DNA of 64,000 nucleotides from Armatimonadota bacterium (lineage in GTDB: Bacteria; Armatimonadota; UBA5829; DTJY01): the NCBI GenBank assembly GCA_023511795.1, contig JAIMAU010000002.1, positions 248,001 through 312,000 of the forward strand, given 5' to 3'. The notes under the pieces were generated by a model. It was not told the DNA's origin. It ran no database searches and saw only the letters and a program-made list of their open reading frames with translations. Within the stretch, counting starts at the first letter, position 1, and each line of letters starts with the position of its first letter. A program made the position numbers and the translations under genes. Shown one piece after another: positions 1 to 64,000 of this stretch.

Positions 1-957
1 GTTTTCCTGAATTGAAGCAATTGCATGTTCCCTAGAATCTATTTCTTTTTGCACAAGGCTTATGAAGTTTTCCTTTGCTCGTTCAAGGGCTATTCGCGGC
101 AAAGCGCTGGTGTAGTAAATGTCTGCAACTCCGCTTACCGTCGGTCGCTGATGTTGATTAGCCGCTGTGTGTTGGACGCTTGGGAATGGATAAAAACCAA
201 TCGTATGCCCGGCGTTGTCAGTGATTATCACAGGAGAAAAATCGGCCCGCTTTACCCGGTCGAAAAATTCGGTGAATACATCTGGAAGCTGATTTACGTT
301 GTCATGGCTTCTGGCGGCGAGTTCACGTGCGGCAAAGGGACTTATCCCGGTAAACGTTTTCGAAAGCCAGGAGGCAATTTCTGTTTGGTCAGCTGTGCTT
401 GATGGGAAGGTATCGTTGAGCAGCTTGGCGAACTCATCTTTCGTGACGGACAGAGGATTGGTCTTGTTTTGTGGTGGAGGAGGTACGTATTGCCTGCCGG
501 GGAGTACCTCGCGATAGCGATTCTTTTGGTGCCCAATGGGCTTGATTACGCCAAGTATACGATAAGAATCATTTATTAGAACAATATTGCTATGTTTTCC
601 CATGATTTCAACAACCATTGTTAGTCGTTCGCCATCATAAGCTGTGAATTTAAGGCGGAGTATGCGGTCGAAATCCGCCTGTTCCGCTCCAACGAACCGT
701 GCGCCTTCGAGGCGCTTGCGAAGAAGCATGCAGAAATTCGGAGGTGTCTTGGGGTTTGGGCGTCTAACTGAAGTTAAGTGAATGCGTGGATGCTCGGCGT
801 TGGCAGAAATTAGCAGGCTATAGTTCGCTCCGCTACTCCTGATGACAATAACAATGTCAAGCGGTTCCGGCTGTCGAATCTCGGATATACGGCCGTTAGC
901 TAGATATCTATTTAATTCCGCCGCGACAGCGGCTAAAATTACGCTATCGAAATTCAC
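1..957 (-). CDS. rqcH: RqcH/NFACT-family ribosome quality control protein, N-terminal part (cut by window edge)
   Basis: The minus strand is open from a GTG at 957 to the window edge: 319 residues without a stop. The N-terminus reads NFDSVILAAVAAELN, the usual opening of the NFACT-N (fibronectin-binding protein A) fold. Later stretches such as GERLTMVVEIMGKHSNIVLI and VIKPIGHQKNRYREVLPG match the family. Family members bind 60S/50S subunits carrying stalled peptidyl-tRNA and add C-terminal alanine tails (RqcH). The C-terminal coiled coil and NFACT-R domain would lie outside the window. The GTG has no clear ribosome binding site but sits 10 bases after an extended -10 box, so a leaderless message is possible. 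It diverges from the GH42 gene across about 35 bases. Family is confident from several motifs; assignment to RqcH rather than another NFACT protein is inferred because this is a bacterium. Confidence 0.85.
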   Translation of the reverse strand, partial: MNFDSVILAAVAAELNRYLANGRISEIRQPEPLDIVIVIRSSGANYSLLISANAEHPRIHLTSVRRPNPKTPPNFCMLLRKRLEGARFVGAEQADFDRILRLKFTAYDGERLTMVVEIMGKHSNIVLINDSYRILGVIKPIGHQKNRYREVLPGRQYVPPPPQNKTNPLSVTKDEFAKLLNDTFPSSTADQTEIASWLSKTFTGISPFAARELAARSHDNVNQLPDVFTEFFDRVKRADFSPVIITDNAGHTIGFYPFPSVQHTAANQHQRPTVSGVADIYYTSALPRIALERAKENFISLVQKEIDSREHAIASIQEN

Positions 958-967
958 TTCAATATAA

Positions 968-976
968 ATTATATCA
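968..976 (-). promoter_or_regulatory. extended -10 box for rqcH
   Basis: Read on the minus strand this is TGATATAAT, a TGn extension followed by a perfect TATAAT. No -35 match lies at the usual distance. Only 10 bases separate the box from the GTG start at 957, so transcription would begin within a few bases of the start codon. Confidence 0.5.
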
Positions 977-994
977 TAACTCAGAGGGGTGAAA

Positions 995-3082
995 ATGTTT
1001 CCTTACGGAGCACAATATTATCGAACTCCCAACCCGCCTGAGAGCGAATGGGAAAAAGACTTTCGCGTAATGGCTGAGCACGGTTTCACGATTGCGAAGA
1101 TATGGGCGATGTGGAACTGGATGCATACGTCTGATGACACCTTTGATTTCTCACATTTCGACCGTCTTTTTGAGCTGGCTGAAAAGCATAACATCAAGCT
1201 TATCATCAATACTATTTTAGAGAATGCGCCGTATTGGCTAATTGAGCGTCATAGAGATGCACTTTACGTTGCTTCAGATGGCCAAGTATTTGAGCCTATT
1301 GCGCGGTCAAATACTCCAGGAGGCGGTTGGCCGGGTCTCTGCTTTGATAACGAGCCAGTGCGTGAGATGGCGGAAAAATTCCTCGTGGAAGTGGCTAAGC
1401 GGTACTTGGACCACCCAAACCTTTGGGGATATGACGTTTGGAACGAGGTATTTTTCGAACCTCTAAACCATCCTGGTTTTGAGGGGAGATTCTTTTGTTA
1501 TTGCAGCGGCACAAAGGCGCGTTTTATCGAATGGCTCAAGGCGCGCTATGGCACGGTTGAGGAGCTGAATAAGGTTTGGTACCGTCGTTACTCTGATTGG
1601 AGCCAAGTTTACCCACCTAGGTATTGGGGTTCATATCCTGATTGGCTTGACTGGCTTAAGTTCCGGTTGGAAAACCAACGAAACCTTATGCGCTGGCGCA
1701 TTAGGGTATTTCGCTCGGTTGACCAAAAACACCCGCTGACTAGCCATGGGATTGCTTATACTTTGCAGGGTATGCCTACTCATTTAACAAATGATTTCGA
1801 CATTGCGCCGGAGGTTGACCAGTGGGGGCTTTCTGCATTTCCTATGTGGGCAAATCTGCACTCGAGTGATTTTTTCCGAATGCTTGATTTGGTGCGTTCT
1901 GCCTCGGCGGCAAGTGGGAAGCAATTCTGGCAGAACGAACTTCAGGGCGGTCAGAGCGGAAATGGTCTTGCAAGGAGCCGAACCCCTAGGGCTGAAGACA
2001 CAACAATCTGGAACTGGACAGCTTTCATGTGTGGGGCAAAAGGACTAATGTATTGGCAGTGGCGGCCCGAGCTTCTTGGCCCTGAGTCGCCAGGTTTTGG
2101 CTTGTGCAGATTGGATGGAACGCCCAGCGACCGAACCGAAGCGGCGGCGTGGTTTGCAAGTTTCATGAACTCAGATGCTCGGCTCGCGGAAGCCAAGCCA
2201 ATTAAAGGTGAAGTAGCCATTCTCGTTCTGCCAGAATCGCAACTATTTTGCTTTGTTGCAGATGGCAAAACAGACCACTATGCGCATTCAGTCTTTGGAA
2301 TTTATCGGGCGCTTTGGAACGTAAACCTTCAAGTTGACTTTTGCACAATCGAGCATATGGGTGAATATCCGCTAGTCTTCTTGCCATTTCCACTGATGAT
2401 TGAAAAAGCTCATGCAGAGATGCTGAAGAAATACGTTGCCGAAGGTGGAGTTTTAGTCTCGGATGCGGCTCCAGGCCACTTTACCGACCATGGTTATACT
2501 TGCATGCGCATTCCTGGGATGGGCCTAGATGAAGTCTTTGGCGCGGTAGAAGATGAAATGGAGTATGTTCCGACTCTAATGCAGGGCGGAGCGGCTCCTC
2601 CATCCATTGTTTGGGACAGCATGAGGATCAACTGTTCGGTATATCAGGAGAAGCTCATTCCGACAACCGGAGAGGTTGTCGCCCGATACGAAGATGGAAC
2701 AGTGGCAGTTGTAGACAACTTGTTTGGCAAAGGAAAGGCTAGATTGATTGGCACATTCCCTGGGGCTACTTATTACCGTACTCTTGACCATGAGCCTGAA
2801 TTACTTATCCGTGATGCCCTTCGGTATGCAGGAGTAAGACCTTTAATTCAGCCTCTTGATACATTTGTCAAAGCGCGAATCCAGCGAGGTCCTTCGGGCG
2901 ATTTTCTTTGGGTGCTCAACACTAACTATCAAACCATTGACACCGAAATAACGCTCCTTCCGAGCCTTGGCGACTACTCGCATGCTGAGGACCTTATTAC
3001 TAGCGAAGTGCTTCCCATCCGCCGTGGCGTGCTTCGTATTAGGCTTGGCGCTCTCAAGGGCACTGTATTACGACTGGAGTAG
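995..3082 (+). CDS. GH42-type beta-galactosidase-like glycoside hydrolase
   Basis: A 695-residue protein with a (beta/alpha)8 catalytic domain of GH42 type. It opens with MFPYGAQYYRTPNP and EKDFRVMAEHGFT, typical of the first strand and helix. The acid/base candidate is Glu151 in GYDVWNEV and the nucleophile candidate is Glu315 in FWQNELQGG. After the barrel comes a flavodoxin-like segment (around residues 400-610: VAILVLPESQ, YVAEGGVLVSDAAPGH), matching the trimerisation domain of GH42 enzymes, then a small beta domain. There is no signal peptide, so it should act in the cytoplasm on imported oligosaccharides. I chose ATG 995 over the upstream GTG at 989 because the ribosome binding site AGAGGGG lies just before it. 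The exact substrate cannot be told from the sequence; beta-galactosides or alpha-arabinosides are the usual ones. Confidence 0.85.
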   Translation: MFPYGAQYYRTPNPPESEWEKDFRVMAEHGFTIAKIWAMWNWMHTSDDTFDFSHFDRLFELAEKHNIKLIINTILENAPYWLIERHRDALYVASDGQVFEPIARSNTPGGGWPGLCFDNEPVREMAEKFLVEVAKRYLDHPNLWGYDVWNEVFFEPLNHPGFEGRFFCYCSGTKARFIEWLKARYGTVEELNKVWYRRYSDWSQVYPPRYWGSYPDWLDWLKFRLENQRNLMRWRIRVFRSVDQKHPLTSHGIAYTLQGMPTHLTNDFDIAPEVDQWGLSAFPMWANLHSSDFFRMLDLVRSASAASGKQFWQNELQGGQSGNGLARSRTPRAEDTTIWNWTAFMCGAKGLMYWQWRPELLGPESPGFGLCRLDGTPSDRTEAAAWFASFMNSDARLAEAKPIKGEVAILVLPESQLFCFVADGKTDHYAHSVFGIYRALWNVNLQVDFCTIEHMGEYPLVFLPFPLMIEKAHAEMLKKYVAEGGVLVSDAAPGHFTDHGYTCMRIPGMGLDEVFGAVEDEMEYVPTLMQGGAAPPSIVWDSMRINCSVYQEKLIPTTGEVVARYEDGTVAVVDNLFGKGKARLIGTFPGATYYRTLDHEPELLIRDALRYAGVRPLIQPLDTFVKARIQRGPSGDFLWVLNTNYQTIDTEITLLPSLGDYSHAEDLITSEVLPIRRGVLRIRLGALKGTVLRLE

Positions 3083-3093
3083 GTATGATTTAT

Positions 3094-3122
3094 TTGACAC
3101 TTGGTGTTCTCCATGTTAGAAT
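3094..3122 (+). promoter_or_regulatory. sigma-70 promoter of the gmk-coaBC-metK-priA run
   Basis: TTGACA at 3094-3099, a 17-base spacer and TAGAAT at 3117-3122: a near-consensus promoter in the gap after the GH42 gene. Predicted transcription start is near 3129, ahead of both candidate gmk starts. Confidence 0.75.
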
Positions 3123-3182
3123 CTCTTACCAATTCAACATTCGGTAACGCCATTGGACCTCGAAGCTAGACTTAGAAAATTC

Positions 3183-3764
3183 ATGTCCCGGAAAGGAATA
3201 CTAATCGTACTTTCCGGCCCTTCAGGCGTAGGCAAGGACACCCTTCTCGAGCGACTTGAGCAAGTGTGTCCACACATCCAGCGGTGTGTCACATACACTA
3301 CTCGTGAGCCCAGGCAGGGCGAACGCCGGGGTTTGGATTATAATTTCGTTTCGGAGGAAGAGTTCCGCTCAATGATTGCTAGAGGAGAATTCCTCGAGTT
3401 CGCCCGTGTTCACGGTCATTTATATGGCACGCCACTCAAAGAGGTATTGGCAATTCGAGAAAAAGGCATTGACGTGGTCCTTAAAATTGACGTTCAAGGC
3501 GGCCTTACAGTTAAGCAAAAGGTCCCAGAAGCCATAATGATTTTTGTAGTTCCTCCGTCGCTAGAGGAACTTGAAAGGCGTCTACGTGCCAGATATACTG
3601 ATAAAGAATCGGACATCAAGCGGCGGTGCAAAGATGCACGTAAGGAATTAGAACAAATACCTCAATATGATTATTTGGTTATAAACGATCAAATTGAATC
3701 TGCAGTTGATAATCTTCGCGCCATAATATTGGCTGAGCGCGCAAGGATACGAGATGACGGGTGA
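3183..3764 (+). CDS. gmk: guanylate kinase
   Basis: Converts GMP (and dGMP) to GDP with ATP, an essential step of guanine nucleotide synthesis in the cytoplasm. The start MSRKGILIVLSGPSGVGKDT carries the P-loop GPSGVGKD. TTREPRQGERRGLDYNFVS is the GMP-binding segment and RRLRARYTD the lid region with its arginines. Length from ATG 3183 is 193 residues, close to the usual 190-210. An in-frame TTG at 3153 would add ten residues; neither start has a good ribosome binding site, and the ATG gives the normal N-terminus. The 3' end overlaps coaBC by 11 bases, so the two are translated from one message. In many bacteria rpoZ (omega subunit) sits between gmk and coaBC; here it does not. Confidence 0.95.
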   Translation: MSRKGILIVLSGPSGVGKDTLLERLEQVCPHIQRCVTYTTREPRQGERRGLDYNFVSEEEFRSMIARGEFLEFARVHGHLYGTPLKEVLAIREKGIDVVLKIDVQGGLTVKQKVPEAIMIFVVPPSLEELERRLRARYTDKESDIKRRCKDARKELEQIPQYDYLVINDQIESAVDNLRAIILAERARIRDDG

Positions 3765-4971
3765 AGCTTTAAAAGAAAAAAACGTAATCCTGGGGGTGAC
3801 AGGCAGCATAGCTGCCTTCAAAGCTGCGGAGATATGCAGTTTACTAATCCGCAAGGGTGCAACTGTGCATGTTGTAATGACAGAGCATGCCACAAAGTTC
3901 GTCGGACCGGTAACCTTCCGCGCGCTTACAGGAAATCAAGTTATCACTGGGCTTTGGGATGAGCCGCGGGAGTATGAAATCGCTCATATCTCGCTTCCAG
4001 ACAAGGCTGATGTTTTCCTCATTGCCCCTGCCACAGCAAACTTTATTGGAAAGGTTGCGGCTGGCATAGCGGATGATATGCTCACTACGATGGTAATGGC
4101 CACCAAGGCTCCTGTGGTCATTGCACCTGCGATGAACTATAAGATGTGGGAGAATCCCATCCTTCAATCGAATGTTGAAAGCCTAAAATCGCTAGGATAC
4201 CGCTTCGTAGGACCTGAAACTGGGCGCCTAGCGTGCGGCGTCGAGGCTGTGGGTCGCCTGGCGTCGCCAGAAGCAATTGTACAAGCAGTCGTTGAATGCA
4301 TTAGCGGTCCTCGCGATTTAGAAGGCGTCGGAATACTAGTGACTGCAGGGCCGACCGAGGAGCCGCTTGATCCAGTGCGATTCATCAGCAACCGGTCATC
4401 TGGCAAGATGGGGTATGCCATTGCTCAAGTAGCGGCCAATCGTGGGGCTAAAGTTACCCTAGTCTCTGGACCAACAACACTTCCGCAACCGGCGGGGGTG
4501 GAGTTGGTTTGCGTTAGAACAGCAGCTGAGATGCTGGAAGCAGTTTTAAGTCGACTATCCGATACGGACGTAATTATAGGGGCAGCAGCGGTTGCAGACT
4601 ATACACCAAAGTCGCCGGCGCCTGAAAAAATCAAGAAGGCAAACGAGGCTTTGGTGCTTGAACTTGAGCCCACCAAAGATATAATGTTCGAGGTAGGCAG
4701 GCGAAAGAATAACCGCATCCTCATTGGTTTTGCGGCAGAGACAGAAAATACGTTGGAGAACGCGCGGAAAAAACTAGCCCAAAAAAACCTCGACCTAATA
4801 GTAGCCAATGATGTGTCAAAGCCAGAGATTGGCTTCGGCTCGGATGTCAACGAGGTTACACTTATTGAACGAGATGGCACGACGCATGACCTGCCGAGGA
4901 TGTTAAAATCGGAGATTGCAGCTCGTATTCTCGACTGGGTCAAAGAGCATTTGAACGGAGGGCACAGTTGA
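3754..4971 (+). CDS. coaBC: bifunctional phosphopantothenoylcysteine decarboxylase / phosphopantothenate-cysteine ligase
   Basis: Carries out two consecutive steps of coenzyme A synthesis: joining cysteine to 4'-phosphopantothenate and decarboxylating the product to 4'-phosphopantetheine. The N-terminal half is an FMN-dependent flavoprotein ([36 protein letters not shown] with the PxMNxxMW signature, and an [16 protein letters not shown] substrate-clamp segment holding the catalytic Cys). The C-terminal half, from about residue 190, is the CTP-dependent ligase ([49 protein letters not shown]). Length is 405 residues, the normal size for the fused enzyme. It overlaps gmk upstream and metK downstream by a few bases, which implies translational coupling. 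Confidence 0.96.
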
Positions 4972-6116
4972 AAAAAGGCAGATATACTTTCACATCAGAA
5001 TCAGTTGCCGAAGGACATCCCGACAAGTTAGCAGACCAGATATCAGATTCTATCCTCGATGCAATTCTTGAGGGTGATGAGAATGGCAGGGTAGCCTGCG
5101 AGACTCTCGTTACCACGGGTCTATGCATAGTTGCCGGAGAGATTTCTACCTCGACCTATGTAGAGATTCCCGCGATTGTCCGGCATACAATCGAGGAAGT
5201 TGGCTATACGCGGGCGAAATACGGCTTTGACTACGAAAATGTTGGTGTCCTTACGGCAATACAAGAGCAGTCTTGCGATATTGCAAAAGGCGTAGATATT
5301 GGTGGTGCGGGCGACCAAGGAATGATGTTTGGCTTTGCTTGCACGGAGACACCAGAGCTTATGCCAATGCCGATAATGCTAGCTCACAAACTTGTTCGCC
5401 AACTAGCAACTGTCAGAAGGAATGGTGTGCTAGATTATCTGCGTCCGGATGGCAAAAGCCAGGTTACTGTAGAGTACGAAGGCTATAATCCTATTAGAAT
5501 TGACAAGGTTTTAATTGCAGCTCAGCATAAGGAAAACATACCTCAAGCCACAATTTTTAGCGATATTGTTGAGCAAGTCATAAAACCAGTGCTCCCGCCT
5601 GAAATGCTCGATAAAAATACCAAGTATTTGGTTAACCCCACGGGAAGCTTTTCCATCGGCGGGCCGAGAGCAGATACCGGCCTGACAGGACGCAAGATTA
5701 TTGTAGATACTTATGGAGGTATGGCTAGGCATGGCGGCGGTTGTTTCAGTGGAAAAGACCCGACAAAAGTTGATCGCTCTGCAGCTTATATGATGCGTTA
5801 TATCGCAAAAAATATTGTTGCTGGAGGTTTGGCAGATCGATGCGAGCTCCAGGTAGCCTATGCCATCGGCGAAAAGGAACCACTTTCAGTCTTAGTTGAG
5901 ACTTTTGGCACCGGCAAAATCCCCGATTCCGAGATTTGCAAGTTGGTAACAAAAAATTTCGATCTTACACCTGGCGGTATTATTAAGAAGCTGAACTTAC
6001 GCCGTCCCATTTATAGACAGACAGCGGTTTATGGCCATTTTGGCAGGACAGATTTGGGAGTGCCTTGGGAGGACACCGATATGGCCGAAACCCTGCGCAA
6101 AGAAGCGGGATTATAG
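4968..6116 (+). CDS. metK: S-adenosylmethionine synthetase
   Basis: Makes S-adenosylmethionine from ATP and methionine. Visible signatures are [20 protein letters not shown] at the N-terminus, [13 protein letters not shown] (the GAGDQG ATP-binding motif) and the [19 protein letters not shown] loop with its glycine-rich and lysine residues. The length of 382 residues matches the family. The start is TTG at 4968, which overlaps the coaBC stop codon by four bases and has an ACGGAGGG ribosome binding site just upstream. Because the start is inside coaBC there is no room for a SAM riboswitch directly before it, so any control must act on the upstream promoter. Confidence 0.96.
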
Positions 6117-8531
6117 GTGTATGCAAACGTCATAGTAGATTCTCCTGGTTTAAGAAAGGCTTTTACGTACGGCGTTCCTCCCGAGCTGGGGAACGCCGTA
6201 CGCGCAGGAGTTTGTGTTGCTATTCCGTTCGCAGGCCGAGAGCATATTGGATATGTTCTCTCTCTTACAGAAAATGCCCCGACTGATATCACGGAGGTTA
6301 AGGATATCCTTTCTGTTATTCCAAATGCTTGTTCGCTGACCCCTTCGCTTCTTAATATTATTTCGTGGATGGCTGACCACTATATCGCTCCTCTCCAGCA
6401 AGCCATGCGCGCCGTTGTTCCGGAGGCGATGAGTGGGGCAATAACAACAACTATTAGGCTTATTGATGCCTCAAAAGCTTCGTTTTTATCCCAAAAACAA
6501 CTTAAGATAGTTGCGATGCTCGAATCAATGGGCGGTGAGGCAGAATATGAGATTCTAAAGGCAAAAGTGCGGCTCGACGGTTTTGCTACCTCGCTAAGGC
6601 AGTTGAGGGACCGAGGCGCCATTGAAATTCTTCGGACTCTCGATCTCCCAAAAGCCAAGCCCCGAATAGTACGCGCCGTCAAGTCAGCTAGAGAGGCTAA
6701 TCCGGATGTCCTTCAGCGTGCTCCAAAGCAGGCTGAGATTCTCCGAGAACTTGCAGAAGCGGGCGGCATTGTGCGCCAAGCTGAGTTGATAAACCGAGTT
6801 AAAAGTACAACATCGCCAATCAATTCGCTTGTCAAGAAGGGGCTAGTTGAGAAAGTTGACATTTGCATACGCCGGAAACCTTTTGAGGCTGTCCGCGGGT
6901 CTCGAAAGCCAGATTTAACATTAACAGCTGACCAGCAAGCCGCGCTAGAAGTAATCGTTTCGGGGTTAGAGTCAAGTAGCCCACAGACGACATTACTTTA
7001 TGGCGTCACTGCCAGTGGAAAAACTGAGATATACCTCCAAAGTATTCAAAAAGCACTTGGACAGGGCAAGACGGCAATTGTCCTCATGCCTGAGATAGCT
7101 CTTACAGCCCATCTTCTAGAAGTATACAGGGCAAGGTTTGGCGAAGAGGTTGCCATTCTTCATAGCCATTTATCAGTTGGAGAGCGCTATGATGAGTGGC
7201 GAAGAATTGAAAGTGGAGAGGCCAAAGTTGTACTTGGCGCACGTTCGGCAATTTTTGCGCCTGTAAGTAATTTGGGTTTAATAGTTGTTGACGAAGAACA
7301 CGAACCATCATACAAGCAAGAGCGTGAGCCCAGATATAATGCCCGAACAATTGCAGAGGAATTGGCAAGAGAAGCATCGGCGTCAGTGGTGCTGGGAAGT
7401 GCGACGCCTGCAGTTGAGACATTTTACCGCGCAAAGTCTGGCGAGATTGGTCTTGCAGTTTTAGCAAACCGTGTTGACGAACGGCCACTTCCGAAAGTGG
7501 AGATTGTTGACCAACGCGTTGAATTTGCGCATGGACGGCTGCAGATATTTAGTAATCGACTTCGGGAGGCAATTGAGAGTCGCCTAGGGAAGCGTGAGCA
7601 AATCATACTTTTCGTCAATCGGCGGGGTTATGCATCATTTATCCTTTGCAGGTCATGTGGATATACTCCCTCATGTCCAAACTGTGCTGTTTCGTTTACT
7701 TACCATATCGGCCCACGGATTCTCCGTTGCCATCATTGCAATGCTTGCCAGCCCGCGCCTACGATATGCCCAAATTGTGGCGGGCCGCATATTCGGCAGT
7801 TTGGGATAGGCACAGAGCGAGTTGAGGAAGAAGCCAGGCGTATTTTCACCAACGCATCGGTAATAAGGATGGATAGGGATACAACAAGCTCTAAGGGTGT
7901 ACATTTCCGACTACTGGATGCGTTTAGTAAGGGCGAAGCCGATATCCTAGTAGGCACCCAAATGGTAGCGAAAGGACTTGATTTTCCAAACGTTACGCTG
8001 GTTGGAGTGGTAAGCGCAGATACAGCTCTTCATCTTCCGGATTTTCGCTCCGCCGAGCGTACATTCCAGCTTTTAACTCAAGTGAGCGGGCGGGCAGGCA
8101 GGGGTGAAGTCCCCGGCGAGGTAATAATTCAGTCATTCTCTCCAGAGCACTATGCGATTAGAGCTGCCTCGGCTCAAGATTACATAAGGTTTTACGAACA
8201 GGAGATTGAAAATAGGCGTGAATTGAGCTACCCACCTTTCTCAAGGCTGATAAATGTTATTTCTACAGACCCTATCGAAGAAGCCGCGGAAAACCGCATC
8301 AGACGGTTTATGGATGAGATTGCCTCCGAGCTTCCATCCGGTATGGTAGATATTCTGGGTCCTGCGCCGGCTCCTCTTGCCAAACTAAAAGGTCAATATC
8401 GCTGGCACATGGTTATCCGATACCGTGGCGAAGTTGCCATGCAGGAGATAATCAACAGTGTATGCAATAGGCTTCCTGATATGGTTGCAAACAACATTAT
8501 TCTCGACGTTGATCCAATTACAATGTTATAA
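6117..8531 (+). CDS. priA: primosomal protein N' (replication restart helicase PriA)
   Basis: A 3'-5' DNA helicase that reloads the replisome at collapsed forks. The N-terminal DNA-binding domain spans about residues 1-110, followed by a winged helix. The helicase core has Walker A GVTASGKTE (Lys302), the DEEH box at about residue 392, and motifs such as GSATPAVET and GTQMVAKGLDFPNV. Between the helicase lobes lies the zinc-binding region with paired cysteines (CRSCGYTPSCPNC, CHHC, CPNCGG), eight or more in all. QVSGRAGRG is motif VI. Length is 804 residues. The GTG start follows the metK stop directly with no spacer, so it is read from the same message. Confidence 0.95.
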   Translation: MYANVIVDSPGLRKAFTYGVPPELGNAVRAGVCVAIPFAGREHIGYVLSLTENAPTDITEVKDILSVIPNACSLTPSLLNIISWMADHYIAPLQQAMRAVVPEAMSGAITTTIRLIDASKASFLSQKQLKIVAMLESMGGEAEYEILKAKVRLDGFATSLRQLRDRGAIEILRTLDLPKAKPRIVRAVKSAREANPDVLQRAPKQAEILRELAEAGGIVRQAELINRVKSTTSPINSLVKKGLVEKVDICIRRKPFEAVRGSRKPDLTLTADQQAALEVIVSGLESSSPQTTLLYGVTASGKTEIYLQSIQKALGQGKTAIVLMPEIALTAHLLEVYRARFGEEVAILHSHLSVGERYDEWRRIESGEAKVVLGARSAIFAPVSNLGLIVVDEEHEPSYKQEREPRYNARTIAEELAREASASVVLGSATPAVETFYRAKSGEIGLAVLANRVDERPLPKVEIVDQRVEFAHGRLQIFSNRLREAIESRLGKREQIILFVNRRGYASFILCRSCGYTPSCPNCAVSFTYHIGPRILRCHHCNACQPAPTICPNCGGPHIRQFGIGTERVEEEARRIFTNASVIRMDRDTTSSKGVHFRLLDAFSKGEADILVGTQMVAKGLDFPNVTLVGVVSADTALHLPDFRSAERTFQLLTQVSGRAGRGEVPGEVIIQSFSPEHYAIRAASAQDYIRFYEQEIENRRELSYPPFSRLINVISTDPIEEAAENRIRRFMDEIASELPSGMVDILGPAPAPLAKLKGQYRWHMVIRYRGEVAMQEIINSVCNRLPDMVANNIILDVDPITML

Positions 8532-8603
8532 TAAAGCTTTGAATTGGGAAAAGCCGTGTTGGAGTATGATGGCATTAAAGTGCTTTAATTAAGAGGTAGT
8601 GAA

Positions 8604-9095
8604 ATGGCTGTGCGCGATGTGGTTACCTATCCGGATTCTGTTCTCAGACAGCAGGCTAAAGCCGTAACCAAAGTAGATACGAACACGAAGAAGCTGATAC
8701 ACGATATGATTGACACCATGCACGAGGCAAATGGTGTGGGATTTGCCGCAAATCAGATTGGAATCCTGCAGAAAGTTATTGTGTTTGATGATGGAACGGG
8801 GCCAAAGGTTCTTATCAATCCCAAAATCGTGCATGCCAGCGGTGAGCAAATTGGTATTGAAGGATGCCTCAGCGTGCCAGGCCTGCAAGGTGAGGTGCGC
8901 CGCGCAAATGAAATTGAGGTTAGGGGTTTAGATGAAAGAGGAAAGCCCGTGAAAATCAAAGCCGAGGGATTAACTGCCCGCATTATCCAGCATGAGCTAG
9001 ACCATCTAAATGGTGTGCTGTTTATTGATAGAGCTGAGCCAAATTCGCTGCATTATGTCACAGCCACAGAGGAAGAGGAAGCGATAGAGGCATAA
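8604..9095 (+). CDS. def: peptide deformylase
   Basis: Removes the formyl group from the N-terminal methionine of new proteins. All three family motifs are present: GVGFAANQIG (motif 1, here Asn replaces the usual Pro), EGCLSVPG with metal ligand Cys88 (motif 2) and HELDHLNG with His130, catalytic Glu131 and His134 (motif 3). Length is 163 residues. An AGAGGTAG ribosome binding site precedes ATG 8604. The gene is followed after five bases by fmt, the enzyme that adds the formyl group, a very common pairing. Confidence 0.95.
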   Translation: MAVRDVVTYPDSVLRQQAKAVTKVDTNTKKLIHDMIDTMHEANGVGFAANQIGILQKVIVFDDGTGPKVLINPKIVHASGEQIGIEGCLSVPGLQGEVRRANEIEVRGLDERGKPVKIKAEGLTARIIQHELDHLNGVLFIDRAEPNSLHYVTATEEEEAIEA

Positions 9096-9100
9096 AAAAG

Positions 9101-10042
9101 ATGCGCATCCTTTTCATGGGCACATCAAAATTTGCAGTGCCGACACTCCAAGCCCTTCTCAACTCCCGGCATGAGGTTATCGGAGTCGTTACTCAGCCAG
9201 ACCGACCCAAGGGACGCGGTAGGGAAGTGAGTATGTCTCCGGTAAAAGAAGTAGCGTTGGAAGCTGGTGTGCCTATCTACCAGCCTGAGAAAGTTCGGGA
9301 TGAGAACTTTATCAAACTTGTCGAGGAACTATCTCCCGACGTCATAGTCGTCGCCGCATTTGGACAGATACTACCGCAAAAGCTTCTCGACATACCAAAA
9401 TACGGTAGCATAAATGTTCATGCTTCGCTTTTGCCGAAATATAGGGGAGCTGCGCCGGTGCACCATGCATTGTTTGAAGGGGAGACAAAAACTGGGGTCA
9501 CAACTATGTTAATGGATGCAGGCTTGGATACTGGGCCGATTCTTCTTCAGCGGGAAGTTGAGATACTTCCCGAGGACAATGAGGGTACGCTTGAAGAGCG
9601 GCTTGCTAATATTGGCGCAGAGCTTTTAATTAAGACTCTTGATGGCCTTGAGCAGGGTAGAATTCAACCGAAGCCGCAGGATCATTCGTTGGCTACCCAT
9701 GCTCCCTCGGTCAAGAAAGAGGACTGTGAAATTCAATGGGCTCAGCCAGCGGATAAAATTGTAAATAGGATAAGAGGGTGCACGCCACGTCCCGGAGCAT
9801 ATACTTATTTTGAGGGCTCACCGCTTAAAATTTGGCTATGCCGCCGATTAGATAGGGATATGGAGGCTAGTCCGGGTGAGATTATAGAAGTTTCAAAGGA
9901 GGGAATTGTGGTTGGAACGGGAGATGGCGCGGTTCTTTTAGTGGAGGTGCAGCCGGAGAATCGCAGACGAATGACAGCTGCAGAATTTGCGCGAGGCAGA
10001 CATATAACCGCAGGCATGCGGTTCGATAGTTGCTCTTCTTGA
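9101..10042 (+). CDS. fmt: methionyl-tRNA formyltransferase
   Basis: Formylates the methionine on initiator tRNA using 10-formyltetrahydrofolate. It starts MRILFMGTSKFAVPTLQALL, with the Rossmann-like transferase domain through about residue 200. The catalytic segment is SINVHASLLPKYRGAAPVHH (Asn, His and the SLLPKYRG signature) followed by LDTGPILLQ with its aspartate. The C-terminal OB-like tRNA-binding domain begins near residue 205 (VNRIRGCTPRPGAYT). Length of 313 residues is typical. It is coupled to def. Confidence 0.95.
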   Translation: MRILFMGTSKFAVPTLQALLNSRHEVIGVVTQPDRPKGRGREVSMSPVKEVALEAGVPIYQPEKVRDENFIKLVEELSPDVIVVAAFGQILPQKLLDIPKYGSINVHASLLPKYRGAAPVHHALFEGETKTGVTTMLMDAGLDTGPILLQREVEILPEDNEGTLEERLANIGAELLIKTLDGLEQGRIQPKPQDHSLATHAPSVKKEDCEIQWAQPADKIVNRIRGCTPRPGAYTYFEGSPLKIWLCRRLDRDMEASPGEIIEVSKEGIVVGTGDGAVLLVEVQPENRRRMTAAEFARGRHITAGMRFDSCSS

Positions 10043-10067
10043 TTAGTCTATCGAAAGATGCTATACT
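10039..10067 (+). promoter_or_regulatory. candidate sigma-70 promoter upstream of the TPR gene
   Basis: TTGATT at 10039-10044, a 17-base spacer and TATACT at 10062-10067. The -35 overlaps the fmt stop codon. A transcript would start near 10074 and carry a leader of about 125 bases, with a perfect hairpin (CGTGCT-CAG-AGCACG, 10174-10188) just before ATG 10199. A second TATAAT at 10151 lacks a good -35. Confidence 0.5.
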
Positions 10068-10198
10068 TAATATAAGCCCTGGTAGAGTGAGCCCCATCTC
10101 CGGCTGTAAAATCCCGACTTTAAAGAGTCTGAACAAATATAAAACGCACTTATAATCTTATTACTACCTTTCGCGTGCTCAGAGCACGAGGTTTGGAG

Positions 10199-10546
10199 AT
10201 GGGCGAGGCTAAAGAACATCTACAACGGGGCATAGAGTTTAAAATAGCCGGTCAATATGATGAAGCCATAGTTGAGCTACAGGAAGCAATCAAGCTTGAT
10301 GGCATGAATTGTGAGGCTTATAGGCAGCTTGGCTTGGTATATGGCTTTACGGGCATGTTCGATGAGTCGCTTGAGATGCTCCGTAAAGCTAAGGAGATTG
10401 AACCGTCGAACCTAGATGCCAGGAATGACCTTGCTCTTACCTATGCAATGCTTGGAATGATTGAAGAGGCAAAGCAGGAATTCATGTCGGTGCTTGAAGA
10501 GGATCCCTCCAATGAGGTAGCACGTAAAAACATTGTCTACTTCTAA
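10199..10546 (+). CDS. small tetratricopeptide-repeat protein
   Basis: About 115 residues made almost wholly of three TPR units: AKEHLQRGIEFKIAGQYDEA, then AYRQLGLVYGFTGMFDESL, then ARNDLALTYAMLGMIEEAK. Such helix-turn-helix repeats form a scaffold for protein contacts. There is no signal peptide or membrane segment, so it should be cytoplasmic. I chose ATG 10199; an in-frame GTG at 10175 lies inside a hairpin and is less likely. It sits upstream of the corrinoid activator gene, with a gap of 77 bases, so a shared message is possible. No specific partner can be named. Confidence 0.75.
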   Translation: MGEAKEHLQRGIEFKIAGQYDEAIVELQEAIKLDGMNCEAYRQLGLVYGFTGMFDESLEMLRKAKEIEPSNLDARNDLALTYAMLGMIEEAKQEFMSVLEEDPSNEVARKNIVYF

Positions 10547-10623
10547 GATTCCGCTGAAAAGTTCCAGTTAGGGGCTTTATTTTGAATTCCTACTTATAAG
10601 GAATACATGGAGAGTTACAAAAC

Positions 10624-12489
10624 TTGAACTCGAAAAAAATTAGAATAACAATTTACCCTTCAGGGCGATCTGCTTTGCTTTCGCCAGGCACTCCTCTTCG
10701 TTATGCATTTGATATATTGGGAAAAGGAATAGCCATGCCGTGTGGCGGGAAGGGCCGTTGCGCCAAGTGTCTTGTCTATTTTCAGGAAGGTGCACCTCCG
10801 CCCACACCTGCTGATGAGGCGGGTCTAACTGAGGCTGAACTCGCCCAGGGTTACCGGCTTGCATGTCAGGTTATCCTCGATAGAGATGCAGTTATTTTCA
10901 CTCGCGATCACAAATTCAAGGCAACGGACAAGATACTCGTAACCGGGGCGACTAGAGACTTCGTCCTCAAGCCGAATATTACCAAACGCTGCGCAGTAAT
11001 ACCTAAGCCTACCGTGGATGACCTGCGTTCGGATCTCGACCGCGTATTGGATGTCTTCGGTATTAGGAGGGGCTTTGCGCCTTCGCTTCAGCTATTAAAA
11101 AACCTTGGATGCGAACTGCGCAAGTCGGGATTTCACACGACAGGTGTTTTCGCGAACGGAAAGCTTATTTCCGTTGAGGGTGGAGAGACTGCGGAAGAAT
11201 GTTATGGAGTTGCCTTTGATATAGGAACAACGACGATTGCAGGTTACCTTCTTGATCTCACCAATGGTTCTCAATTAGCGGTGACGGCGGCCGTCAACCC
11301 TCAGGCTCGAATAGGTGAGGACGTCATCAGCCGAATTAGCTATTCGATGCAAGAGACCAAGGGCCTTAAGTGGCTTCAAACGGCGGTTGTCAAAGAGCTG
11401 AACAGAATCGCTGGCAGATTGGCTAGACAAGCAAATGTGTCGTTGAGTAAAATATATGAGGCAGTTGTCGTTGGCAACACATGCATGACACATTTACTGC
11501 TAGGTGTGGATCCGAGGCATTTGGCGCAGGCGCCCTATGTTCCGACATTCAGTCACAGTATGACGTTAGATGCGGGCGACCTTGGTTTGAGAATCAATCC
11601 AGCTGGCTTGGTGCACGTACTTCCGAATGTCGCTGGATATGTAGGGGCAGATACAGTTGGCATGATTCTTGCGACCGCCATCCACAAGAGCGACGGCATT
11701 GTGTTGGCGGTAGATATAGGCACAAACGGCGAAATTGTGCTAGGCTCGAAAGAACGAATGCTTGCGTGCTCAACGGCAGCAGGTCCAGCGTTTGAGGGAG
11801 CGCATATCAAGCATGGGATGAGAGCTGCTTCTGGCGCGATTGATTCTGTGTGGATTACGGATGGAGATATAGAGTTTAGCACTGTGGATGGCGCAAAGGC
11901 GGTTGGTATTTGCGGCTCCGGCCTTCTTGATGCAATTGTTTGTTTGCGCAAAGCAGGAATTCTGGAGGAAAGTGGAAGAATAGTAGATGTTGATGAAATA
12001 CCGCCTGATTACGGTGGTCTTAAAGCCAGACTCACGGATGGGGGATTTGTTCTGGCAAGTGCTGAACATTCGGTGCATGGAACGCCGGTGGTGATTACTC
12101 AAAGGGATGTGCGCGAAGTTCAGCTTGCAAAGGGAGCCATTGCGGCTGGAATTCGTACGTTAATGGAGCGCCTAAATATTGTGCCGAATGATTTATCGGC
12201 GGTAGTTCTCGCAGGGGCATTCGGCAATTATATGCGCAAGCAGAGCGCGATTGCCGCTGGGCTTATACCAAATGTGCCATTATCAAAGGTACATTCGGTA
12301 GGGAATGCGGCGGGCGAAGGTGCGAAGCTTGCACTGCTTTCAACTGACGAGAGGTCCGAGGCTGACCGGATCGCTCAGTCAATTGAGTATGTAGAGCTGA
12401 CGACGGACTCTAGTTTTCAGGAAAAGTTTGCGGAAGCCCTGATGTTCGGCTCGTGGCCCGACACAGGTTCGCAAAGCGTTTTTCCTTAA
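10624..12489 (+). CDS. RACo-type reductive activator of corrinoid proteins (2Fe-2S + ASKHA domain, DUF4445)
   Basis: Members of this family use ATP to drive an electron onto inactive Co(II) corrinoid proteins, returning them to the methyl-accepting Co(I) state. The N-terminus is a plant-type 2Fe-2S domain with Cys40, Cys46, Cys49 (PCGGKGRCAKC) and Cys81 (RLACQV). A linker region follows, then the actin-like ASKHA fold: AFDIGTTTIAGYLLDL near residue 200, VVGNTCMTHLLLGVDP, AVDIGTNGEIVL and GSGLLDAIVCL. The length of 621 residues fits the family. The start is TTG 10624 with GGAGAG upstream. The next gene, after a 112-base gap, encodes a corrinoid protein that is the obvious partner. The gap has an inverted repeat that could tune expression between the two. 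Confidence 0.88.
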   Translation: MNSKKIRITIYPSGRSALLSPGTPLRYAFDILGKGIAMPCGGKGRCAKCLVYFQEGAPPPTPADEAGLTEAELAQGYRLACQVILDRDAVIFTRDHKFKATDKILVTGATRDFVLKPNITKRCAVIPKPTVDDLRSDLDRVLDVFGIRRGFAPSLQLLKNLGCELRKSGFHTTGVFANGKLISVEGGETAEECYGVAFDIGTTTIAGYLLDLTNGSQLAVTAAVNPQARIGEDVISRISYSMQETKGLKWLQTAVVKELNRIAGRLARQANVSLSKIYEAVVVGNTCMTHLLLGVDPRHLAQAPYVPTFSHSMTLDAGDLGLRINPAGLVHVLPNVAGYVGADTVGMILATAIHKSDGIVLAVDIGTNGEIVLGSKERMLACSTAAGPAFEGAHIKHGMRAASGAIDSVWITDGDIEFSTVDGAKAVGICGSGLLDAIVCLRKAGILEESGRIVDVDEIPPDYGGLKARLTDGGFVLASAEHSVHGTPVVITQRDVREVQLAKGAIAAGIRTLMERLNIVPNDLSAVVLAGAFGNYMRKQSAIAAGLIPNVPLSKVHSVGNAAGEGAKLALLSTDERSEADRIAQSIEYVELTTDSSFQEKFAEALMFGSWPDTGSQSVFP

Positions 12490-12497
12490 TGGGGTGG

Positions 12498-12546
12498 GCT
12501 AGCTTGATAGGTGAGATAATTGCTGATTCAATCCCCTAAAGCTAGC
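12498..12546 (+). repeat. inverted repeat between the corrinoid activator and corrinoid protein genes
   Basis: GCTAGCTT at 12498-12505 and AAGCTAGC at 12539-12546 are perfect complements around a 33-base loop. As RNA they would form a stem-loop just after the activator's stop codon. There is no T-run after it, so attenuation or RNA stabilisation is more likely than termination. The right arm borders the sequence CAAGCC...AAGGAGAAGAGT that matches the predicted small RNA at 49531. Confidence 0.4.
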
Positions 12547-12601
12547 AAGCCCAATTAAGGAGAAGAGTCAGACAAATAAATACTGCATAGGGGGTATCTG
12601 A

Positions 12602-13237
12602 ATGTTCAACTACGAGGAGCTAGCCAATGCGCTGATTAACGGCAAAGCTCCACTTGTTCGAGAGCTCACTGAAAAGGCCCTGGCTGAGGGCGAAAGTCCC
12701 CAAGACATACTAAACAAGGGCTTAGTAGCGGGCATGAGCGTAGTGGGTGAAAAGTTCAAGAACAACGAGTTCTATGTGCCTGAAGTGCTCATTGCTGCTC
12801 GCGCCATGAAAAATGGCATGGAGGTTCTAAAGCCGAGGCTGGTTGAAACCGGTGTTGAGCCAATCGCAAAGGTTGCGATTGGTACGGTTCGGGGCGACCT
12901 CCACGATATTGGCAAGAATTTGGTTGCCATGATGCTCGAAGGCGCTGGCTTCGAGATTATCGACCTCGGCGTCGACGTCAAGCCTGAGCAATTTGTGCAG
13001 ACAGTAAAAGAAAAGAATGCAAAGCTAGTATGTTTATCGGCGCTTCTTACTACTACCATGCCGGCAATGAAAGACACAATAAATGCGCTGTCTAAAGCTG
13101 GCTTGCGGGATGGTGTAAACGTCATGATTGGCGGGGCGCCGGTAACGCAGAACTATGCCGACGAGATTGGCGCCGATGGTTATGCGCCGGATGCCGCGAG
13201 TGCGGTGGACAAAGCTAAAGAGCTGTTGAAGGTTTAA
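12602..13237 (+). CDS. cobalamin-binding corrinoid protein of methyltransferase systems (MtbC/MttC-like)
   Basis: Carries a methyl group on cobalamin between a substrate-specific methyltransferase and a downstream acceptor. Residues 1-85 are the helical cap domain (B12-binding 2 type: GMSVVGEKFKNNEFYVPEVL). Residues 90-211 are the Rossmann-like B12-binding domain with GTVRGDLHDIGKNLV, where His101 would coordinate cobalt. Other family marks are DLGVDVKPEQFV, LSALLTTTMPAM and VMIGGAPVT. Length of 211 residues is standard. A GGGGGT ribosome binding site lies about eight bases before ATG 12602. The neighbouring RACo-type activator fits. No MttB/MtbB/MtaB-like substrate methyltransferase is in the window, so the methyl donor is unknown. 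Confidence 0.92.
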   Translation: MFNYEELANALINGKAPLVRELTEKALAEGESPQDILNKGLVAGMSVVGEKFKNNEFYVPEVLIAARAMKNGMEVLKPRLVETGVEPIAKVAIGTVRGDLHDIGKNLVAMMLEGAGFEIIDLGVDVKPEQFVQTVKEKNAKLVCLSALLTTTMPAMKDTINALSKAGLRDGVNVMIGGAPVTQNYADEIGADGYAPDAASAVDKAKELLKV

Positions 13238-13276
13238 CCTCGACAGGTTGGCTTTTCAATAAGAGCATTAATACTG

Positions 13277-13346
13277 AGCCCTTGAGACCGGAAAATACGG
13301 CCAGCGGCCGTGGGTTGAACATATTCGGTTTCGGGGCTTATTTTTT
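13277..13346 (+). terminator. complex hairpin with T-run after the corrinoid protein gene (terminator or structured leader)
   Basis: Three nested complementary pairs can form: AGCCC (13277-13281) with GGGCT (13334-13338), ACCG with CGGT inside it, and CGGCC-AGC-GGCCG as the apical hairpin. The outer arm is followed by TATTTTTT. This fits an intrinsic terminator for the corrinoid operon. It ends only 12 bases before the next start, so it could also be a leader that controls the small membrane protein gene. Confidence 0.45.
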
Positions 13347-13358
13347 AGGGAGGTACTT

Positions 13359-13763
13359 GTGGGTAAACCATCTTTGCTTTCTGTAGCACTGATCCTTTTC
13401 AACGTCATGCTTGCAGCGACTGGTCAGATAGTTTTAAAAATTGGTACATCAAAGCTTGGCGGCTTAATTAAGCCCAATCATTCAATTCTTGAAGCGGCTT
13501 TTTGTGCCATCAGGGCAATGTTCACGCCATATATTTTTGCTGGATTGATGATTTATGCCTTCAGCGCCATAACTTGGATCATCATTCTGAGCAGAGTGGA
13601 CTTAAGCTTTGCATATCCAATGATTAGTTTAAGCTATGTGCTTGTCGTAATCCTTTCGGCACTGATTTTGAGCGAAAAAATCCCGCTGATTGCAGTGCCA
13701 GGCTTACTTCTGATTTGCATAGGTGTAAGCTTGATAGGGATAGGTTACAGTGGGCAGCGTTGA
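13359..13763 (+). CDS. small four-helix DMT/SMR-type membrane protein (EmrE/ArnE-like)
   Basis: 134 residues with four predicted membrane helices: near residues 5-27 (LLSVALILFNVMLAATGQIVL), 55-75, 80-100 and 105-128. The first helix ends in GQIVLKIG and the third has FAYPMISLSYVLVVILSA, features of the EamA/small multidrug resistance superfamily. Such proteins work as dimers. Members next to membrane glycosyltransferases are often ArnE/ArnF-like flippases for undecaprenyl-linked sugars. The two genes downstream encode large GT-C-like membrane proteins and start eight bases after this stop, so a lipid-linked sugar flippase is my preferred reading; a drug or guanidine exporter is the alternative. 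Start is GTG 13359 with GGGAGG upstream. Confidence 0.7.
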   Translation: MGKPSLLSVALILFNVMLAATGQIVLKIGTSKLGGLIKPNHSILEAAFCAIRAMFTPYIFAGLMIYAFSAITWIIILSRVDLSFAYPMISLSYVLVVILSALILSEKIPLIAVPGLLLICIGVSLIGIGYSGQR

Positions 13764-13770
13764 GATATAA

Positions 13771-16158
13771 ATGATTCGCAGGCTCTTGCCGTTTTTAATC
13801 TTCGCCGTGCTTACTTTTATCTTTCTTTGGCCGGTTCTATTTGGCGCGCGGGCACTTCTGCCGGGTGGTATGCTTGGCTACATGTCGCCATGGAGGGCAG
13901 GCGTGGCGACGCCGGACCCGGTACATTGGAATGCGCTCACTTGGGATTCGATTGCCTACTTCTATCCTGCGAGGAAATTTTTGGGTGAGTCTATAAAGTC
14001 TGGAGATATTCCATTCTGGAATCCATATCAGATGTGTGGAATGCCTTTCCTTGCAGATCCCCAGACTGCCGTACTATATCCACCAAATCTCCTATTCGCT
14101 TTGCTCCCAGCTGATGTTGCATTTGGCATACTTGCCGCACTTCACCTTTTTGCGGCAGGGGTTTTCACCTATATTTTCCTAAGGGGCATTGGATTGAGCT
14201 CGATGGCGTCGATGCTTGGCGGAATCACATTTATGCTAGGCGGTTTTGCTGTTGTTTGGTTGGAGCTCCCAAACTTCTTGGCTGTTGCTATCTGGCTTCC
14301 TCTTACGCTGCATTTCTTGCGGTTGGCTCTTATTCATCGCTCGAGAATCTATGCCGCCGTATCCGGAATAATGATAGCGCTCTCACTCATAGCAGGACAT
14401 CCACAGATTGCCTTTTATTGTCTGCTTGTGTCCGCTATGTTCTTGGCTTATCTAGCTTTCGTTGGGCGCTCGGAAACTGGAATTGTCTGCTCACTGGGGC
14501 TTGGCATTTTTGCGTTTGCTATTGGATTTGCCCTTGCCGCACCGCAGATACTTCCGACCACCGAACTAGCGGCTCTGTCGCATAGGATTGGCGGTGGATA
14601 CAAGGCGTATTCATCTACAGCAATGACCCCGGCAAACCTTATTACGCTCCTACTTCCTGACTTTTATGGCAATCCGTCGAAGCTGGATTTCGACTATTGG
14701 GGTGTAGGTGAATACGCTGATTATTGTGGTTACATGGGAATTTTGCCTCTGCTCCTCGCACCGCTTGCATTTATGTGTGGTGGTAAGCGGCGGCAATATG
14801 CTTGGTTTTTCGGTTGCCTTGCTGTTCTGGGTCTTTTGATGGCAATGGGCACCGCTGTTAATCGAATCTTCTACTTTGGAGTCCCTGGATTTTCACGTTC
14901 AGGTTCTCCTGTAAGGGCACTCTTTATCTATATGTTTTCGCTAACCATCCTTGGTGCGCTGGGCTTTGAGCGGCTCTTGAATCAAAAGCCAGAAAAGGCA
15001 AATCAAACGTTGATTCGAATTTTACTTATAGTTATATCAATTCTACTCATAGGGCTTCTTCTTTTAAAGCTAAATTTTGAGCGCATACGTAGCGAATTTG
15101 GCGCGATTGACCTGCTCGAGATATCACTTCCGGTGACCTGGCTATTCCCACCATTTTTTCTTGGAGCTTTTGGGCTTATGGTGCTTCTGGTTTCGGGGAA
15201 GCTAAATCGGACTTTTTGTGGTGGGCTTTTGGTAGGGCTACTCATCGCAGACTTGCTTGTATTTGGGATAAAGTATAACCAAACCTGCGTTCGGCCTCAG
15301 ATTTATCCAGAGGGCACACTGACGAATTTCCTCAGGGGTGACTTGGGCTTGTGGCGAATTATGCCTCTGAACTCAAGGTGGGACCTCCGTACCTATCCGA
15401 AGGCTGTGCTTCCACCAAACTCGGCAATGGTCTATGGGTTGCAGGACGTTCAAGGCTATTCGGCGCTCTATCCACTCAAATACAAAAAATTGCTTGATGC
15501 AGCTGCCGGCAGGGATTCATCGCCGCGAGAAAACGGCAACATGGTTTTTGCTCACAATCCCACTTCGCCCATCTATGATTTGCTTGGGGTTCGTTGGATT
15601 ATCTCTCTAGCACACCTAGGGGGCAAGCCTTTAGAGATGGATGGTTGCTATTTGTATCAGAATGATGGTGTTCTTCCGCGAGCGTTTATAGTGCATAAGG
15701 TAGAGTTTGTGGATGACGATGAATGCCTTCGCAGAATACGGCGCGGCGAGGTGGACCTGCGTTCAACGGCGCTAGGTGACTCCGAGTTTCTGCTGGAAGC
15801 ACTTCGTCCGAGCTTGCTGAAGGCAGATATGGCAAGTGAGGATGTAAAGATTACCAAATATAGGCCGAATGAAGTGACGGTAAGCGTGAGAACTCGTGCG
15901 CCCGGCATTTTAATACTCACTGACCAATTTTATCCGGGGTGGGAAGCTTTGGTAGATGGTGAGCCAAAACGCGTATTTGAGGTGGATTTTTGTTTCCGAG
16001 GGGTAGCGATTCAAGCCGGAAAGCACGAGGTAGTTTTCTCATACCGTCCAAAGTCATTTAAGAGGGGACTTTGGCTGGCATGTTGCGCACTGGTTGTTCT
16101 GCTTGGCGTAAGCGTTGCTAGCATTAAGCGGGGAAACGCAGGTAGTGAAGATGGATAA
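13771..16158 (+). CDS. YfhO-family multi-pass membrane protein
   Basis: 795 residues with about a dozen membrane helices through residue 490, then a soluble region of about 270 residues and a last helix near the C-terminus (LWLACCALVVLLGVSVA). The soluble segment ILTDQFYPGWEALVDGEPK is a hallmark of the bacterial YfhO family. The first outer loop, after helix 1, carries WDSIAYFYPARKFL and SGDIPFWNPYQMCG. The fold is of the GT-C type, and the founding member (B. subtilis YfhO) is linked to glycosylation of teichoic acids. The donor and acceptor here are unknown. The gene follows the small flippase-like gene after seven bases and overlaps the next gene by eight, so all three form an operon for envelope glycan modification. 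Confidence 0.8.
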   Translation: MIRRLLPFLIFAVLTFIFLWPVLFGARALLPGGMLGYMSPWRAGVATPDPVHWNALTWDSIAYFYPARKFLGESIKSGDIPFWNPYQMCGMPFLADPQTAVLYPPNLLFALLPADVAFGILAALHLFAAGVFTYIFLRGIGLSSMASMLGGITFMLGGFAVVWLELPNFLAVAIWLPLTLHFLRLALIHRSRIYAAVSGIMIALSLIAGHPQIAFYCLLVSAMFLAYLAFVGRSETGIVCSLGLGIFAFAIGFALAAPQILPTTELAALSHRIGGGYKAYSSTAMTPANLITLLLPDFYGNPSKLDFDYWGVGEYADYCGYMGILPLLLAPLAFMCGGKRRQYAWFFGCLAVLGLLMAMGTAVNRIFYFGVPGFSRSGSPVRALFIYMFSLTILGALGFERLLNQKPEKANQTLIRILLIVISILLIGLLLLKLNFERIRSEFGAIDLLEISLPVTWLFPPFFLGAFGLMVLLVSGKLNRTFCGGLLVGLLIADLLVFGIKYNQTCVRPQIYPEGTLTNFLRGDLGLWRIMPLNSRWDLRTYPKAVLPPNSAMVYGLQDVQGYSALYPLKYKKLLDAAAGRDSSPRENGNMVFAHNPTSPIYDLLGVRWIISLAHLGGKPLEMDGCYLYQNDGVLPRAFIVHKVEFVDDDECLRRIRRGEVDLRSTALGDSEFLLEALRPSLLKADMASEDVKITKYRPNEVTVSVRTRAPGILILTDQFYPGWEALVDGEPKRVFEVDFCFRGVAIQAGKHEVVFSYRPKSFKRGLWLACCALVVLLGVSVASIKRGNAGSEDG

Positions 16159-17761
16159 AACATCTATCAGCCGAAGTGAATGGAAATGGGTGATATGGGT
16201 GTCTCTCGCCATTGTGCTTGGGACAATGGTCCCTTATGCAATAGGTTATGCCTTCGCAGGCCCAGGTTATCGCTTCATTGGGTTTATGCACAATGGCGAT
16301 GATATGTGCGTTTATCTTTCTTGGATGCGGCAGGCCGCTGATGGGTATTTTTTTATAAGAAATCTCTTTACAACAGAACCCCAGATAGGCAAAGGTTTCA
16401 ATATTTTCTTTTATTTGCTCGGAAGATTGGCTCACTTTGCGCACTTGCCGCTAATAGCAATGCTTCACATCGCAAGGGTTATCAGCGGCTTTGCGCTTTT
16501 GCTTGCTATATATATTTTTTCGAGTACCTGGCTTAAAGACAAATTCTCTCGACGTCTTTGTTTGTTAATCACGGGAACTTCGGCTGGTTTGGGCTTTCTA
16601 TTTGTAGGGGTTCCTCATTCAACAGACGCTCCGGTAGATTTGTGGCAACCAGAAGCGATCACATTTCTTAGTATTTATTTAAGTCCACTGTATACTTTCC
16701 CAACCTTGCTGATGGTAGGAATTATTTTTTGGCTTTACAAATTCGCAACAGCTGGCCAATGGAAATATGCAATATTTGCTGGTGTGGGCCTATTGCTTCT
16801 TTCGAACATCCATACTTATGACATTATCCCACTAGGTCTTACTTGGGCGCTCTATTCGCTACTCAAGCTGGCATTGAGACCTCGAAATTCTAGGGTTTTG
16901 GTTGGAGGCGCAACCGCTTTGCTAATTGCATCGCCTGCGATAGCATATCAAGCGTACTTTTATTTGAGTGAGCCTGTCTTTAGAATGCGCGTTGCAGTGC
17001 CGACGACTTCGCCTAGTATTGTTTGGTATATTGCCGGCTACGGACTTCTTCTTGTGTTTGCGTTTATTGGGGTGTGGCAGTCGAGAAGGAATAATGACTT
17101 AAGCCTTCTCGTCTGCTGGTGTTTGGCTGGCTTCATTGCGGCATATCTTCCTGTAACTTTCCAAAGAAAGCTCATAATGGGAACACATATACCGCTGAGC
17201 ATTCTAACGACAATGGGCGTGACTGCTGTAACTAGCCGTATTCTGCAAGATAAACATCGGACGTTGTTTTCTGCACTTATATTACTGGCGATGGTTCCAT
17301 CAAACATGGTCGTAATAGCGTGGAATATTGGTGATATTCTGCAAAACCAAGTGCCAACAGGGTTTCACACGCCTTACATTTCAGAGGTTGAGCTGAATGC
17401 TCTTTCATTTCTACGGGCTCATGCGAAACCAGATGAGGCAATCCTTGGCCCGCCGAGCTTGTCGGTGCTTGTTCCGGGGTTTACAGGACGCACTGTGTAC
17501 TGCGGTCACTGGGGGGAAACAGTGCGTTTTTGGGAGAAGCTTTTGGAAATTGGGCGCTTCTATGTTCCTGACACTTCTGATGACGAGAGGCGGATGTTTT
17601 TACGGAAGCACCGAATAAGCTGGGTTGTTGAATGTCGTGAGGAAAGCTCCCCTGGTTTTAAACCTGTTAATTTAAGTGAGCGGAAGGTTGATTATCTAAA
17701 GCCAGCATTTGACCAAGGTGGAATTGTGATTTACAGGGTGGTGAATAACGAAAATGCATAG
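16151..17761 (+). CDS. GT-C-like multi-pass membrane protein, probable glycosyltransferase
   Basis: 536 residues from ATG 16151, with about ten or eleven membrane helices. After helix 1 the outer loop has GFMHNGDDMCVYLSWMRQAA, an acidic pair in the position where GT-C enzymes hold their catalytic or metal-binding residues. The C-terminal 130 residues are soluble (ALSFLRAHAKPDEAILGPPS), resembling the extracytoplasmic domain of membrane mannosyl- or arabinosyl-transferase relatives. I do not recognise a named family. The start overlaps the YfhO-like gene by eight bases. With the flippase-like protein and the YfhO protein it probably transfers sugars from a lipid carrier outside the membrane. 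Confidence 0.65.
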   Translation: MDKTSISRSEWKWVIWVSLAIVLGTMVPYAIGYAFAGPGYRFIGFMHNGDDMCVYLSWMRQAADGYFFIRNLFTTEPQIGKGFNIFFYLLGRLAHFAHLPLIAMLHIARVISGFALLLAIYIFSSTWLKDKFSRRLCLLITGTSAGLGFLFVGVPHSTDAPVDLWQPEAITFLSIYLSPLYTFPTLLMVGIIFWLYKFATAGQWKYAIFAGVGLLLLSNIHTYDIIPLGLTWALYSLLKLALRPRNSRVLVGGATALLIASPAIAYQAYFYLSEPVFRMRVAVPTTSPSIVWYIAGYGLLLVFAFIGVWQSRRNNDLSLLVCWCLAGFIAAYLPVTFQRKLIMGTHIPLSILTTMGVTAVTSRILQDKHRTLFSALILLAMVPSNMVVIAWNIGDILQNQVPTGFHTPYISEVELNALSFLRAHAKPDEAILGPPSLSVLVPGFTGRTVYCGHWGETVRFWEKLLEIGRFYVPDTSDDERRMFLRKHRISWVVECREESSPGFKPVNLSERKVDYLKPAFDQGGIVIYRVVNNENA

Positions 17762-17766
17762 AAATT

Positions 17767-17789
17767 GGAGGGTGATATAATCACCCTCC
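17767..17789 (+). terminator. hairpin terminator between convergent genes
   Basis: GGAGGGTGAT (17767-17776), a 3-base loop and ATCACCCTCC (17780-17789): a perfect 10-bp stem. It lies six bases after the GT-C gene stop and 33 bases before the convergent PilZ-like gene stop. It is symmetrical and may serve both, though the T-runs are short. Confidence 0.75.
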
Positions 17790-17821
17790 AGCTTTAGCCT
17801 TTTGCATTGAACTTACTCTTT

Positions 17822-18460
17822 TTAAGCTTGAGATTGCACATATTCTGTGATTTTATGCAATGCATCGGCGTTTAATGGGCCGAATCGGATATCAATGGCA
17901 TAGCGGACAAGTTCTTTCTCGTATTTGTGCTCAATTTTGCTAACTACGCCCTTTACAGCCACTGGATTGTTTTTCTTATTAACAAAAAGGTCAAGATCCA
18001 GAGCTACGCCAGGCTTGAGATCCATTCTCGATGGAAGGTATACCCTAATTCCTGAGCATCCCATATCTCCTGATGTACAGAGTGCACGCACTGTATCGCC
18101 ATTTGGGCGCGGCAGGTAAAGCCTGATTAGAAGCGGCGACTTTAATTGAAAATAAGCGTGTCCCTCGTCCCTTACAAATCTTTCTAAATCTGCCAGAGCC
18201 ATTGTTTCGTCATCGGCCTCCTTTATCTGTTTTGAAGTTAATATTGTATGGCTCACGTTGGCGTCGTGCGGAATTGCCGAACAACCGCTTTTAAATGGCA
18301 ATGGAATTGCACCAGAAAGCTCGGCGTTGCCTGCGGTTACAGCCGTGAGTGATTCAATTCTTGACTGCCAGGATGAACGCACTGCGTTCCTGTAATAATT
18401 CATAACAATGCCATTTAAATTGGTTCTAGGTTTCATCAAATTGGGAATCCGCCGTTCCAA
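17822..18460 (-). CDS. PilZ-domain-like protein
   Basis: 212 residues. The last 110 look like a PilZ beta-barrel: LLIRLYLPRPNGD, then SGDMGCSGIRVYLPSRM, then GVALDLDLFV and a closing VRYAIDIRFGPL with a C-terminal helix. PilZ domains usually bind cyclic di-GMP through RxxxR and (D/N)xSxxG. Here the second motif is DMGCSG and the arginine pair is spaced differently, so binding is doubtful. The N-terminal 100 residues match nothing I know. The start is uncertain: TTG 18460 or ATG 18436. It converges with the envelope-glycan operon and diverges from mnmG. The 200 bases upstream hold the palindrome ACGTTAACGT but no clear promoter. Confidence 0.6.
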   Translation of the reverse strand: MERRIPNLMKPRTNLNGIVMNYYRNAVRSSWQSRIESLTAVTAGNAELSGAIPLPFKSGCSAIPHDANVSHTILTSKQIKEADDETMALADLERFVRDEGHAYFQLKSPLLIRLYLPRPNGDTVRALCTSGDMGCSGIRVYLPSRMDLKPGVALDLDLFVNKKNNPVAVKGVVSKIEHKYEKELVRYAIDIRFGPLNADALHKITEYVQSQA

Positions 18461-18646
18461 ACGGAGTCTACGTTAACGTTATTCCATTGACTATCCAGCG
18501 TGGAAGTTGTCAACATTACCAGTTTAATACCCGCATTTATGCCTGATTTGCCTTTCAATTTTCGCTTTTATCTATGAACTGACTGCAAAGTCAACAAATG
18601 GTCTAGAATCAAGCAAGTGCTTTAGGCGGACCCTGAATTGGCAGTA

Positions 18647-18655
18647 TGGTATAAT
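18647..18655 (+). promoter_or_regulatory. extended -10 box of mnmG
   Basis: TGG followed by a perfect TATAAT, ending nine bases before ATG 18665. No -35 match is seen. Transcription would start two to four bases before the start codon, giving a nearly leaderless message. Confidence 0.55.
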
Positions 18656-18664
18656 ATAGGTGCT

Positions 18665-20524
18665 ATGAAATACGATGTCATTGTGGTTGGAGCTGGTCAT
18701 GCTGGTTGTGAGGCTGCACTTGCGGCCGCTCGTTTGGGTTGCAAGACTCTTCTCCTGACAATCAACATAGATAGCATAGCGGTCATGCCGTGCAACTGCA
18801 GCATTGGAGGACCTGCCAAGGGGCATCTAGTCCGCGAGATTGACGCACTAGGTGGACAGATGGGCTTTACAATCGATGTTGCTTATACTCACATCCGGAT
18901 GCTGAATACTGGCAAAGGACCAGCAGTCCAGGCGCTTAGGGCGCAAGCCGACAAGCGACTATATCAATCTGTAATGAAGCAAACTATCGAGTCGCAACCT
19001 GGTCTCGACCTTAAGCAGGCAATGGTTGAGCGAATTCTTGTTAAGAACGACAGAGTAGTTGGCGTAGTAAGCCAGACGGGGGTAGAGTATTTAGCGAAAA
19101 AGGTTATCCTCACTACGGGCACTTTTCTTCGGGGTCTTATCCACATTGGCGAAGTGAAGTTTCCTGCAGGCCGAGCCGGCGAATTCGCCGCCGACAAACT
19201 CTCTGAAAGCCTAATTGAGATTGGCTTTGAACTTGGTAGGCTGAAGACCGGCACAACTGCGCGAATCCACAAGGGAAGCATAGATTTCTCAAAGGTTGAA
19301 GAACATCCCTCTGATGACGAACCCTTAGCTTTCTCATTTATAACGCCTTTGGTGCGTCGAGAAGGCCTACTTCCTTGCTGGCTCACCTATACGACGCAAA
19401 AGACGCGTAACATCATAATGGAAAATCTTCACCGCTCGGCAATGTATGGCGGCTCCATCATGGGCGTTGGGCCTCGTTATTGTCCATCTATCGAAGACAA
19501 AATGGTGAAATTCCCTGACAAGGAAAGACACCAGGTCTTTCTTGAGCAGGAAGGCTGGCATACTGATGAGGTTTATGTGCAGGGAATGTCAACAAGCATG
19601 CCTGAGGATGTCCAAATTGAGATGATACACTCGATACCAGGCTTGGAAAACGCTCATATAATCCGACCTGGATATGCTATTGAGTATGATTTTGCGCCGC
19701 CAACACAGCTCAAGCCGAGCCTAGAAACCAAACTTGTTGAGGGACTTTACTTTGCCGGTCAGATTAATGGCACCTCAGGCTATGAGGAAGCTGCCGCTCA
19801 AGGACTAATGGCTGGAATCAATGCTGCCCTTGCAGTTCAGGGCCGTGAACCCATCGTACTCGACCGGTCGCAGGCTTATATCGGAGTAATGATTGATGAT
19901 TTGGTAACAAAAGGTGTGAATGATCCCTACAGATTGCTAACCTCTCGCGCAGAGCATCGGCTCTTGCTACGGCAGGACAACGCAGATGCACGGCTGACCC
20001 CAATCGGCCGTGAGATAGGTCTCGTTACTCAGGAACGATGGGACCGATTTGCTGCTAGACAAGAGCAGATAAGTCAAGAAATGGAGCGTCTTAAGAAAAC
20101 TTTTATAAAACCGTCGGATACAGAAGTCCTAGCAAAACTTGGGATTGAAAACCTACAACGGCGGACATCTCTTGAGGAGCTACTGCGCCGTCCGAACGTT
20201 CGCTATGATGATATATTGAGCCTCAATAGTCATGGTCCGCAGCTTCCACGCGACGTCCGCGAACAAATTGAGACTCAAATTAAATATGAAGGCTACATTC
20301 GCCGCCAGCTTTCGCAGGTCGAGCAACAAAAAAAACTAGAAAGCCTTAGAATCCCTTCGGATTTCGATTATTCCTCTGCTACGTCACTTTCCAATGAGGG
20401 GCGCGAAAAGCTCAGTCGCATACAGCCTGCTTCCATTGGACAGGCGGCACGCATTCCTGGGGTAACTCCTGCTGATATTTCGCTTCTAATGGTTTTAGTG
20501 AGCAAATATGAAAGGGTTGGCTAG
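18665..20524 (+). CDS. mnmG: tRNA uridine-5-carboxymethylaminomethyl modification enzyme, FAD-dependent
   Basis: With MnmE it modifies the wobble uridine of several tRNAs. The N-terminus [20 protein letters not shown] is the FAD-binding Rossmann motif. Other signatures are [39 protein letters not shown] (active-site region), [18 protein letters not shown] and [16 protein letters not shown]. The C-terminal helical MnmE/tRNA-binding region runs from about residue 540. From ATG 18665 it has 619 residues, normal for the family. An upstream in-frame start would lie ahead of the -10 box and is rejected. The partner mnmE and the frequent neighbour rsmG are not nearby. A terminator overlaps its stop codon. 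Confidence 0.96.
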
Positions 20525-20535
20525 TAACCCTTTTT
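20511..20535 (+). terminator. intrinsic terminator overlapping the mnmG stop codon
   Basis: AAAGGGTT (20511-20518), a seven-base loop containing the stop codon region, and AACCCTTT (20526-20533) followed by TT and GT. The stem includes the last three codons of mnmG. Confidence 0.65.
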
Positions 20536-20689
20536 GTAGTTATAAAGCTCATCAGTTTGGGGCTGCATTCAACGGGGAATAAAAATTAGTACTAATGAAA
20601 ACAGTGCAGGGTAACTCCGCGCCAACAATCTGCTTTTTAATTTTATGCGACTTTAAGCATTTCTAAGGTCGGTAAGGGGGTAGAGCGTG

Positions 20690-20956
20690 ATGGGTGTGCG
20701 TGAGGCGGCGCTGGAAGTTGCAGTCAGGTCTCGTCTGAGCGAGGACAAGCGGATAGGTGATCTGCCAATCAGTCCTTATGTTGTCGATAATGTTGTTTAT
20801 TTGATTGGCAGGGTCAACACACTAGAACAGCGAGACATAGCGCTTTTTCTTGCTCGTGGTACACCGGGCGTTCGGAAAGTTTATGTTGATGAATTAGAAG
20901 TTGGCGAAGTTGAGCGGGCACGAACTAAATCTAATAATTCACAACAAATAAGTTGA
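20690..20956 (+). CDS. BON-domain small protein
   Basis: 88 residues forming one BON domain: AALEVAVRSRLSEDKRIGDL, ISPYVVDNVVYLIGRVNT, then ALFLARGTPGVRKVYVDEL. BON domains bind phospholipid or other ligands and occur in OsmY and in secretin-associated proteins. There is no signal peptide, so this copy would be cytoplasmic. GTG 20687 and ATG 20690 are adjacent; the AAGGGGG ribosome binding site suits ATG 20690 best. It stands alone between mnmG and the UPF0016 gene, with the next promoter starting inside its stop codon. Confidence 0.75.
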   Translation: MGVREAALEVAVRSRLSEDKRIGDLPISPYVVDNVVYLIGRVNTLEQRDIALFLARGTPGVRKVYVDELEVGEVERARTKSNNSQQIS

Positions 20957-20982
20957 CGCCTTGTTCCCCGGCGAAATATAAT
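20953..20982 (+). promoter_or_regulatory. sigma-70 promoter of the UPF0016 gene
   Basis: TTGACG at 20953-20958 (overlapping the BON stop codon), an 18-base spacer and TATAAT at 20977-20982. The start of transcription should be near 20989, giving a leader of about 64 bases. I looked for the manganese riboswitch that often controls this family and saw no match in that short leader. Confidence 0.7.
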
Positions 20983-21052
20983 TACAAGTCTGTGCCATTG
21001 CTATTTAGCTAAGGCCAAAGTAAAAAATAATTGCTGGGGGTAAAACGAGCAG

Positions 21053-21337
21053 ATGTCACATGAAATCGCAGGCAACATTGCGTTGAGGGCATTCCTCTTG
21101 ATACTAATCGCCGAGTTTGGTGACAAAACGCAATTAATGAGCATGGCTCTTGCAGCAAAAAGTGGCAAACCTTTTCTCGTGCTTTTTGGAGCTATTTCGG
21201 CGCTTGCAGCTGTGACGCTTGTTGGCGTGTTGGTTGGTGATGTGCTTACCAAAATAATTCCCATGAATCGCATACATCAATTTGCTGGTCTGCTTTTTAT
21301 TGCTATTGGCGGATTAATGCTGTTTGGCAAAATCTAA
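21053..21337 (+). CDS. UPF0016/GDT1-family cation exporter, single-repeat form
   Basis: 94 residues with three membrane helices and the family motif E-x-G-D-K-T (AEFGDKTQLMSMALA, first helix). GDT1/TMEM165 and the bacterial members MneA/Mnx export Mn2+ (or Ca2+) from the cytosol. The usual protein has two such repeats in about 190-200 residues; this one has a single repeat and must work as a dimer, as other single-repeat members do. No second half-gene is adjacent. A strong promoter and a terminator flank it, so it is a single-gene transcript. Confidence 0.85.
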   Translation: MSHEIAGNIALRAFLLILIAEFGDKTQLMSMALAAKSGKPFLVLFGAISALAAVTLVGVLVGDVLTKIIPMNRIHQFAGLLFIAIGGLMLFGKI

Positions 21338-21358
21338 AATCCCCTTAATAAAAAGAAT

Positions 21359-21384
21359 TGGCCGACCCTCTGGTGAGTCGGCCA
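21359..21384 (+). terminator. intrinsic terminator between convergent genes
   Basis: TGGCCGAC (21359-21366), a ten-base loop and GTCGGCCA (21377-21384), followed by ATTACTTATTATTTTCTTT. It lies 22 bases after the UPF0016 stop and could also end the convergent GHL10 transcript. Confidence 0.75.
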
Positions 21385-21424
21385 TTACTTATTATTTTCT
21401 TTGAAGGCTTAAAGCAAGTGTTGC

Positions 21425-24400
21425 TTAATGATAGATAGTGACATCGGAGTCGCCTCTTGGAATTACGACCCGATAAACAGTGCCTCCAACTACTTCGGTT
21501 GAGCTGATTCCAGTGACGACAACGTAATCGCCTTGTGCGGGAATTTTTGTGTTAAGTTTTTCCGAGTTTATCTTGACGCCGCCTGGAAGCGAGCCATCGT
21601 CAATGTAGAAAAAGCCAGTTCCTGGGGGATCATTAACCTTGCCAGTTACAGTCACAAGCATTCCGATATTGTTTGTTCCAAAGCCGCCGGTGACACCAGG
21701 CGTATATGGATTCAATTCCCCGCCGCCCAAAGCTAGGTTAATTAGCAACAATGGACCAGGAATGCTTGCAGTCCCATCTGGAGTTATTGAGGCATTGGTA
21801 ATGACTCGTTCTCCGTTAATTAGGCTAATTATGCCTCCGATATCAACCTTTGTTCCTTGGTCAGGGGCAGTACCGTTTACCCTTATTCCGCCATATTGAG
21901 GAATTTCCGGTGTAGCGAGCGGTTCCGCGATGTAGAAATAGTTGTCAAAGTCAGCGCTAACCACTTTTTGTGGGATGATTACGGCCCGACCATTTGGAAA
22001 TGCCTTTGCGTCAGAGATTTTCTCAACCACGTCGGCTGCCATTATTCCGTCGGATACAGATACTGCAGACCAAGCATTTGCCGCGTTCCTTGCTTTAACG
22101 CCGATATAGTAGGTTACTCCTGAAGTAAGGTTGATGCCAGTGGTAGTAACGGATGTACTTGTTCCTACGCTTGTCCAAGGCACTACGGAGCCAAGGTTAT
22201 CTGGCAAGGTGCCAACTGCGTATTGATATTCCTCGATGCCGGATTCAGGGTCACTGCCGCTCCACGTTGCGTTAAGTTGCCCAGCGGCGTTGGTATATGC
22301 TCCGTTATCTAAGACAGCGCCCGTTTCAGGTGCTGTTGCATCGTACTTGTATGGTCCAAGATCAAGTGTTCCGTTTGGTATTCCATCGCCGTTGCAGCTT
22401 TGGAGGTGTAAGTAGTATGAACCGCTATCCTCGCAAGATAGCTCTAAGGCGCCAGAGCTCCAATGCTCTTCGCCGCCTGTCCATGTGTGTGTGGGCTGAG
22501 TATCCCAATGGATTCGGTAATATTGGCGAGTCCCTGGTCCGAAACCGTCTGTTGAGTTGAACACAAAGGTCGTTGAAGAATACCAGGTATCCACAGACTT
22601 GTTACATGTTACGCTTCCAGATGACGGTGCAATGGGCAATGTGAACCTAGAAATTGGCGCACATTGGTCAGACTCGTTTGATTCAGCATCGTAAGCTGAG
22701 ATGGCGTATGTGTAAGATGTATTTGCTGCAAGGTTGGTGTCTGAGAAGCTTGTAGTCGTGCTTGTGCCTATGAGGCCGCCATTCCGATATATTTTGTAAC
22801 CTGCTACGCCAACATTATCGGTCGAGGCGGTCCAGGTTAAGTCAATTCCGCTAGTGGAAACAGGTTGTGCTGAGAGGTTTGTTGGCACTGATGGCGGCAC
22901 TCTATCCTCGGCGAACTCAAGCTTGATAGCATCTGCGATTACGTTTAGGTTTGTCTCAACTCCGGTACTGCTGAGTCTGACCCAGCCATTTGCGGTTCCT
23001 GTTGCAAATGGCACGTTGGCTACAAGGAGTTGCCACTTCCCGCCAGAATTTGGGTCTTGTTGGTTGACTGATATGCTCATCGAACCCCCGCTCCACTGGA
23101 TAAAGTATGGGGCATGGGTAGTTCTGTTGGCACCATCAACCCACCAAGCGTAAACGTTGTACCTGCCGGCTGTGATTACGTTTGGGTACCAGGTGCATTT
23201 CCTATTTTGGTCGTAGCCCGAGCAGTAATGATAGCTTGCACCATATCTCTCGGTAGAAGAAGTGCTCCTAATCCAACTACCTACAAATACTACTCCTGTG
23301 GTGTCATCGTTATCTTTGATTATGTCTGCCGGTATGTCATAGCCTATTGTTGTAAATGTTTGCTGGGTTGAGACAGCAGTGGAGCCGCTTCCATCTTTAG
23401 ATATTACTCGGTAATAATACTGAGTGTTCGGCGCGAGGCCAACCAATTGGACTGAGTGGCTGGTCACTAGCTTTGTGTTTTCTGGTGTTATATAACCATA
23501 TGAAGGCGTCGGCCCATACTCGACCTGGGTGGTTGCCTTTTCGTCTGTGTTCCAAACAATAATGGCATTAGTAGCCTGAATATTTGTCGCCTGGATGTTG
23601 CTCAGGACGGGCGGCACACCATCAGGGGCAAGAGAGAAATTCCTGGTGGTGACTGCCCCGGCGGTAATAGTTACACCAGTGGCACTTTGACTTACGTAAC
23701 CATCAGCTGAACATGTAACTGTGTAGGTGCCAGGGCTTACGTCAAGAATGCCGTAGAAGCCTGTGCCGTCTGAAGTGGTCGAAAGACCGCCGCCCGAGAT
23801 AGAGACGGTCGCCTTGTATAATGCAGTGCCGTTTGATGAGTCGGTAACGGTCCCCTTAAGTATCCCATATGTTGGGTTGGTCTTCCATGTCATTGGGGTT
23901 GGTTCGACCCAGGTGGGGAATGCGCCGGTGCTGGGGTCTGTTAGAACCGACTGTAGCGTAGTTCCAACAGCGCAGTTGTAGCTGTACAAACTTAGTCCGA
24001 GGAGGCCTGTTGACCTGCCGTCCTTGAGTTGGTAGTTGGTATTGCTAACCGTATTGCTGCATGTATCTTGGGCAACGTACATGTGCCTGCCGTAGGCGTG
24101 GAGCAGATTATCCTGATTGTTCGAACGCCAGACAGCATTGTCTGTTGTGTAATTCATCGGGCACATGTAGTCGGCATAGTGGCCTGCCATCCATGCGTCC
24201 CAATCTTGGAGGTAATCTCGGCTGCCGGTCAGCGAAGTCTTCCAAACTGCGGCACCAACTTTTAGCTGTGGCTTGATTGCCATGGCGTTGCAGTAGAATT
24301 TCTTGACAAATGCACTGATTTGTGCCCGCCGCCAATTGCTCCAGTCATCGTTTCCAGCGTTTGGTTTCCCTGTGGTTCCAAACTCTTTATTGAAGCGCTC

Positions 24401-24985
24401 CACCGCTATAGGGTTATAGCCCCAGTCTGTGCCTGGATAGCGTATGCGGTCGAAGGTGATGCCGTCGATGTTGTAGTTTTGAACTACCTCTAAATAAGCG
24501 TTTACTAGCCAGTCCTCGACTGCAGGGACGCCTGGGTCAAGGTAGCTAGAGGTGCCGGAGAGTTTAGCTCCTGTGCTAGTCTCGCTAAGCCATTCGGGAT
24601 GGAGATTGTAGACATGGTTAGGTTGAGGTGGTGGCACTGTTTGTGTCCATATGCGGTAGACACAATACCAAGCATGTACTTCTATATTTTGTGCATGGGC
24701 TTTATTAATGATATCCGCCAGCGCATCGTAGGATGGATTAGCGTCAGCTGCCCATGGAAAATAGCTTGAGGGATGATATGCATCACCAGCTTTTTCCATT
24801 TCGACGATGACAGCATTGCAATTGCACGCTTTAGCGTAGTTGACCATGGCAGTGGTCTGTTCGGGGGTTTTGAAGCCGGCATGCCAGGCGTCAACCCAAA
24901 AGGCTCGGAATTCGGCTGCATTTCCGCAAATTGCTGATGTTAAAAACAGAAATATGGCAATCAAAAAAGGCAGGCTTTTTTTCAC
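21425..24985 (-). CDS. secreted multidomain GHL10 (DUF187) glycosidase-like protein
   Basis: 1186 residues. A signal peptide (KKSLPFLIAIFLFLTSAICGNA) is followed by a GHL10 TIM barrel through about residue 370: FRAFWVDAWHAGF, NAVIVEMEKAGDAYH, IEVHAWYCVYRIW, DGITFDRIRYPG and ADYMCPMNY. Relatives include YngK-type proteins and peptidoglycan- or polysaccharide-acting enzymes. Next come a carboxypeptidase-regulatory beta sandwich (ILKGTVTDSSNG, SPGTYTVTCSADGY), a fibronectin-type domain (LAPNTQYYYRV), a golvesin-like jelly roll (WYPNVITAGRYNVYAWWVDG), another fibronectin domain (PPSVPTNLSAQPV), further sandwiches and two OB-like modules at the end. The real start is GTG 24985 with AAGGAG eight bases before it; the in-frame TTG at 25003 lies ahead of the ribosome binding site. 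A second, shorter paralogue is at 56836. The substrate is unknown. Confidence 0.85.
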   Translation of the reverse strand: MKKSLPFLIAIFLFLTSAICGNAAEFRAFWVDAWHAGFKTPEQTTAMVNYAKACNCNAVIVEMEKAGDAYHPSSYFPWAADANPSYDALADIINKAHAQNIEVHAWYCVYRIWTQTVPPPQPNHVYNLHPEWLSETSTGAKLSGTSSYLDPGVPAVEDWLVNAYLEVVQNYNIDGITFDRIRYPGTDWGYNPIAVERFNKEFGTTGKPNAGNDDWSNWRRAQISAFVKKFYCNAMAIKPQLKVGAAVWKTSLTGSRDYLQDWDAWMAGHYADYMCPMNYTTDNAVWRSNNQDNLLHAYGRHMYVAQDTCSNTVSNTNYQLKDGRSTGLLGLSLYSYNCAVGTTLQSVLTDPSTGAFPTWVEPTPMTWKTNPTYGILKGTVTDSSNGTALYKATVSISGGGLSTTSDGTGFYGILDVSPGTYTVTCSADGYVSQSATGVTITAGAVTTRNFSLAPDGVPPVLSNIQATNIQATNAIIVWNTDEKATTQVEYGPTPSYGYITPENTKLVTSHSVQLVGLAPNTQYYYRVISKDGSGSTAVSTQQTFTTIGYDIPADIIKDNDDTTGVVFVGSWIRSTSSTERYGASYHYCSGYDQNRKCTWYPNVITAGRYNVYAWWVDGANRTTHAPYFIQWSGGSMSISVNQQDPNSGGKWQLLVANVPFATGTANGWVRLSSTGVETNLNVIADAIKLEFAEDRVPPSVPTNLSAQPVSTSGIDLTWTASTDNVGVAGYKIYRNGGLIGTSTTTSFSDTNLAANTSYTYAISAYDAESNESDQCAPISRFTLPIAPSSGSVTCNKSVDTWYSSTTFVFNSTDGFGPGTRQYYRIHWDTQPTHTWTGGEEHWSSGALELSCEDSGSYYLHLQSCNGDGIPNGTLDLGPYKYDATAPETGAVLDNGAYTNAAGQLNATWSGSDPESGIEEYQYAVGTLPDNLGSVVPWTSVGTSTSVTTTGINLTSGVTYYIGVKARNAANAWSAVSVSDGIMAADVVEKISDAKAFPNGRAVIIPQKVVSADFDNYFYIAEPLATPEIPQYGGIRVNGTAPDQGTKVDIGGIISLINGERVITNASITPDGTASIPGPLLLINLALGGGELNPYTPGVTGGFGTNNIGMLVTVTGKVNDPPGTGFFYIDDGSLPGGVKINSEKLNTKIPAQGDYVVVTGISSTEVVGGTVYRVVIPRGDSDVTIYH

Positions 24986-25020
24986 TACATAATCTCCTTT
25001 CAAAAACTGTTTTTATTTTA

Positions 25021-25030
25021 AAAGCGCTTG
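25021..25030. promoter_or_regulatory. candidate LacI-family operator AAAGCGCTTG
   Basis: Contains the perfect 8-base palindrome AAGCGCTT (25022-25029), 36 bases before the GHL10 GTG start on the minus strand. The same palindrome, extended to CAAGCGCTTG, lies before the gene at 40788. Symmetrical sites with a central CG are usual for LacI-family repressors. The core also occurs once inside the GH78 gene (near 50279), so it is not exclusive to control regions. Confidence 0.4.
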
Positions 25031-25092
25031 CTATAATGTTCTCCGAATCCTTTGGGGATGCTTAAAATGTTGATATACTTTGAGAGTTCGAG

Positions 25093-25127
25093 TTATCCCT
25101 TTGTGTTGTTTAATAATTATCCCTTTG
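25093..25127 (+). repeat. two direct copies of TTATCCCTTTG
   Basis: Identical 11-base copies at 25093-25103 and 25117-25127, 24 bases apart start to start, slightly more than two helical turns. They lie 104 bases upstream of the -35 at 25231, as expected for activator half-sites. Confidence 0.4.
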
Positions 25128-25230
25128 GGAGGGTAAAATGTCAACGCTTAAAGCGCAAAACAGGTAAAGATACTAGTAATGTAAAGCTACTAGAGATAGT
25201 TTTTATTTTGTGCTTTCCTAACCTTTGCAT

Positions 25231-25259
25231 TTGACGAATGACCTCGCCTTTGTTATGAT
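25231..25259 (+). promoter_or_regulatory. sigma-70 promoter of the isomerase-like/MFS operon
   Basis: TTGACG at 25231-25236, 17-base spacer, TATGAT at 25254-25259. Predicted start near 25266, leaving a 50-base leader with GAGGGAGG before ATG 25316. Confidence 0.7.
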
Positions 25260-25315
25260 TGAGGCTTAGAGGAAGAACTGCTTGAGTAGTATGCAATTGC
25301 AGTCGAGGGAGGCAT

Positions 25316-26821
25316 ATGTTTGGAAAAACCATCAAAGTTGGTGTCATATCGTTCACCGATCCCAGGGCTACGAGTTTTGTAGAGAGACGCGAGCAATACA
25401 TACGCGAGAAGCATGCGGAGGTAGTCCAAGCCCTCAAAGCTGCTGGGATTTCGGCAACAGACCCAATGCAAAGTCTGCGGTCGCCTGATTCACCCATCTT
25501 TGGCGTTTCGACTAGTGAAGATGTGCGCCACTGCATTCGTGAAATTAAGGCTGCCGAAGCCGATGCTGTCGTACTTGGTTGTTGGCACTGGACTGAGCCA
25601 ATGCTTGCACTTGCAACTGTTCGAGAGCTAAACCTGCCTACTCTTCTTTACGCCGAGGATGATCCTACATGGGCAGGAACGGTGTGCATGGGTGCCGTTG
25701 GTGCATCGCTTTGGGAGTCACCTGTAAACTCTCATGCACTCACGCATTCGAGGCTTCGGGGTGACTTGCCTGGAATTATACGCTGGGCAAAAGGAGTCGG
25801 CGCAACTGAGCAACTCAAGCGAAAATCATTAATACTTTGGGGCGGCACCTACTGCCTGCGAATGGAGCATTTGCGGGATGATATTCCTCGATTGAAGAGC
25901 CTCTTGATTGGCGATATCATTTCTGAGGACCAGTATATTTTAATTAGGCGCGCTGATGATATTCTCGAGAATCAACCAGGAAGAATAGATGCTTTCATTA
26001 ATTGGTTAAAACAAGGTTCAGCAAGCATTATCTACGATGAAACCATGCTAACGCCAGAATCGTTCCGCCGGCAGGTTGCCCTTTATCTTGCCTCCCGAGA
26101 CCGCTTGTCAGAGTTTCCTGCCGAGGAGATTGCAGGTGTCTCCGTGAAATGCCAACCTGAGCTTAGCGTGGATTATGGTGTAACAGCGTGCCTTCTACCT
26201 TCGTTCCTCCCATTTTCAGTCGACAGCGAGGGCGAGCGTCTTGCGGTTGCAACTGTTTGCGAAGGTGACATCAAAGGACTTCTAAGTTGCGCGCTCCTTC
26301 AGGCAATTCAGCCCGAGGTACCGCCTTTGTTCGGAGATTTGAAGTACGTTGCAAAGGACTATGTGCTAATATCGAACTGCGGAGGCTCTTCGGTTTACTA
26401 CGCCGCAAATTCTCTTGATCCTGCTAAGGTTCTTCCCAATTTGCGATTTGCCGCTCAATGCCAGGGTGAATCGGGTGGTGCGGTAGGTTATAATGGGCAA
26501 CCTGGTGTGATGACTGTCTGCAGGCTATGTCGGATTGACGGCGAGTATTATATGCAAATGGGCGTTGGAAGGTCATTGGAGATAACACCCCAAATTACCA
26601 AAAATATACTTTGGGGTCAAACATGGCCTCATATTGCAATTGATCTTGGGGTTGACCCCGCTAGGCTTATGGCTGTTGTTGGGTCGAACCACTTAAGCGC
26701 AACATCAGGCGACTTCGCGCTCGAGATCACCTATGCTTGCCGGGAGCTTGGCATACCCATCATTCGGCTGGATTCGGATGACGACTTGCGAAGTGCCTGG
26801 TATAACATCGCCGGTGGCTAG
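25316..26821 (+). CDS. L-fucose/L-arabinose isomerase superfamily protein (cytoplasmic)
   Basis: 501 residues with the FucI/AraA architecture: an N-terminal alpha/beta domain (KVGVISFTDPRATSF, EADAVVLGCWHWTEP), a central domain and a C-terminal beta domain. VCEGDIKGLLSCALLQA holds Glu316, at the place where FucI/AraA enzymes have a metal-binding Glu. These enzymes interconvert aldoses and ketoses (fucose/fuculose, arabinose/ribulose), but this subgroup has no proven substrate. There is no signal peptide, unlike the related protein at 40788. It has its own promoter, diverges from a GHL10 glycosidase and is followed after 14 bases by an MFS exporter gene. Sugar isomerase is the likely role; true FucI or AraA is not claimed. 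Confidence 0.75.
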   Translation: MFGKTIKVGVISFTDPRATSFVERREQYIREKHAEVVQALKAAGISATDPMQSLRSPDSPIFGVSTSEDVRHCIREIKAAEADAVVLGCWHWTEPMLALATVRELNLPTLLYAEDDPTWAGTVCMGAVGASLWESPVNSHALTHSRLRGDLPGIIRWAKGVGATEQLKRKSLILWGGTYCLRMEHLRDDIPRLKSLLIGDIISEDQYILIRRADDILENQPGRIDAFINWLKQGSASIIYDETMLTPESFRRQVALYLASRDRLSEFPAEEIAGVSVKCQPELSVDYGVTACLLPSFLPFSVDSEGERLAVATVCEGDIKGLLSCALLQAIQPEVPPLFGDLKYVAKDYVLISNCGGSSVYYAANSLDPAKVLPNLRFAAQCQGESGGAVGYNGQPGVMTVCRLCRIDGEYYMQMGVGRSLEITPQITKNILWGQTWPHIAIDLGVDPARLMAVVGSNHLSATSGDFALEITYACRELGIPIIRLDSDDDLRSAWYNIAGG

Positions 26822-26835
26822 GAGGTCACTTACGG

Positions 26836-28101
26836 TTGTCCCTGAAAACGCAGGGATTTATTCAGCTATTTAGAATCAGGAACTTCGCTCTTCTTTGGGT
26901 GGCACAGCTGATTTCGGTAATCGGAGATTGGGTCCTCACTGCCGCACTCCTTGTTTTCGTCTACAAGCTGACGGGGGAGAAAGTAACAGTTGGCAAGATG
27001 ATCATCTTCGAAGCGCTCCCCGTTCTTCTGTTTGGCTATCCTGCGGGGATGATTGCCGATTGCTTGAACCGCCGCAGGGTTATGATTTTCTCTGATTTGG
27101 CAAGGGCTGGGCTGGTACTACTTCTTCTTTTCGTTCGCACTGCCGAATCAATATGGATTGTATATGTTGTGGCGTTCTTTTGTGGGCTTTTCAGTTTGTT
27201 CTTCCGTCCCGCAAGAACCGCTTCAATCCCTAATATTGTGCCCAAAGAATTATTGATGACAGCCAACTCTGCGGCGACTTTCAATGAAACCATAGGAATG
27301 CTAATTGGCCCTGTGATTGGCGGTGCGCTCGGTTATTCGTTTATACGGACGGCATGCGTCCTTGATTCGGCAACATTTTTATTTTCGGCGATTGCATTGA
27401 TGTTCACTGTCATTCCTCAAGGCAAAAGCTCAATGCCAAGGCGTCTTAGTGAATTAGGGAGAGAATCGGTAGATGGAATTGGTTTTGTTATCAGAAGCCG
27501 TACACTCCGGTCTTTGTTGCTTATCCTTGGGCTCATGGCGGTGGCAGTGGGCGCATATAATGTCCTGGAGGTAATATTCGCTGTGGATGACCTGAAGCTT
27601 TCCGGCGGTGAATTTGGAATGCTTTTGTCGGCTGCGGCGATGGGCATGTTCGTAGGGTCATTGATAGCTGGGAGTATTTCTCGAAGGTTCAGCCCTGCCA
27701 TTTTCCTTTCCTCGGGCGTATTTGGCGTTGGTCTCACAATGATATGGTTCTCCCAGACTCATATCATCCATACGGCACTTATGGCTCTTTTCATGATGGG
27801 AGTATGCAATGCGGCTGCGATTATTGGATGTTCGACACTCTTCCAGCTTTGCACACCAAATCGACTCCAGGCACGCGCTATTGCCATGTTTTGGACACTT
27901 TATTCAGCAATTAATTTGACTGCCACCTATGTTTCGACCGTGGCGGCTGATTTTTATTCGGTTCGCGGGGTTCTTATGCTTTGTGGTATTCTTGCTAGCC
28001 TCGGCGGAATCTTAAGCGTTGCTATCCTCCCTCGAGAAGATTTGGCGTACGAGTCCAGTGTGTCGGAATCGTGCAAGGTGCTTGCTGAAGAGCGAATGTA
28101 G
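26836..28101 (+). CDS. MFS transporter of the EntS/MFS_3 type
   Basis: 421 residues with twelve predicted membrane helices. LLWVAQLISVIGDWVLTAALL (helix 1) and the helix 2-3 loop YPAGMIADCLNRRRVMIFSD match the MFS_3 family, whose members export enterobactin, macrolides and other small molecules. The start is TTG 26836 with GGAGG ten bases before it, overlapping the stop of the isomerase-like gene. Pairing with a sugar enzyme suggests a sugar or sugar-derivative substrate, but the family is mostly exporters, so the direction and cargo are open. Confidence 0.8.
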   Translation: MSLKTQGFIQLFRIRNFALLWVAQLISVIGDWVLTAALLVFVYKLTGEKVTVGKMIIFEALPVLLFGYPAGMIADCLNRRRVMIFSDLARAGLVLLLLFVRTAESIWIVYVVAFFCGLFSLFFRPARTASIPNIVPKELLMTANSAATFNETIGMLIGPVIGGALGYSFIRTACVLDSATFLFSAIALMFTVIPQGKSSMPRRLSELGRESVDGIGFVIRSRTLRSLLLILGLMAVAVGAYNVLEVIFAVDDLKLSGGEFGMLLSAAAMGMFVGSLIAGSISRRFSPAIFLSSGVFGVGLTMIWFSQTHIIHTALMALFMMGVCNAAAIIGCSTLFQLCTPNRLQARAIAMFWTLYSAINLTATYVSTVAADFYSVRGVLMLCGILASLGGILSVAILPREDLAYESSVSESCKVLAEERM

Positions 28102-28158
28102 CCATCTTTACGAACAATTGGTACCTAACCCTCTGCAGTTCCACTGTATATTACTTTG

Positions 28159-28167
28159 TGGTACACT
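28159..28167 (+). promoter_or_regulatory. extended -10 box of the methyltransferase gene
   Basis: TGG followed by TACACT, ending six bases before ATG 28174. The motif arrangement TGGTAnnnT...GCTATG resembles that before mnmG (18647). The predicted transcription start coincides with the start codon. Confidence 0.45.
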
Positions 28168-28173
28168 AGCGCT

Positions 28174-28953
28174 ATGAGCTCGCGTGAAAATCTCGGTCCT
28201 AATAAGCAGATTTCCAGGCAGTTTGATGAGATTGCGGTCTTCTATGATACGCTCATGGCTGGTGTGCCCTATTCAACTTGGGTTGAATATGTCCAGCGCA
28301 TTGTAAAAAAATTTTGCCGTAGGCCCCAATGGGTGCTCGACCTATGCTGTGGAACGGGGAGTGTGAGCATTCTTCTTGCAAAAAAGGGCTATCATGTTGT
28401 CGGGGTAGATATCTCGCCTGGAATGATAGCAATTGCTCGTGAGAAAGCTCGGATGGAGCATGTTTCCTTGGATTTCTACGTTCAAGACGTCTGCCGTCTG
28501 TCATTGGAAAGGCGCTTTGACTTGGTAATCTCACTTTTTGATAGTCTAAATTATATTTTGAATCCCGATGATCTTCTTGGAGCATTTCAGAGGACAGCCA
28601 AACATATGGCGGAGGATGGCCTTTTGATTTTCGACCTTAACACACAGCTTGCTTTAGAGGCGGGGTTCTTCGACCAAGACAATATTGGAAGTGGCTCGCC
28701 GGTCGAATATCTTTGGCGAAGTTCATATGATGAATTGTCGCGAATTTGCACAATTCACATGTCATTTGATTACAAAACCGCTGAGGGTCCTCGCCATATT
28801 GAGATCAATCACTACCAGCGTGCGTATACTCAAGATGAAATTGTTTCGATGCTGGCCAAATCAGGTCTTACGGTACTGGCTGAATATCATGGATATACAT
28901 TTAGAGAGGCAACGGGAACCAGCGATCGGATTTTCTATGTAGCAGCGAAATAG
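28174..28953 (+). CDS. class I SAM-dependent methyltransferase
   Basis: 259 residues. VLDLCCGTGSVSILLAKKG is motif I that binds S-adenosylmethionine, VVGVDISPGMIAIAREKA is motif II with the acidic residue contacting the ribose, and DLVISLFDSLNYI is motif IV. The opening QFDEIAVFYDTLM and later PDDLLGAFQRTAKHMAEDGLL resemble small-molecule methyltransferases of the Methyltransf_25/UbiE-like kind. The substrate cannot be inferred. ATG 28174 lies directly after an extended -10 box and has no ribosome binding site. It stands ahead of the yggS cluster, with its own start signal. Confidence 0.85.
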   Translation: MSSRENLGPNKQISRQFDEIAVFYDTLMAGVPYSTWVEYVQRIVKKFCRRPQWVLDLCCGTGSVSILLAKKGYHVVGVDISPGMIAIAREKARMEHVSLDFYVQDVCRLSLERRFDLVISLFDSLNYILNPDDLLGAFQRTAKHMAEDGLLIFDLNTQLALEAGFFDQDNIGSGSPVEYLWRSSYDELSRICTIHMSFDYKTAEGPRHIEINHYQRAYTQDEIVSMLAKSGLTVLAEYHGYTFREATGTSDRIFYVAAK

Positions 28954-28995
28954 CTTTATCATTTCCATTCGTTCATTGTTGTGCCCACCCTTTTG

Positions 28996-29004
28996 TGTTA
29001 TAAT
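28996..29004 (+). promoter_or_regulatory. extended -10 promoter of the yggS-sepF-proC cluster
   Basis: TGT followed by TATAAT (28999-29004), with a weak TTGTTG at 28976-28981 and a 17-base spacer. The start should be near 29011, giving a leader of about 53 bases that contains the small inverted repeat GGTAT...ATACC (29027-29041). Confidence 0.6.
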
Positions 29005-29063
29005 TACCAAAAAGCTCTTAGCAGAAGGTATGTGGTATACCGATTGCGGAAGTAAGCCAAACC

Positions 29064-29735
29064 ATGTCCATAGCAGATAACTTAAGGCAGGTCAAGGATA
29101 GGATTTCAGCCGCCGCAGAGCGGGTTGGTCGCTCTGGCGAAGATATAGTGCTCGTTGCAGTGACAAAAACCGTCGGTGTGGATAGGATTGAGGAGGCCCT
29201 TGCGGCAGGTGTAACTGACATTGGTGAGAATTATGTTCAAGATGCGTTGGCGAAGTTCGAGGCGATAGGCTTGCGGGCACGGTGGCATATGATTGGGCAT
29301 CTCCAGACGAACAAAGTCCGTACTGCTGTTGGGATATTTGATCTTATTCAGACGGTGGATAGCGGAAAACTAGCTAGGGAGATTGGAAAGCGGTCGGTAG
29401 CGATTGGAAAGACTTCGGATGTTTTAATCGAAGTCAACATCTCGGGTGAAGAGTCTAAGTTTGGCGTAGCGCCAGACCAAGCGCTAGACTTGGCGGAAGA
29501 GGTTTTGGGGATTGAAGGAGTTAGGCTTCAGGGTCTAATGGGAATTGCGCCGTTTGTTGATAATCAAGCCGTTATTAGAAGGTCATTTGCCAAACTAAAA
29601 AAGCTTTGGGATGAGCTACCAATAGACCATCGTGTTTGGCTATCAATGGGAATGACATCCGATTTTGAGATAGCTATCGAGGAAGGATCAAACATGGTTC
29701 GAATTGGAACAGCGATTTTTGGGCCACGGGTTTAA
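29064..29735 (+). CDS. yggS: YggS/PLPBP-family pyridoxal phosphate homeostasis protein
   Basis: A PLP-binding single-domain TIM-barrel protein that buffers the cofactor and affects amino acid balance. VLVAVTKTVGVDRIEEAL has the PLP lysine, Lys35. DIGENYVQDALAKF, WHMIGHLQTNK, VNISGEESKFG, GLMGI and LSMGMTSDFEIAIEEGSNMVRIGTAIFG are all family hallmarks. Length of 223 residues is typical. In Gram-positive bacteria and cyanobacteria it lies next to sepF and proC, exactly as here. Confidence 0.95.
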   Translation: MSIADNLRQVKDRISAAAERVGRSGEDIVLVAVTKTVGVDRIEEALAAGVTDIGENYVQDALAKFEAIGLRARWHMIGHLQTNKVRTAVGIFDLIQTVDSGKLAREIGKRSVAIGKTSDVLIEVNISGEESKFGVAPDQALDLAEEVLGIEGVRLQGLMGIAPFVDNQAVIRRSFAKLKKLWDELPIDHRVWLSMGMTSDFEIAIEEGSNMVRIGTAIFGPRV

Positions 29736-29776
29736 TGGATTTATTCTTTGCTTTGAATGCCAACTAAATTTCTTTC

Positions 29777-29798
29777 TTAGCATGAGAGGCTAAAATTT
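29777..29798 (+). terminator. weak hairpin with T-run between yggS and sepF
   Basis: TTAGC (29777-29781) and GCTAA (29789-29793) with a seven-base loop, followed by AATTTTTT. Only five pairs, so partial attenuation at most. Confidence 0.3.
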
Positions 29799-29844
29799 TT
29801 TAATTCCCTAGTAGGCGTATGAAGAGGAATAAGGAGGGCGTAAG

Positions 29845-30291
29845 ATGAATAGTGATATGTCCACAGATGGGAACGAGCATAGAGGTTTCTGGTCGAGGAT
29901 AAAGCGGGGAATCGGCATCTCGGAGATTGACGAAGAGGAGTTCCCTGAGGAGGTCGTCGGTGCAGATGACCCGCGGGGTAGGCCGTTAACTCTGCGACTA
30001 CATTCTGCGAGGGTGAGCCACGTGTCGGTAAGACAGCCTACTTCTTTCGAGGATGCAAGGCTAGCGGCAGACGGACTAAAAGAGGGCCGGCAACAGATAA
30101 TAAACCTGGAAAAGTCGGATCAAGAGATGTCTGAGCGCATCATTGACTTTCTGAACGGCGTGACTTATGCCCTCAACGGCTTTGTCGAGAAGGTTGGCGA
30201 GCGCGTGTACCTATTTGCGCCTAGTAATGTGGTTATTGATGTGCCGGACGATTTGCACAAGGCGTCTCCTGGAGTGTTTGAAACGACCTAG
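29845..30291 (+). CDS. sepF: cell division protein SepF
   Basis: 148 residues. A short N-terminal amphipathic segment (HRGFWSRIKRGIGI) that would anchor to the membrane is followed by an acidic linker and the SepF core: RQPTSFEDARLAADGLKEG, QQIINLEKSDQEMSERIIDF and FLNGVTYALNGFVEKVGERVYLFAP. SepF tethers FtsZ to the membrane and shapes the septum. AAGGAGG stands close before ATG 29845. Its position between yggS and proC is the conserved order of the ylm division cluster, a Terrabacteria trait. Confidence 0.95.
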   Translation: MNSDMSTDGNEHRGFWSRIKRGIGISEIDEEEFPEEVVGADDPRGRPLTLRLHSARVSHVSVRQPTSFEDARLAADGLKEGRQQIINLEKSDQEMSERIIDFLNGVTYALNGFVEKVGERVYLFAPSNVVIDVPDDLHKASPGVFETT

Positions 30292-30308
30292 CGAGGAGAG
30301 CATCCATA

Positions 30309-31127
30309 GTGCTTGGAAATAAAAAGATAGGTTTTATCGGTGCCGGCATGATGGCAGAGGCAATTGCACGAGGTCTTTTAAGTGCTGGAGTGGGTGCCGA
30401 AGCTATCATTGCATCGGATCCTGATGAAAAGCGGCGAGAGGTATTCAGCGCCCAGCTGGGAGTGAAGGCCACTGCCGATAACAAGTCGGTCGCTAGATGG
30501 GCTGATATTCTAATCCTGGCAGTGAAGCCATTCGTCATGTCGGAGGTCCTTGGGGAGATTGGTAGCGAGATTAAAACGGACCAGCTTGTTATTTCTATCG
30601 CCGCTGGAATCACCACCGAGAGCATTCAAAACAAGCTAGGAGAAAACGTTCCTGTTATCCGCGTTATGCCGAACACCCCAGCGTTGATTGGTAAAGGTGC
30701 TAGCGCACTTGCTCCCAGTAAATCTGCCACGCCAGCCCACATGGAAATTGCGCTCCAGATATTTGGTGCGGTGGGAAAGGCGGTTCAGGTAACTGAAGAC
30801 AAGATGGATGCCGTTACTGGATTGAGCGGCAGTGGCCCTGCATACGTATATATGTTCATCGAAGCATTGGCAGATGGTGGTGTACGGATGGGATTGCCAA
30901 GGCAGACTGCCGTTATGCTGGCGGCTCAGACGGTGGCTGGAGCAGCAGAAATGGTTCTCCAGACCGGAACTCATACAGCCGAGCTTCGTGATAGAGTGGC
31001 GACGCCCGGCGGCACAACAATAGCTGGTATTGCAACTCTTGAGAAAGCAGGGTTCCGGTCGGCGGCGATCGAGGCAGTGATGGCTGCTACATTGCGCTCT
31101 ACAGAGTTGGGCAAACCAAACAAATAA
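30309..31127 (+). CDS. proC: pyrroline-5-carboxylate reductase
   Basis: Last step of proline synthesis: reduces pyrroline-5-carboxylate with NAD(P)H. KIGFIGAGMMAEAIARGL is the Rossmann dinucleotide motif; ILAVKPFVMSEVL, RVMPNTPALIGKGASAL, GLSGSGPAYVYMFIEALADGG and the C-terminal RDRVATPGGTTIAGI are family signatures. Length of 272 residues is usual. The start is GTG 30309, 17 bases after sepF, within the same operon. Confidence 0.96.
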   Translation: MLGNKKIGFIGAGMMAEAIARGLLSAGVGAEAIIASDPDEKRREVFSAQLGVKATADNKSVARWADILILAVKPFVMSEVLGEIGSEIKTDQLVISIAAGITTESIQNKLGENVPVIRVMPNTPALIGKGASALAPSKSATPAHMEIALQIFGAVGKAVQVTEDKMDAVTGLSGSGPAYVYMFIEALADGGVRMGLPRQTAVMLAAQTVAGAAEMVLQTGTHTAELRDRVATPGGTTIAGIATLEKAGFRSAAIEAVMAATLRSTELGKPNK

Positions 31128-31169
31128 AAGGGCTAGAATATCCTTGCTCAAAGCATTGGGCGTAGGAAG

Positions 31170-32669
31170 ATGCCTGTTTCTTCAGGACGTCCTGTGAACG
31201 ATTCTGTATTCTCCAACAATTCCCCTAGATATCCTGAGAAGCGATTTATCAGCTTGTTAGTGACTCTCGGTTTGCTGATAGTGCTTATTGGCTATCTTCA
31301 AAGGCGTGATGCACTATCGTCGAGGGGCGATTCTTTTTCTCCACTTGCTTTTCAGACAGACATGATAGTAAAGATTTCCTATGCTTACGAACGCTGGGCA
31401 GAATTTAAAAAAGACGAATCAGCGGTTGATGCCGCGGACTTTTTAAAGAGAAGGGCCATTAAGGCGTATCAAGAGGTGGTCCAAGAGACGCCCATTCCTC
31501 GCTATGTCCGCCGATACATTATTCTCAAACATGATATAAACCCTCTGGGCATCGAAAAGGCAATTCAGCTTCTTGAGGAAGCAGCTGCGCGGCCAGAATA
31601 CAGCAAGTATAGGCAGAAGCAATTGCTTATTGAGGCGGATATGTGGCGCTCGATTTACCTAAAGCCGGGCGTGCCAAGGCCTGACGTTCCAATATTCGAG
31701 CATAGGATAAACAATCTTCATCTAGGTTGGTATGCACATCTTGCTTTAAGAGACCTCTACCGAAAGGCCGGGCTTGATGAGCAGGCCAAACAACAGCAAA
31801 TGGCGGCGCTGAATTCTGCTGGGGTGAGTGCTGTCATTTTGTTTGGGGTTTTTCTATGCGCACTAGCTATTCTTTTTGTAGGATTAGTGGTCTTGATAGC
31901 CTATATTGACGAGAAAATTCGTTCAAGACCCCTGCGAACCTCGTCCCCCATTGAAATTCAAGCTGACCCCAGTGTAATAGCAGGATACTTGCTTGAAGTT
32001 TTCATTACATACCTAATAGTGCTTCTGGCATCACAGCTCATGGGGGGCGTCTTGCTCGGAACCGCAAATTTTGTTTCGGAGGAACTTAATCCTACTTTTG
32101 CAATTGCAGTAACAGCCGGGACTTACGTTTTCGGTGGACTTGTGGCGCTTGCGTATCTCTCCTTCCGGCTTAATCTTGCGGGTTGGTCATGGAAAAGCGT
32201 TGGGTTAAAGGTTGACAATTTTGGTCGCAATGTGCTTTTTGGAATTGGCGGGTATTGTGCGGCTCTTCCACTTGTTCTCGCGGCGGGGTTTATCTCGCAG
32301 TCGATGGAGCGGTATATTCGTTCGCCTGAGAATCCGGTCTTGCCGCTCTGCCTTCAAGCTGATACAACCATTGCCAAGATGCTCTTATTCCTATTGGTTG
32401 CAGTTGCCGCGCCGTTCTTCGAAGAGCTATTCTTTCGCGGTGTTCTTTTTACTGGATTGCGTGCCCGATGGGGTGTAAATGTAGCTATCGTCGTTTCAGC
32501 TACTGTTTTTGCAAGCATTCATCCGTTTCCGATTCACTTCCTGCCGATTTTTGTGCTAGGAGCTGCATTTTCAATCTTGATGTATGAGCGAGGCTCGCTT
32601 ATTTCGTCTATGGTTGCGCATGCACTTCAAAACAGTGCAGTATTTCTGTTGTTGGTATTAGTGAACTAG
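31170..32669 (+). CDS. CPBP-family intramembrane metalloprotease with helical N-terminal region
   Basis: 499 residues. One membrane helix near residue 30, then about 170 soluble residues rich in helices (YQEVVQETPIPRYVRRYIIL, KAIQLLEEAAARPEYS; perhaps TPR-like), then a multi-pass C-terminal half. The CAAX-protease/CPBP motifs are FFEELFFRGV (Glu418, Glu419, Arg423), ATVFASIHPF and SMVAHALQNS. Relatives process prenylated proteins in eukaryotes and peptides or unknown substrates in bacteria. It occupies the place where yggT, a small membrane protein, often sits in the division cluster. The joined N-terminal region is unlike that of the common CPBP proteins. Confidence 0.8.
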   Translation: MPVSSGRPVNDSVFSNNSPRYPEKRFISLLVTLGLLIVLIGYLQRRDALSSRGDSFSPLAFQTDMIVKISYAYERWAEFKKDESAVDAADFLKRRAIKAYQEVVQETPIPRYVRRYIILKHDINPLGIEKAIQLLEEAAARPEYSKYRQKQLLIEADMWRSIYLKPGVPRPDVPIFEHRINNLHLGWYAHLALRDLYRKAGLDEQAKQQQMAALNSAGVSAVILFGVFLCALAILFVGLVVLIAYIDEKIRSRPLRTSSPIEIQADPSVIAGYLLEVFITYLIVLLASQLMGGVLLGTANFVSEELNPTFAIAVTAGTYVFGGLVALAYLSFRLNLAGWSWKSVGLKVDNFGRNVLFGIGGYCAALPLVLAAGFISQSMERYIRSPENPVLPLCLQADTTIAKMLLFLLVAVAAPFFEELFFRGVLFTGLRARWGVNVAIVVSATVFASIHPFPIHFLPIFVLGAAFSILMYERGSLISSMVAHALQNSAVFLLLVLVN

Positions 32670-32675
32670 CAGAAA

Positions 32676-33059
32676 ATGAAGCTATTTGTGATAGGGATTC
32701 TTATTGCGCTATATGTTGTAATTTTATGGGTGCTTTTGTTTTTTGCATTGCGTCGGGGATATCGCGAATGGCGTGAAGGCCGCTCAACTCGCCTTCGCCG
32801 TGTTCCTGCGTGCGTAATGGATAAGCGAAGGGCATCTGAATACTCAGACGCAGTAGGTCAGCCGATATCACGATATTTCATCACTTTCAAGTTCGAAGAC
32901 ATGCAAAAAGAGTTCGAAGTTTCGGAGGAAATATACACATCAACTCGAATAGGTGGCGAAGGGGTGCTAATCCTCAAGTCTGAGAATTATCAGACTTTCG
33001 AGCCGAAGTCCCCTGGCGATGAAACGGACGAGGTGTATCGACGAATGGTTAAATGGTAA
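32676..33059 (+). CDS. DUF2500-like membrane-anchored small protein
   Basis: 127 residues: an N-terminal membrane helix (FVIGILIALYVVILWVLLFFA) and a small beta-rich domain, RRVPACVMDKRRASEY, RYFITFKFEDMQKEFEVSE, then GGEGVLILKSENYQTFEP. This layout matches DUF2500, a family without known function. It starts six bases after the protease gene and overlaps yggU slightly, so it belongs to the same operon. Confidence 0.6.
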   Translation: MKLFVIGILIALYVVILWVLLFFALRRGYREWREGRSTRLRRVPACVMDKRRASEYSDAVGQPISRYFITFKFEDMQKEFEVSEEIYTSTRIGGEGVLILKSENYQTFEPKSPGDETDEVYRRMVKW

Positions 33060-33064
33060 GGGAT

Positions 33065-33316
33065 ATGGAGAAGACTCTTCTTAAAGTTCGCGTTAATCCA
33101 AGAAGTTCACGAAACCAGATTATGGGATGGAAGGATGATGTCCTTCTTGTAAAGGTAACCGCTCCGCCAGTAGAAGGAACTGCGAATAAAGCATGTATAG
33201 AGTTACTTGCCGACCAGCTTGGCATAAAGAAGTCGCAAATTTCCCTTGCCGCAGGCGCCACTAGTCGCGAAAAGACCTTCGAGATCTTGGGGCTTTCTAT
33301 TTCGGAGGTTAAGTAG
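33065..33316 (+). CDS. yggU: YggU/DUF167 (UPF0235) family protein
   Basis: 83 residues: LLKVRVNPRSSRNQIMGW, VLLVKVTAPPVEGTANKACIELLADQLG and ISLAAGATSREKTFEI. The APPVxGxAN motif defines the DUF167 family, whose function is unknown but which often closes the yggS cluster, as here. ATG 33053 is also in frame and would overlap the previous gene; ATG 33065 gives the usual N-terminus. Confidence 0.88.
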   Translation: MEKTLLKVRVNPRSSRNQIMGWKDDVLLVKVTAPPVEGTANKACIELLADQLGIKKSQISLAAGATSREKTFEILGLSISEVK

Positions 33317-33383
33317 CGCTTAAAGTAGTTGTCAAATTCCCAGCCAATGGGTTTTTAGAAGTTTAATTAAAAGAGGGCTAGAC

Positions 33384-34295
33384 ATGACAGAAATCATAAG
33401 GCGATATTCAAACAATCCAATTATTACCCCGGCGATGATTCCTGGCGCGAATGCAGTATTCAACAGTGCAGTACACAAGTTTGGAGACCGATATGTTGCC
33501 GTGCTTCGAGTTGAGAATAGGCAGGGTTATCAAACCATGCGTCTTGCATGGAGTGATGATGGTATTCACTTTGATATAGAGCCCGAGCCGATTCTCATGC
33601 CGACGGAGGAGCCGTTCCTTACGTATGAGGAAGCAATATACGATCCTCGAATCACAAAGATTGATGACACATACTATATTTGCTATGCTGCCGAAAACCG
33701 CTATGGCTGCCAAGTTTCCGTAAGCAAGACGAAGGATTTTCGAACATTCGAGAAAGTTGCGATTGCATCCGAGCCTACGAACCGAAACATGGTGCTTTTT
33801 CCAGAGAAAATTAATGGGCTATATGTGCGTTTGGATAGACCTTTCCAACCTGGAGGTCAAGGGCACATATGGATATCTTATTCGCCCGATTTAGTCTACT
33901 GGGGAAGGTCGCAGTGCATAATGGAAAGCCGCCGTTTTGCTTGGGACCAAGGGAAAATTGGGCCGGGTGCGCCGCCGATAAAAACTAACGAAGGCTGGTT
34001 GGTTATTTACCATGGCACGGCTCCTCGTTGCAATGGTCTAATCTACAGGGTAGGCTTGGCACTTCTTGATCTCGAAGATCCTTCAAAAGTTATCGCAAGG
34101 GGGAAGGAATACTTAATGGCACCCACGGAGCTTTATGAACGAGTGGGGGATGTGCCAAATGTTGTGTTTGTTACGTCGGCTGTTCCGGATTACGAAAAGG
34201 ATGAAGTGCGTCTTTATTATGGCGCTGCTGATACGGTTTTCTGCATGGCGGTGGCAAAAATAAGAGATTTGATAGAGTTCGCTCGCACGAAATAG
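33384..34295 (+). CDS. GH130-family beta-mannoside phosphorylase or glycosidase
   Basis: 303 residues with a five-bladed beta-propeller pattern. RRYSNNPIITPAMIP at the N-terminus, AIYDPRITKIDDTYYICY with the general-acid candidate Asp87, KIGPGAPPIKTNEGWLVIYHG and MAPTELYERVGDVPNVVF are GH130 signatures. The family splits beta-1,4- or beta-1,2-mannosides by phosphorolysis or hydrolysis in the cytoplasm. Arg and His residues for phosphate binding cannot be judged with certainty, so the choice between phosphorylase and hydrolase is left open. TAGCGCTTA, one base off the AAGCGCTT palindrome, lies about 65 bases before the start. Confidence 0.85.
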   Translation: MTEIIRRYSNNPIITPAMIPGANAVFNSAVHKFGDRYVAVLRVENRQGYQTMRLAWSDDGIHFDIEPEPILMPTEEPFLTYEEAIYDPRITKIDDTYYICYAAENRYGCQVSVSKTKDFRTFEKVAIASEPTNRNMVLFPEKINGLYVRLDRPFQPGGQGHIWISYSPDLVYWGRSQCIMESRRFAWDQGKIGPGAPPIKTNEGWLVIYHGTAPRCNGLIYRVGLALLDLEDPSKVIARGKEYLMAPTELYERVGDVPNVVFVTSAVPDYEKDEVRLYYGAADTVFCMAVAKIRDLIEFARTK

Positions 34296-34301
34296 TTATG
34301 C

Positions 34302-34330
34302 TTGCCTTAGATACCGATTGGTGTTATCAT
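34302..34330 (+). promoter_or_regulatory. sigma-70 promoter of the FKBP lipoprotein gene
   Basis: TTGCCT at 34302-34307, 17-base spacer, TATCAT at 34325-34330. It would start transcription about 45 bases before ATG 34384. Confidence 0.5.
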
Positions 34331-34383
34331 TTTCATGAATTCAAATGCTCATAATTGACGGTTTGTGGAAAGGAAGGCGCTTG

Positions 34384-35151
34384 ATGAAGCTGGCAGTGTT
34401 TCTTACTTTAGCCGCCGCGGTGGCGGCAGTAACAGTGGGCTGCGGTGGTTCTGGTACTGGGGGGTTTATAACGACGTCATCTGGCATCCAGTACTGCGAC
34501 GTGCGAGTTGGCAGGGGGATGCCTCCACTCAAGGGTGAGGTGTGTGTTTTTCATTATGCAGGATGGCTCCAAAACGGGGTCAAGTTCGACAGCTCCTATG
34601 ACAGAAATGAACCGTTTGAATTTACGCTTGGAGGCGGCGAGGTAATTCAGGGATGGGAAGAGCTGGCAAGCACAATGCGTGTTGGAGGCAAACGCAGGGC
34701 TTATATCCCACCAGAGCTAGCATATGGTTCTAGGGGCAATCCACCTTTGATACCTGGCAATGCAACTTTGTATTTTGAGATGGAACTGCTTGAGATACGC
34801 ACGCCAGATGAAGTAACGACTGAATCTGGCCTTAAGTATGCTAATCTTTATGTGGGCGACGGAAACCTTGTGCAAAACGGTAGTAATGTTTTGATACATT
34901 ATTCCCTTTGGCTTTCGGACGGCACCAAGTTGGAAAGCACTTATGATACCGATTCGCCAATTTCATTCGTCATTGGAAATGGAGAGGTTATAAAGGGATT
35001 GGAAGAAGGCCTAATCGGGATGCGCTCTGGCGGTAGGCGTAAACTAACAGTTCCTCCTAGCTTAGCTTATGGGGAGCAAGGTAATCCTCAAAAAAATATT
35101 CCACCGAACGCTACGCTAGTCTATGAAGTGGAAGTAATAGGCGTGCATTAA
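34384..35151 (+). CDS. lipoprotein with two FKBP-type peptidyl-prolyl isomerase domains
   Basis: 255 residues. The signal MKLAVFLTLAAAVAAVTVGCGG ends in a lipobox (VTVGC), so it should be lipid-anchored outside the cytoplasmic membrane. Two FKBP domains follow in tandem: GIQYCDVRVGRG ... GGEVIQGWEELASTMRVGGKR ... YGSRGNPPLIPGNATLYFEMEL, and GLKYANLYVGDG ... GNGEVIKGLEEGLIGMRSGGRRK ... YGEQGNP ... NATLVYEVEV. The YG(S/E)xG(N)P and IPxNATL motifs of the active site are present in both. It would help fold exported proteins, of which this region encodes many. ATG 34384 with AAGGAAGG upstream is the start; an earlier in-frame start would spoil the signal peptide. Confidence 0.9.
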   Translation: MKLAVFLTLAAAVAAVTVGCGGSGTGGFITTSSGIQYCDVRVGRGMPPLKGEVCVFHYAGWLQNGVKFDSSYDRNEPFEFTLGGGEVIQGWEELASTMRVGGKRRAYIPPELAYGSRGNPPLIPGNATLYFEMELLEIRTPDEVTTESGLKYANLYVGDGNLVQNGSNVLIHYSLWLSDGTKLESTYDTDSPISFVIGNGEVIKGLEEGLIGMRSGGRRKLTVPPSLAYGEQGNPQKNIPPNATLVYEVEVIGVH

Positions 35152-35172
35152 TTATTTCCAGGTGTGATGCCC

Positions 35173-35187
35173 GAGTGCAAAGCACTC
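35173..35187 (+). repeat. perfect hairpin GAGTGC-AAA-GCACTC at the start of the DUF6599 gene
   Basis: Six paired bases around a three-base loop, 22 bases after the FKBP stop. The GTG at 35175 lies inside it, which makes that codon a doubtful start for the next gene. Confidence 0.4.
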
Positions 35188-36176
35188 AATTTAAAGTGTT
35201 ATTTATAAGCTTTTTGATAAAGGCATCGGGGATTGGTGATCCTTTGTTGCGCAAAATAACCTCGGCATCGTATTGCAAGATACTCGCAATATTTACGTCA
35301 ATGATCCTCTTCATAGTCCTGACTGGTGTTGGGAGAGGTGATGAACCATTGGTGGAGAACCTCATTCCGAATGAAATTAATGGGTGGAAGGCTGAAACAC
35401 CTGATGGGATATACGATCGTAAGACACTTTTTGACTACATAGATGGTGGAGCGGAGGTATACCTTGCGTATGGCTTCCAAAAAATGCTTGCAAGGCGCTT
35501 TGTGAAGGAGAATGAGCCGTCGATTACCCTTGACATTTTCGACATGGGCTCGCCGGAAGATGCATTTGGGGTATATAGCTTTGAACAGGATGGTAAAAGC
35601 GTCGGAATTGGGAACGATTCAGAATATGCTGCTGGCCTTCTTTGCTTCTGGAAAGGTAAGTATTTTGTTAGCATCCTGGCGGATAAGGAGTCTCCTGATG
35701 TAAGAGAAGCCGTTATGGCGCTTGGTAGAATAGTTGCGTCAAATATTCAGCTCGTGGGGTCCAAACCTGAGGTTGTTTCGCTTTTGCCACCATTGAATCT
35801 TATCAAAACTAGCGTTCGCTATTTCCATAAGAAATCTGGACTGGATTACCACTACTTCCTTGCTGATAAAAACATCCTCAATTTAGATGAAGATACTGAT
35901 GTTGTTCTCGCAGAATATGCGGAAAAGAAAGGGAAATCAAAGCTCCTTGTTGTTCGGTATCCGGATGAGGATAGTTCCGTTGCAGCCTATAGAAGCTTTG
36001 TTAAGGCATACATGCCCGAAGCACAGGATACAGGGATATTAAAAACTGAGGATGGCAAATGGGTGGCGGTCAAGCGTTGCGGTCAGTATCTATTGGCTAT
36101 ATTCGAAGCTCCGACGCGTGAGAGGGCATCCGAACTTATAGCGGCAGTGAAAATGCGATGGGAGAGAGTCAAATGA
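35175..36176 (+). CDS. exported DUF6599-like protein
   Basis: Up to 333 residues. A hydrophobic segment near residue 40 (ILAIFTSMILFIVLTGVG) is a signal or anchor, followed by LIPNEINGWKAETPDGIYDR, TLFDYIDGGAEVYLAYGF and LDIFDMGSPEDAFGVYSFE, which recall DUF6599. In this family the protein usually travels with a DUF362 protein, as here. The true start may be a downstream TTG near 35244, which gives a standard signal peptide, because GTG 35175 lies inside a hairpin. The last four bases overlap the DUF362 start (ATGA), so the two are translated together. No activity is known. Confidence 0.7.
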   Translation: MQSTQFKVLFISFLIKASGIGDPLLRKITSASYCKILAIFTSMILFIVLTGVGRGDEPLVENLIPNEINGWKAETPDGIYDRKTLFDYIDGGAEVYLAYGFQKMLARRFVKENEPSITLDIFDMGSPEDAFGVYSFEQDGKSVGIGNDSEYAAGLLCFWKGKYFVSILADKESPDVREAVMALGRIVASNIQLVGSKPEVVSLLPPLNLIKTSVRYFHKKSGLDYHYFLADKNILNLDEDTDVVLAEYAEKKGKSKLLVVRYPDEDSSVAAYRSFVKAYMPEAQDTGILKTEDGKWVAVKRCGQYLLAIFEAPTRERASELIAAVKMRWERVK

Positions 36177-37054
36177 CCGAAAAAAGTGGAGTCATTACCC
36201 GACGCGATTTCATTCGGGGGGCGGCGACAGCTGCTTTTGCTGCGGCTGTTGGTTTCCCGATTGAGGCACAATCCGCGGAGAAGCGTGCGAGAGTTGTGCT
36301 AATCCGAGATGCTGGCGTGCTTGATAGTGAAGGCAAGATAAACATCTCGGTTTTTGGCCGAATGCTTGACCAGGCAGTTGCAAAACTTCTTGGCAAACCC
36401 AATGCTGCATCTGCATGGAAATCAATTGTCAAGCCAAGCGACTTCGTTGGAATCAAGACAAACGTGTGGAATCGGTTCCCAACTCCGCCTGAAGTGAACG
36501 AAATTCTTATGAAGCGCGTTATTGCCGCTGGTGTTTCGGAAGATAGGGTGTTTTGTGATGATAGGGGGTCGCGCGACAAGTTTGAGCAGGCAACTGCTCT
36601 TATTAACGTCCGTCCAGCCCGCGCCCATACGATGGCGGGTATGGGCGGATGCATCAAGAATTACATAATTTTGAGCGGCAACCCAGCGTCATATCACGCG
36701 GACGCGTGCGCAGATCTTGCCAAAGTTTGGAATCTTCCCATTGTTAAAGGCAAGACGCGTCTAAACATCCTTCTTCTGCTAAATCCTCTCTTCTATTGCA
36801 AAGGTCCTCAGGCGTACGATCCGAGATATGTTTGGCCATATAAAGGGCTTGCAGTTTCACTTGACCCCGTGGCGGTTGACAGTGTTGCTACACATATTCT
36901 GCGCGCAAAGAGGATTGCCTTCTTTGGCGAAGATAAGCCGATAACGCCTACCAAGCACATTGCCGTTGCCGATGAGCGCTATCATCTTGGAGTCGCCGAC
37001 CTCAACCGCATTGAACTTATTAAGTTGGGTTGGAGGAAGGATGCGCTGATTTAG
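36173..37054 (+). CDS. Tat-exported DUF362-domain protein
   Basis: 293 residues. The N-terminus ITRRDFIRGAATAAFAAAVG is a twin-arginine (Tat) signal, which usually serves proteins that fold with a cofactor before export. The body matches DUF362: ARVVLIRDAG, PSDFVGIKTNVWNRFPTPPE, VRPARAHTMAGMGGCIKN and VSLDPVAVDSVATHIL. I see no CxxCxxC ferredoxin motif, which some DUF362 proteins carry. The start is ATG 36173 with GGGAGAG just upstream and a 4-base overlap with the preceding gene. The function is unknown; the pair may bind a metal cofactor or take part in extracellular redox chemistry. Confidence 0.75.
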   Translation: MTEKSGVITRRDFIRGAATAAFAAAVGFPIEAQSAEKRARVVLIRDAGVLDSEGKINISVFGRMLDQAVAKLLGKPNAASAWKSIVKPSDFVGIKTNVWNRFPTPPEVNEILMKRVIAAGVSEDRVFCDDRGSRDKFEQATALINVRPARAHTMAGMGGCIKNYIILSGNPASYHADACADLAKVWNLPIVKGKTRLNILLLLNPLFYCKGPQAYDPRYVWPYKGLAVSLDPVAVDSVATHILRAKRIAFFGEDKPITPTKHIAVADERYHLGVADLNRIELIKLGWRKDALI

Positions 37055-37117
37055 AGTCTCGTGTATTCAAAAGTTACTTTGGTTTCCATAGTCCCCAAAA
37101 ATTAGTGACTTCCAATT

Positions 37118-37155
37118 AAAAGGCAGACTTTTCAGAAATGAAAGTCTGCCTTTTT
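37118..37155 (+). terminator. strong bidirectional intrinsic terminator
   Basis: AAAAGGCAGACTTT (37118-37131), nine-base loop, AAAGTCTGCCTTTT (37141-37154): a perfect 14-bp stem with an A-run before and a T-run after. It separates the DUF362 gene from the convergent glycosidase gene. Confidence 0.9.
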
Positions 37156-37193
37156 AGGGTGTCCCAAGACTTTGCCAAAGTCCCTGCTGCAAG

Positions 37194-40100
37194 TTAGGGC
37201 ATAAGTGTCAGTCTAAACTTTTCCCCAAAGGGTGTTCGATTGGCGGCTTTGAAGGAAAAGGTAATCTCCGTTTGGTTTTTCTGCGCAAATGGAATACTAA
37301 ACGTTATGTTTCCCGATTCTAGGTGGCCAACATCTCGCTTTATAGGCACCATTTCGCCACCGCCCGCTAGCGTACAGGTGATGTAGACACCACCCTGGCG
37401 GCCCTTTGCATTGGCGGGAGCTATTAGCTTGGCTTCTCCAAGGTTTGTGAACTGAATTTTGAATTCAATTTGCTTGTTTTTTGAGATGGGAACCGTATCA
37501 CCCGGCTGGAGCAAGACCCATTTACCGTTAGCATCTTTTACTTCTACTGTATCAAAAGCGGCATCAAGGTATTTTGGTGGATTATTTCCTTTGCAGGGGG
37601 TGTTTCCAACGGCTATCAGCGGGCAGTTGGTGGAGTCCGTTCCTGTGCCTTCTGTTCGAAGAGCAGGGACATGGCCATTCTCGATTGCTTGCCAAAACAG
37701 TTCTTTTACCTCGTCATACACTCCCGCAATACCATCTGGATATTTGTCACGGTCAACAGTTATCCAAAAATCGGGTTTTTTCGCTGATGGTGCGCTTATG
37801 AACTTTGGTGCATATTCACGGATGACTCTTGTTACCGGCCGGTCGCTCCCGTCGGGATTAATGATACCAAAATCGCTATTCTCGCCATATCGAAAGCCAC
37901 CGGGATACCACCACGAGAAGATGCCGTCGGCACAGCTCTTTATGAGCATTTCGTAGAAAGCCTTGTAGTGTTTTGCTTGGAAGTCAAGCCGTATTGGGGA
38001 CGTCTGCATTCTGCCCATTTCCCAAGTACTGCATCCCTGTTCTGCCCAAATCATCGGAAGTTGTGGGGCCCAAAGTCTTGCCCATTCGCGCTGGAACCAT
38101 CCTGGCTTGGCTGCTTCCCATTCGCCAATGCGGCCGTATGCCTCGGGAGCAAGAAAATCCACGGCGCCGGCAAGATAGGGAAAGTCATACGGGATGCGGC
38201 CTTCCCAGCGGAAAGTAGGGTTCGCCGCCTCTGCCATGCGGAAACTTATAAGATGGTTTGGATCAACGCTTCTGACGAGCCGCCTTGCCGCGCTATATTT
38301 TTTGTAAAGGAGGGTATCAAGGAAACGTCTATATGCGGCTGTCATTCGATTCCATGGGCCGCTCGAGTCTATCTGGTGAGGCAAGGGATTTGTGACTTTA
38401 CCATTTTTGTCGCGGGGGACGGCGAAGCCCCAATCATTCTCGGCATTTTCAATGCTTCCATAACGTTCGATAATCCACTTTTCCCATTCGCCATCCCATA
38501 TAACGCGGTCACGTTGATGACCAAAAGATGGCTCCCATGCAAGGTCATAGGCGAAAATTGTGTCGTTGTCCATTAGGCGTGCGTTCTTGATAATTTCACC
38601 GATTTGTGGCCATAGGAAGTTCATTGGTGTGCCGGGTCTAAGTGCTAGATTAGCTTTGAGGCCTAGCTTTTCAAGCCGTCGAAGCAGGTCATTGAGGTTC
38701 TGGGCTTTTTCGTACCCAGAGTACACGAAGATGCTAACAGCGTTATAACCTAGGTCTTTAATATGCTCGATGTCGCGTTGAAAAACTTCTGGGTCATATG
38801 AGCGAGCGCTTAGATAATGCTCGAAGTAGTTGCCGTCTTCGATTCCGATTCCCGAAGATGGCATGTAGTTTACCCCACAGGGACGCCATCGTTTCCCATC
38901 GAGCATGAATTCGCCATTTTTTATTGTAACAAAGTGCTTTTCCTTCTTTGGTTTCCATACGCCCACTTCGTGGGTTACGCGGTCAATTTCCTTAGAGCCC
39001 TGGAAGAGTGCCGCTTCAGCGATTAGCCCGGCTTTTGGCCATTCTGGGCTTTCCCAAACAGTTTCTTTTTTCGCTATGGTGCTGTTCCCGGCGACCGTGA
39101 GCGGCCACTCATGGGAATAGAGCACCTCCCCTGAGCGCTGGTCCATTAGCTTCACATGCCCAACCAGGTCATTCCGATGTTCGTTACTGAGGTTCACTAC
39201 ATTGAAGCCTACTTTAATTTGTTGATCCTCGAAATAAGTGTAAAAATTTGTGCCGCCATCGAGGAAAAAGATACCATCGTGCATTTTCTCGGCTATTTGT
39301 CGGATTACCCGCCGCACTTCTGGCTGCTTATACCAGTTCGTATCGCCAATTCCAAACGAAGCCCAAACCCCGCCTTTGAACGGCCCTGAAGCATGCACCA
39401 TCATTGTGACAGGGTTGCCCCGCCATTCGCCTTCAGCAGTTCGTGCCTCAAGGATGGGAATCCATCGCCAATCACGCCCTTTGTCGAAGCCGCCACCTTT
39501 CGGCCTGGGATGCGGTGAGCGGATGGAAGAGGGCAGAGGAATTGTTGTAGGTGGAACAATTACTTGGTCTTTACGAACAACAATGCTTGCAACTTCGGTT
39601 GAGTCAAACAGTTTGTAGCTTGGGGAAAGAGTATCGAGTGCAGGGGGTTCTATTGCGTTTAGAAGTTCCTGGTATTCAGGCGTCATTTTCGCTGTGCCAA
39701 ATGGCCCAACCCAATACTCAAACCGCCCAGTTCCTATGGCGGATGTATGTGTTTGCGCCAGTCCGACGCTCATGGCAACTGCATTCTCGGGGTTGAAGTG
39801 GTCTCCTCGGCCGCCCCGGTTTGGTACACTTATCCAGAACTTGAAGTCCTCTGGGGTCAGCACGTACTGCCGCCATTCTGGAGTCAGGGCGACGGTGGCA
39901 ATCCACCTTGAGCCATCTTTTTCGTCCCACTCGATTGCAAGCTGGGTTGTTCTTTCATCACCTTTCGCTGAGAAGACTGTGAGTGTGTGACCTTCTGGGA
40001 AAGGCTTATCTAGGGAACGGTTGCCAAAAGTGTCGTAGGATTTAAGATTGGAAACTATTATGTGTAGCGAACGTTGTCCTGCGGCTGGCCCTTCGGCGAC

Positions 40101-40622
40101 TGTTTCGGTAATGGTTTGTGCCTCCATTGTATCGCTAGATCTTGTCCAGTCTGCTATGTCTTTTGGGGTGAAATTGAAAATTACGTTCTCAGGAAGTTTT
40201 CCAGCGCTTTCGCGTTGATACGCTTCGCGCGTGAGCCAACGTCCACCTAAGTTAATGAGCGCTTTCTGCCACATTGGCGTGTTTAAAGCAATTATGTCTC
40301 CACCTTCCTTTAAATACGCCTCGATTGATGAAGTTGACTTTGCAGGGAGGGTTGATGCGTCTGGGATGACAAGGAGATCGAAATTGCTGATTGAAAGCCT
40401 TTGTCGGTCGCACAATTCACGGCCGTCTATATGTGTAACAAGATAACCTGCTGCTTTAATTTCATTCGCAAGTGCTTCGATTAACGCTGAGTCTTCGTTT
40501 GGCAAGCCGTTTCTGAACAATGCAGCTGTATACTCACGTGTGCATTCGGCATTTTGTATTCCAAACAGCATTCCGAACGCCAAAACCGCTGCCATAAAAA
40601 GCGTTTTCTGCAAGTCGAACAT
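37194..40622 (-). CDS. large secreted glycoside hydrolase-like protein (clan A TIM barrel with N-terminal amidotransferase-like domain)
   Basis: 1142 residues. After a signal peptide (KTLFMAAVLAFGMLFGIQNA) comes a class-I amidotransferase-like or beta-galactosidase trimerisation-like domain (DLLVIPDASTLP, AYLKEGGDIIALNTP), a beta-sandwich region of about 350 residues, and a TIM barrel from about residue 590 (GKRWRPCGVNYMPSSGIG, DLGYNAVSIFVYSG). Candidate catalytic residues are the Glu in FAYDLAWEPSFG and the Glu in PMIWAEQGCSTW. A beta domain ends the protein. This looks like a GH2/GH5/GH42-related enzyme but I cannot name the family. The start is ATG 40622 with TTGGAGG nine bases upstream. 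It diverges from the Tat-exported isomerase-like gene. Confidence 0.75.
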   Translation of the reverse strand: MFDLQKTLFMAAVLAFGMLFGIQNAECTREYTAALFRNGLPNEDSALIEALANEIKAAGYLVTHIDGRELCDRQRLSISNFDLLVIPDASTLPAKSTSSIEAYLKEGGDIIALNTPMWQKALINLGGRWLTREAYQRESAGKLPENVIFNFTPKDIADWTRSSDTMEAQTITETVAEGPAAGQRSLHIIVSNLKSYDTFGNRSLDKPFPEGHTLTVFSAKGDERTTQLAIEWDEKDGSRWIATVALTPEWRQYVLTPEDFKFWISVPNRGGRGDHFNPENAVAMSVGLAQTHTSAIGTGRFEYWVGPFGTAKMTPEYQELLNAIEPPALDTLSPSYKLFDSTEVASIVVRKDQVIVPPTTIPLPSSIRSPHPRPKGGGFDKGRDWRWIPILEARTAEGEWRGNPVTMMVHASGPFKGGVWASFGIGDTNWYKQPEVRRVIRQIAEKMHDGIFFLDGGTNFYTYFEDQQIKVGFNVVNLSNEHRNDLVGHVKLMDQRSGEVLYSHEWPLTVAGNSTIAKKETVWESPEWPKAGLIAEAALFQGSKEIDRVTHEVGVWKPKKEKHFVTIKNGEFMLDGKRWRPCGVNYMPSSGIGIEDGNYFEHYLSARSYDPEVFQRDIEHIKDLGYNAVSIFVYSGYEKAQNLNDLLRRLEKLGLKANLALRPGTPMNFLWPQIGEIIKNARLMDNDTIFAYDLAWEPSFGHQRDRVIWDGEWEKWIIERYGSIENAENDWGFAVPRDKNGKVTNPLPHQIDSSGPWNRMTAAYRRFLDTLLYKKYSAARRLVRSVDPNHLISFRMAEAANPTFRWEGRIPYDFPYLAGAVDFLAPEAYGRIGEWEAAKPGWFQREWARLWAPQLPMIWAEQGCSTWEMGRMQTSPIRLDFQAKHYKAFYEMLIKSCADGIFSWWYPGGFRYGENSDFGIINPDGSDRPVTRVIREYAPKFISAPSAKKPDFWITVDRDKYPDGIAGVYDEVKELFWQAIENGHVPALRTEGTGTDSTNCPLIAVGNTPCKGNNPPKYLDAAFDTVEVKDANGKWVLLQPGDTVPISKNKQIEFKIQFTNLGEAKLIAPANAKGRQGGVYITCTLAGGGEMVPIKRDVGHLESGNITFSIPFAQKNQTEITFSFKAANRTPFGEKFRLTLMP

Positions 40623-40745
40623 TTTCTGAGCCTCCAAGAAAATTGCAAAATCTAGAGAATATTTCAACATTCCTAAAAGTTATCCTTTTGAAGGAGATGT
40701 GCTATTTTAAAGAGAACAAAAGAATACATCGAGTCTGATTCCAAA

Positions 40746-40755
40746 CAAGCGCTTG
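40746..40755. promoter_or_regulatory. candidate LacI-family operator CAAGCGCTTG
   Basis: A perfect 10-base palindrome 32 bases before ATG 40788, sharing its eight-base core with the site at 25021. It could lie inside the spacer of a weak promoter (TTCCAA at 40738, GATAAT at 40761), where a repressor would block polymerase. Confidence 0.45.
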
Positions 40756-40787
40756 AAGTTGATAATTCAGCAGGGAGGAAAAAACTT

Positions 40788-42215
40788 ATGGAAAATCAGT
40801 GCAAATGCATGATGACACGCCGAAGGTTTATTCAGGCTGCGGGGGGTGCTGCGGCTTGTTGGACGCTTCTGCCGTTAGCTGAGTCATTTGTTTCGGCTGA
40901 CCCTCTGAGTAGGACGCCAATTTTCCCAAAGGCGAAGGCAAAGGTTGCTCTTGTCTTCACCCATATTGCATCTGGCAGTCCCACTTGGCCCATGAAAGAT
41001 TATGACTATGAGGGGCGAGCCAAAGAGCTTTCAGACAAGCTGATAAAGGGCTGCCCTGGGATAGATTTTACCATCAGGCATGCGCGAAATAGTGCGGAAG
41101 CGCAGACGATAATAAACGAACTGACCGATATCGACGGCTTCGCAGTGTATCTGCTTGGTATATGGCCCCATGCGGTAGTTCCAATCCTTCACAGTGGGAA
41201 GCCAGTTGTTATGATAGACGATCTTTTTGCAGGCTCGGGCGAGATGCTGATTCATACTGGCGGCGGAAACCGAGAGAATTTGCCTTTCATTAGCATAAGC
41301 TCGTCAAACTTTAACGACGTGATTGAGGGCGTCAGGCTTTTCGAGGTGATAAGTTCGCTTAAGCAATCCAGGATTCTTGATGTGGTGGACTATGACATTA
41401 GTGGCTGGGCGGCAGCAGAGAAAAACATTGGTCCTAAGGTTATCAAGCTTTCTTTTCAAGAATTAGCTGAGTATTACAACAAGGCTGACGAGGCAGAAGC
41501 AAATCAGTGGGCTGACTATTGGATTAAAAATGCGAAAAAAGTTGTGGAGCCGACTCGAAAAGATATCGTGGATGGTGCAAAAATGTATTTAGCGCTGTGT
41601 CGCGCTTGCGCAGAAAGGCGCTGTGATGCAGTAAGCATGGACTGCTTGGGTGGGTTCTATAGTGGAAAGATAACGGCATATCCGTGTCTATCATTCTTCC
41701 AGATGAACAACGATGGGGGCACCGGTGTTTGTGAAGGTGACATAAACTCCACTTGTACTCAGCTTATGATGCGGTATCTAACAGGGCGGCCAGGATATGT
41801 TTCCGACCCGGTGATTGATACTGCCACGAGCGAGATTATTTATGCCCATTGTGTTTCAACCAATCGAGTTTTTGGCCCCAAGGGGAAAGCGAATCCTTAT
41901 ATTATTCGTTCACACCGAGAGGATGATAAAGGTGCGGCAGTCCAATCACTAATGCCGGCGGGCGAACCTGTGACTACACTTGAAATTGATGTGCGCGGCA
42001 AGCGGATGGTCATTCACACAGGCGTTACTACGCGAAATATTGATGAACCTAAGGCATGCCGCACGAAGTTGGCGGCAAGGGCTAATGTTGAAACAATACT
42101 CAATAATTGGGATGTTGGTTGGCATCGGGTAACAGTCTATGGTGATTGGCGAAAAAAGTGCATTCAACTTGCACGTCTCCTCGGAATTACAGTGAAGGAG
42201 GAAGACAAAGCGTAG
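40788..42215 (+). CDS. Tat-exported L-fucose/L-arabinose isomerase superfamily protein
   Basis: 475 residues. MTRRRFIQAAGGAAACWTLL is a clear twin-arginine signal. The rest has the FucI/AraA fold: AKVALVFTHIASGSPTWP, AVYLLGIWPHAVVPILHSGKP, DAVSMDCLGGFYSG and GTGVCEGDINSTCTQLMM, where Glu316 matches the metal-binding Glu of the family; YAHC follows. Sugar isomerases are normally cytoplasmic, so a Tat-exported relative is unusual. It may bind or convert sugars outside the membrane, or have taken a new role. The gene lies 185 bases upstream of L-rhamnose isomerase and has a LacI-type palindrome before it. Its start has AGGGAGG upstream. Confidence 0.75.
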   Translation: MENQCKCMMTRRRFIQAAGGAAACWTLLPLAESFVSADPLSRTPIFPKAKAKVALVFTHIASGSPTWPMKDYDYEGRAKELSDKLIKGCPGIDFTIRHARNSAEAQTIINELTDIDGFAVYLLGIWPHAVVPILHSGKPVVMIDDLFAGSGEMLIHTGGGNRENLPFISISSSNFNDVIEGVRLFEVISSLKQSRILDVVDYDISGWAAAEKNIGPKVIKLSFQELAEYYNKADEAEANQWADYWIKNAKKVVEPTRKDIVDGAKMYLALCRACAERRCDAVSMDCLGGFYSGKITAYPCLSFFQMNNDGGTGVCEGDINSTCTQLMMRYLTGRPGYVSDPVIDTATSEIIYAHCVSTNRVFGPKGKANPYIIRSHREDDKGAAVQSLMPAGEPVTTLEIDVRGKRMVIHTGVTTRNIDEPKACRTKLAARANVETILNNWDVGWHRVTVYGDWRKKCIQLARLLGITVKEEDKA

Positions 42216-42400
42216 TTTGATAAAACTGCAGAGATGATAGGTGAGATTCACTTCAACTATTGTCTGAACATATGCCAACCGACGAAAATGAGCTCGATTC
42301 TCGCCGCTTTGATAAGGCAATATGTGGCATGTGTTTAAGTTTGCTTGTTTCCTTTTTTTGCACGGTTGGAGAGATAAAAGGGAGGTAAAAAGGTACAAAG

Positions 42401-43639
42401 ATGGCTGACAATTATCGAGCGAAATATGAACTTTTAGCTGAAGAGTTGATAAGCCGCGGCCTTGATATCGAAAAGATAAAGGCACGATTAAAGAACCAGA
42501 AGATTGAAACCCCATCGTGGGGGTATTCGAATGCCGGGACGCGATTTGGCACATTCAGGCAGGATGGTGCGGCGGTAACGATTGAAGAAAAGATCGCCGA
42601 TGCGGCGCAGGTGCATAAATATACTGGTGTTGCACCAACTGTTGCTGTTCATGTACTTTGGGACTTTCCGCATGGCCTTGCGGATGCTCGAGGGCTGGCA
42701 TCGTACGCTGAGTCATTGGGCGTGAAAATCGGAGCAATCAACCCAAATGTGTTCCAAGATCAGGTGTATGCATTCGGCAGTATTACAAGTGCTAATCCAA
42801 ACATTCGGAAACGGGCCGTTGACCATATTCTCGATTCGATTGAAATTGGGAAAGAGCTTGGTTCTGAGGTGTTGTCCCTGTGGTTTGCTGATGGGACAGA
42901 CTATCCTGGTGAGGGCGACTTCCGCAAGCGTAAGGCATGGGCGCATGAATGCTTTCGTGTTGTTTATGATGCCATGCCTGAGAATATGCGCATGCTAATT
43001 GAGTACAAGCCTTTCGAGCCAGCGTTCTATCATACAGACATTGCCGATTGGGGAATGTCTTACGTTTTTTGCAAGGCAGCAGGTCCGAGGGCACACGTAC
43101 TTGTAGACCTCGGCCATCATCTTCAAGGTGCGAACATTGAGCACATAGTAGCGTTTCTGCTGAACGAGGAGCGCCTGGGCGGTTTCCATTTCAACAACAG
43201 AAAGTATTCAGATGATGATCTTACTGTTGGCTCCATAAATCCATATGAGTTGTTCCTCATTTACAATGAGCTAGTTAAGGCGGAGGATAATCCTAACAAC
43301 AATCCACCTATTGCGTTTATGGTTGACCAATGCCACATAAAAAAAGCCAAGATTGACGCAATGATTCAAACGGTTGAGCATATCCAAACGAGCTACGCCA
43401 AGGCTTTATGCATAAATCGAGAAAAGCTTGCGCAAGCCCAGGAGAAAAATGACATCGTCACCGCCGAATCCTGCCTCATCGAGGCATTCAACACCGACGT
43501 CCAGCCGCTTCTCAAGGTTGTTCGCGAAGAAATGGGTCTCGACCCTAATCCGCTGGAGGCGTTTCGCGCGTCCGGCTACTGGGAAAAAGTCTCCAAAGAG
43601 CGTGCGGGACGATTAGGCGGTGGTGGACTCGGCGTGTAG
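42401..43639 (+). CDS. rhaI: L-rhamnose isomerase (RhaI type)
   Basis: 412 residues with a xylose-isomerase-like TIM barrel. The N-terminal IKARLKNQKIETPSWGYSNA and GTRFGTFRQDGAA, then SLWFADGTDYPGEGDFRKR, MLIEYKPFEPAFYHTDI, AHVLVDLGHHLQGANIEHI and GGFHFNNRKYSDDDLTVG match the Pseudomonas stutzeri-type rhamnose isomerases, with Glu, Asp and His residues that bind two metals. It turns L-rhamnose into L-rhamnulose in the cytoplasm. No rhamnulokinase or aldolase gene follows. The GH78 rhamnosidase at 49772 could supply the sugar. The 185-base gap upstream holds an imperfect inverted repeat (ACATATGCCA near 42269, TGGCATGTGT near 42326) and a GGGAGG ribosome binding site. Confidence 0.88.
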   Translation: MADNYRAKYELLAEELISRGLDIEKIKARLKNQKIETPSWGYSNAGTRFGTFRQDGAAVTIEEKIADAAQVHKYTGVAPTVAVHVLWDFPHGLADARGLASYAESLGVKIGAINPNVFQDQVYAFGSITSANPNIRKRAVDHILDSIEIGKELGSEVLSLWFADGTDYPGEGDFRKRKAWAHECFRVVYDAMPENMRMLIEYKPFEPAFYHTDIADWGMSYVFCKAAGPRAHVLVDLGHHLQGANIEHIVAFLLNEERLGGFHFNNRKYSDDDLTVGSINPYELFLIYNELVKAEDNPNNNPPIAFMVDQCHIKKAKIDAMIQTVEHIQTSYAKALCINREKLAQAQEKNDIVTAESCLIEAFNTDVQPLLKVVREEMGLDPNPLEAFRASGYWEKVSKERAGRLGGGGLGV

Positions 43640-43712
43640 CAGGATTAGGAGAGCGAGAGGTGTATTAGAATATGGTCTCTTAAGCAACGTTTTCATGATG
43701 CAATTTATCGCC

Positions 43713-43742
43713 TTGCTCGGCGGCCTTCTTTTGCGTTACAAT
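43713..43742 (+). promoter_or_regulatory. candidate promoter of the DUF58-TgpA-holA operon
   Basis: TTGCTC at 43713-43718, 18-base spacer, TACAAT at 43737-43742. A small hairpin CTTGGG...CCCAAG follows, ending in the AAGGG ribosome binding site of ATG 43774, so folding might hide that site. Confidence 0.4.
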
Positions 43743-43773
43743 TAGCTTGGGTAAATACCCCAAGGGTAATTCA

Positions 43774-44979
43774 ATGGCAAGAATAAAGCTCAGCGCGGTA
43801 TTTATCTCCTCGCTGTCTATTCTCGCAGTTGCTGCTGTTTTGAACATATGGCAGCTATATTTTATGTCTGCCACCCTCGGAATGCTTCCGATAGTTTCGT
43901 ATCTACTCGGGCGCATTTCAGCAAGGGGGTTGAAATGTACAAGGGAATGCCCTGAGTACGTCTCCGAGGGTGAACCTATTTTGGTTTCCCTAAGGCTTGA
44001 AGGGGGGCAGATGCTCGTTGGTCCGGTAGAAGTCCACGATTCATTTCCCCAATGGTTTGAATTGGCGTCCAGGGAAAATGTTGTTGAGTGGCATGATGAG
44101 GTGCTGGTAATCTCTTATAGGACGGTGCCGAAAAAGCGGGGAAAATACCGCGTTGGGCCCGTGATTGTTCGCACGACTGACCCACTCGGATTTTTTACAT
44201 TCACAAGCCGCTATCCTTTGTTTTCCAATATGATCGTTTATCCGTCACCTCTGCGCATCTCCGAACTAGATTCGAGGCTTGGCGGAGAATTTGCAGAGCA
44301 GCAGTTCGAGGGTTCTGGCGCAAAGGGGAGCGGTGTGGATTTCCATGGCGTTAGGGATTTCAGTGCGGGTGATGAACTGAGGCGGGTTCACTGGAAATCA
44401 ACTGCTCGCCATGGGAAGCTTAATGTTGTCGAGTTTGAACATGCCCTAGGGCATAATGCTGTAATTGTAATTGACCTAGAGCAGGGCATAGAGATAGGCG
44501 AACCACCTTTTACATCGCTGGAGTACGCCGCAAAATTAGCTGCGGGGATTGCAGAGCAGGCAGTTATGCGGGGAAGTAGTGTACGGCTCATATATCCAGG
44601 GATTACTGGAAGTGCAGCATTGCCTGGGGTTGGGCTTGACCAGTACTACGCGATTTTGGAGGCTCTTGCAGGAATGAAAGCAGACAAGTGTCAGTCCCTA
44701 TGTGACATGTTATTGCAAGAGTCAGATTCGATCGAGAGAAATGCAGTTGTGATATGCTTGTCGTCTCGAATCGAAGAGAAAATGGCAGATTGTGCGGAGA
44801 TTCTAGGTGGCCGATCTATAAAGATCTTTTTTGTTTTTTTGAAGATGGCATCAGTTTTATTAGGGGCGCATGAAGAGATATTGATTTCTAATTTGGCTTC
44901 CGCTGGGGCGTCTATTGCAGTTGTAGAATGTTCAGATAAAGAGCTAATGGCTAGGCTAAATTATCAATATGTGGGCTGA
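43774..44979 (+). CDS. DUF58-domain membrane protein
   Basis: 401 residues. Two membrane helices at the start (VFISSLSILAVAAVLNIWQLYF region) precede a beta-rich region and the DUF58 motif GSGVDFHGVRDFSAGDELRR followed by HWKSTARHGKL. The C-terminal part is von Willebrand A-like (AVIVIDLEQGIE). DUF58 proteins act with MoxR-type AAA ATPases and transglutaminase-like proteins, perhaps in assembly of other complexes. Here the transglutaminase gene overlaps by 11 bases, but no MoxR ATPase is in the cluster. ATG 43774 is chosen for its ribosome binding site AAGGG. Confidence 0.88.
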   Translation: MARIKLSAVFISSLSILAVAAVLNIWQLYFMSATLGMLPIVSYLLGRISARGLKCTRECPEYVSEGEPILVSLRLEGGQMLVGPVEVHDSFPQWFELASRENVVEWHDEVLVISYRTVPKKRGKYRVGPVIVRTTDPLGFFTFTSRYPLFSNMIVYPSPLRISELDSRLGGEFAEQQFEGSGAKGSGVDFHGVRDFSAGDELRRVHWKSTARHGKLNVVEFEHALGHNAVIVIDLEQGIEIGEPPFTSLEYAAKLAAGIAEQAVMRGSSVRLIYPGITGSAALPGVGLDQYYAILEALAGMKADKCQSLCDMLLQESDSIERNAVVICLSSRIEEKMADCAEILGGRSIKIFFVFLKMASVLLGAHEEILISNLASAGASIAVVECSDKELMARLNYQYVG

Positions 44980-47092
44980 AAGAGTGCAGAATGAGGCTTT
45001 AAATAGAATACCGCTATATGTGGCAGCTTTCGGTGCGGCTTTGGTTGGGGTAGCTTCGTTAAGCATTGCAGTGAACGATAGTCGTTTCGCAGGCATAATA
45101 TTTGGCCTACTAGCCACCGGGTTCGCCACGAGTTGGGGGACACGCGCAGGTCTTATCAAGAAGCAGCTTATGGAGAAGGCTATCTTGCTTATGCTTGGTG
45201 TGATACTAGCTGCAATGTACTTTATGCCCGACCTGAGGTACGAGTTCCTGCCAGCGAGCGGTCTTACTTCTCTGGACAGCTTGATGGTTTCATTGCTGGC
45301 CTGGATGATGGTAATTTACAGCTTCAATCTGCGTTCGGACAGGGCGGTGTTATTTATATGTGTCCCTGTGCTTAGCCTTGTGGGGCTAATCGGAACTTTC
45401 GGCGTTAGTGCTGAGGTCCTCACTTTCTTTGTCATGTTTGTGTGCTTTGCTGCCTTCGCCCTCGTTGAGCAAAATGCCCTCTCGGCGCAGGAAGGAAGCG
45501 TGGTCAGGTCGCATTCAAGGAGGGTTGTCCACGCGCTTGTTGCAGGCAAAGTTGTGATTTGTGCAATTTTAATGGGTTTGCTAGCAGGGCAGGTTGTTTT
45601 CTGGGGCACCGGCGGCAAGATAACAGGTTTTTTTGTTGGTCGCCAGCAATTCTTGGCGGCAGAGTCCTTAGTCGGAGGCGATTTCATGCCTGTGTGTACC
45701 GGCCCTGTTGCACTTGGTGATGAGGAAGTGATGACTGTGCAGTGTGAAGAAGGTTTTCTTTGGCGCTCGCAAGTATATGATACTTACACAGGGCGGGGCT
45801 GGGTAAACACTATATATGAATGGGAACAAAACCTAATTCCCAAAACACGATGGGTGGCACTTGGCTTCCAAAAAGGCCATAAAGTACCTCTTAATGGATA
45901 TGCTATTCCCTGGGATGCTAATCGCTTAGGTATGCGCACAAGAGTAAGAGAAGTTCAGCAGACTTTTCGTTCGTTAGGAACGCCGATGGTTTTGGTCTAT
46001 GGGGCTGCAGAACCAGTGTTTGTGGCGTTCCAGAGGCCTGTTGGACTGCGGCGGGTTGGTGGTTCTTTACGGACAAGCCGTCCTTACGGAACTAAGAATC
46101 GATATATTGTAATTTCATCAGTGAGTACTGCGACTAGGGCAGAGCTTGAAAACGCCGGGACTGATTATCCTGAATTCATCGCAGACCGTTACTGTGATGT
46201 CCCGCCGTCTTGTTGGCAAATCCAAAGGATTACCGATAAAGTTACCTCAGGGTTGACGAATCCCTATGAGAAAGTAATAGCGATTAAGGATTTTCTTGAG
46301 AAAGAGTACGTCTACGATGCCGCGGCACCGGCGGCGCCACCCCAGGAAGATGTAGTTACCTATTTTTTGTTGAAATCCCGCCGCGGCTATTGTGATGTTT
46401 TTGCAAGTGCAATGGCAATAATGTGTAGGCAAGCAGGCGTGCCCGCACGTGTTGTGAGCGGATTTGCCACAGGTGTTTATCACGAGGAGGACGGCCTATT
46501 CCATGTCCAGCAGAAGGACCGTCATGCATGGACGGAAGTGTATTTCCCAAATTACGGATGGATTGCATTTGATTTGGCCCCTGCTGAGGGCAGCCCTGGT
46601 CTGCTAGTACGTATTTCCAAGCTTTTGGCAAGAGCATATAGGGCGGTAACTGCTGGTGGTTTCGCCGTGGCGGCAATGCTCGTGTTGGCGGCCCTTGCGT
46701 TATATTTGGTCAAGGTTCGAATAATAGACCGGAGGAGAAATGAACCTCAATGGGTGGCTGACTTAAAAGTATCCCGCAGCCGTGCAGTTCAAAACTATAA
46801 GAGGATGTGTCGCATGCTTGCAGGCATTGGGTATCCTAGATTGCCTGCATTAACGCCGTTGGAGTATGCGGCGGAGCTGTCTGCTGTTTTGCCGACAGAG
46901 TTAAGCCGTATGCTGCCGACTATAGAAGCGATTACATCTGATTTTATGGAGGTACGGTATGGAAGGCGCGACCTCCCTGAAAGTCAAATTAATGAAAGTG
47001 CTGCTCTTCTAGAAGATTTTGCTCGGGCAATAAGAGGATTTTGGATGAAACGTCTGCGAAAAGTATGCGTTCGGAGATTAGTCAATGAATAA
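44969..47092 (+). CDS. TgpA-like membrane transglutaminase
   Basis: 707 residues. About six membrane helices in the first 220 residues (DUF3488 region), then an extracytoplasmic transglutaminase-like domain with the triad Cys475 (RRGYCDVFASA), His519 (DRHAWTEVYF) and Asp535 (WIAFDLAPAEG). A final helix near residue 560-580 leads to a C-terminal cytosolic tail of DUF4129 type (LTPLEYAAELSAVLP). The P. aeruginosa homologue TgpA is needed for viability, but its substrate is unsettled. It overlaps DUF58 upstream and holA downstream by a few bases, so all three share a message. Confidence 0.88.
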   Translation: MWAERVQNEALNRIPLYVAAFGAALVGVASLSIAVNDSRFAGIIFGLLATGFATSWGTRAGLIKKQLMEKAILLMLGVILAAMYFMPDLRYEFLPASGLTSLDSLMVSLLAWMMVIYSFNLRSDRAVLFICVPVLSLVGLIGTFGVSAEVLTFFVMFVCFAAFALVEQNALSAQEGSVVRSHSRRVVHALVAGKVVICAILMGLLAGQVVFWGTGGKITGFFVGRQQFLAAESLVGGDFMPVCTGPVALGDEEVMTVQCEEGFLWRSQVYDTYTGRGWVNTIYEWEQNLIPKTRWVALGFQKGHKVPLNGYAIPWDANRLGMRTRVREVQQTFRSLGTPMVLVYGAAEPVFVAFQRPVGLRRVGGSLRTSRPYGTKNRYIVISSVSTATRAELENAGTDYPEFIADRYCDVPPSCWQIQRITDKVTSGLTNPYEKVIAIKDFLEKEYVYDAAAPAAPPQEDVVTYFLLKSRRGYCDVFASAMAIMCRQAGVPARVVSGFATGVYHEEDGLFHVQQKDRHAWTEVYFPNYGWIAFDLAPAEGSPGLLVRISKLLARAYRAVTAGGFAVAAMLVLAALALYLVKVRIIDRRRNEPQWVADLKVSRSRAVQNYKRMCRMLAGIGYPRLPALTPLEYAAELSAVLPTELSRMLPTIEAITSDFMEVRYGRRDLPESQINESAALLEDFARAIRGFWMKRLRKVCVRRLVNE

Positions 47093-48209
47093 TATAGCTA
47101 ATGGTCAGGCAAAGGATAGGGTTTGTCTTTTTACCGGTGAAGTTGACGCCCGCAGGTATGAAGCTGTTGATGCACTTATCAGTCGTTTTGTTGATCCTGC
47201 TTTTGCAGAATTTGACCTTGAATATATCGATGCGGAGACATCATCTGCATCAGAAATCCTTTCTGCTGTTTCAACGGTTCCATTTGCTTCAGAGAGGAAA
47301 GTTGTCGTTGTTCAGGATGTTGACTGCTTAGGTGCGGATGAACAGCTCAAAATTGCTAATTTTCTTCCAAAGTTAAGTGCGAGGAGTTGTCTGATACTTC
47401 TAACTTCGGAAAAGGCGGTTACAGTAAAGCCAAAGAGCCAGGCAAAGGAAAAAGCTTCAACGGGTGCAGATGGCGAAGAGGAGGCTCCGAGAAAGGGGCT
47501 TCAGCCGAAGCTTCGGTCGGCAGTCGCCAAATATGGAACCATTGTTCATGCTGAAAAATTAAAAGGGGAGGCTCTTCGAAGGGCAGTTGTTGCAGAGGCA
47601 CACAAGCACGGAAAGGATATTCAGCAGGCGGCAGCGGAGGCTCTTGCGTACTCAATAGAAGGGAGCTTGGCGCTAATGCAACGTGAGATTGAGAAGCTTG
47701 CTATTTATATTGGCGATCGAAAGACTATCATGCTCGCCGATGTCGAACGTTTGACACCAAGGCCACCTGAAGATAGGATTTTTCCAATGATTGATGCGAT
47801 TGGAGCAGGTAAGAAGGCGCAGGCGATTAAGCTCCTCCAGGAGACTCTTATGGCAAGCGCAAGACCCGAGGAAGAGGTCATGCGAATTTTAGCGATGCTA
47901 GCTCGGCACTTTCGCTTACTTTATCAGATGGCGTATTTGAGGCAAATTGGCTTGGACCCTTTCTCCAAGGTGCCCGACGACGTTGCAGATATGTTGCCTA
48001 AGGAGCATAACATCTTGGAAACCGCAGAATATGCAAGGAGGGCAATGGCGGCGCAGTTGCGGTTTTTTACTATGCCTCAAATCATGAAGTGCTTGAAGCA
48101 GGTTCTTGCAACTGAGCTGGTAACAAAAGGCGTTGAGGGAGAAGCTAGCTCCCGCCGGTTGAACCTCGAAATCCTCATAATGAGGCTTTGCGATCGAGAA
48201 AGGTGTTAA
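47085..48209 (+). CDS. holA: DNA polymerase III delta subunit
   Basis: Part of the clamp loader that places the sliding clamp on DNA. The 374-residue protein has the HolA layout: domain I (ERKVVVVQDVDCLGADEQL, SCLILLTSEKA), the helical lid (IQQAAAEALAYSIEGSLALMQ, EIEKLAIYIGD) and the C-terminal helical collar (EDRIFPMIDAIGAGKKAQAI, EEEVMRILAMLARHFRLLYQ). An insertion of about 30 charged residues (around residues 107-140, with many Lys and Glu) interrupts domain I. The TgpA gene overlaps its start by eight bases, an arrangement I do not know from other groups. Confidence 0.93.
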   Translation: MNNIANGQAKDRVCLFTGEVDARRYEAVDALISRFVDPAFAEFDLEYIDAETSSASEILSAVSTVPFASERKVVVVQDVDCLGADEQLKIANFLPKLSARSCLILLTSEKAVTVKPKSQAKEKASTGADGEEEAPRKGLQPKLRSAVAKYGTIVHAEKLKGEALRRAVVAEAHKHGKDIQQAAAEALAYSIEGSLALMQREIEKLAIYIGDRKTIMLADVERLTPRPPEDRIFPMIDAIGAGKKAQAIKLLQETLMASARPEEEVMRILAMLARHFRLLYQMAYLRQIGLDPFSKVPDDVADMLPKEHNILETAEYARRAMAAQLRFFTMPQIMKCLKQVLATELVTKGVEGEASSRRLNLEILIMRLCDRERC

Positions 48210-48216
48210 GGGCTCC

Positions 48217-48714
48217 TTAGTCTGACTGGGGCAAGTATTTTATAAATTTCCCACTATTGGGTGTCGTCTCAATATACAGCGCGTCGTAGGGTTGAGAATC
48301 TCCTTGCCTGTAGTAGATGACGTGATCGTCCGTGTAGTCTCCTGTGGTTATCACATTGACTGATACCGGTCCGCCCGACGCTATCCAAGTTTTTCCTTGA
48401 TAGGTGAAAGATGTCGGTAGCCCAGGTGGTAAGACTGCTTCGCCTTGTGGTTGAGTTGGCGTTTGTGGCTGAGCGGTTTCTGGGGACGGTTGCTGAGGAG
48501 GTATTTCCGCAGGCGGTGGCGTTGGTGGTTGGACTTCCTTTTTTATGAAGTCCTCAGGTCGGCCAGTTTTGACTTTTGGCCCGGTTACGACAATTGTTTT
48601 AGGCGGGCGACTAGAAGCGGCTGAGATAAGTGTTAGGACGAGGAGGATACTGGCAATTCCCAGTGCGAACCAAATCCAGTTATGCGTGCGATTGGTTTTA
48701 TCAGTAGTAGCCAT
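48217..48714 (-). CDS. membrane-anchored protein of unknown function with proline-rich linker
   Basis: 165 residues. A short basic N-terminus, one membrane helix (WIWFALGIASILLVLTLISAA), a proline- and glutamine-rich stretch of about 60 residues (PPTPPPAEIPPQQPSPETAQ and more) and a C-terminal domain of about 55 residues (GKTWIASGGPVSVNVITT, DDHVIYYRQGDSQPYDALYI). The layout suggests a small domain held away from the membrane by a stiff spacer. I do not recognise the domain. ATG 48714 follows AAGGGG at the right distance; a GTG at 48720 is less good. It converges with holA with only seven bases between stops. Confidence 0.6.
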   Translation of the reverse strand: MATTDKTNRTHNWIWFALGIASILLVLTLISAASSRPPKTIVVTGPKVKTGRPEDFIKKEVQPPTPPPAEIPPQQPSPETAQPQTPTQPQGEAVLPPGLPTSFTYQGKTWIASGGPVSVNVITTGDYTDDHVIYYRQGDSQPYDALYIETTPNSGKFIKYLPQSD

Positions 48715-48811
48715 ACGCACCCCTTATGTTTAGTAGCGCTTTTGAATTTCAATTCATTAATACCCAAAGAGGTGCGTTTGCAATCACGGGCATGCAATGG
48801 CACAATTTTAC

Positions 48812-48858
48812 CTGCTCGTTACCCCCAGCAGACACGATTGGTTCGGCGGTAACGAACC
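48812..48858 (-). other. two adjacent hairpins with complementary loops (candidate structured RNA)
   Basis: On the minus strand, GGTTCG-TTACCGC-CGAACC (48858-48840) is followed after an 8-base linker by CTGCT-GGGGGTAACG-AGCAG (48831-48812). The loops can pair: TTACC in the first with GGTAA in the second. The element lies in the 204-base gap between the LuxR-type gene and the membrane-anchored unknown, both on the minus strand, so it would be in the 3' part of one message or the leader of the other. I match it to no known riboswitch. Confidence 0.35.
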
Positions 48859-48918
48859 TTCTCAAAGAGGCTAAGTGTATCAAAATATTGTATTTTATAG
48901 ATTCTTGATTACCGCTTG

Positions 48919-49164
48919 TTATGTTGGAGACAAAACCCCCAGCTCTGCTGCGCGCCGGAGTGCCTGAATTCGATTCGAAACACCCAGCTTTTCATAAATT
49001 TTTGCTAGATGAAAGTCCACAGTGCGTTTGCTTAGGTAGAGGATCTCGGCAACCTCTCCGCTTGACTTACCTTCGAGGATCAAGTTCAAGACTTCGATCT
49101 CCCGCGCGGTCAAAGAGGGCGTCTCCCTGCGGTCAGAAGAAGGTATGGATAAGGTGGTGGCCAT
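48919..49164 (-). CDS. stand-alone LuxR-type (GerE) helix-turn-helix regulator
   Basis: 81 residues, nearly all one GerE domain: PSLTAREIEVLNLILEGKSS, EVAEILYLSKRTVDFHLAKI and YEKLGVSNRIQALRRAAEL. The recognition helix is SKRTVDFHLAKIY. There is no receiver, PAS or autoinducer-binding domain, so its activity must be set by amount or by partner proteins, as for B. subtilis GerE. It is followed by a 600-base non-coding region on its upstream side, which includes a 20-base imperfect palindrome of the length and spacing typical for LuxR-type sites. Confidence 0.85.
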   Translation of the reverse strand: MATTLSIPSSDRRETPSLTAREIEVLNLILEGKSSGEVAEILYLSKRTVDFHLAKIYEKLGVSNRIQALRRAAELGVLSPT

Positions 49165-49484
49165 CCTTCAGCTCCCCTTTCCGCTTAACCTCTTGGCTCC
49201 AAAGAGCCGGGCTTTGCTATTGCCGGTATCTCGTTGTATTCGGCTTTGTATTTAGCAGTAGATATAAACTACAACGATATCCGGTCCCTGAGATCACCTG
49301 CTCTGCGTCAGGTTTTTATTTATGCCTGCGTCTTCGATTTCTGTTTAGCTCTGAATCAAAGAGCGGCTTTGCCGCCCGGTACTATGTAAAAGCAATTGAT
49401 GGCTTTGATTGGGGTGTGCTATATCTTCTTTGTTCAAGTGCGATTTTATTAAAAGTTCGCCTTATTGTCAACTTTCGAACATAA

Positions 49485-49524
49485 AACTGGTAAAATTACC
49501 AGGTGTGTAAAGATTATATATACT
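49485..49524 (+). promoter_or_regulatory. operator-like palindrome overlapping a promoter
   Basis: AACTGGTAAAATTACCAGGT (49485-49504) is an imperfect 20-base palindrome with eight of ten positions symmetrical. Its right half contains TTACCA (49496-49501), a fair -35, followed by a 17-base spacer and TATACT (49519-49524). A bound regulator would cover the -35. Predicted start is near 49531. Confidence 0.5.
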
Positions 49525-49530
49525 ACAGTC

Positions 49531-49698
49531 AATTGGTACCTCATATATCCTGGCACTAATGCCTGTTTATTGATGATTTATTGATAATGGCACATGTTCT
49601 GCAACAATTTTAGATAGCGCAACTCTTCTCCTTCCAGGCTTGATTTAGGATCCTCATGATCCAACCCGTCCAGCAGGCGCTGGCGGGTTTTCTTTTTT
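49531..49698 (+). ncRNA. predicted small RNA, about 165 bases, with C/U-rich anti-Shine-Dalgarno segment
   Basis: The transcript runs from the promoter at 49496-49524 to the intrinsic terminator at 49663-49698. Visible structure: hairpin GGCA-CTAA-TGCC (49552-49563), two tandem near-copies of TTTATTGATGA (49566-49576, 49577-49587), an unpaired pyrimidine run CTCTTCTCCTTCC (49623-49635), hairpin GGATC-CTCAT-GATCC (49648-49662) and the terminator. C/U-rich unpaired segments between hairpins are the seed regions of many trans-acting small RNAs in Gram-positive bacteria. ACTCTTCTCCTT is perfectly complementary to 12557-12568 in the leader of the corrinoid-protein gene. No known RNA family fits. 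All of this is inferred from signals, not homology. Confidence 0.45.
49663..49698 (+). terminator. plus-strand intrinsic terminator with no plus-strand protein gene before it
   Basis: AACCCG-T-CCAGC (49663-49674), four-base loop, GCTGG-CGGGTT (49679-49689), then TTCTTTTTT. The T-run is only on the plus strand, so it does not serve the minus-strand GH78 gene. The nearest plus-strand gene upstream, holA, ends 1.45 kb away behind two minus-strand genes. Confidence 0.8.
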
Positions 49699-49771
49699 AT
49701 ATTTTTCAAAGAAAATTGGGCAATGGTTGGGTAATTTTTATTTGAATACTTATTCTTTTTGCCAATTAGCA

Positions 49772-52390
49772 TTAATTGTTAAAGGCGACAGTTAGCTCAT
49801 ATTTTCCAGATTGTTCGATTGTTAAATAGGCTCTACCACAACGGAGTCCAGAAAAGGAGATACCTGCAGGCAGAAGTTGACTTCCGTTTACTAATACTTT
49901 TGGTGTCTTGCTATCGTCAGGCAGCGGCAGGCTAACATCCGCCTTCATTCCCTTGGGAATCTTAATTGCAATTCGAAAAGCATCCTTGTTATTTTTCCAA
50001 TCAACTTCAACGTCGCCTAGAGGTGTTGGTACACACCCCTTTGCCCAATCTAGGCTGCCAGCGTTTGGGGCAATGGACACTCGGCGAAACCCTGGTTTGG
50101 CTGGGCTTATTCCTAATATATACTTGGACAGATGTGAGGTTGGGGCGGAAGACCACCCGTGGCATAGTGAATTTGAATTATGCCAATTCTCCCAAAGTGT
50201 GGTTGAGCCCCAGTCGAGCATTTTGCCCCAGTTGGTCTCGATGAAGTCGAGTGCTTCACTGTGCATGTTGTTTTCGAAAAGCGCTTCGAGGAAGAAGTAG
50301 GAGAAGAATGGGCCGCCAGGTATTATGCCGCTTGATGTATCAAGAGCCTTCGCAAGTATCGCCTTACGGACTTCAACGGGGGCGATTCCATAGACAGCGG
50401 CGAGGCCGTTCGGCATCTGGCTAAGTTCGCTTGAGAAAGTTTTGTCCTTCTCTGAGTAGTATTCAGCATACATCCCTCTAGAGTAATCAAAGAGCCTTGA
50501 GTTAATTGCTAATTTTACTTCCTCAGCCCGAGTGGAAAGTTTAGTTGCTGTTTCATTATCTCCAACTAACTTCGCAAGCTCAGAGGCATCTAAGAGCGCC
50601 TTGTAATATAGGCAGTTCTGCGCTGTAATAGTGCCCTTGAGCTGGCCAGCGGTCCAATCAATAAAGTTCCAATGCGGTAAGTCGGTTAGCAGGCCAAAGG
50701 CATCCTTTTGTGCTTCAAACCAGCCAATTAGTTTTTTTACTTTGGGGAAGATTTCGGCAACAAGGGTTCTGTCGCCAGTATACATGTAGTAGTCTTGGAT
50801 TGACATAATCCAATAGAGACAAAAAGCCGGGATTGGGTTATCAAACGTTCCTGGCCAAAAACACATTGTTATGCCATTTGGCTTTTGTGATTGGCCTATT
50901 TGCTTAATACCCTTTCGGATAAGATAAGTATCGCCAAATACGTAATAATTGGTCATCGCCTCGACTCGGGCATCGCCCCACCATTGTGTGCGTTCTCGCC
51001 AAGGGCAGTCAGTGTAGGCGTCTTCCATATTGAGCTGAACTGTGTACGCGCCCACCCTCCATATTTCGTTCAGTCGTTCGTTTGAGCATTCGAAGTATCC
51101 GCGCCATTTAACCGGATAGGTGGAGAAATTCACGCTAATGGATTCGATAACTACTGGGCCTGGGCAGTCGCGAAAGTCAAGCTGCATATACCTAAATGCA
51201 CGTTTATCGAAAGTCTCCCAAGTTTGGCGATTGGGCTTCATTCGGTATCTATCTGCGTAATGGACGCCGCTACGATGGGGGTCGACCTTTCCTTCGGTAA
51301 GCAGTTCGCCGTATCCGATATCTATTACACCCCCGCTCGATGCGAGGATATTGATTCGGGGGTAGCCTGTGATTTCGCGGCCAAAGTCAAGAACGATATA
51401 TACTGCTTTTCCGGCCTTGCGTTCTTTTTCTGGGAGTGGATAAACAGTGCATACGCCTAGCTTTGAATTTGTTGCCGAAAACGCAGGCAAAGTCTTTCCC
51501 CTAGGGTCCAAAGGTTGAGAATGTAGGATATCTTCAATATTTGGCCGCCTGATGAGCGCTTGTGGGTTTGTGACCAGTATGGCTGTGTTTTGTGCCTTTT
51601 TTCTAACTTCATGGCTCATCAATGCGGCTATTGAGGCCTTATCGTCATAGGGGTTATCGTTTGGAGATGGCTCAGCAGTGCCTATTTCATAGATTGCCGT
51701 TGGGAATATCTCCTGTTCATACATCTGGGGGATTTCGCTCGGCACAAGCATGGGCCATGGGTCCATACCCGATGGGCCGATTACCTTTGCCTTCTCCCAG
51801 TTTGAATCATCGAAGCAGACTTCAGTCCATCCATCGGGGGCAAGATTTGCATCGTAAACTTCGTTGAATCCCAACTGCACGTCCATTCGCGGTAGATCGC
51901 GGAACCAGGCTTTGGCTGGCAACACCCGCCAAGATTCGTCGGATGCGAGCGTAAGCTTCTTACATTTGCTAGAGTTGGCATCTGTGTAAAAAATTGACCC
52001 GTCAAAGATGAAGCCGCCTCGCCCGAGTATGTAGAAGAATGTTCCTGTGCCGTAGTGATGAACCAAAGCAGCAATTACATTCTTGCCGGATGTTAGGTAA
52101 GGTGAAAGGTCATAAGTGTCATAGTACTGCCATCGAGGGTCAGACCGCGCAGGGCCGCGCCCAACGAACCGGCCATTTACGTAGAGCTTGTAGCGGCTGT
52201 CAGCGCAAATCCGCACGGGTGCGGTGACAGCGTTTCCAGGCAAGTTGAATGTCTTTCGAACATACAAGTAGTAGTTGACCGGCTTGTCCTCGCCTGAGTC
52301 CCATATCCATTTGCCTTTCCAGCTTCCAGCGGCAGGGCGGACGCTGAAGATTAGGCAGAGAACGGCGCAAAGGATGATGATTCTGCACAT
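49772..52390 (-). CDS. secreted GH78 alpha-L-rhamnosidase
   Basis: 872 residues. Signal peptide CRIIILCAVLCLIFSVRPAA, then an N-terminal carbohydrate-binding-like sandwich (GKWIWDSGEDKPVNYYLYVR, YKLYVNGRFVGRGPARSDP), a second sandwich (IYIVLDFGREITGYPRI-like segment) and the (alpha/alpha)6 barrel from about residue 430. The catalytic loop reads DAYTDCPWRERTQWWGDAR, where Glu466 should be the general acid (the usual form is CPQRDERLGW). LWENWHNSNSLCHGWSSAPT and GFRRVSIAPN are C-terminal GH78 signatures. It removes terminal L-rhamnose from plant or bacterial glycans outside the cell; RhaI at 42401 could use the product. A 12-base palindrome lies 41 bases before the start. Confidence 0.88.
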   Translation of the reverse strand: MCRIIILCAVLCLIFSVRPAAGSWKGKWIWDSGEDKPVNYYLYVRKTFNLPGNAVTAPVRICADSRYKLYVNGRFVGRGPARSDPRWQYYDTYDLSPYLTSGKNVIAALVHHYGTGTFFYILGRGGFIFDGSIFYTDANSSKCKKLTLASDESWRVLPAKAWFRDLPRMDVQLGFNEVYDANLAPDGWTEVCFDDSNWEKAKVIGPSGMDPWPMLVPSEIPQMYEQEIFPTAIYEIGTAEPSPNDNPYDDKASIAALMSHEVRKKAQNTAILVTNPQALIRRPNIEDILHSQPLDPRGKTLPAFSATNSKLGVCTVYPLPEKERKAGKAVYIVLDFGREITGYPRINILASSGGVIDIGYGELLTEGKVDPHRSGVHYADRYRMKPNRQTWETFDKRAFRYMQLDFRDCPGPVVIESISVNFSTYPVKWRGYFECSNERLNEIWRVGAYTVQLNMEDAYTDCPWRERTQWWGDARVEAMTNYYVFGDTYLIRKGIKQIGQSQKPNGITMCFWPGTFDNPIPAFCLYWIMSIQDYYMYTGDRTLVAEIFPKVKKLIGWFEAQKDAFGLLTDLPHWNFIDWTAGQLKGTITAQNCLYYKALLDASELAKLVGDNETATKLSTRAEEVKLAINSRLFDYSRGMYAEYYSEKDKTFSSELSQMPNGLAAVYGIAPVEVRKAILAKALDTSSGIIPGGPFFSYFFLEALFENNMHSEALDFIETNWGKMLDWGSTTLWENWHNSNSLCHGWSSAPTSHLSKYILGISPAKPGFRRVSIAPNAGSLDWAKGCVPTPLGDVEVDWKNNKDAFRIAIKIPKGMKADVSLPLPDDSKTPKVLVNGSQLLPAGISFSGLRCGRAYLTIEQSGKYELTVAFNN

Positions 52391-52430
52391 TGTAGTCAGT
52401 TTAAGGGTTAAGCTGAACTGGTTATTTTTC

Positions 52431-52442
52431 CTTCTTAAGAAG
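52431..52442. promoter_or_regulatory. 12-base palindrome CTTCTTAAGAAG upstream of GH78
   Basis: Perfectly symmetrical and placed 41 bases before the GH78 start, in the 99-base gap after dinG. A possible operator; no regulator can be named and no clear promoter was found around it. Confidence 0.3.
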
Positions 52443-52489
52443 CAGTGTTTGGTTATTTTCGACTTTAAATGCAGAGTGGTGTTTGATTT

Positions 52490-54436
52490 TTATGCTCGGC
52501 GTCCGATGACTTTGGCGAAGAACGCTTCTACATCCTCGATCGAGTGTGTTATGGGAGAAGGCGGGAGGTATTTGAGGAATTCTTTGCCGTAATGTTTTTT
52601 CACGAGCCGGGAGTCGAGTATTGCCACTACCCCTCGGTCATCTTTCTTGCGAATTAAGCGGCCAAAGCCCTGCTTTAAACGTATTTGTGCTTGTGGCATC
52701 GCATATTCTCTGAACCAGTCGCGGCCAGCAGCCTTTATTGAATTTATACGCGCGCGGTTGAGGGGATTATCCGGTACACCAAATGGTAACTTGTCAATCA
52801 CTACGCAGCTTAGAGCCTCGCCGCGAATATCAACGCCCTCCCAGAAGCTGTGAACGCCGAAGAGACAGGCATTGTTGAGCCTAAGAAATTCCTGGACGAG
52901 CTGTTCGTTTGGCATATCACCTTGCTTCAAGAGGACGTAGGGCAACCTTGTTAAAAGCCGTTCATACACGGCGTTCATCATTCGGTAAGAGGTGAACAGC
53001 AGGAACGCTCTGCCGCCGGAGGCATGCACAATGTGCTCGATTTCGTCTGCGATCTTGTCTGCATATTCAGGGCTTTCAGATGGAAAATCTAGGTGTTTTG
53101 GAATGTAGAGCAGTGACTGATTGCGAAAGTCAAATGGCGAATCTTCGATAATCTCCACGCAATCTGGAATTCCAAGCCTTGCCTTGATATAGTCAAACCT
53201 TCCTGAATTTGAAAGAGTTGCAGAGGTTAAGACAGCAGTATCTACTTGTTTCCAAAGAGAGTGGTAGAGCAGGTCTGCGACGCTTAATGGGGAGTAACGA
53301 AGGTAACAATTTGCAAGTTTGCCGCTTGAGGCTTTCTCTCCCCATTTGAAGTAGCCGTCTTCCGTACCAAAGAACAGCAGTTTAAGTTCCTCGCTAATGC
53401 GAGTGCACATTCGCTTAAGGCCGTTTAGGCGGTCCTCAAGTTCCTGGCGGCCTTCTGTCTCTTGTTCGGACAGCTCTCGATTTAGCCCGTCAAGCATTGT
53501 GGTAAGAATGCTCACAACATTTTCGATTTCATCTTGTGATTGTTCGCGGTAGATGTCCTCAAAAAAGAATTCTTGTTTTTGATAATTGATGAATATGCCG
53601 AAAAAGTCTTGGTTGAGTTTCTCAATTGTTTGGATGCGTTTTGGATCAAGCGATATGCCTTTGGTTCGGCGAATTTTATTAAGGAAGCTTGGTATTCGCC
53701 AGTTGCTAAACTCGATGCCAAAAACTTTTGTTGCGACATCCTCAAGGTGGTGTGCTTCGTCGAATATTACGACTTTATAATCAGGTAACACACCTGCATT
53801 TGGGTCCGTCATTCGGATTGCTAGGTCGCTAAAAAATAGGGAGTGGTTGGTAATAACGATATCTGCTTCTGAGGCTGCCTTCCGTGCCTTATAGTAGAAG
53901 CATTTGTGGTAAAACCTGCATTCCTGGCGGTGGCATGTGTCCTGGTCGGAGCAGATTTCTTCCCATTCTGGGAATGCAAAGTCTAGTTCGGCGACATCAC
54001 CTGTTTGTGTTTCCTTTGCCCATTCCCTTATACGTTCAAAAAACGGATTGCTTGTCAGTAAGAGCTGGGGGGTTTCGGCGTCAAGGTTATTTAAGCACAA
54101 GTAGTTGGTGCGTCCTTTCATTATTACTGCGGTGAAAGGCATTTGGGGAATCGCGTTCTGGACGAAAGGAATGTCTTTGTTCATAAGCTGGGCTTGCAGA
54201 TAGAGGGTATGGCTGGAGATGATAACCTTATTGCCGTTTAATGCGTGCTCGGCGGCTGGGATAATATATGCCATGCTTTTCCCGACACCAGTGCCAGCTT
54301 CAGCAAGGCAGTGTCTTTTCGTTTTCAAGGCATTTTGGATTGCAATTGCGACTTTGATTTGCTGAAGCCGATGCTCGTAGCCAGGCATATTTTGCGAAAT
54401 TGGCCCCCCGGGGCCTAGAAGGTCTTTTAAGTCCAT
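52490..54436 (-). CDS. dinG: DinG/XPD-family ATP-dependent DNA helicase
   Basis: 648 residues. An iron-sulfur superfamily 2 helicase that unwinds forked, R-loop or G-quadruplex structures. Walker A is AEAGTGVGKSMAYIIPAA, the DEAH box is VVIFDEAHHLEDVA, and the C-terminal helicase motifs include VLTSATLSNSGRFDYIKARL, FWEGVDIRGEALSCVVIDKL and QGFGRLIRKKDDRGVV. Four cysteines spaced CSDQDTCHRQECRFYHKC fit the 4Fe-4S cluster domain. The start is taken as ATG 54436, since a promoter with its -10 at 54471-54476 lies inside the longer reading frame that begins with TTG 54499. It has its own promoter and precedes GH78, which probably is not co-transcribed by design. Confidence 0.92.
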   Translation of the reverse strand: MDLKDLLGPGGPISQNMPGYEHRLQQIKVAIAIQNALKTKRHCLAEAGTGVGKSMAYIIPAAEHALNGNKVIISSHTLYLQAQLMNKDIPFVQNAIPQMPFTAVIMKGRTNYLCLNNLDAETPQLLLTSNPFFERIREWAKETQTGDVAELDFAFPEWEEICSDQDTCHRQECRFYHKCFYYKARKAASEADIVITNHSLFFSDLAIRMTDPNAGVLPDYKVVIFDEAHHLEDVATKVFGIEFSNWRIPSFLNKIRRTKGISLDPKRIQTIEKLNQDFFGIFINYQKQEFFFEDIYREQSQDEIENVVSILTTMLDGLNRELSEQETEGRQELEDRLNGLKRMCTRISEELKLLFFGTEDGYFKWGEKASSGKLANCYLRYSPLSVADLLYHSLWKQVDTAVLTSATLSNSGRFDYIKARLGIPDCVEIIEDSPFDFRNQSLLYIPKHLDFPSESPEYADKIADEIEHIVHASGGRAFLLFTSYRMMNAVYERLLTRLPYVLLKQGDMPNEQLVQEFLRLNNACLFGVHSFWEGVDIRGEALSCVVIDKLPFGVPDNPLNRARINSIKAAGRDWFREYAMPQAQIRLKQGFGRLIRKKDDRGVVAILDSRLVKKHYGKEFLKYLPPSPITHSIEDVEAFFAKVIGRRA

Positions 54437-54470
54437 TGAGTTCAACTCGAACACCTGTTCTGATGCGATA

Positions 54471-54499
54471 ATTATACTTTTTTCGCGGTGCCTGGGCAA
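54471..54499 (-). promoter_or_regulatory. sigma-70 promoter of dinG
   Basis: On the minus strand: TTGCCC (54499-54494), 17-base spacer, TATAAT (54476-54471). Transcription would begin near 54464, 28 bases before ATG 54436. This decides the start of dinG. Confidence 0.65.
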
Positions 54500-54523
54500 G
54501 TAAAATGCCAGAAATTGTAAGCA

Positions 54524-54556
54524 AAAGGGCCCCGGATTATTATTCCGAGGCCCTTT
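54524..54556 (-). terminator. intrinsic terminator after the anti-sigma-like gene
   Basis: AAAGGGCC-C-CGG (from 54524) pairs with CCG-A-GGCCCTTT (to 54556) around an AT loop, with T-runs on both sides. It lies 24 bases after the minus-strand stop at 54580 and just upstream of the dinG promoter. Confidence 0.85.
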
Positions 54557-54579
54557 GTTTTTTGCTTATTTCTTATCAA

Positions 54580-55731
54580 TCAGCTGGTTGAGATATTCTC
54601 TAAGTCCTTATCTACGTGAATTGCGTTGTCAAACCATCGCCACGTGAGACCCACCGGTAACAAAGTCTTTCGAAGGGCGTCCTCAAGGGTTTGGGTGCCG
54701 GAATCAAGTGCAGGCGGGGTCTGCTTTAGTTGGGCGTTGGCAATTATCATAACCCCATAATCCTGGGATATTCTGTCTAATATTGAGTAGAGGTTGCCGC
54801 TTGTTCTATCGAAATCGACGTCAGTAGATAGGCCTAGGACCCCTGGTGCACTTTCGCTTGGCTTCTTGGTAGGGATGAAGATAATCTGAGCGAAGTGCCT
54901 TTTTCTAAATGTCCAGGTTACGAGTAGCTTATCGGCTCCTGTTCTTTGTGCTGAGCGGTAAACTGGCCAAGGAAGTACACAGTCCTTTCCGTATACTACA
55001 TCACCTTTCCAGATGAGCTTGGCGTCTTCAAGGTTTTCCACGTCAATGTAGTCCCGTCGGTCGGACCTATCTGGAATCAGATATACTTCAGCGGCAATTC
55101 TTGCTGTGGCTTCTCGAACAAGGGCATCGGTATTGATGCTGAGCATAATTTGGTAGAGTATTTGCTCTTTGCTAACATCAATTGGCGGAGCAGTAATCCA
55201 AAGTGTATTGCTGTACAGCTTTCGATTTTTCCACTGCTCGCGCATTGCGTTCTCGTGAGCAGAGAGAAGTGAGGCTTCCGCCAGGGATGTTGGCTGTGTC
55301 TGCGTGCCAGTATACTGTTCGGCAATGATTTCCTGGGAATTGCCTCCCGCTCTTATATTCTCAATAGTGCTTGGCACCTTAAGGAGTAGGAAGGCAAGAG
55401 CAACTCCTGCGCATGCAATTGCGATTGCACGTGCGGGTACCAGACGAGCGAGCATATAACTCCACGTGAGGCCAAAAGTGCCTTGCTTTGCGCGCATTGC
55501 CTTTTCATGCTCTGCGCGGGCAATTCGCATCACGATGTCGTGTCGAAGGTTGTAGGGTGGCTCCACTTCAGGCAGGGTTCCCAGCACAGCCCATGTTCGT
55601 TTGAAGGCTTCAAAGCTTTGACTACAATCTGGACATCCCTCGATGTGATTGCGCATGGCGGCCATGAGGGAATAGTCCATGCAGCCTTCTAAATAATCCG
55701 AAAACAGCTCTTTAGCTTCTCCACATTTCAT
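54580..55731 (-). CDS. anti-sigma-factor-like membrane protein with C-terminal STN/secretin-like domain
   Basis: 383 residues. The N-terminus is a zinc-finger anti-sigma domain (zf-HC2) with Cys3, His29, Cys33 and Cys36 (NHIEGCPDC). A membrane helix follows around residues 95-120 (AIAIACAGVALAFLLLKV). The outer part ends with LYSILDRISQDYGVMIIANA and QTLEDALRKTLLPVGLTWRW, which resembles the short STN domain found at the N-terminus of secretins and TonB-dependent transducers. It lies 148 bases downstream of an ECF sigma factor gene on the same strand, so it is the likely anti-sigma factor. The STN-like end could be the sensing part; this domain choice is my reading of a weak pattern. Confidence 0.75.
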   Translation of the reverse strand: MKCGEAKELFSDYLEGCMDYSLMAAMRNHIEGCPDCSQSFEAFKRTWAVLGTLPEVEPPYNLRHDIVMRIARAEHEKAMRAKQGTFGLTWSYMLARLVPARAIAIACAGVALAFLLLKVPSTIENIRAGGNSQEIIAEQYTGTQTQPTSLAEASLLSAHENAMREQWKNRKLYSNTLWITAPPIDVSKEQILYQIMLSINTDALVREATARIAAEVYLIPDRSDRRDYIDVENLEDAKLIWKGDVVYGKDCVLPWPVYRSAQRTGADKLLVTWTFRKRHFAQIIFIPTKKPSESAPGVLGLSTDVDFDRTSGNLYSILDRISQDYGVMIIANAQLKQTPPALDSGTQTLEDALRKTLLPVGLTWRWFDNAIHVDKDLENISTS

Positions 55732-55879
55732 GTCGTTATCCTATTCTGTGCCTGGGTGCCCTCTAATGCACAACGCGGACCGAGTCCGAAGGTCGTTTGC
55801 ACCTGGCCTCGTAATTGCGCCGCTCTTTTCTTTCCAGAGGTATAGTGCTTTTCTTTAGTTTTCATTTAGTTTGACGACT

Positions 55880-56524
55880 TCAAGACTCGAAAAGTTCCCT
55901 GACTGCTTGCAGTTTGTCTTTGAGAGCTAGTCGCGCTCGATTGAGCCTCGATTTGACGGTTCCGATTGGTAGGCCGATTATCTCTGCTATCTCCTCGTAT
56001 GATTTACCCTGTGTGTGGAAGAGCACTACCATTACCCTTTGGTAGTCGGGCAGACTATTGATTGCTTCCTGGAGCATATCGGAGCGCTCTTTTGCTTCGA
56101 GTACCTCGATTGGCCCAGGTGAAGGGTCCTCAATTTGGCGCGTTACTGTGCTTTCTTCAAGCTCAATATATTCGTCGAGAGGAATGTTCAGATGGCCTTT
56201 TGACCGCTTGCGTTCGTCGAGATAAACATTGGTGACGATTCTAAACAACCAAGTGGAGAAATTTGCATCTCCTCGGAAACTTTGAATTGCGTTGAATACT
56301 TTAATAAATGCTTCGGAGATTACGTCGTTTGCGTCATCATAGTTGCCACAAAGACGGAAAGCAAAATTATAAATTTGCTTCTCATATCGACGAATTAGCT
56401 CGTCGAATGCTGAGATATCGCCTTGTTTGCAACGTTCGATTATGGCGTACTCGTCTTGGCGCAATGCTTTAGCATCCTTATGCGTGCGAACCACGCTGCT
56501 TTCAATGCTTTTAACCCTTTCCAA
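55880..56524 (-). CDS. ECF-family RNA polymerase sigma factor
   Basis: 214 residues with sigma regions 2 and 4 only. Region 2: AFDELIRRYEKQIYNFAFRL, DANDVISEAFIKVFNAIQSF and FSTWLFRIVTNVYLDERKR. Region 4: LPDYQRVMVVLFHTQGKSYEEIA and IGLPIGTVKSRLNRARLALK. A spacer of about 40 residues rich in Glu and Pro joins them. The start is TTG 56524 with TTGAGGT upstream. The next gene encodes a zinc-finger membrane protein, its probable anti-sigma factor. The control region upstream has an inverted pair of GGAACTT motifs, the classic -35 of ECF promoters, so it may regulate itself. Confidence 0.93.
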   Translation of the reverse strand: MERVKSIESSVVRTHKDAKALRQDEYAIIERCKQGDISAFDELIRRYEKQIYNFAFRLCGNYDDANDVISEAFIKVFNAIQSFRGDANFSTWLFRIVTNVYLDERKRSKGHLNIPLDEYIELEESTVTRQIEDPSPGPIEVLEAKERSDMLQEAINSLPDYQRVMVVLFHTQGKSYEEIAEIIGLPIGTVKSRLNRARLALKDKLQAVRELFES

Positions 56525-56697
56525 TGCTTACCTCAAGGCGTTTGTTTTTACGCCAGTTGAAAAGTACTGCTATGCTATAATTTTCTCAGCACCTTTATAT
56601 ACGCTTGAAACCGCTAGTTATTCGCTGGCTATTTTTGCTCAGCTTTTACTTACAGCAAATGCTAGGTGCTGTTCGAAGGAGTAAATTATCATTGCAA

Positions 56698-56737
56698 GGA
56701 ACTTATAATTATTATAGCACATTTTTGTTTAAGTTCC
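56698..56737. promoter_or_regulatory. inverted repeat of ECF-type -35 motifs (GGAACTTA ... TAAGTTCC)
   Basis: GGAACTTA at 56698-56705 and its complement TAAGTTCC at 56730-56737, with 24 AT-rich bases between. GGAACTT is the -35 motif of many ECF promoters. The minus-strand copy points to the sigma gene, 207 bases away. The stretch can also be read as an 8-bp hairpin. Confidence 0.35.
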
Positions 56738-56765
56738 ACACAGTAGTCTACCCAGAAGTGAAGAA

Positions 56766-56791
56766 GGGCGGGGTTATAGCTGACCCCGCCC
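56766..56791 (-). terminator. intrinsic terminator of the second GHL10 gene
   Basis: GGGCGGGGT (56766-56774), eight-base loop, ACCCCGCCC (56783-56791): a very stable stem 45 bases after the stop at 56836. The T-run on the minus side (TTCTTC) is imperfect. Confidence 0.7.
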
Positions 56792-56835
56792 ATTTCATTC
56801 AACCTCGATTCGGAAAGCCCGCGTTTTTTAGGGCA

Positions 56836-59472
56836 TTATTGCGGCGTTTGTTTTGGGATAATGAGCGCTAAGTCGTCCGCATGTGTTCGTACCCAATATC
56901 CTTGCCAGGGCATTACGAGTTCTGTTTGGTTCTTTCCGTTTGACTTTAGCCATACATGGCCCAACCTTTGAGTTGCGTTGTCCCAAGTGAATAGCAAAGG
57001 CATAATCCAGCCAGCTTTGACAGCCTCTTGGATTGTTAAAAGCTGTTTGCCGTCGGTTATCGTCATATCTTGATACCTAGATGGAGCAGTGAATGGCTGA
57101 GAAATTAGATTCCATCCACTCTTCGGCAGTGTGATTCTCATGTCTGCTGCGTCCTCATTGTTGAAGCCGGCATAGCTTATTTTCTCTGTTTTGATTGAAG
57201 TTAAGCCGTAACCTTCGCCTCGAAGAATTCCGAATTTGCTGTCATCCCAAGGATTGTAAGGAATCCAAGAGTCGCCATTCCAGCTGCAAAGCTTGTCGGT
57301 AATTTCAAGCCCAGCGAACACTGCATCGGGAGCGGAGTTTTCGGGTGCGCAGGGTACGCCGATTAGATTGAAGCCCTTTCTAATTGCTTCTTGTGGTGAG
57401 GTTAAGCTAACCAAAGATTCGCTGGACTGGATGTCTGACTGGTAGCGAACTCTGATTACGCGGACCGGTGCCGTTTCACCTGCGTCCATGCCGCTGATGC
57501 CGGTTACGCGGGCTACAGTTGTGGGTATGTTCTTTCCTGGACAAATAACCTTTACCATGCTAGATCCATCGTTGATTACAAACCAACCGCTCCCAGACTC
57601 GACAACCTTGCCAGTGCACTGGATGAGTAGCCCTGTAGTAATTGGCTTGAGGTCGAGGTCCTTTATCTTTACGGCTAAAGCTCCTAACGGTGTTCCCGCC
57701 TCGCTACTGAGCAATCGAGCTTTGTCTAGCACGCGCTCGCCATTTTCGGTAGTTAGCACGCCAACATAACTTACTACGTCTCCTTCAACGACAGGATTTG
57801 TCCAGAAAAGCGGTTTGACTTTGAGGCCAGCTGTCCTGTTGGGTTCTTCGATGTATATACATCCCTCTATCGCACCTGTTGGTGAGGTGACAGACTTGCC
57901 GATTACCCTGATTTGCGTGCCGTCGGGAAGTTCGCGAGCTTCCCAAAGCGTTACTGGATCCACCAAATCAAGGCTAAAATCGAGGCGGGTAGCGAGTCCA
58001 GCTGTGACGACTGCTGTTTTCGTTGCTGTTTTGAACCCTAGCGAGGAGACGTTGACGGTGTACTCGCCTGGCGGTAGGTCTACAAAAACGAAAGTACCCG
58101 TGCCATCGGTAAGCATGCTTTTTGAAATCGGTCCGCTGATGGATACTTGTGCCTTACAAATCCAGTTGCCATATACTGGGTCGTTTGGCATTGAAGAATC
58201 GGTAACCTGACCAAATAGAATACCTTCAGTTGGATTGCTTTTCCAAGGCATGTCAGGAAGTGGTGCAGGGAGCGCAAACACAGAATCCTTGATTGCTTGG
58301 TAGAAGGCATAGCTAGGTTGGTTATCTTTGTTTGTAGAGCGATAGCTATATGTGCAGACGCCTTCACATCCGGCAGTTCTGGCGTATCCAATTTGGCTTA
58401 TCGTACCTGAGATTGAATTAAGATATGCCGCCACTCCGTCTACTACATGGCGGTCAAACTTATTGGTGATTAGGTAATTAGTCCAAAGCCGGTAATCTCT
58501 GGCCTGACTGCTATCGTGCTCGCGTTTATAGTTCATCAGGATATTCATATCGAGGATGTGTTCTTCCATCCATCGCTTGTGGTCTTGGAAAACTTCGGTG
58601 TATGCACGCGTAGCCCTAAAGTCAACATTTGGGTCGGCGCCCATCCATCCAATTGTGTCGGCCGACATCTTAATAGATGGCTTTATATAGACGCACTCGG
58701 CATAGCACTTCCGTACTAAGTCGGTAATCTGGTTTCTTCTGAAATCGCACCAAGTAGCCCAAAGAGGGTCGGATGTTTTTGTTGGTGGATACGAGCCGTA
58801 TTCACGTCTGAACCTTTCACAAGTAATATCGTTGTAGCCCCATGGATTGGCGGTGTAGCCCTTTGGCCAGTAAGAGCTTTCGGGATAGCGAATGCGGTCA
58901 AAATTGACGCCGTCAACGTCGTACTTAGAAAGTATGTCCTTGAGGAGGTCGCAGATATATTGCTGAACACCCGGCACGCCAGGGTCGAGCTCCCAATATG
59001 TGCCAACAAGGTTTGTTCCATTTGCGGCTTTATGTAGCCATTCAGGATGTGTTCTGAAAACATGGTTTTCGGGAGGCAGTGGCCAGGCGGTGTTCCAGAT
59101 GCGGTATGGTATTATCCAGGCATGAACTTCAATTCCCTTAGCATGGGCTTTCTCTAGGCAGTCTGCGAGAGGGTCGTATGGGGGATCGGTTACGACAATA
59201 TTGCGTGCCCATGGTTCGTAGGCTGAGTTGTAGTAGGCGTCTCCGCACTTCCTAACTTCAAGGACAATGGCGTTATAATTTGCGGCGGCGGCTGTGTCTA
59301 CTAAAGTCGTTACCGAATCTGGATCATATGGGCCAGGGCTGCCCCATGTGTCTACCCACAAGCCTCTGAATTCGGGCGGTGCTGTGTTTTGCGCAAGTGC
59401 AGTGGTAGCGAATGCAATTAAAAATAAGATGGTTAGGAAGGCAAGCAAAATTGCGCTCCGTCGTGTGTGCAT
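56836..59472 (-). CDS. secreted GHL10 (DUF187) glycosidase-like protein, second copy
   Basis: 878 residues. Signal peptide RRSAILLAFLTILFLIAFATTALA, then a GHL10 barrel through about residue 390: FRGLWVDTWGSPGPYD, NAIVLEVRKCGDAYYNSAY, IEVHAWIIPYRIWN and DGVNFDRIRYPES. Next is a carboxypeptidase-regulatory sandwich (GTFVFVDLPPGEYTVNVSS), two OB-like modules (IYIEEPNRTAGLKV, GLLIQCTGKVVESGSGWFVI) and a C-terminal region with the paired motifs GFNLIGVP and GWNLISQPF that end in WQGYWVRTHA. The barrel is about one third identical by eye to that of the protein at 21425, and both share the OB-like modules, but this one lacks the fibronectin and golvesin-like domains. AAAGGAG precedes ATG 59472. Confidence 0.85.
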   Translation of the reverse strand: MHTRRSAILLAFLTILFLIAFATTALAQNTAPPEFRGLWVDTWGSPGPYDPDSVTTLVDTAAAANYNAIVLEVRKCGDAYYNSAYEPWARNIVVTDPPYDPLADCLEKAHAKGIEVHAWIIPYRIWNTAWPLPPENHVFRTHPEWLHKAANGTNLVGTYWELDPGVPGVQQYICDLLKDILSKYDVDGVNFDRIRYPESSYWPKGYTANPWGYNDITCERFRREYGSYPPTKTSDPLWATWCDFRRNQITDLVRKCYAECVYIKPSIKMSADTIGWMGADPNVDFRATRAYTEVFQDHKRWMEEHILDMNILMNYKREHDSSQARDYRLWTNYLITNKFDRHVVDGVAAYLNSISGTISQIGYARTAGCEGVCTYSYRSTNKDNQPSYAFYQAIKDSVFALPAPLPDMPWKSNPTEGILFGQVTDSSMPNDPVYGNWICKAQVSISGPISKSMLTDGTGTFVFVDLPPGEYTVNVSSLGFKTATKTAVVTAGLATRLDFSLDLVDPVTLWEARELPDGTQIRVIGKSVTSPTGAIEGCIYIEEPNRTAGLKVKPLFWTNPVVEGDVVSYVGVLTTENGERVLDKARLLSSEAGTPLGALAVKIKDLDLKPITTGLLIQCTGKVVESGSGWFVINDGSSMVKVICPGKNIPTTVARVTGISGMDAGETAPVRVIRVRYQSDIQSSESLVSLTSPQEAIRKGFNLIGVPCAPENSAPDAVFAGLEITDKLCSWNGDSWIPYNPWDDSKFGILRGEGYGLTSIKTEKISYAGFNNEDAADMRITLPKSGWNLISQPFTAPSRYQDMTITDGKQLLTIQEAVKAGWIMPLLFTWDNATQRLGHVWLKSNGKNQTELVMPWQGYWVRTHADDLALIIPKQTPQ

Positions 59473-59852
59473 GTTTTATTAATTCTCCTTTCCGTTATGT
59501 TCTTTTTAAGATGCCGCATTCTTGCCACTTTTTTGACTAATTTTTAATTAGTAATGTTGCTCTACTTTGCCGCTGTGACTTATAAAATTTTCACAGAAGT
59601 AGCAATCGAATACTTAAGTTGGCCCTTTGATACCGAAAATACTGCCAGGTTTCTGTTTTGTCAATCTGCACTTATACCAGTTTTAGAAGCTTTTCTGATT
59701 TTTCAAATAAAACAATGAAAAACCGGTGATTGGCGTGCAAGCATATGTATAAGGTCTACCTTTGCAAGTTATGGTTTGCATGGAAATAAAAATATATTAT
59801 TTGAGATTCGACCTAGGAAGTTTCTTTCTATTAAGGCAGTGTTAGCCAACTC
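59473..59852. other. 380-base AT-rich gap between GH51 and the second GHL10 gene
   Basis: No gene or RNA is evident. It should hold the end of the GH51 transcript and the promoter of the GHL10 gene, both on the minus strand, but I could not place either with confidence. A small palindrome CTAAT...ATTAG lies near 59540-59554. Confidence 0.4.
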
Positions 59853-61907
59853 CTAAGATTTCTTAAGTCTTAACCTGACGAGAGAATTTGGTGGGAATGT
59901 GTGAGTAAAGCCTGTTGAGTGTATTCCCGTGGTTGAGTGAATTGGCTTGACAGCTTCCGGTTCATCGAATGTATTCATGGCCATGAAGTCGTCGCCTGTA
60001 AGTGTTTCTACAAAGGCTTCGCATTCAGCTTGGAAATCATGAAGTGCAATATCAACTGTGAGTGGGTCTTTTGGATGCCGATTGGATACGAGAATATTCA
60101 TTTCCTTTTCTGTTTCATCGAGTAGAGCGATGGCGTCTAGCCAGGGTGCGTCATTCCATTCGGGCAAGTCGGCAAGCTCTGCAACTGAGAATTTTGGCCC
60201 TGTAATGCGGATATTAATAGGGGTTCGCCCGGGTTGAGATGCATACATTCTGTGCGCCCAGTAAACTGGGTTTGGGTATACGAACTCCCGTTGTTTCCGC
60301 AGGCCGCCGCCATGGTTCACAAGGGCTGAGTGGGTTATAATTTCCACTATTCCTTGGCTTCTAATTGCTGTGTTTGCCATTCCAGCATAAAGTAGTGCTT
60401 CTGAGAGGGTTTGGTTATTTGGCAGTTCTGGCCTGTGGGTATGTATTTGTAGCTCAGTAAGTGCAATCGTTGGAACTCTAACTCCACCTTCGGCCATTTG
60501 GCGTGCCATTTCGTGGAGATGAGCCTCGAACCAGAATGGGAGTGCCATGAAAGCCTTATAGGCAATCTCTGGGTCGGTTTCTGCAGGAATTCCAGCGCCC
60601 CTGAGCTGGTGTGTGGAAAGCGAGCGTAGAATGTCGGCGTCTTTCTCGATGATGGGTTTGTTCCAATTTAGGTCCTGGCCGTTCGCAATGAACTTAATGT
60701 TGGGATCAACGGCGTTCATAGCTTCGTAGAATCGGCGATATCGTTCGGCATATTCCTCGGGTGTGCAGTTGCCGATTTGCCAGCTGCCGTAAAGTTCGTT
60801 GCCAATTTCCCAGTATTTGACACCATAGGGTTTGGGATGCCCATTTTTTGCGCGAAGTTTGCCAAGTTCGGTGTCCAGTTCGCCGTTGCAATATTCAACC
60901 CACTGTGCCGCCTCCTCGGGTGTGCCGTTTCCGGCATTAATGCAAATCAGGGGTTCACAACCTAGCAGTCGGCACAGCGCAAGGTGTTCATCCGTTCCAA
61001 CATGATTTGGCTCTTCCTGGTCCCACGCAGGGTTCACCCGCATTGGGCGTTCATCAAGCGGGCCCACTCCATCCTGCCAATGGTAGCCTGAGACAAAATT
61101 CCCACCTGGGAAGCGAAGCATTGTCAGTTTTGATTCTTTTAAGAAGTGAAGTATGTCGGGGTCAAAACCTTCTACATTGTCCGTTGGGAATAGGAAGCAC
61201 TGGTCAAGGAAGACTTCTCCTTTTTCTTCAGCTCCGATGGTAAAAAGTAACGGCTGTCCACGCTCGACGCCATTGCGTTTAATGGTTAACTTGCCTTTGC
61301 GCTTTTGCCAATTTGGATTTACTGAAAACGTCGTTCCGCAGAGGTCCTTACCGTCAAGCGTTCGGATAATGGCGTGGAGTTCCTTTATCGTCCCTTTGGC
61401 CCATACAGTAAATTCGTATTCGCAGGTGCGGTGGATTGGCAGATAGATTGGTTGGAGGATGCCAACTTGTGGCGTGCTTAGCGACCGAATTTCAATTCTT
61501 TGGGATGTTTCCGAGTTAATTCTATCGGTAGAGAGTGAGTACGAAACGTTCCCTGTGCCCCAGCGCGCCCAGAAGCAAGCAACGCCTGCCTTATGACTCT
61601 CAAGGAGGTCAGGCCAGACTTCGGAGATTCCGGAGTGAGCTAACTTCCGTTCAAGGCCCTTCTCGCCGTGGTGGCTGAAATACTTTGATGGTTCGAAGCC
61701 GCTATTTCGCAAAATCTGCGCCCAGAAGCCATGGTATATATTGTTACCAAGGTTCTCGGTAAACTTTCCGAAAAGGTACGGAGATATCGGCTTGGATTTT
61801 TCGCCTGCAAATACCTCAATTCGTGGTTTGTCGCCGGGCTTGAACTCTACTATTGGCTTGGATTCGGTTTGCCTCAATTTCTCTACCTTAAATAAGAGTA
61901 CCCACAT
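59853..61907 (-). CDS. GH51 alpha-L-arabinofuranosidase
   Basis: 684 residues. ISPYLFGKFTENLGNNIYHGF at the start of the barrel region, FRNSGFEP-like and MLRFPGGNFVSGYHWQDG, VKYWEIGNELYGSWQIG with acid/base Glu371, IALTELQIHTHRPEL with nucleophile Glu485, and ITHSALVNHGG identify GH51. A carbohydrate-binding-like insert (residues 130-250) lies between, and a beta sandwich closes the protein (FPPNSLVRLRLKKS). No signal peptide, so it acts inside on imported arabino-oligosaccharides. ATG 61907 lacks a ribosome binding site; a TTG at 61877 with AAGG upstream is possible. Its promoter lies back to back with that of the next gene. Confidence 0.88.
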   Translation of the reverse strand: MWVLLFKVEKLRQTESKPIVEFKPGDKPRIEVFAGEKSKPISPYLFGKFTENLGNNIYHGFWAQILRNSGFEPSKYFSHHGEKGLERKLAHSGISEVWPDLLESHKAGVACFWARWGTGNVSYSLSTDRINSETSQRIEIRSLSTPQVGILQPIYLPIHRTCEYEFTVWAKGTIKELHAIIRTLDGKDLCGTTFSVNPNWQKRKGKLTIKRNGVERGQPLLFTIGAEEKGEVFLDQCFLFPTDNVEGFDPDILHFLKESKLTMLRFPGGNFVSGYHWQDGVGPLDERPMRVNPAWDQEEPNHVGTDEHLALCRLLGCEPLICINAGNGTPEEAAQWVEYCNGELDTELGKLRAKNGHPKPYGVKYWEIGNELYGSWQIGNCTPEEYAERYRRFYEAMNAVDPNIKFIANGQDLNWNKPIIEKDADILRSLSTHQLRGAGIPAETDPEIAYKAFMALPFWFEAHLHEMARQMAEGGVRVPTIALTELQIHTHRPELPNNQTLSEALLYAGMANTAIRSQGIVEIITHSALVNHGGGLRKQREFVYPNPVYWAHRMYASQPGRTPINIRITGPKFSVAELADLPEWNDAPWLDAIALLDETEKEMNILVSNRHPKDPLTVDIALHDFQAECEAFVETLTGDDFMAMNTFDEPEAVKPIHSTTGIHSTGFTHTFPPNSLVRLRLKKS

Positions 61908-61927
61908 TGGGTCATTTATATAAAGCT

Positions 61928-61956
61928 ATACTAGCCCTATCCAAGCGTTCTGTCAA
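61928..61956 (-). promoter_or_regulatory. sigma-70 promoter of the GH51 gene
   Basis: On the minus strand: TTGACA (61956-61951), 17-base spacer, TAGTAT (61933-61928). Start near 61921, 14 bases before ATG 61907. The spacer contains AACGCTTG, one base off half of the AAGCGCTT-type sites. Confidence 0.6.
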
Positions 61957-61963
61957 GCTTAGT

Positions 61964-61992
61964 TTGACGTGCCTTGTAGCGGCTGTTATAAT
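61964..61992 (+). promoter_or_regulatory. sigma-70 promoter of the secreted glycosidase-like gene
   Basis: TTGACG at 61964-61969, 17-base spacer, TATAAT at 61987-61992. Its -35 is separated by only seven bases from the -35 of the divergent GH51 promoter. Start near 61999; AAGGGAG at 62001-62007 then serves TTG 62016. Confidence 0.8.
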
Positions 61993-62015
61993 TCTCCAAG
62001 AAGGGAGTGGGGTGA

Positions 62016-64000
62016 TTGGGTCGGTTAATTTTTATTGTGTGCCTCGTGTTTATTGCAATGGCGGCTGCGTGCCGAGCACAAAATCTGCTGACGAACTCCA
62101 ACTTTTCAATGGGGCTGGAAAACTGGGAGCTATATGGCAAAGACAAGGCGCTCATTCGGTTGGGTAGCGGCGAAGGGCCTAATGGTTCGAACTGTGCCAT
62201 TGTGCCTGCAGCGCATGCGACCATATCGGAGACAATGCGCTTGAAACCAAACGCGGTCTACGAGCTTTCCTTCCTATATCGTCGTAGTTCCCCTGCTTGT
62301 GCAGGAGACTTAGTTATATTCCTTAATCGGCTTGGTGAAGGGAACGCCAGTGCCGGTGTTATTAGGCTTTCATTCCCTCGGGAGTCGGATATGTATAAAG
62401 CGGGCGAATGGGAGAAATTTTGCGAAGCATTTCGCACCCCCATTCTTACGAGCTCTGGCAAGGTTGTACTCGGCGCTTCTGGTTCTGGTGAAATTGCGTA
62501 TGCGCGGGTATCGCTGAAAGAGCTACCGCCAAGTTCGACGCCAACTTCACTGCTTCGCAACGCCGATTGGAGCAAGCTCAGATTACTCCGCACTCGCAGT
62601 CCATTATTCGAAGAGTTGCTCTCCGATTTTCCGGGTGGCTACACGGTTATTGCTTGGACTCACAACCTTAATAAAAAGAATCTGCCGCCAGAGTTAGCTG
62701 CTAAGTTCACCGATGAACAATGGAAGCAAGAACAGCTTGCTATGTTTCGGGAGGCTGGCGAAAACGGGCTTTATTATTATGGCTTGCCTGGTTATTCAGA
62801 AGTAGCTGAAGAGGTATATCGCCAGTTTGGGGTTAAATTCGACGTCGCTTGTGAGATGAGCAATGTTAGGAGTGCTGCGATTAAAGCTGGGGCTGAAATT
62901 TTGAATCCAAAGAAACACGCTTCTACATCGGCTGAACCATCGGTATCGCTGGTTGATCCTGCGTATATCAATGCAGCGGTGGAATATCTCAAAGCGCAAG
63001 CTGAGAGATTCAAGGGCAAGCCATATGTATTCGCCTATATGGGCAAAGATGAGCCGAGTATAAACTTTCCAGAAGGGCCGATATCAGAATGGGGACCGTT
63101 TGCAAGGCGGTGTGCAGAAGAGGTTCTAAGGGATTTTGGGTTCGGCAAATATGCGATGCCTGCTCCTGGGGACCCTGAATATCTTGCTGATGATGTTAAC
63201 CGCCCATTTCGTTGGATTGCTTTCAACCGCTGGATGGCAGCGAAATATGCTGACTCCAAGAAAACTATGTACGAGGCGCTTAAGGCTGTTGACCCAAATG
63301 CACTTTATAGTCCTTGTGACTATTGGTTCATGACCGGCTTCGTGCCTTTTGACTTTGCACTCATGGCGAAGTATGGTGATATCTTCGATTGCGACCCTTA
63401 TGCTAGCTCGGCAGAGCGAATCAAGGGCAGAGGACTTTACAACCACGGCTTTGGGACTAAGTTCTTGCGTGATATTACTAGAAAGCCTGTTCGTGCGATT
63501 GTGCAAGCTTTCGATTATGCTGGGTACGACATGACCCCCGAAGATTTGCTTGAGTGGGTTAGCCAAAGCCTGCGGGCTGGCGCTAGCCATATTGACTTTT
63601 ACCAGATGGATAACCCTAGGTTTACACATCCCGACCGATGGAAGATGATGCTGTATATTTCGAAGGTTGTTACTTCGATGAGGGCAATTAAAATCCCTGA
63701 TGACCCGGAGGTTGCGATACTTTACTCTGCCGATTCGCATCGAAGCAAAGGTCCGAGCACCAATGCAAATGAGCTTTATACTGCCTATGCCTTGCTTGGT
63801 GAAAGGGTTGGCTCATGGTTTGAATTCGTAGATGATGATTCGCTAGCACGGGGGGGAAGAAGCCTGTCTAAATATCGGGCAGTCTACATACCCTTTGGTA
63901 CTTATCAGCGGAAGTCGGTCGTTCGGCAGATTGAGGAGTTTGTCCGAAAAGGCGGCGTCGTTATTTCTGGGGACCCGAGTATTTTTTCATGGGATATCAA
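62016..64000 (+). CDS. secreted glycosidase-like protein of unrecognised family (cut by window edge)
   Basis: Open from TTG 62016 to the window edge: 661 residues so far. A signal peptide (GRLIFIVCLVFIAMAAACRA) is followed by a carbohydrate-binding-like sandwich (LLTNSNFSMGLENWELYG, NAVYELSFLYRR), then a TIM-barrel-like region from about residue 190 (GGYTVIAWTHNLNKKN, FAYMGKDEPSINFPEG, VRAIVQAFDYAGYDMTPED, GASHIDFYQMDNPRF) and a flavodoxin-like part at the end (AVYIPFGTYQRKSVVRQIEE, GGVVISGDPS). The order barrel then flavodoxin-like domain resembles GH42-type proteins. The Glu in GKDEPS is a possible catalytic residue. I cannot name the family. An in-frame stop just before the TTG and a ribosome binding site eight bases upstream fix the start. 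Confidence 0.65.
   Translation, partial: MGRLIFIVCLVFIAMAAACRAQNLLTNSNFSMGLENWELYGKDKALIRLGSGEGPNGSNCAIVPAAHATISETMRLKPNAVYELSFLYRRSSPACAGDLVIFLNRLGEGNASAGVIRLSFPRESDMYKAGEWEKFCEAFRTPILTSSGKVVLGASGSGEIAYARVSLKELPPSSTPTSLLRNADWSKLRLLRTRSPLFEELLSDFPGGYTVIAWTHNLNKKNLPPELAAKFTDEQWKQEQLAMFREAGENGLYYYGLPGYSEVAEEVYRQFGVKFDVACEMSNVRSAAIKAGAEILNPKKHASTSAEPSVSLVDPAYINAAVEYLKAQAERFKGKPYVFAYMGKDEPSINFPEGPISEWGPFARRCAEEVLRDFGFGKYAMPAPGDPEYLADDVNRPFRWIAFNRWMAAKYADSKKTMYEALKAVDPNALYSPCDYWFMTGFVPFDFALMAKYGDIFDCDPYASSAERIKGRGLYNHGFGTKFLRDITRKPVRAIVQAFDYAGYDMTPEDLLEWVSQSLRAGASHIDFYQMDNPRFTHPDRWKMMLYISKVVTSMRAIKIPDDPEVAILYSADSHRSKGPSTNANELYTAYALLGERVGSWFEFVDDDSLARGGRSLSKYRAVYIPFGTYQRKSVVRQIEEFVRKGGVVISGDPSIFSWDI

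Follow-up and report, generated by a model that had tools for sequence, protein, structure and literature searches.

Positions 49485-49698 of the DNA analyzed here (the window, a 64,000-nt stretch of an Armatimonadota genome) hold a predicted gene for a small non-coding RNA that has its own promoter and terminator and matches no known family. The anatomy of the sequence, constraint between this genome and a sister species, and the failure of protein-coding readings all support this assignment well. Our preferred reading, in which we place roughly even confidence, is that the gene encodes a lineage-specific sRNA candidate of about 165 nt, divergent from a LuxR-type regulator gene of a PEP-CTERM/exopolysaccharide regulon and probably occluded when the operator is bound. 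The anatomy and constraint of the RNA gene, the operator, its spacing and its association with PEP-CTERM genes are read directly from the sequences. The RNA unit comprises the following features.

49496..49524, plus strand: candidate sRNA promoter TTACCA-N17-TATACT (-35 at 49496-49501, -10 at 49519-49524)
49531..49698, plus strand: candidate small RNA of about 165 nt, with its putative start 7 nt downstream of the -10
49567..49587, plus strand: AU hairpin from two 11-base near-repeats (49566-49576 and 49577-49587)
49624..49636, plus strand: pyrimidine run CTCTTCTCCTTCC, mostly unpaired in the prediction, a possible anti-Shine-Dalgarno (SD) seed
49648..49662, plus strand: small pre-terminator hairpin GGATC-CTCAT-GATCC of the predicted fold
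about 49663..49698, plus strand: intrinsic terminator (stem 49663-49689, T-run TTTTCTTTTTT)

The promoter claimed by the initial annotation, TTACCA-N17-TATACT, is present at 49496-49524. Bare consensus matches of this kind occur at chance level (4 found against 2.8 expected in shuffles), and the sRNA promoter carries more weight than such a match because the sister species has identical hexamers around a divergent spacer, and because its -35 lies inside a conserved operator. The strong terminator, its T-run confined to the plus strand, was part of the same claim and is borne out by a strict terminator rule: an 11-bp stem at -18 kcal/mol is followed by TTTTCTTTTTT, and just two places on both strands of the 64-kb window satisfy the rule, this one included. 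Position 54554 (plus strand) is the sole other. No upstream plus-strand gene explains the terminator, as had been argued; the nearest, encoding the DNA polymerase III delta subunit, ends at 48209. A riboswitch or attenuator leader is ruled out, as the next downstream gene is on the minus strand. By sequence alone, the locus has the arrangement of a trans-acting sRNA, in which a non-coding body is flanked by its own promoter and a Rho-independent terminator.

Folding of the transcript, a check that the initial annotation had proposed, gives an ordinary overall energy (z -1.25). The tandem 11-base near-repeat is present as described, and its two copies pair with one another as the AU hairpin, while the pyrimidine run, said to be unpaired, is predicted to be mostly so. 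The earlier failure to match any known family is matched by an Rfam 15 search of the sRNA region, which is empty at gathering and lenient thresholds (top sub-threshold match 18 bits against 45).

Among 291 genomes of the phylum, the sRNA is found in two, this genome (G000) and the sister species (G001), and only the sister has a counterpart of the surrounding intergenic region. In the body of the RNA (49547-49641), 3 of 95 nt have changed, compared with divergence of 11-14% at third codon positions and in outer intergenic DNA (p 0.001-0.004 for constraint, in a stretch picked after looking at the alignment). The whole transcript has 10 changes in 167 positions (p 0.003-0.013 against the same neutral-like references). 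The palindromic operator described below, both promoter hexamers and the pyrimidine run are identical in the sister, and the promoter spacer is altered. The hairpins that had been proposed hold up in part. In the AU hairpin, the single sister change retains the pair as U-G, and in the GGATC/GATCC pre-terminator hairpin A49650G retains G-U pairing, but a weak 5′ hairpin is broken there. Changes in the terminator are confined to the loop, leaving the stem intact. Apart from the 5′ hairpin, changes keep pairs or sit in the loops of the terminator and pre-terminator hairpins, in a comparison of two genomes, too few for proper covariation. We take this two-sequence pattern as support for a functional RNA, not as proof.

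If there were no functional RNA, the promoter and terminator would have arisen by chance and the conservation would reflect the short divergence of two genomes. The chance-level promoter match and the presence of the element in only two genomes are compatible with this, yet the terminator is strong, divergence is below neutral, and the changes fall in loops and the promoter spacer, which makes the explanation highly improbable. A further reading denies the plus-strand unit any action in trans and takes it as a mere terminator, or as a short cis-antisense RNA to the rhamnosidase transcript's 3′ end. The rhamnosidase gene does converge on the sRNA unit, with no good minus-strand terminator after it. 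However, constraint on the body and pyrimidine run contrasts with ~14% divergence from the sister in the DNA 3′ of the terminator (49699-49771), closer to the rhamnosidase gene, and the dedicated promoter is conserved; we therefore regard this reading as unlikely.

The claim that the ~165 bases hold no credible protein gene also stands. No plus-strand ORF in the transcript exceeds 10 aa, and a 64-aa minus-strand ORF (49578-49772, tail KKTRQRLLDGLDHEDPKSSLEGEELRYLKLLQNMCHYQ) that crosses the sRNA fails as a candidate. This ORF starts at a TAATG adjoining the rhamnosidase stop, and of the six substitutions that separate it from the sister, five are synonymous, as might be expected if a small protein accounted for the conservation and the sRNA signals were incidental. 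We rate that explanation as quite improbable, since an early stop and an insertion of one base disrupt the sister copy, and the ORF has no Pfam/NCBIfam family and no convincing relative among the 291 genomes.

The initial annotation overlooked a palindrome over the -35 that connects the RNA with both PEP-CTERM genes and a LuxR-type regulator. The sRNA -35, TTACCA, is the right arm of this palindrome, CTGGTAAAATTACCAG, and the divergent side of the locus is arranged as follows.

49487..49502, no strand: 16-bp perfect palindrome CTGGTAAAATTACCAG, candidate operator common to the sRNA and luxR-type promoters
49443..49471, minus strand: luxR-type gene promoter, TTGACA-N17-TAAAAT, separated from the operator by 15 nt
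49165..49442, minus strand: long 5′ leader preceding the luxR-type gene, in which two stretches are nearly invariant in the sister
48919..49164, minus strand: 81-aa stand-alone GerE (LuxR-family) protein (PF00196), candidate operator-binding regulator

The 81-aa protein is a member of the GerE family (PF00196, E 3.5e-19, 68.6 bits against a gathering threshold of 23.5). Relatives of its gene that carry organism names are the basis for assigning the DNA to Armatimonadota. Its top NCBIfam profile is TIGR03020, EpsA, an XrtB/PEP-CTERM-associated LuxR-type regulator that resembles it in its GerE domain and PEP-CTERM association. The score of 56.9 bits, below the required 170, rules out EpsA membership, and the EpsA profile has 247 positions whereas the protein here consists of a DNA-binding domain only. 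Within the leader of the luxR-type gene, 49165-49262 has 1 change in 98 relative to the sister and 49359-49442 has 0 in 84; both stretches diverge less than coding sequence and neither has an Rfam match. The minus-strand gene at 48217-48720 encodes a protein of 167 aa that has a hydrophobic segment near its N terminus and matches no Pfam/NCBIfam family; 22 of 30 sister changes in it are at third positions, indicating purifying selection.

The ortholog of the luxR-type gene in G003, from another genus (locus L088), has the same layout of operator, 15 nt and promoter. This locus also holds a second copy of the palindrome and a paralogous GerE gene divergent from the ortholog; at L088 1740-2180 (G003:C4), the two divergent small GerE-type genes have the two operator copies in common. 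One copy overlaps the -10 of the ortholog promoter, which suggests feedback repression. Most other small LuxR genes of the phylum are without clear operator copies upstream.

The operator is strongly associated with PEP-CTERM genes. Using 30 loci selected by TIGR02595 alone, we find 19 operator sites in 16.7 kb upstream of PEP-CTERM genes versus 2 in 71 kb elsewhere (Fisher p 3e-12). This genome has seven PEP-CTERM genes above the cut-off, five of which carry the operator, as do four of six in the sister and six of nine examined in G003, all three genomes being of one family. A good operator is found at none of the eight PEP-CTERM loci examined in G004, and in G002, a member of the family, the operator, small LuxR genes and PEP-CTERM genes are all absent. 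At PEP-CTERM genes, the operators precede TTGACA-N17-TATACT promoters. In 30 of 38 cases TTGAC follows the operator by 0-1 nt (n=7), 15-16 nt (n=19) or 26 nt (n=4), with no other spacing seen more than once, in counts that include a few orthologous pairs from the two sister species. Activator sites typically show such discrete spacings from the promoter. Exact copies of the palindrome occur in 10 of 28 genomes of the class versus 4 of the remaining 263 in the phylum, and of the copies fetched, at least six of the nine in further families of the class are located at PEP-CTERM-like genes, against none of the four outside it. The palindrome is also found upstream of a polysaccharide export/chain-length gene pair; gene names at PEP-CTERM and polysaccharide operator sites are taken from translations rather than a profile search. 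This regulon element is better supported than the function of the sRNA.

From this arrangement we infer that the RNA is transcribed, and we infer the binding protein, the sign of control and the targets as follows. The GerE-type regulator would bind the palindromic operator shared between the sRNA and the luxR-type gene. At PEP-CTERM and luxR-type promoters, where the operator stands upstream of TTGACA, it probably acts as an activator site. At the sRNA promoter the operator takes the place of the -35 and covers it, and a regulator bound there would most likely prevent synthesis of the RNA. We favor repression by occlusion over activation here because the operator covers the -35 and its spacing is unlike that of any activator class. 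With the regulon off, the sRNA would be produced, and its exposed pyrimidine run would repress translation at purine-rich ribosome binding sites (RBSs).

The sRNA may instead be a positive member of the regulon, with the regulator activating from an operator that replaces the missing -35 and the RNA present in the ON state. The weak -35 within the operator and the activator-like placement of operators at other promoters are consistent with this, as is the second luxR-type gene of G003, divergent from the ortholog, where an operator also lies over the presumed -35. The -10 of the sRNA, however, starts 16 nt past the operator, outside the 0-1, 15-16 and 26 nt-to-TTGACA classes, and activation appears unlikely to us. 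Operator occlusion may also be set in a wider scheme, which we advance tentatively and with confidence well short of even: a class-wide PEP-CTERM/exopolysaccharide regulon outside Proteobacteria would use a GerE-only LuxR-type activator, a 16-bp palindrome and sigma-70 promoters, and one genus would have added an operator-repressed divergent sRNA that restrains translation of matrix genes.

The trans-acting, SD-blocking role first proposed for the RNA is plausible, though a guess. The conserved and mostly unpaired seed and the existence of complementary RBSs favor it, but the matches occur at about chance frequency. In both species, the RBSs of manC-like and LacI-type genes have 12-nt complementarity to the pyrimidine run, and by extrapolation from 44 window genes, RBS matches of 11-12 nt are expected about once per genome by chance. 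Genome-wide, the count of seed matches is modestly above the reversed control. The RBS of one PEP-CTERM gene (L151, G000:C2 about 69300), GGAAGGAGAAGGAGG, matches the seed over 11 nt; this gene carries two operators, and the sister copy is degraded. The manC-like matches are at mannose-1-phosphate guanylyltransferase RBSs at L170 and L181, in the two species.

Trans-acting bacterial sRNAs use C/U-rich seeds against SD sequences. The candidate resembles them in having its own promoter, an intrinsic terminator, an open pyrimidine seed and no ORF, but unlike them it is without a family match, is limited to one genus and has targets that are only predicted. LuxR/NarL-type regulators control sRNAs in the GacA-RsmY/RsmZ and UvrY-CsrB systems, and the likeness extends to the GerE domain of the regulator and to the palindrome at the sRNA promoter. 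The RNA here is not a CsrA/RsmA sponge of the CsrB/RsmY type, however, because the transcript holds a single GGA, located in a stem. In enteric bacteria, csgD encodes a LuxR-type regulator of the biofilm matrix that is itself subject to many sRNA regulators. The locus shares with this circuit a LuxR-type regulator, a long 5′ leader and an sRNA, but pairing of the sRNA with the luxR-type leader is no better than that of shuffled sequences.

A cis-regulatory site of PEP-CTERM genes, sigma-54-type and associated with PrsK/PrsR, has been described in Proteobacteria only, and further DNA motifs and regulators were predicted still to be found (Haft et al. 2006, PMC1569441). As with that element, a common DNA element lies upstream of most PEP-CTERM genes, within long non-coding upstream regions (PMC1569441). 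The PrsK/PrsR element has a sigma-54 -24/-12, whereas here a 16-bp palindrome stands before TTGACA/TATACT and the candidate regulator is GerE-only; the sites here precede TTGACA-N17-TATACT promoters, which rules out the PrsR/PrsK sigma-54 element. With its fixed promoter spacing, the palindrome is a strong candidate for a second PEP-CTERM control system, in Armatimonadota-like bacteria, with a candidate regulator. In a literature search of partial coverage, no publication dealing with the control of PEP-CTERM genes or with sRNAs in Armatimonadetes came up, and judging by the literature searched, this sRNA would be the first tied to a PEP-CTERM regulon. Overall, the RNA is a credible sRNA candidate, specific to its lineage and interesting for its regulatory setting.

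Two further operator sites are of note. One PEP-CTERM gene (L139, G000:C7; L138, G001:C21) has two tandem complete operator-promoter units 144 bp apart, an arrangement kept in both species. At L108 1178-1516 (G000:C1:325135), a CsrA-like gene is closely preceded by an operator-like site that has 2 mismatches.
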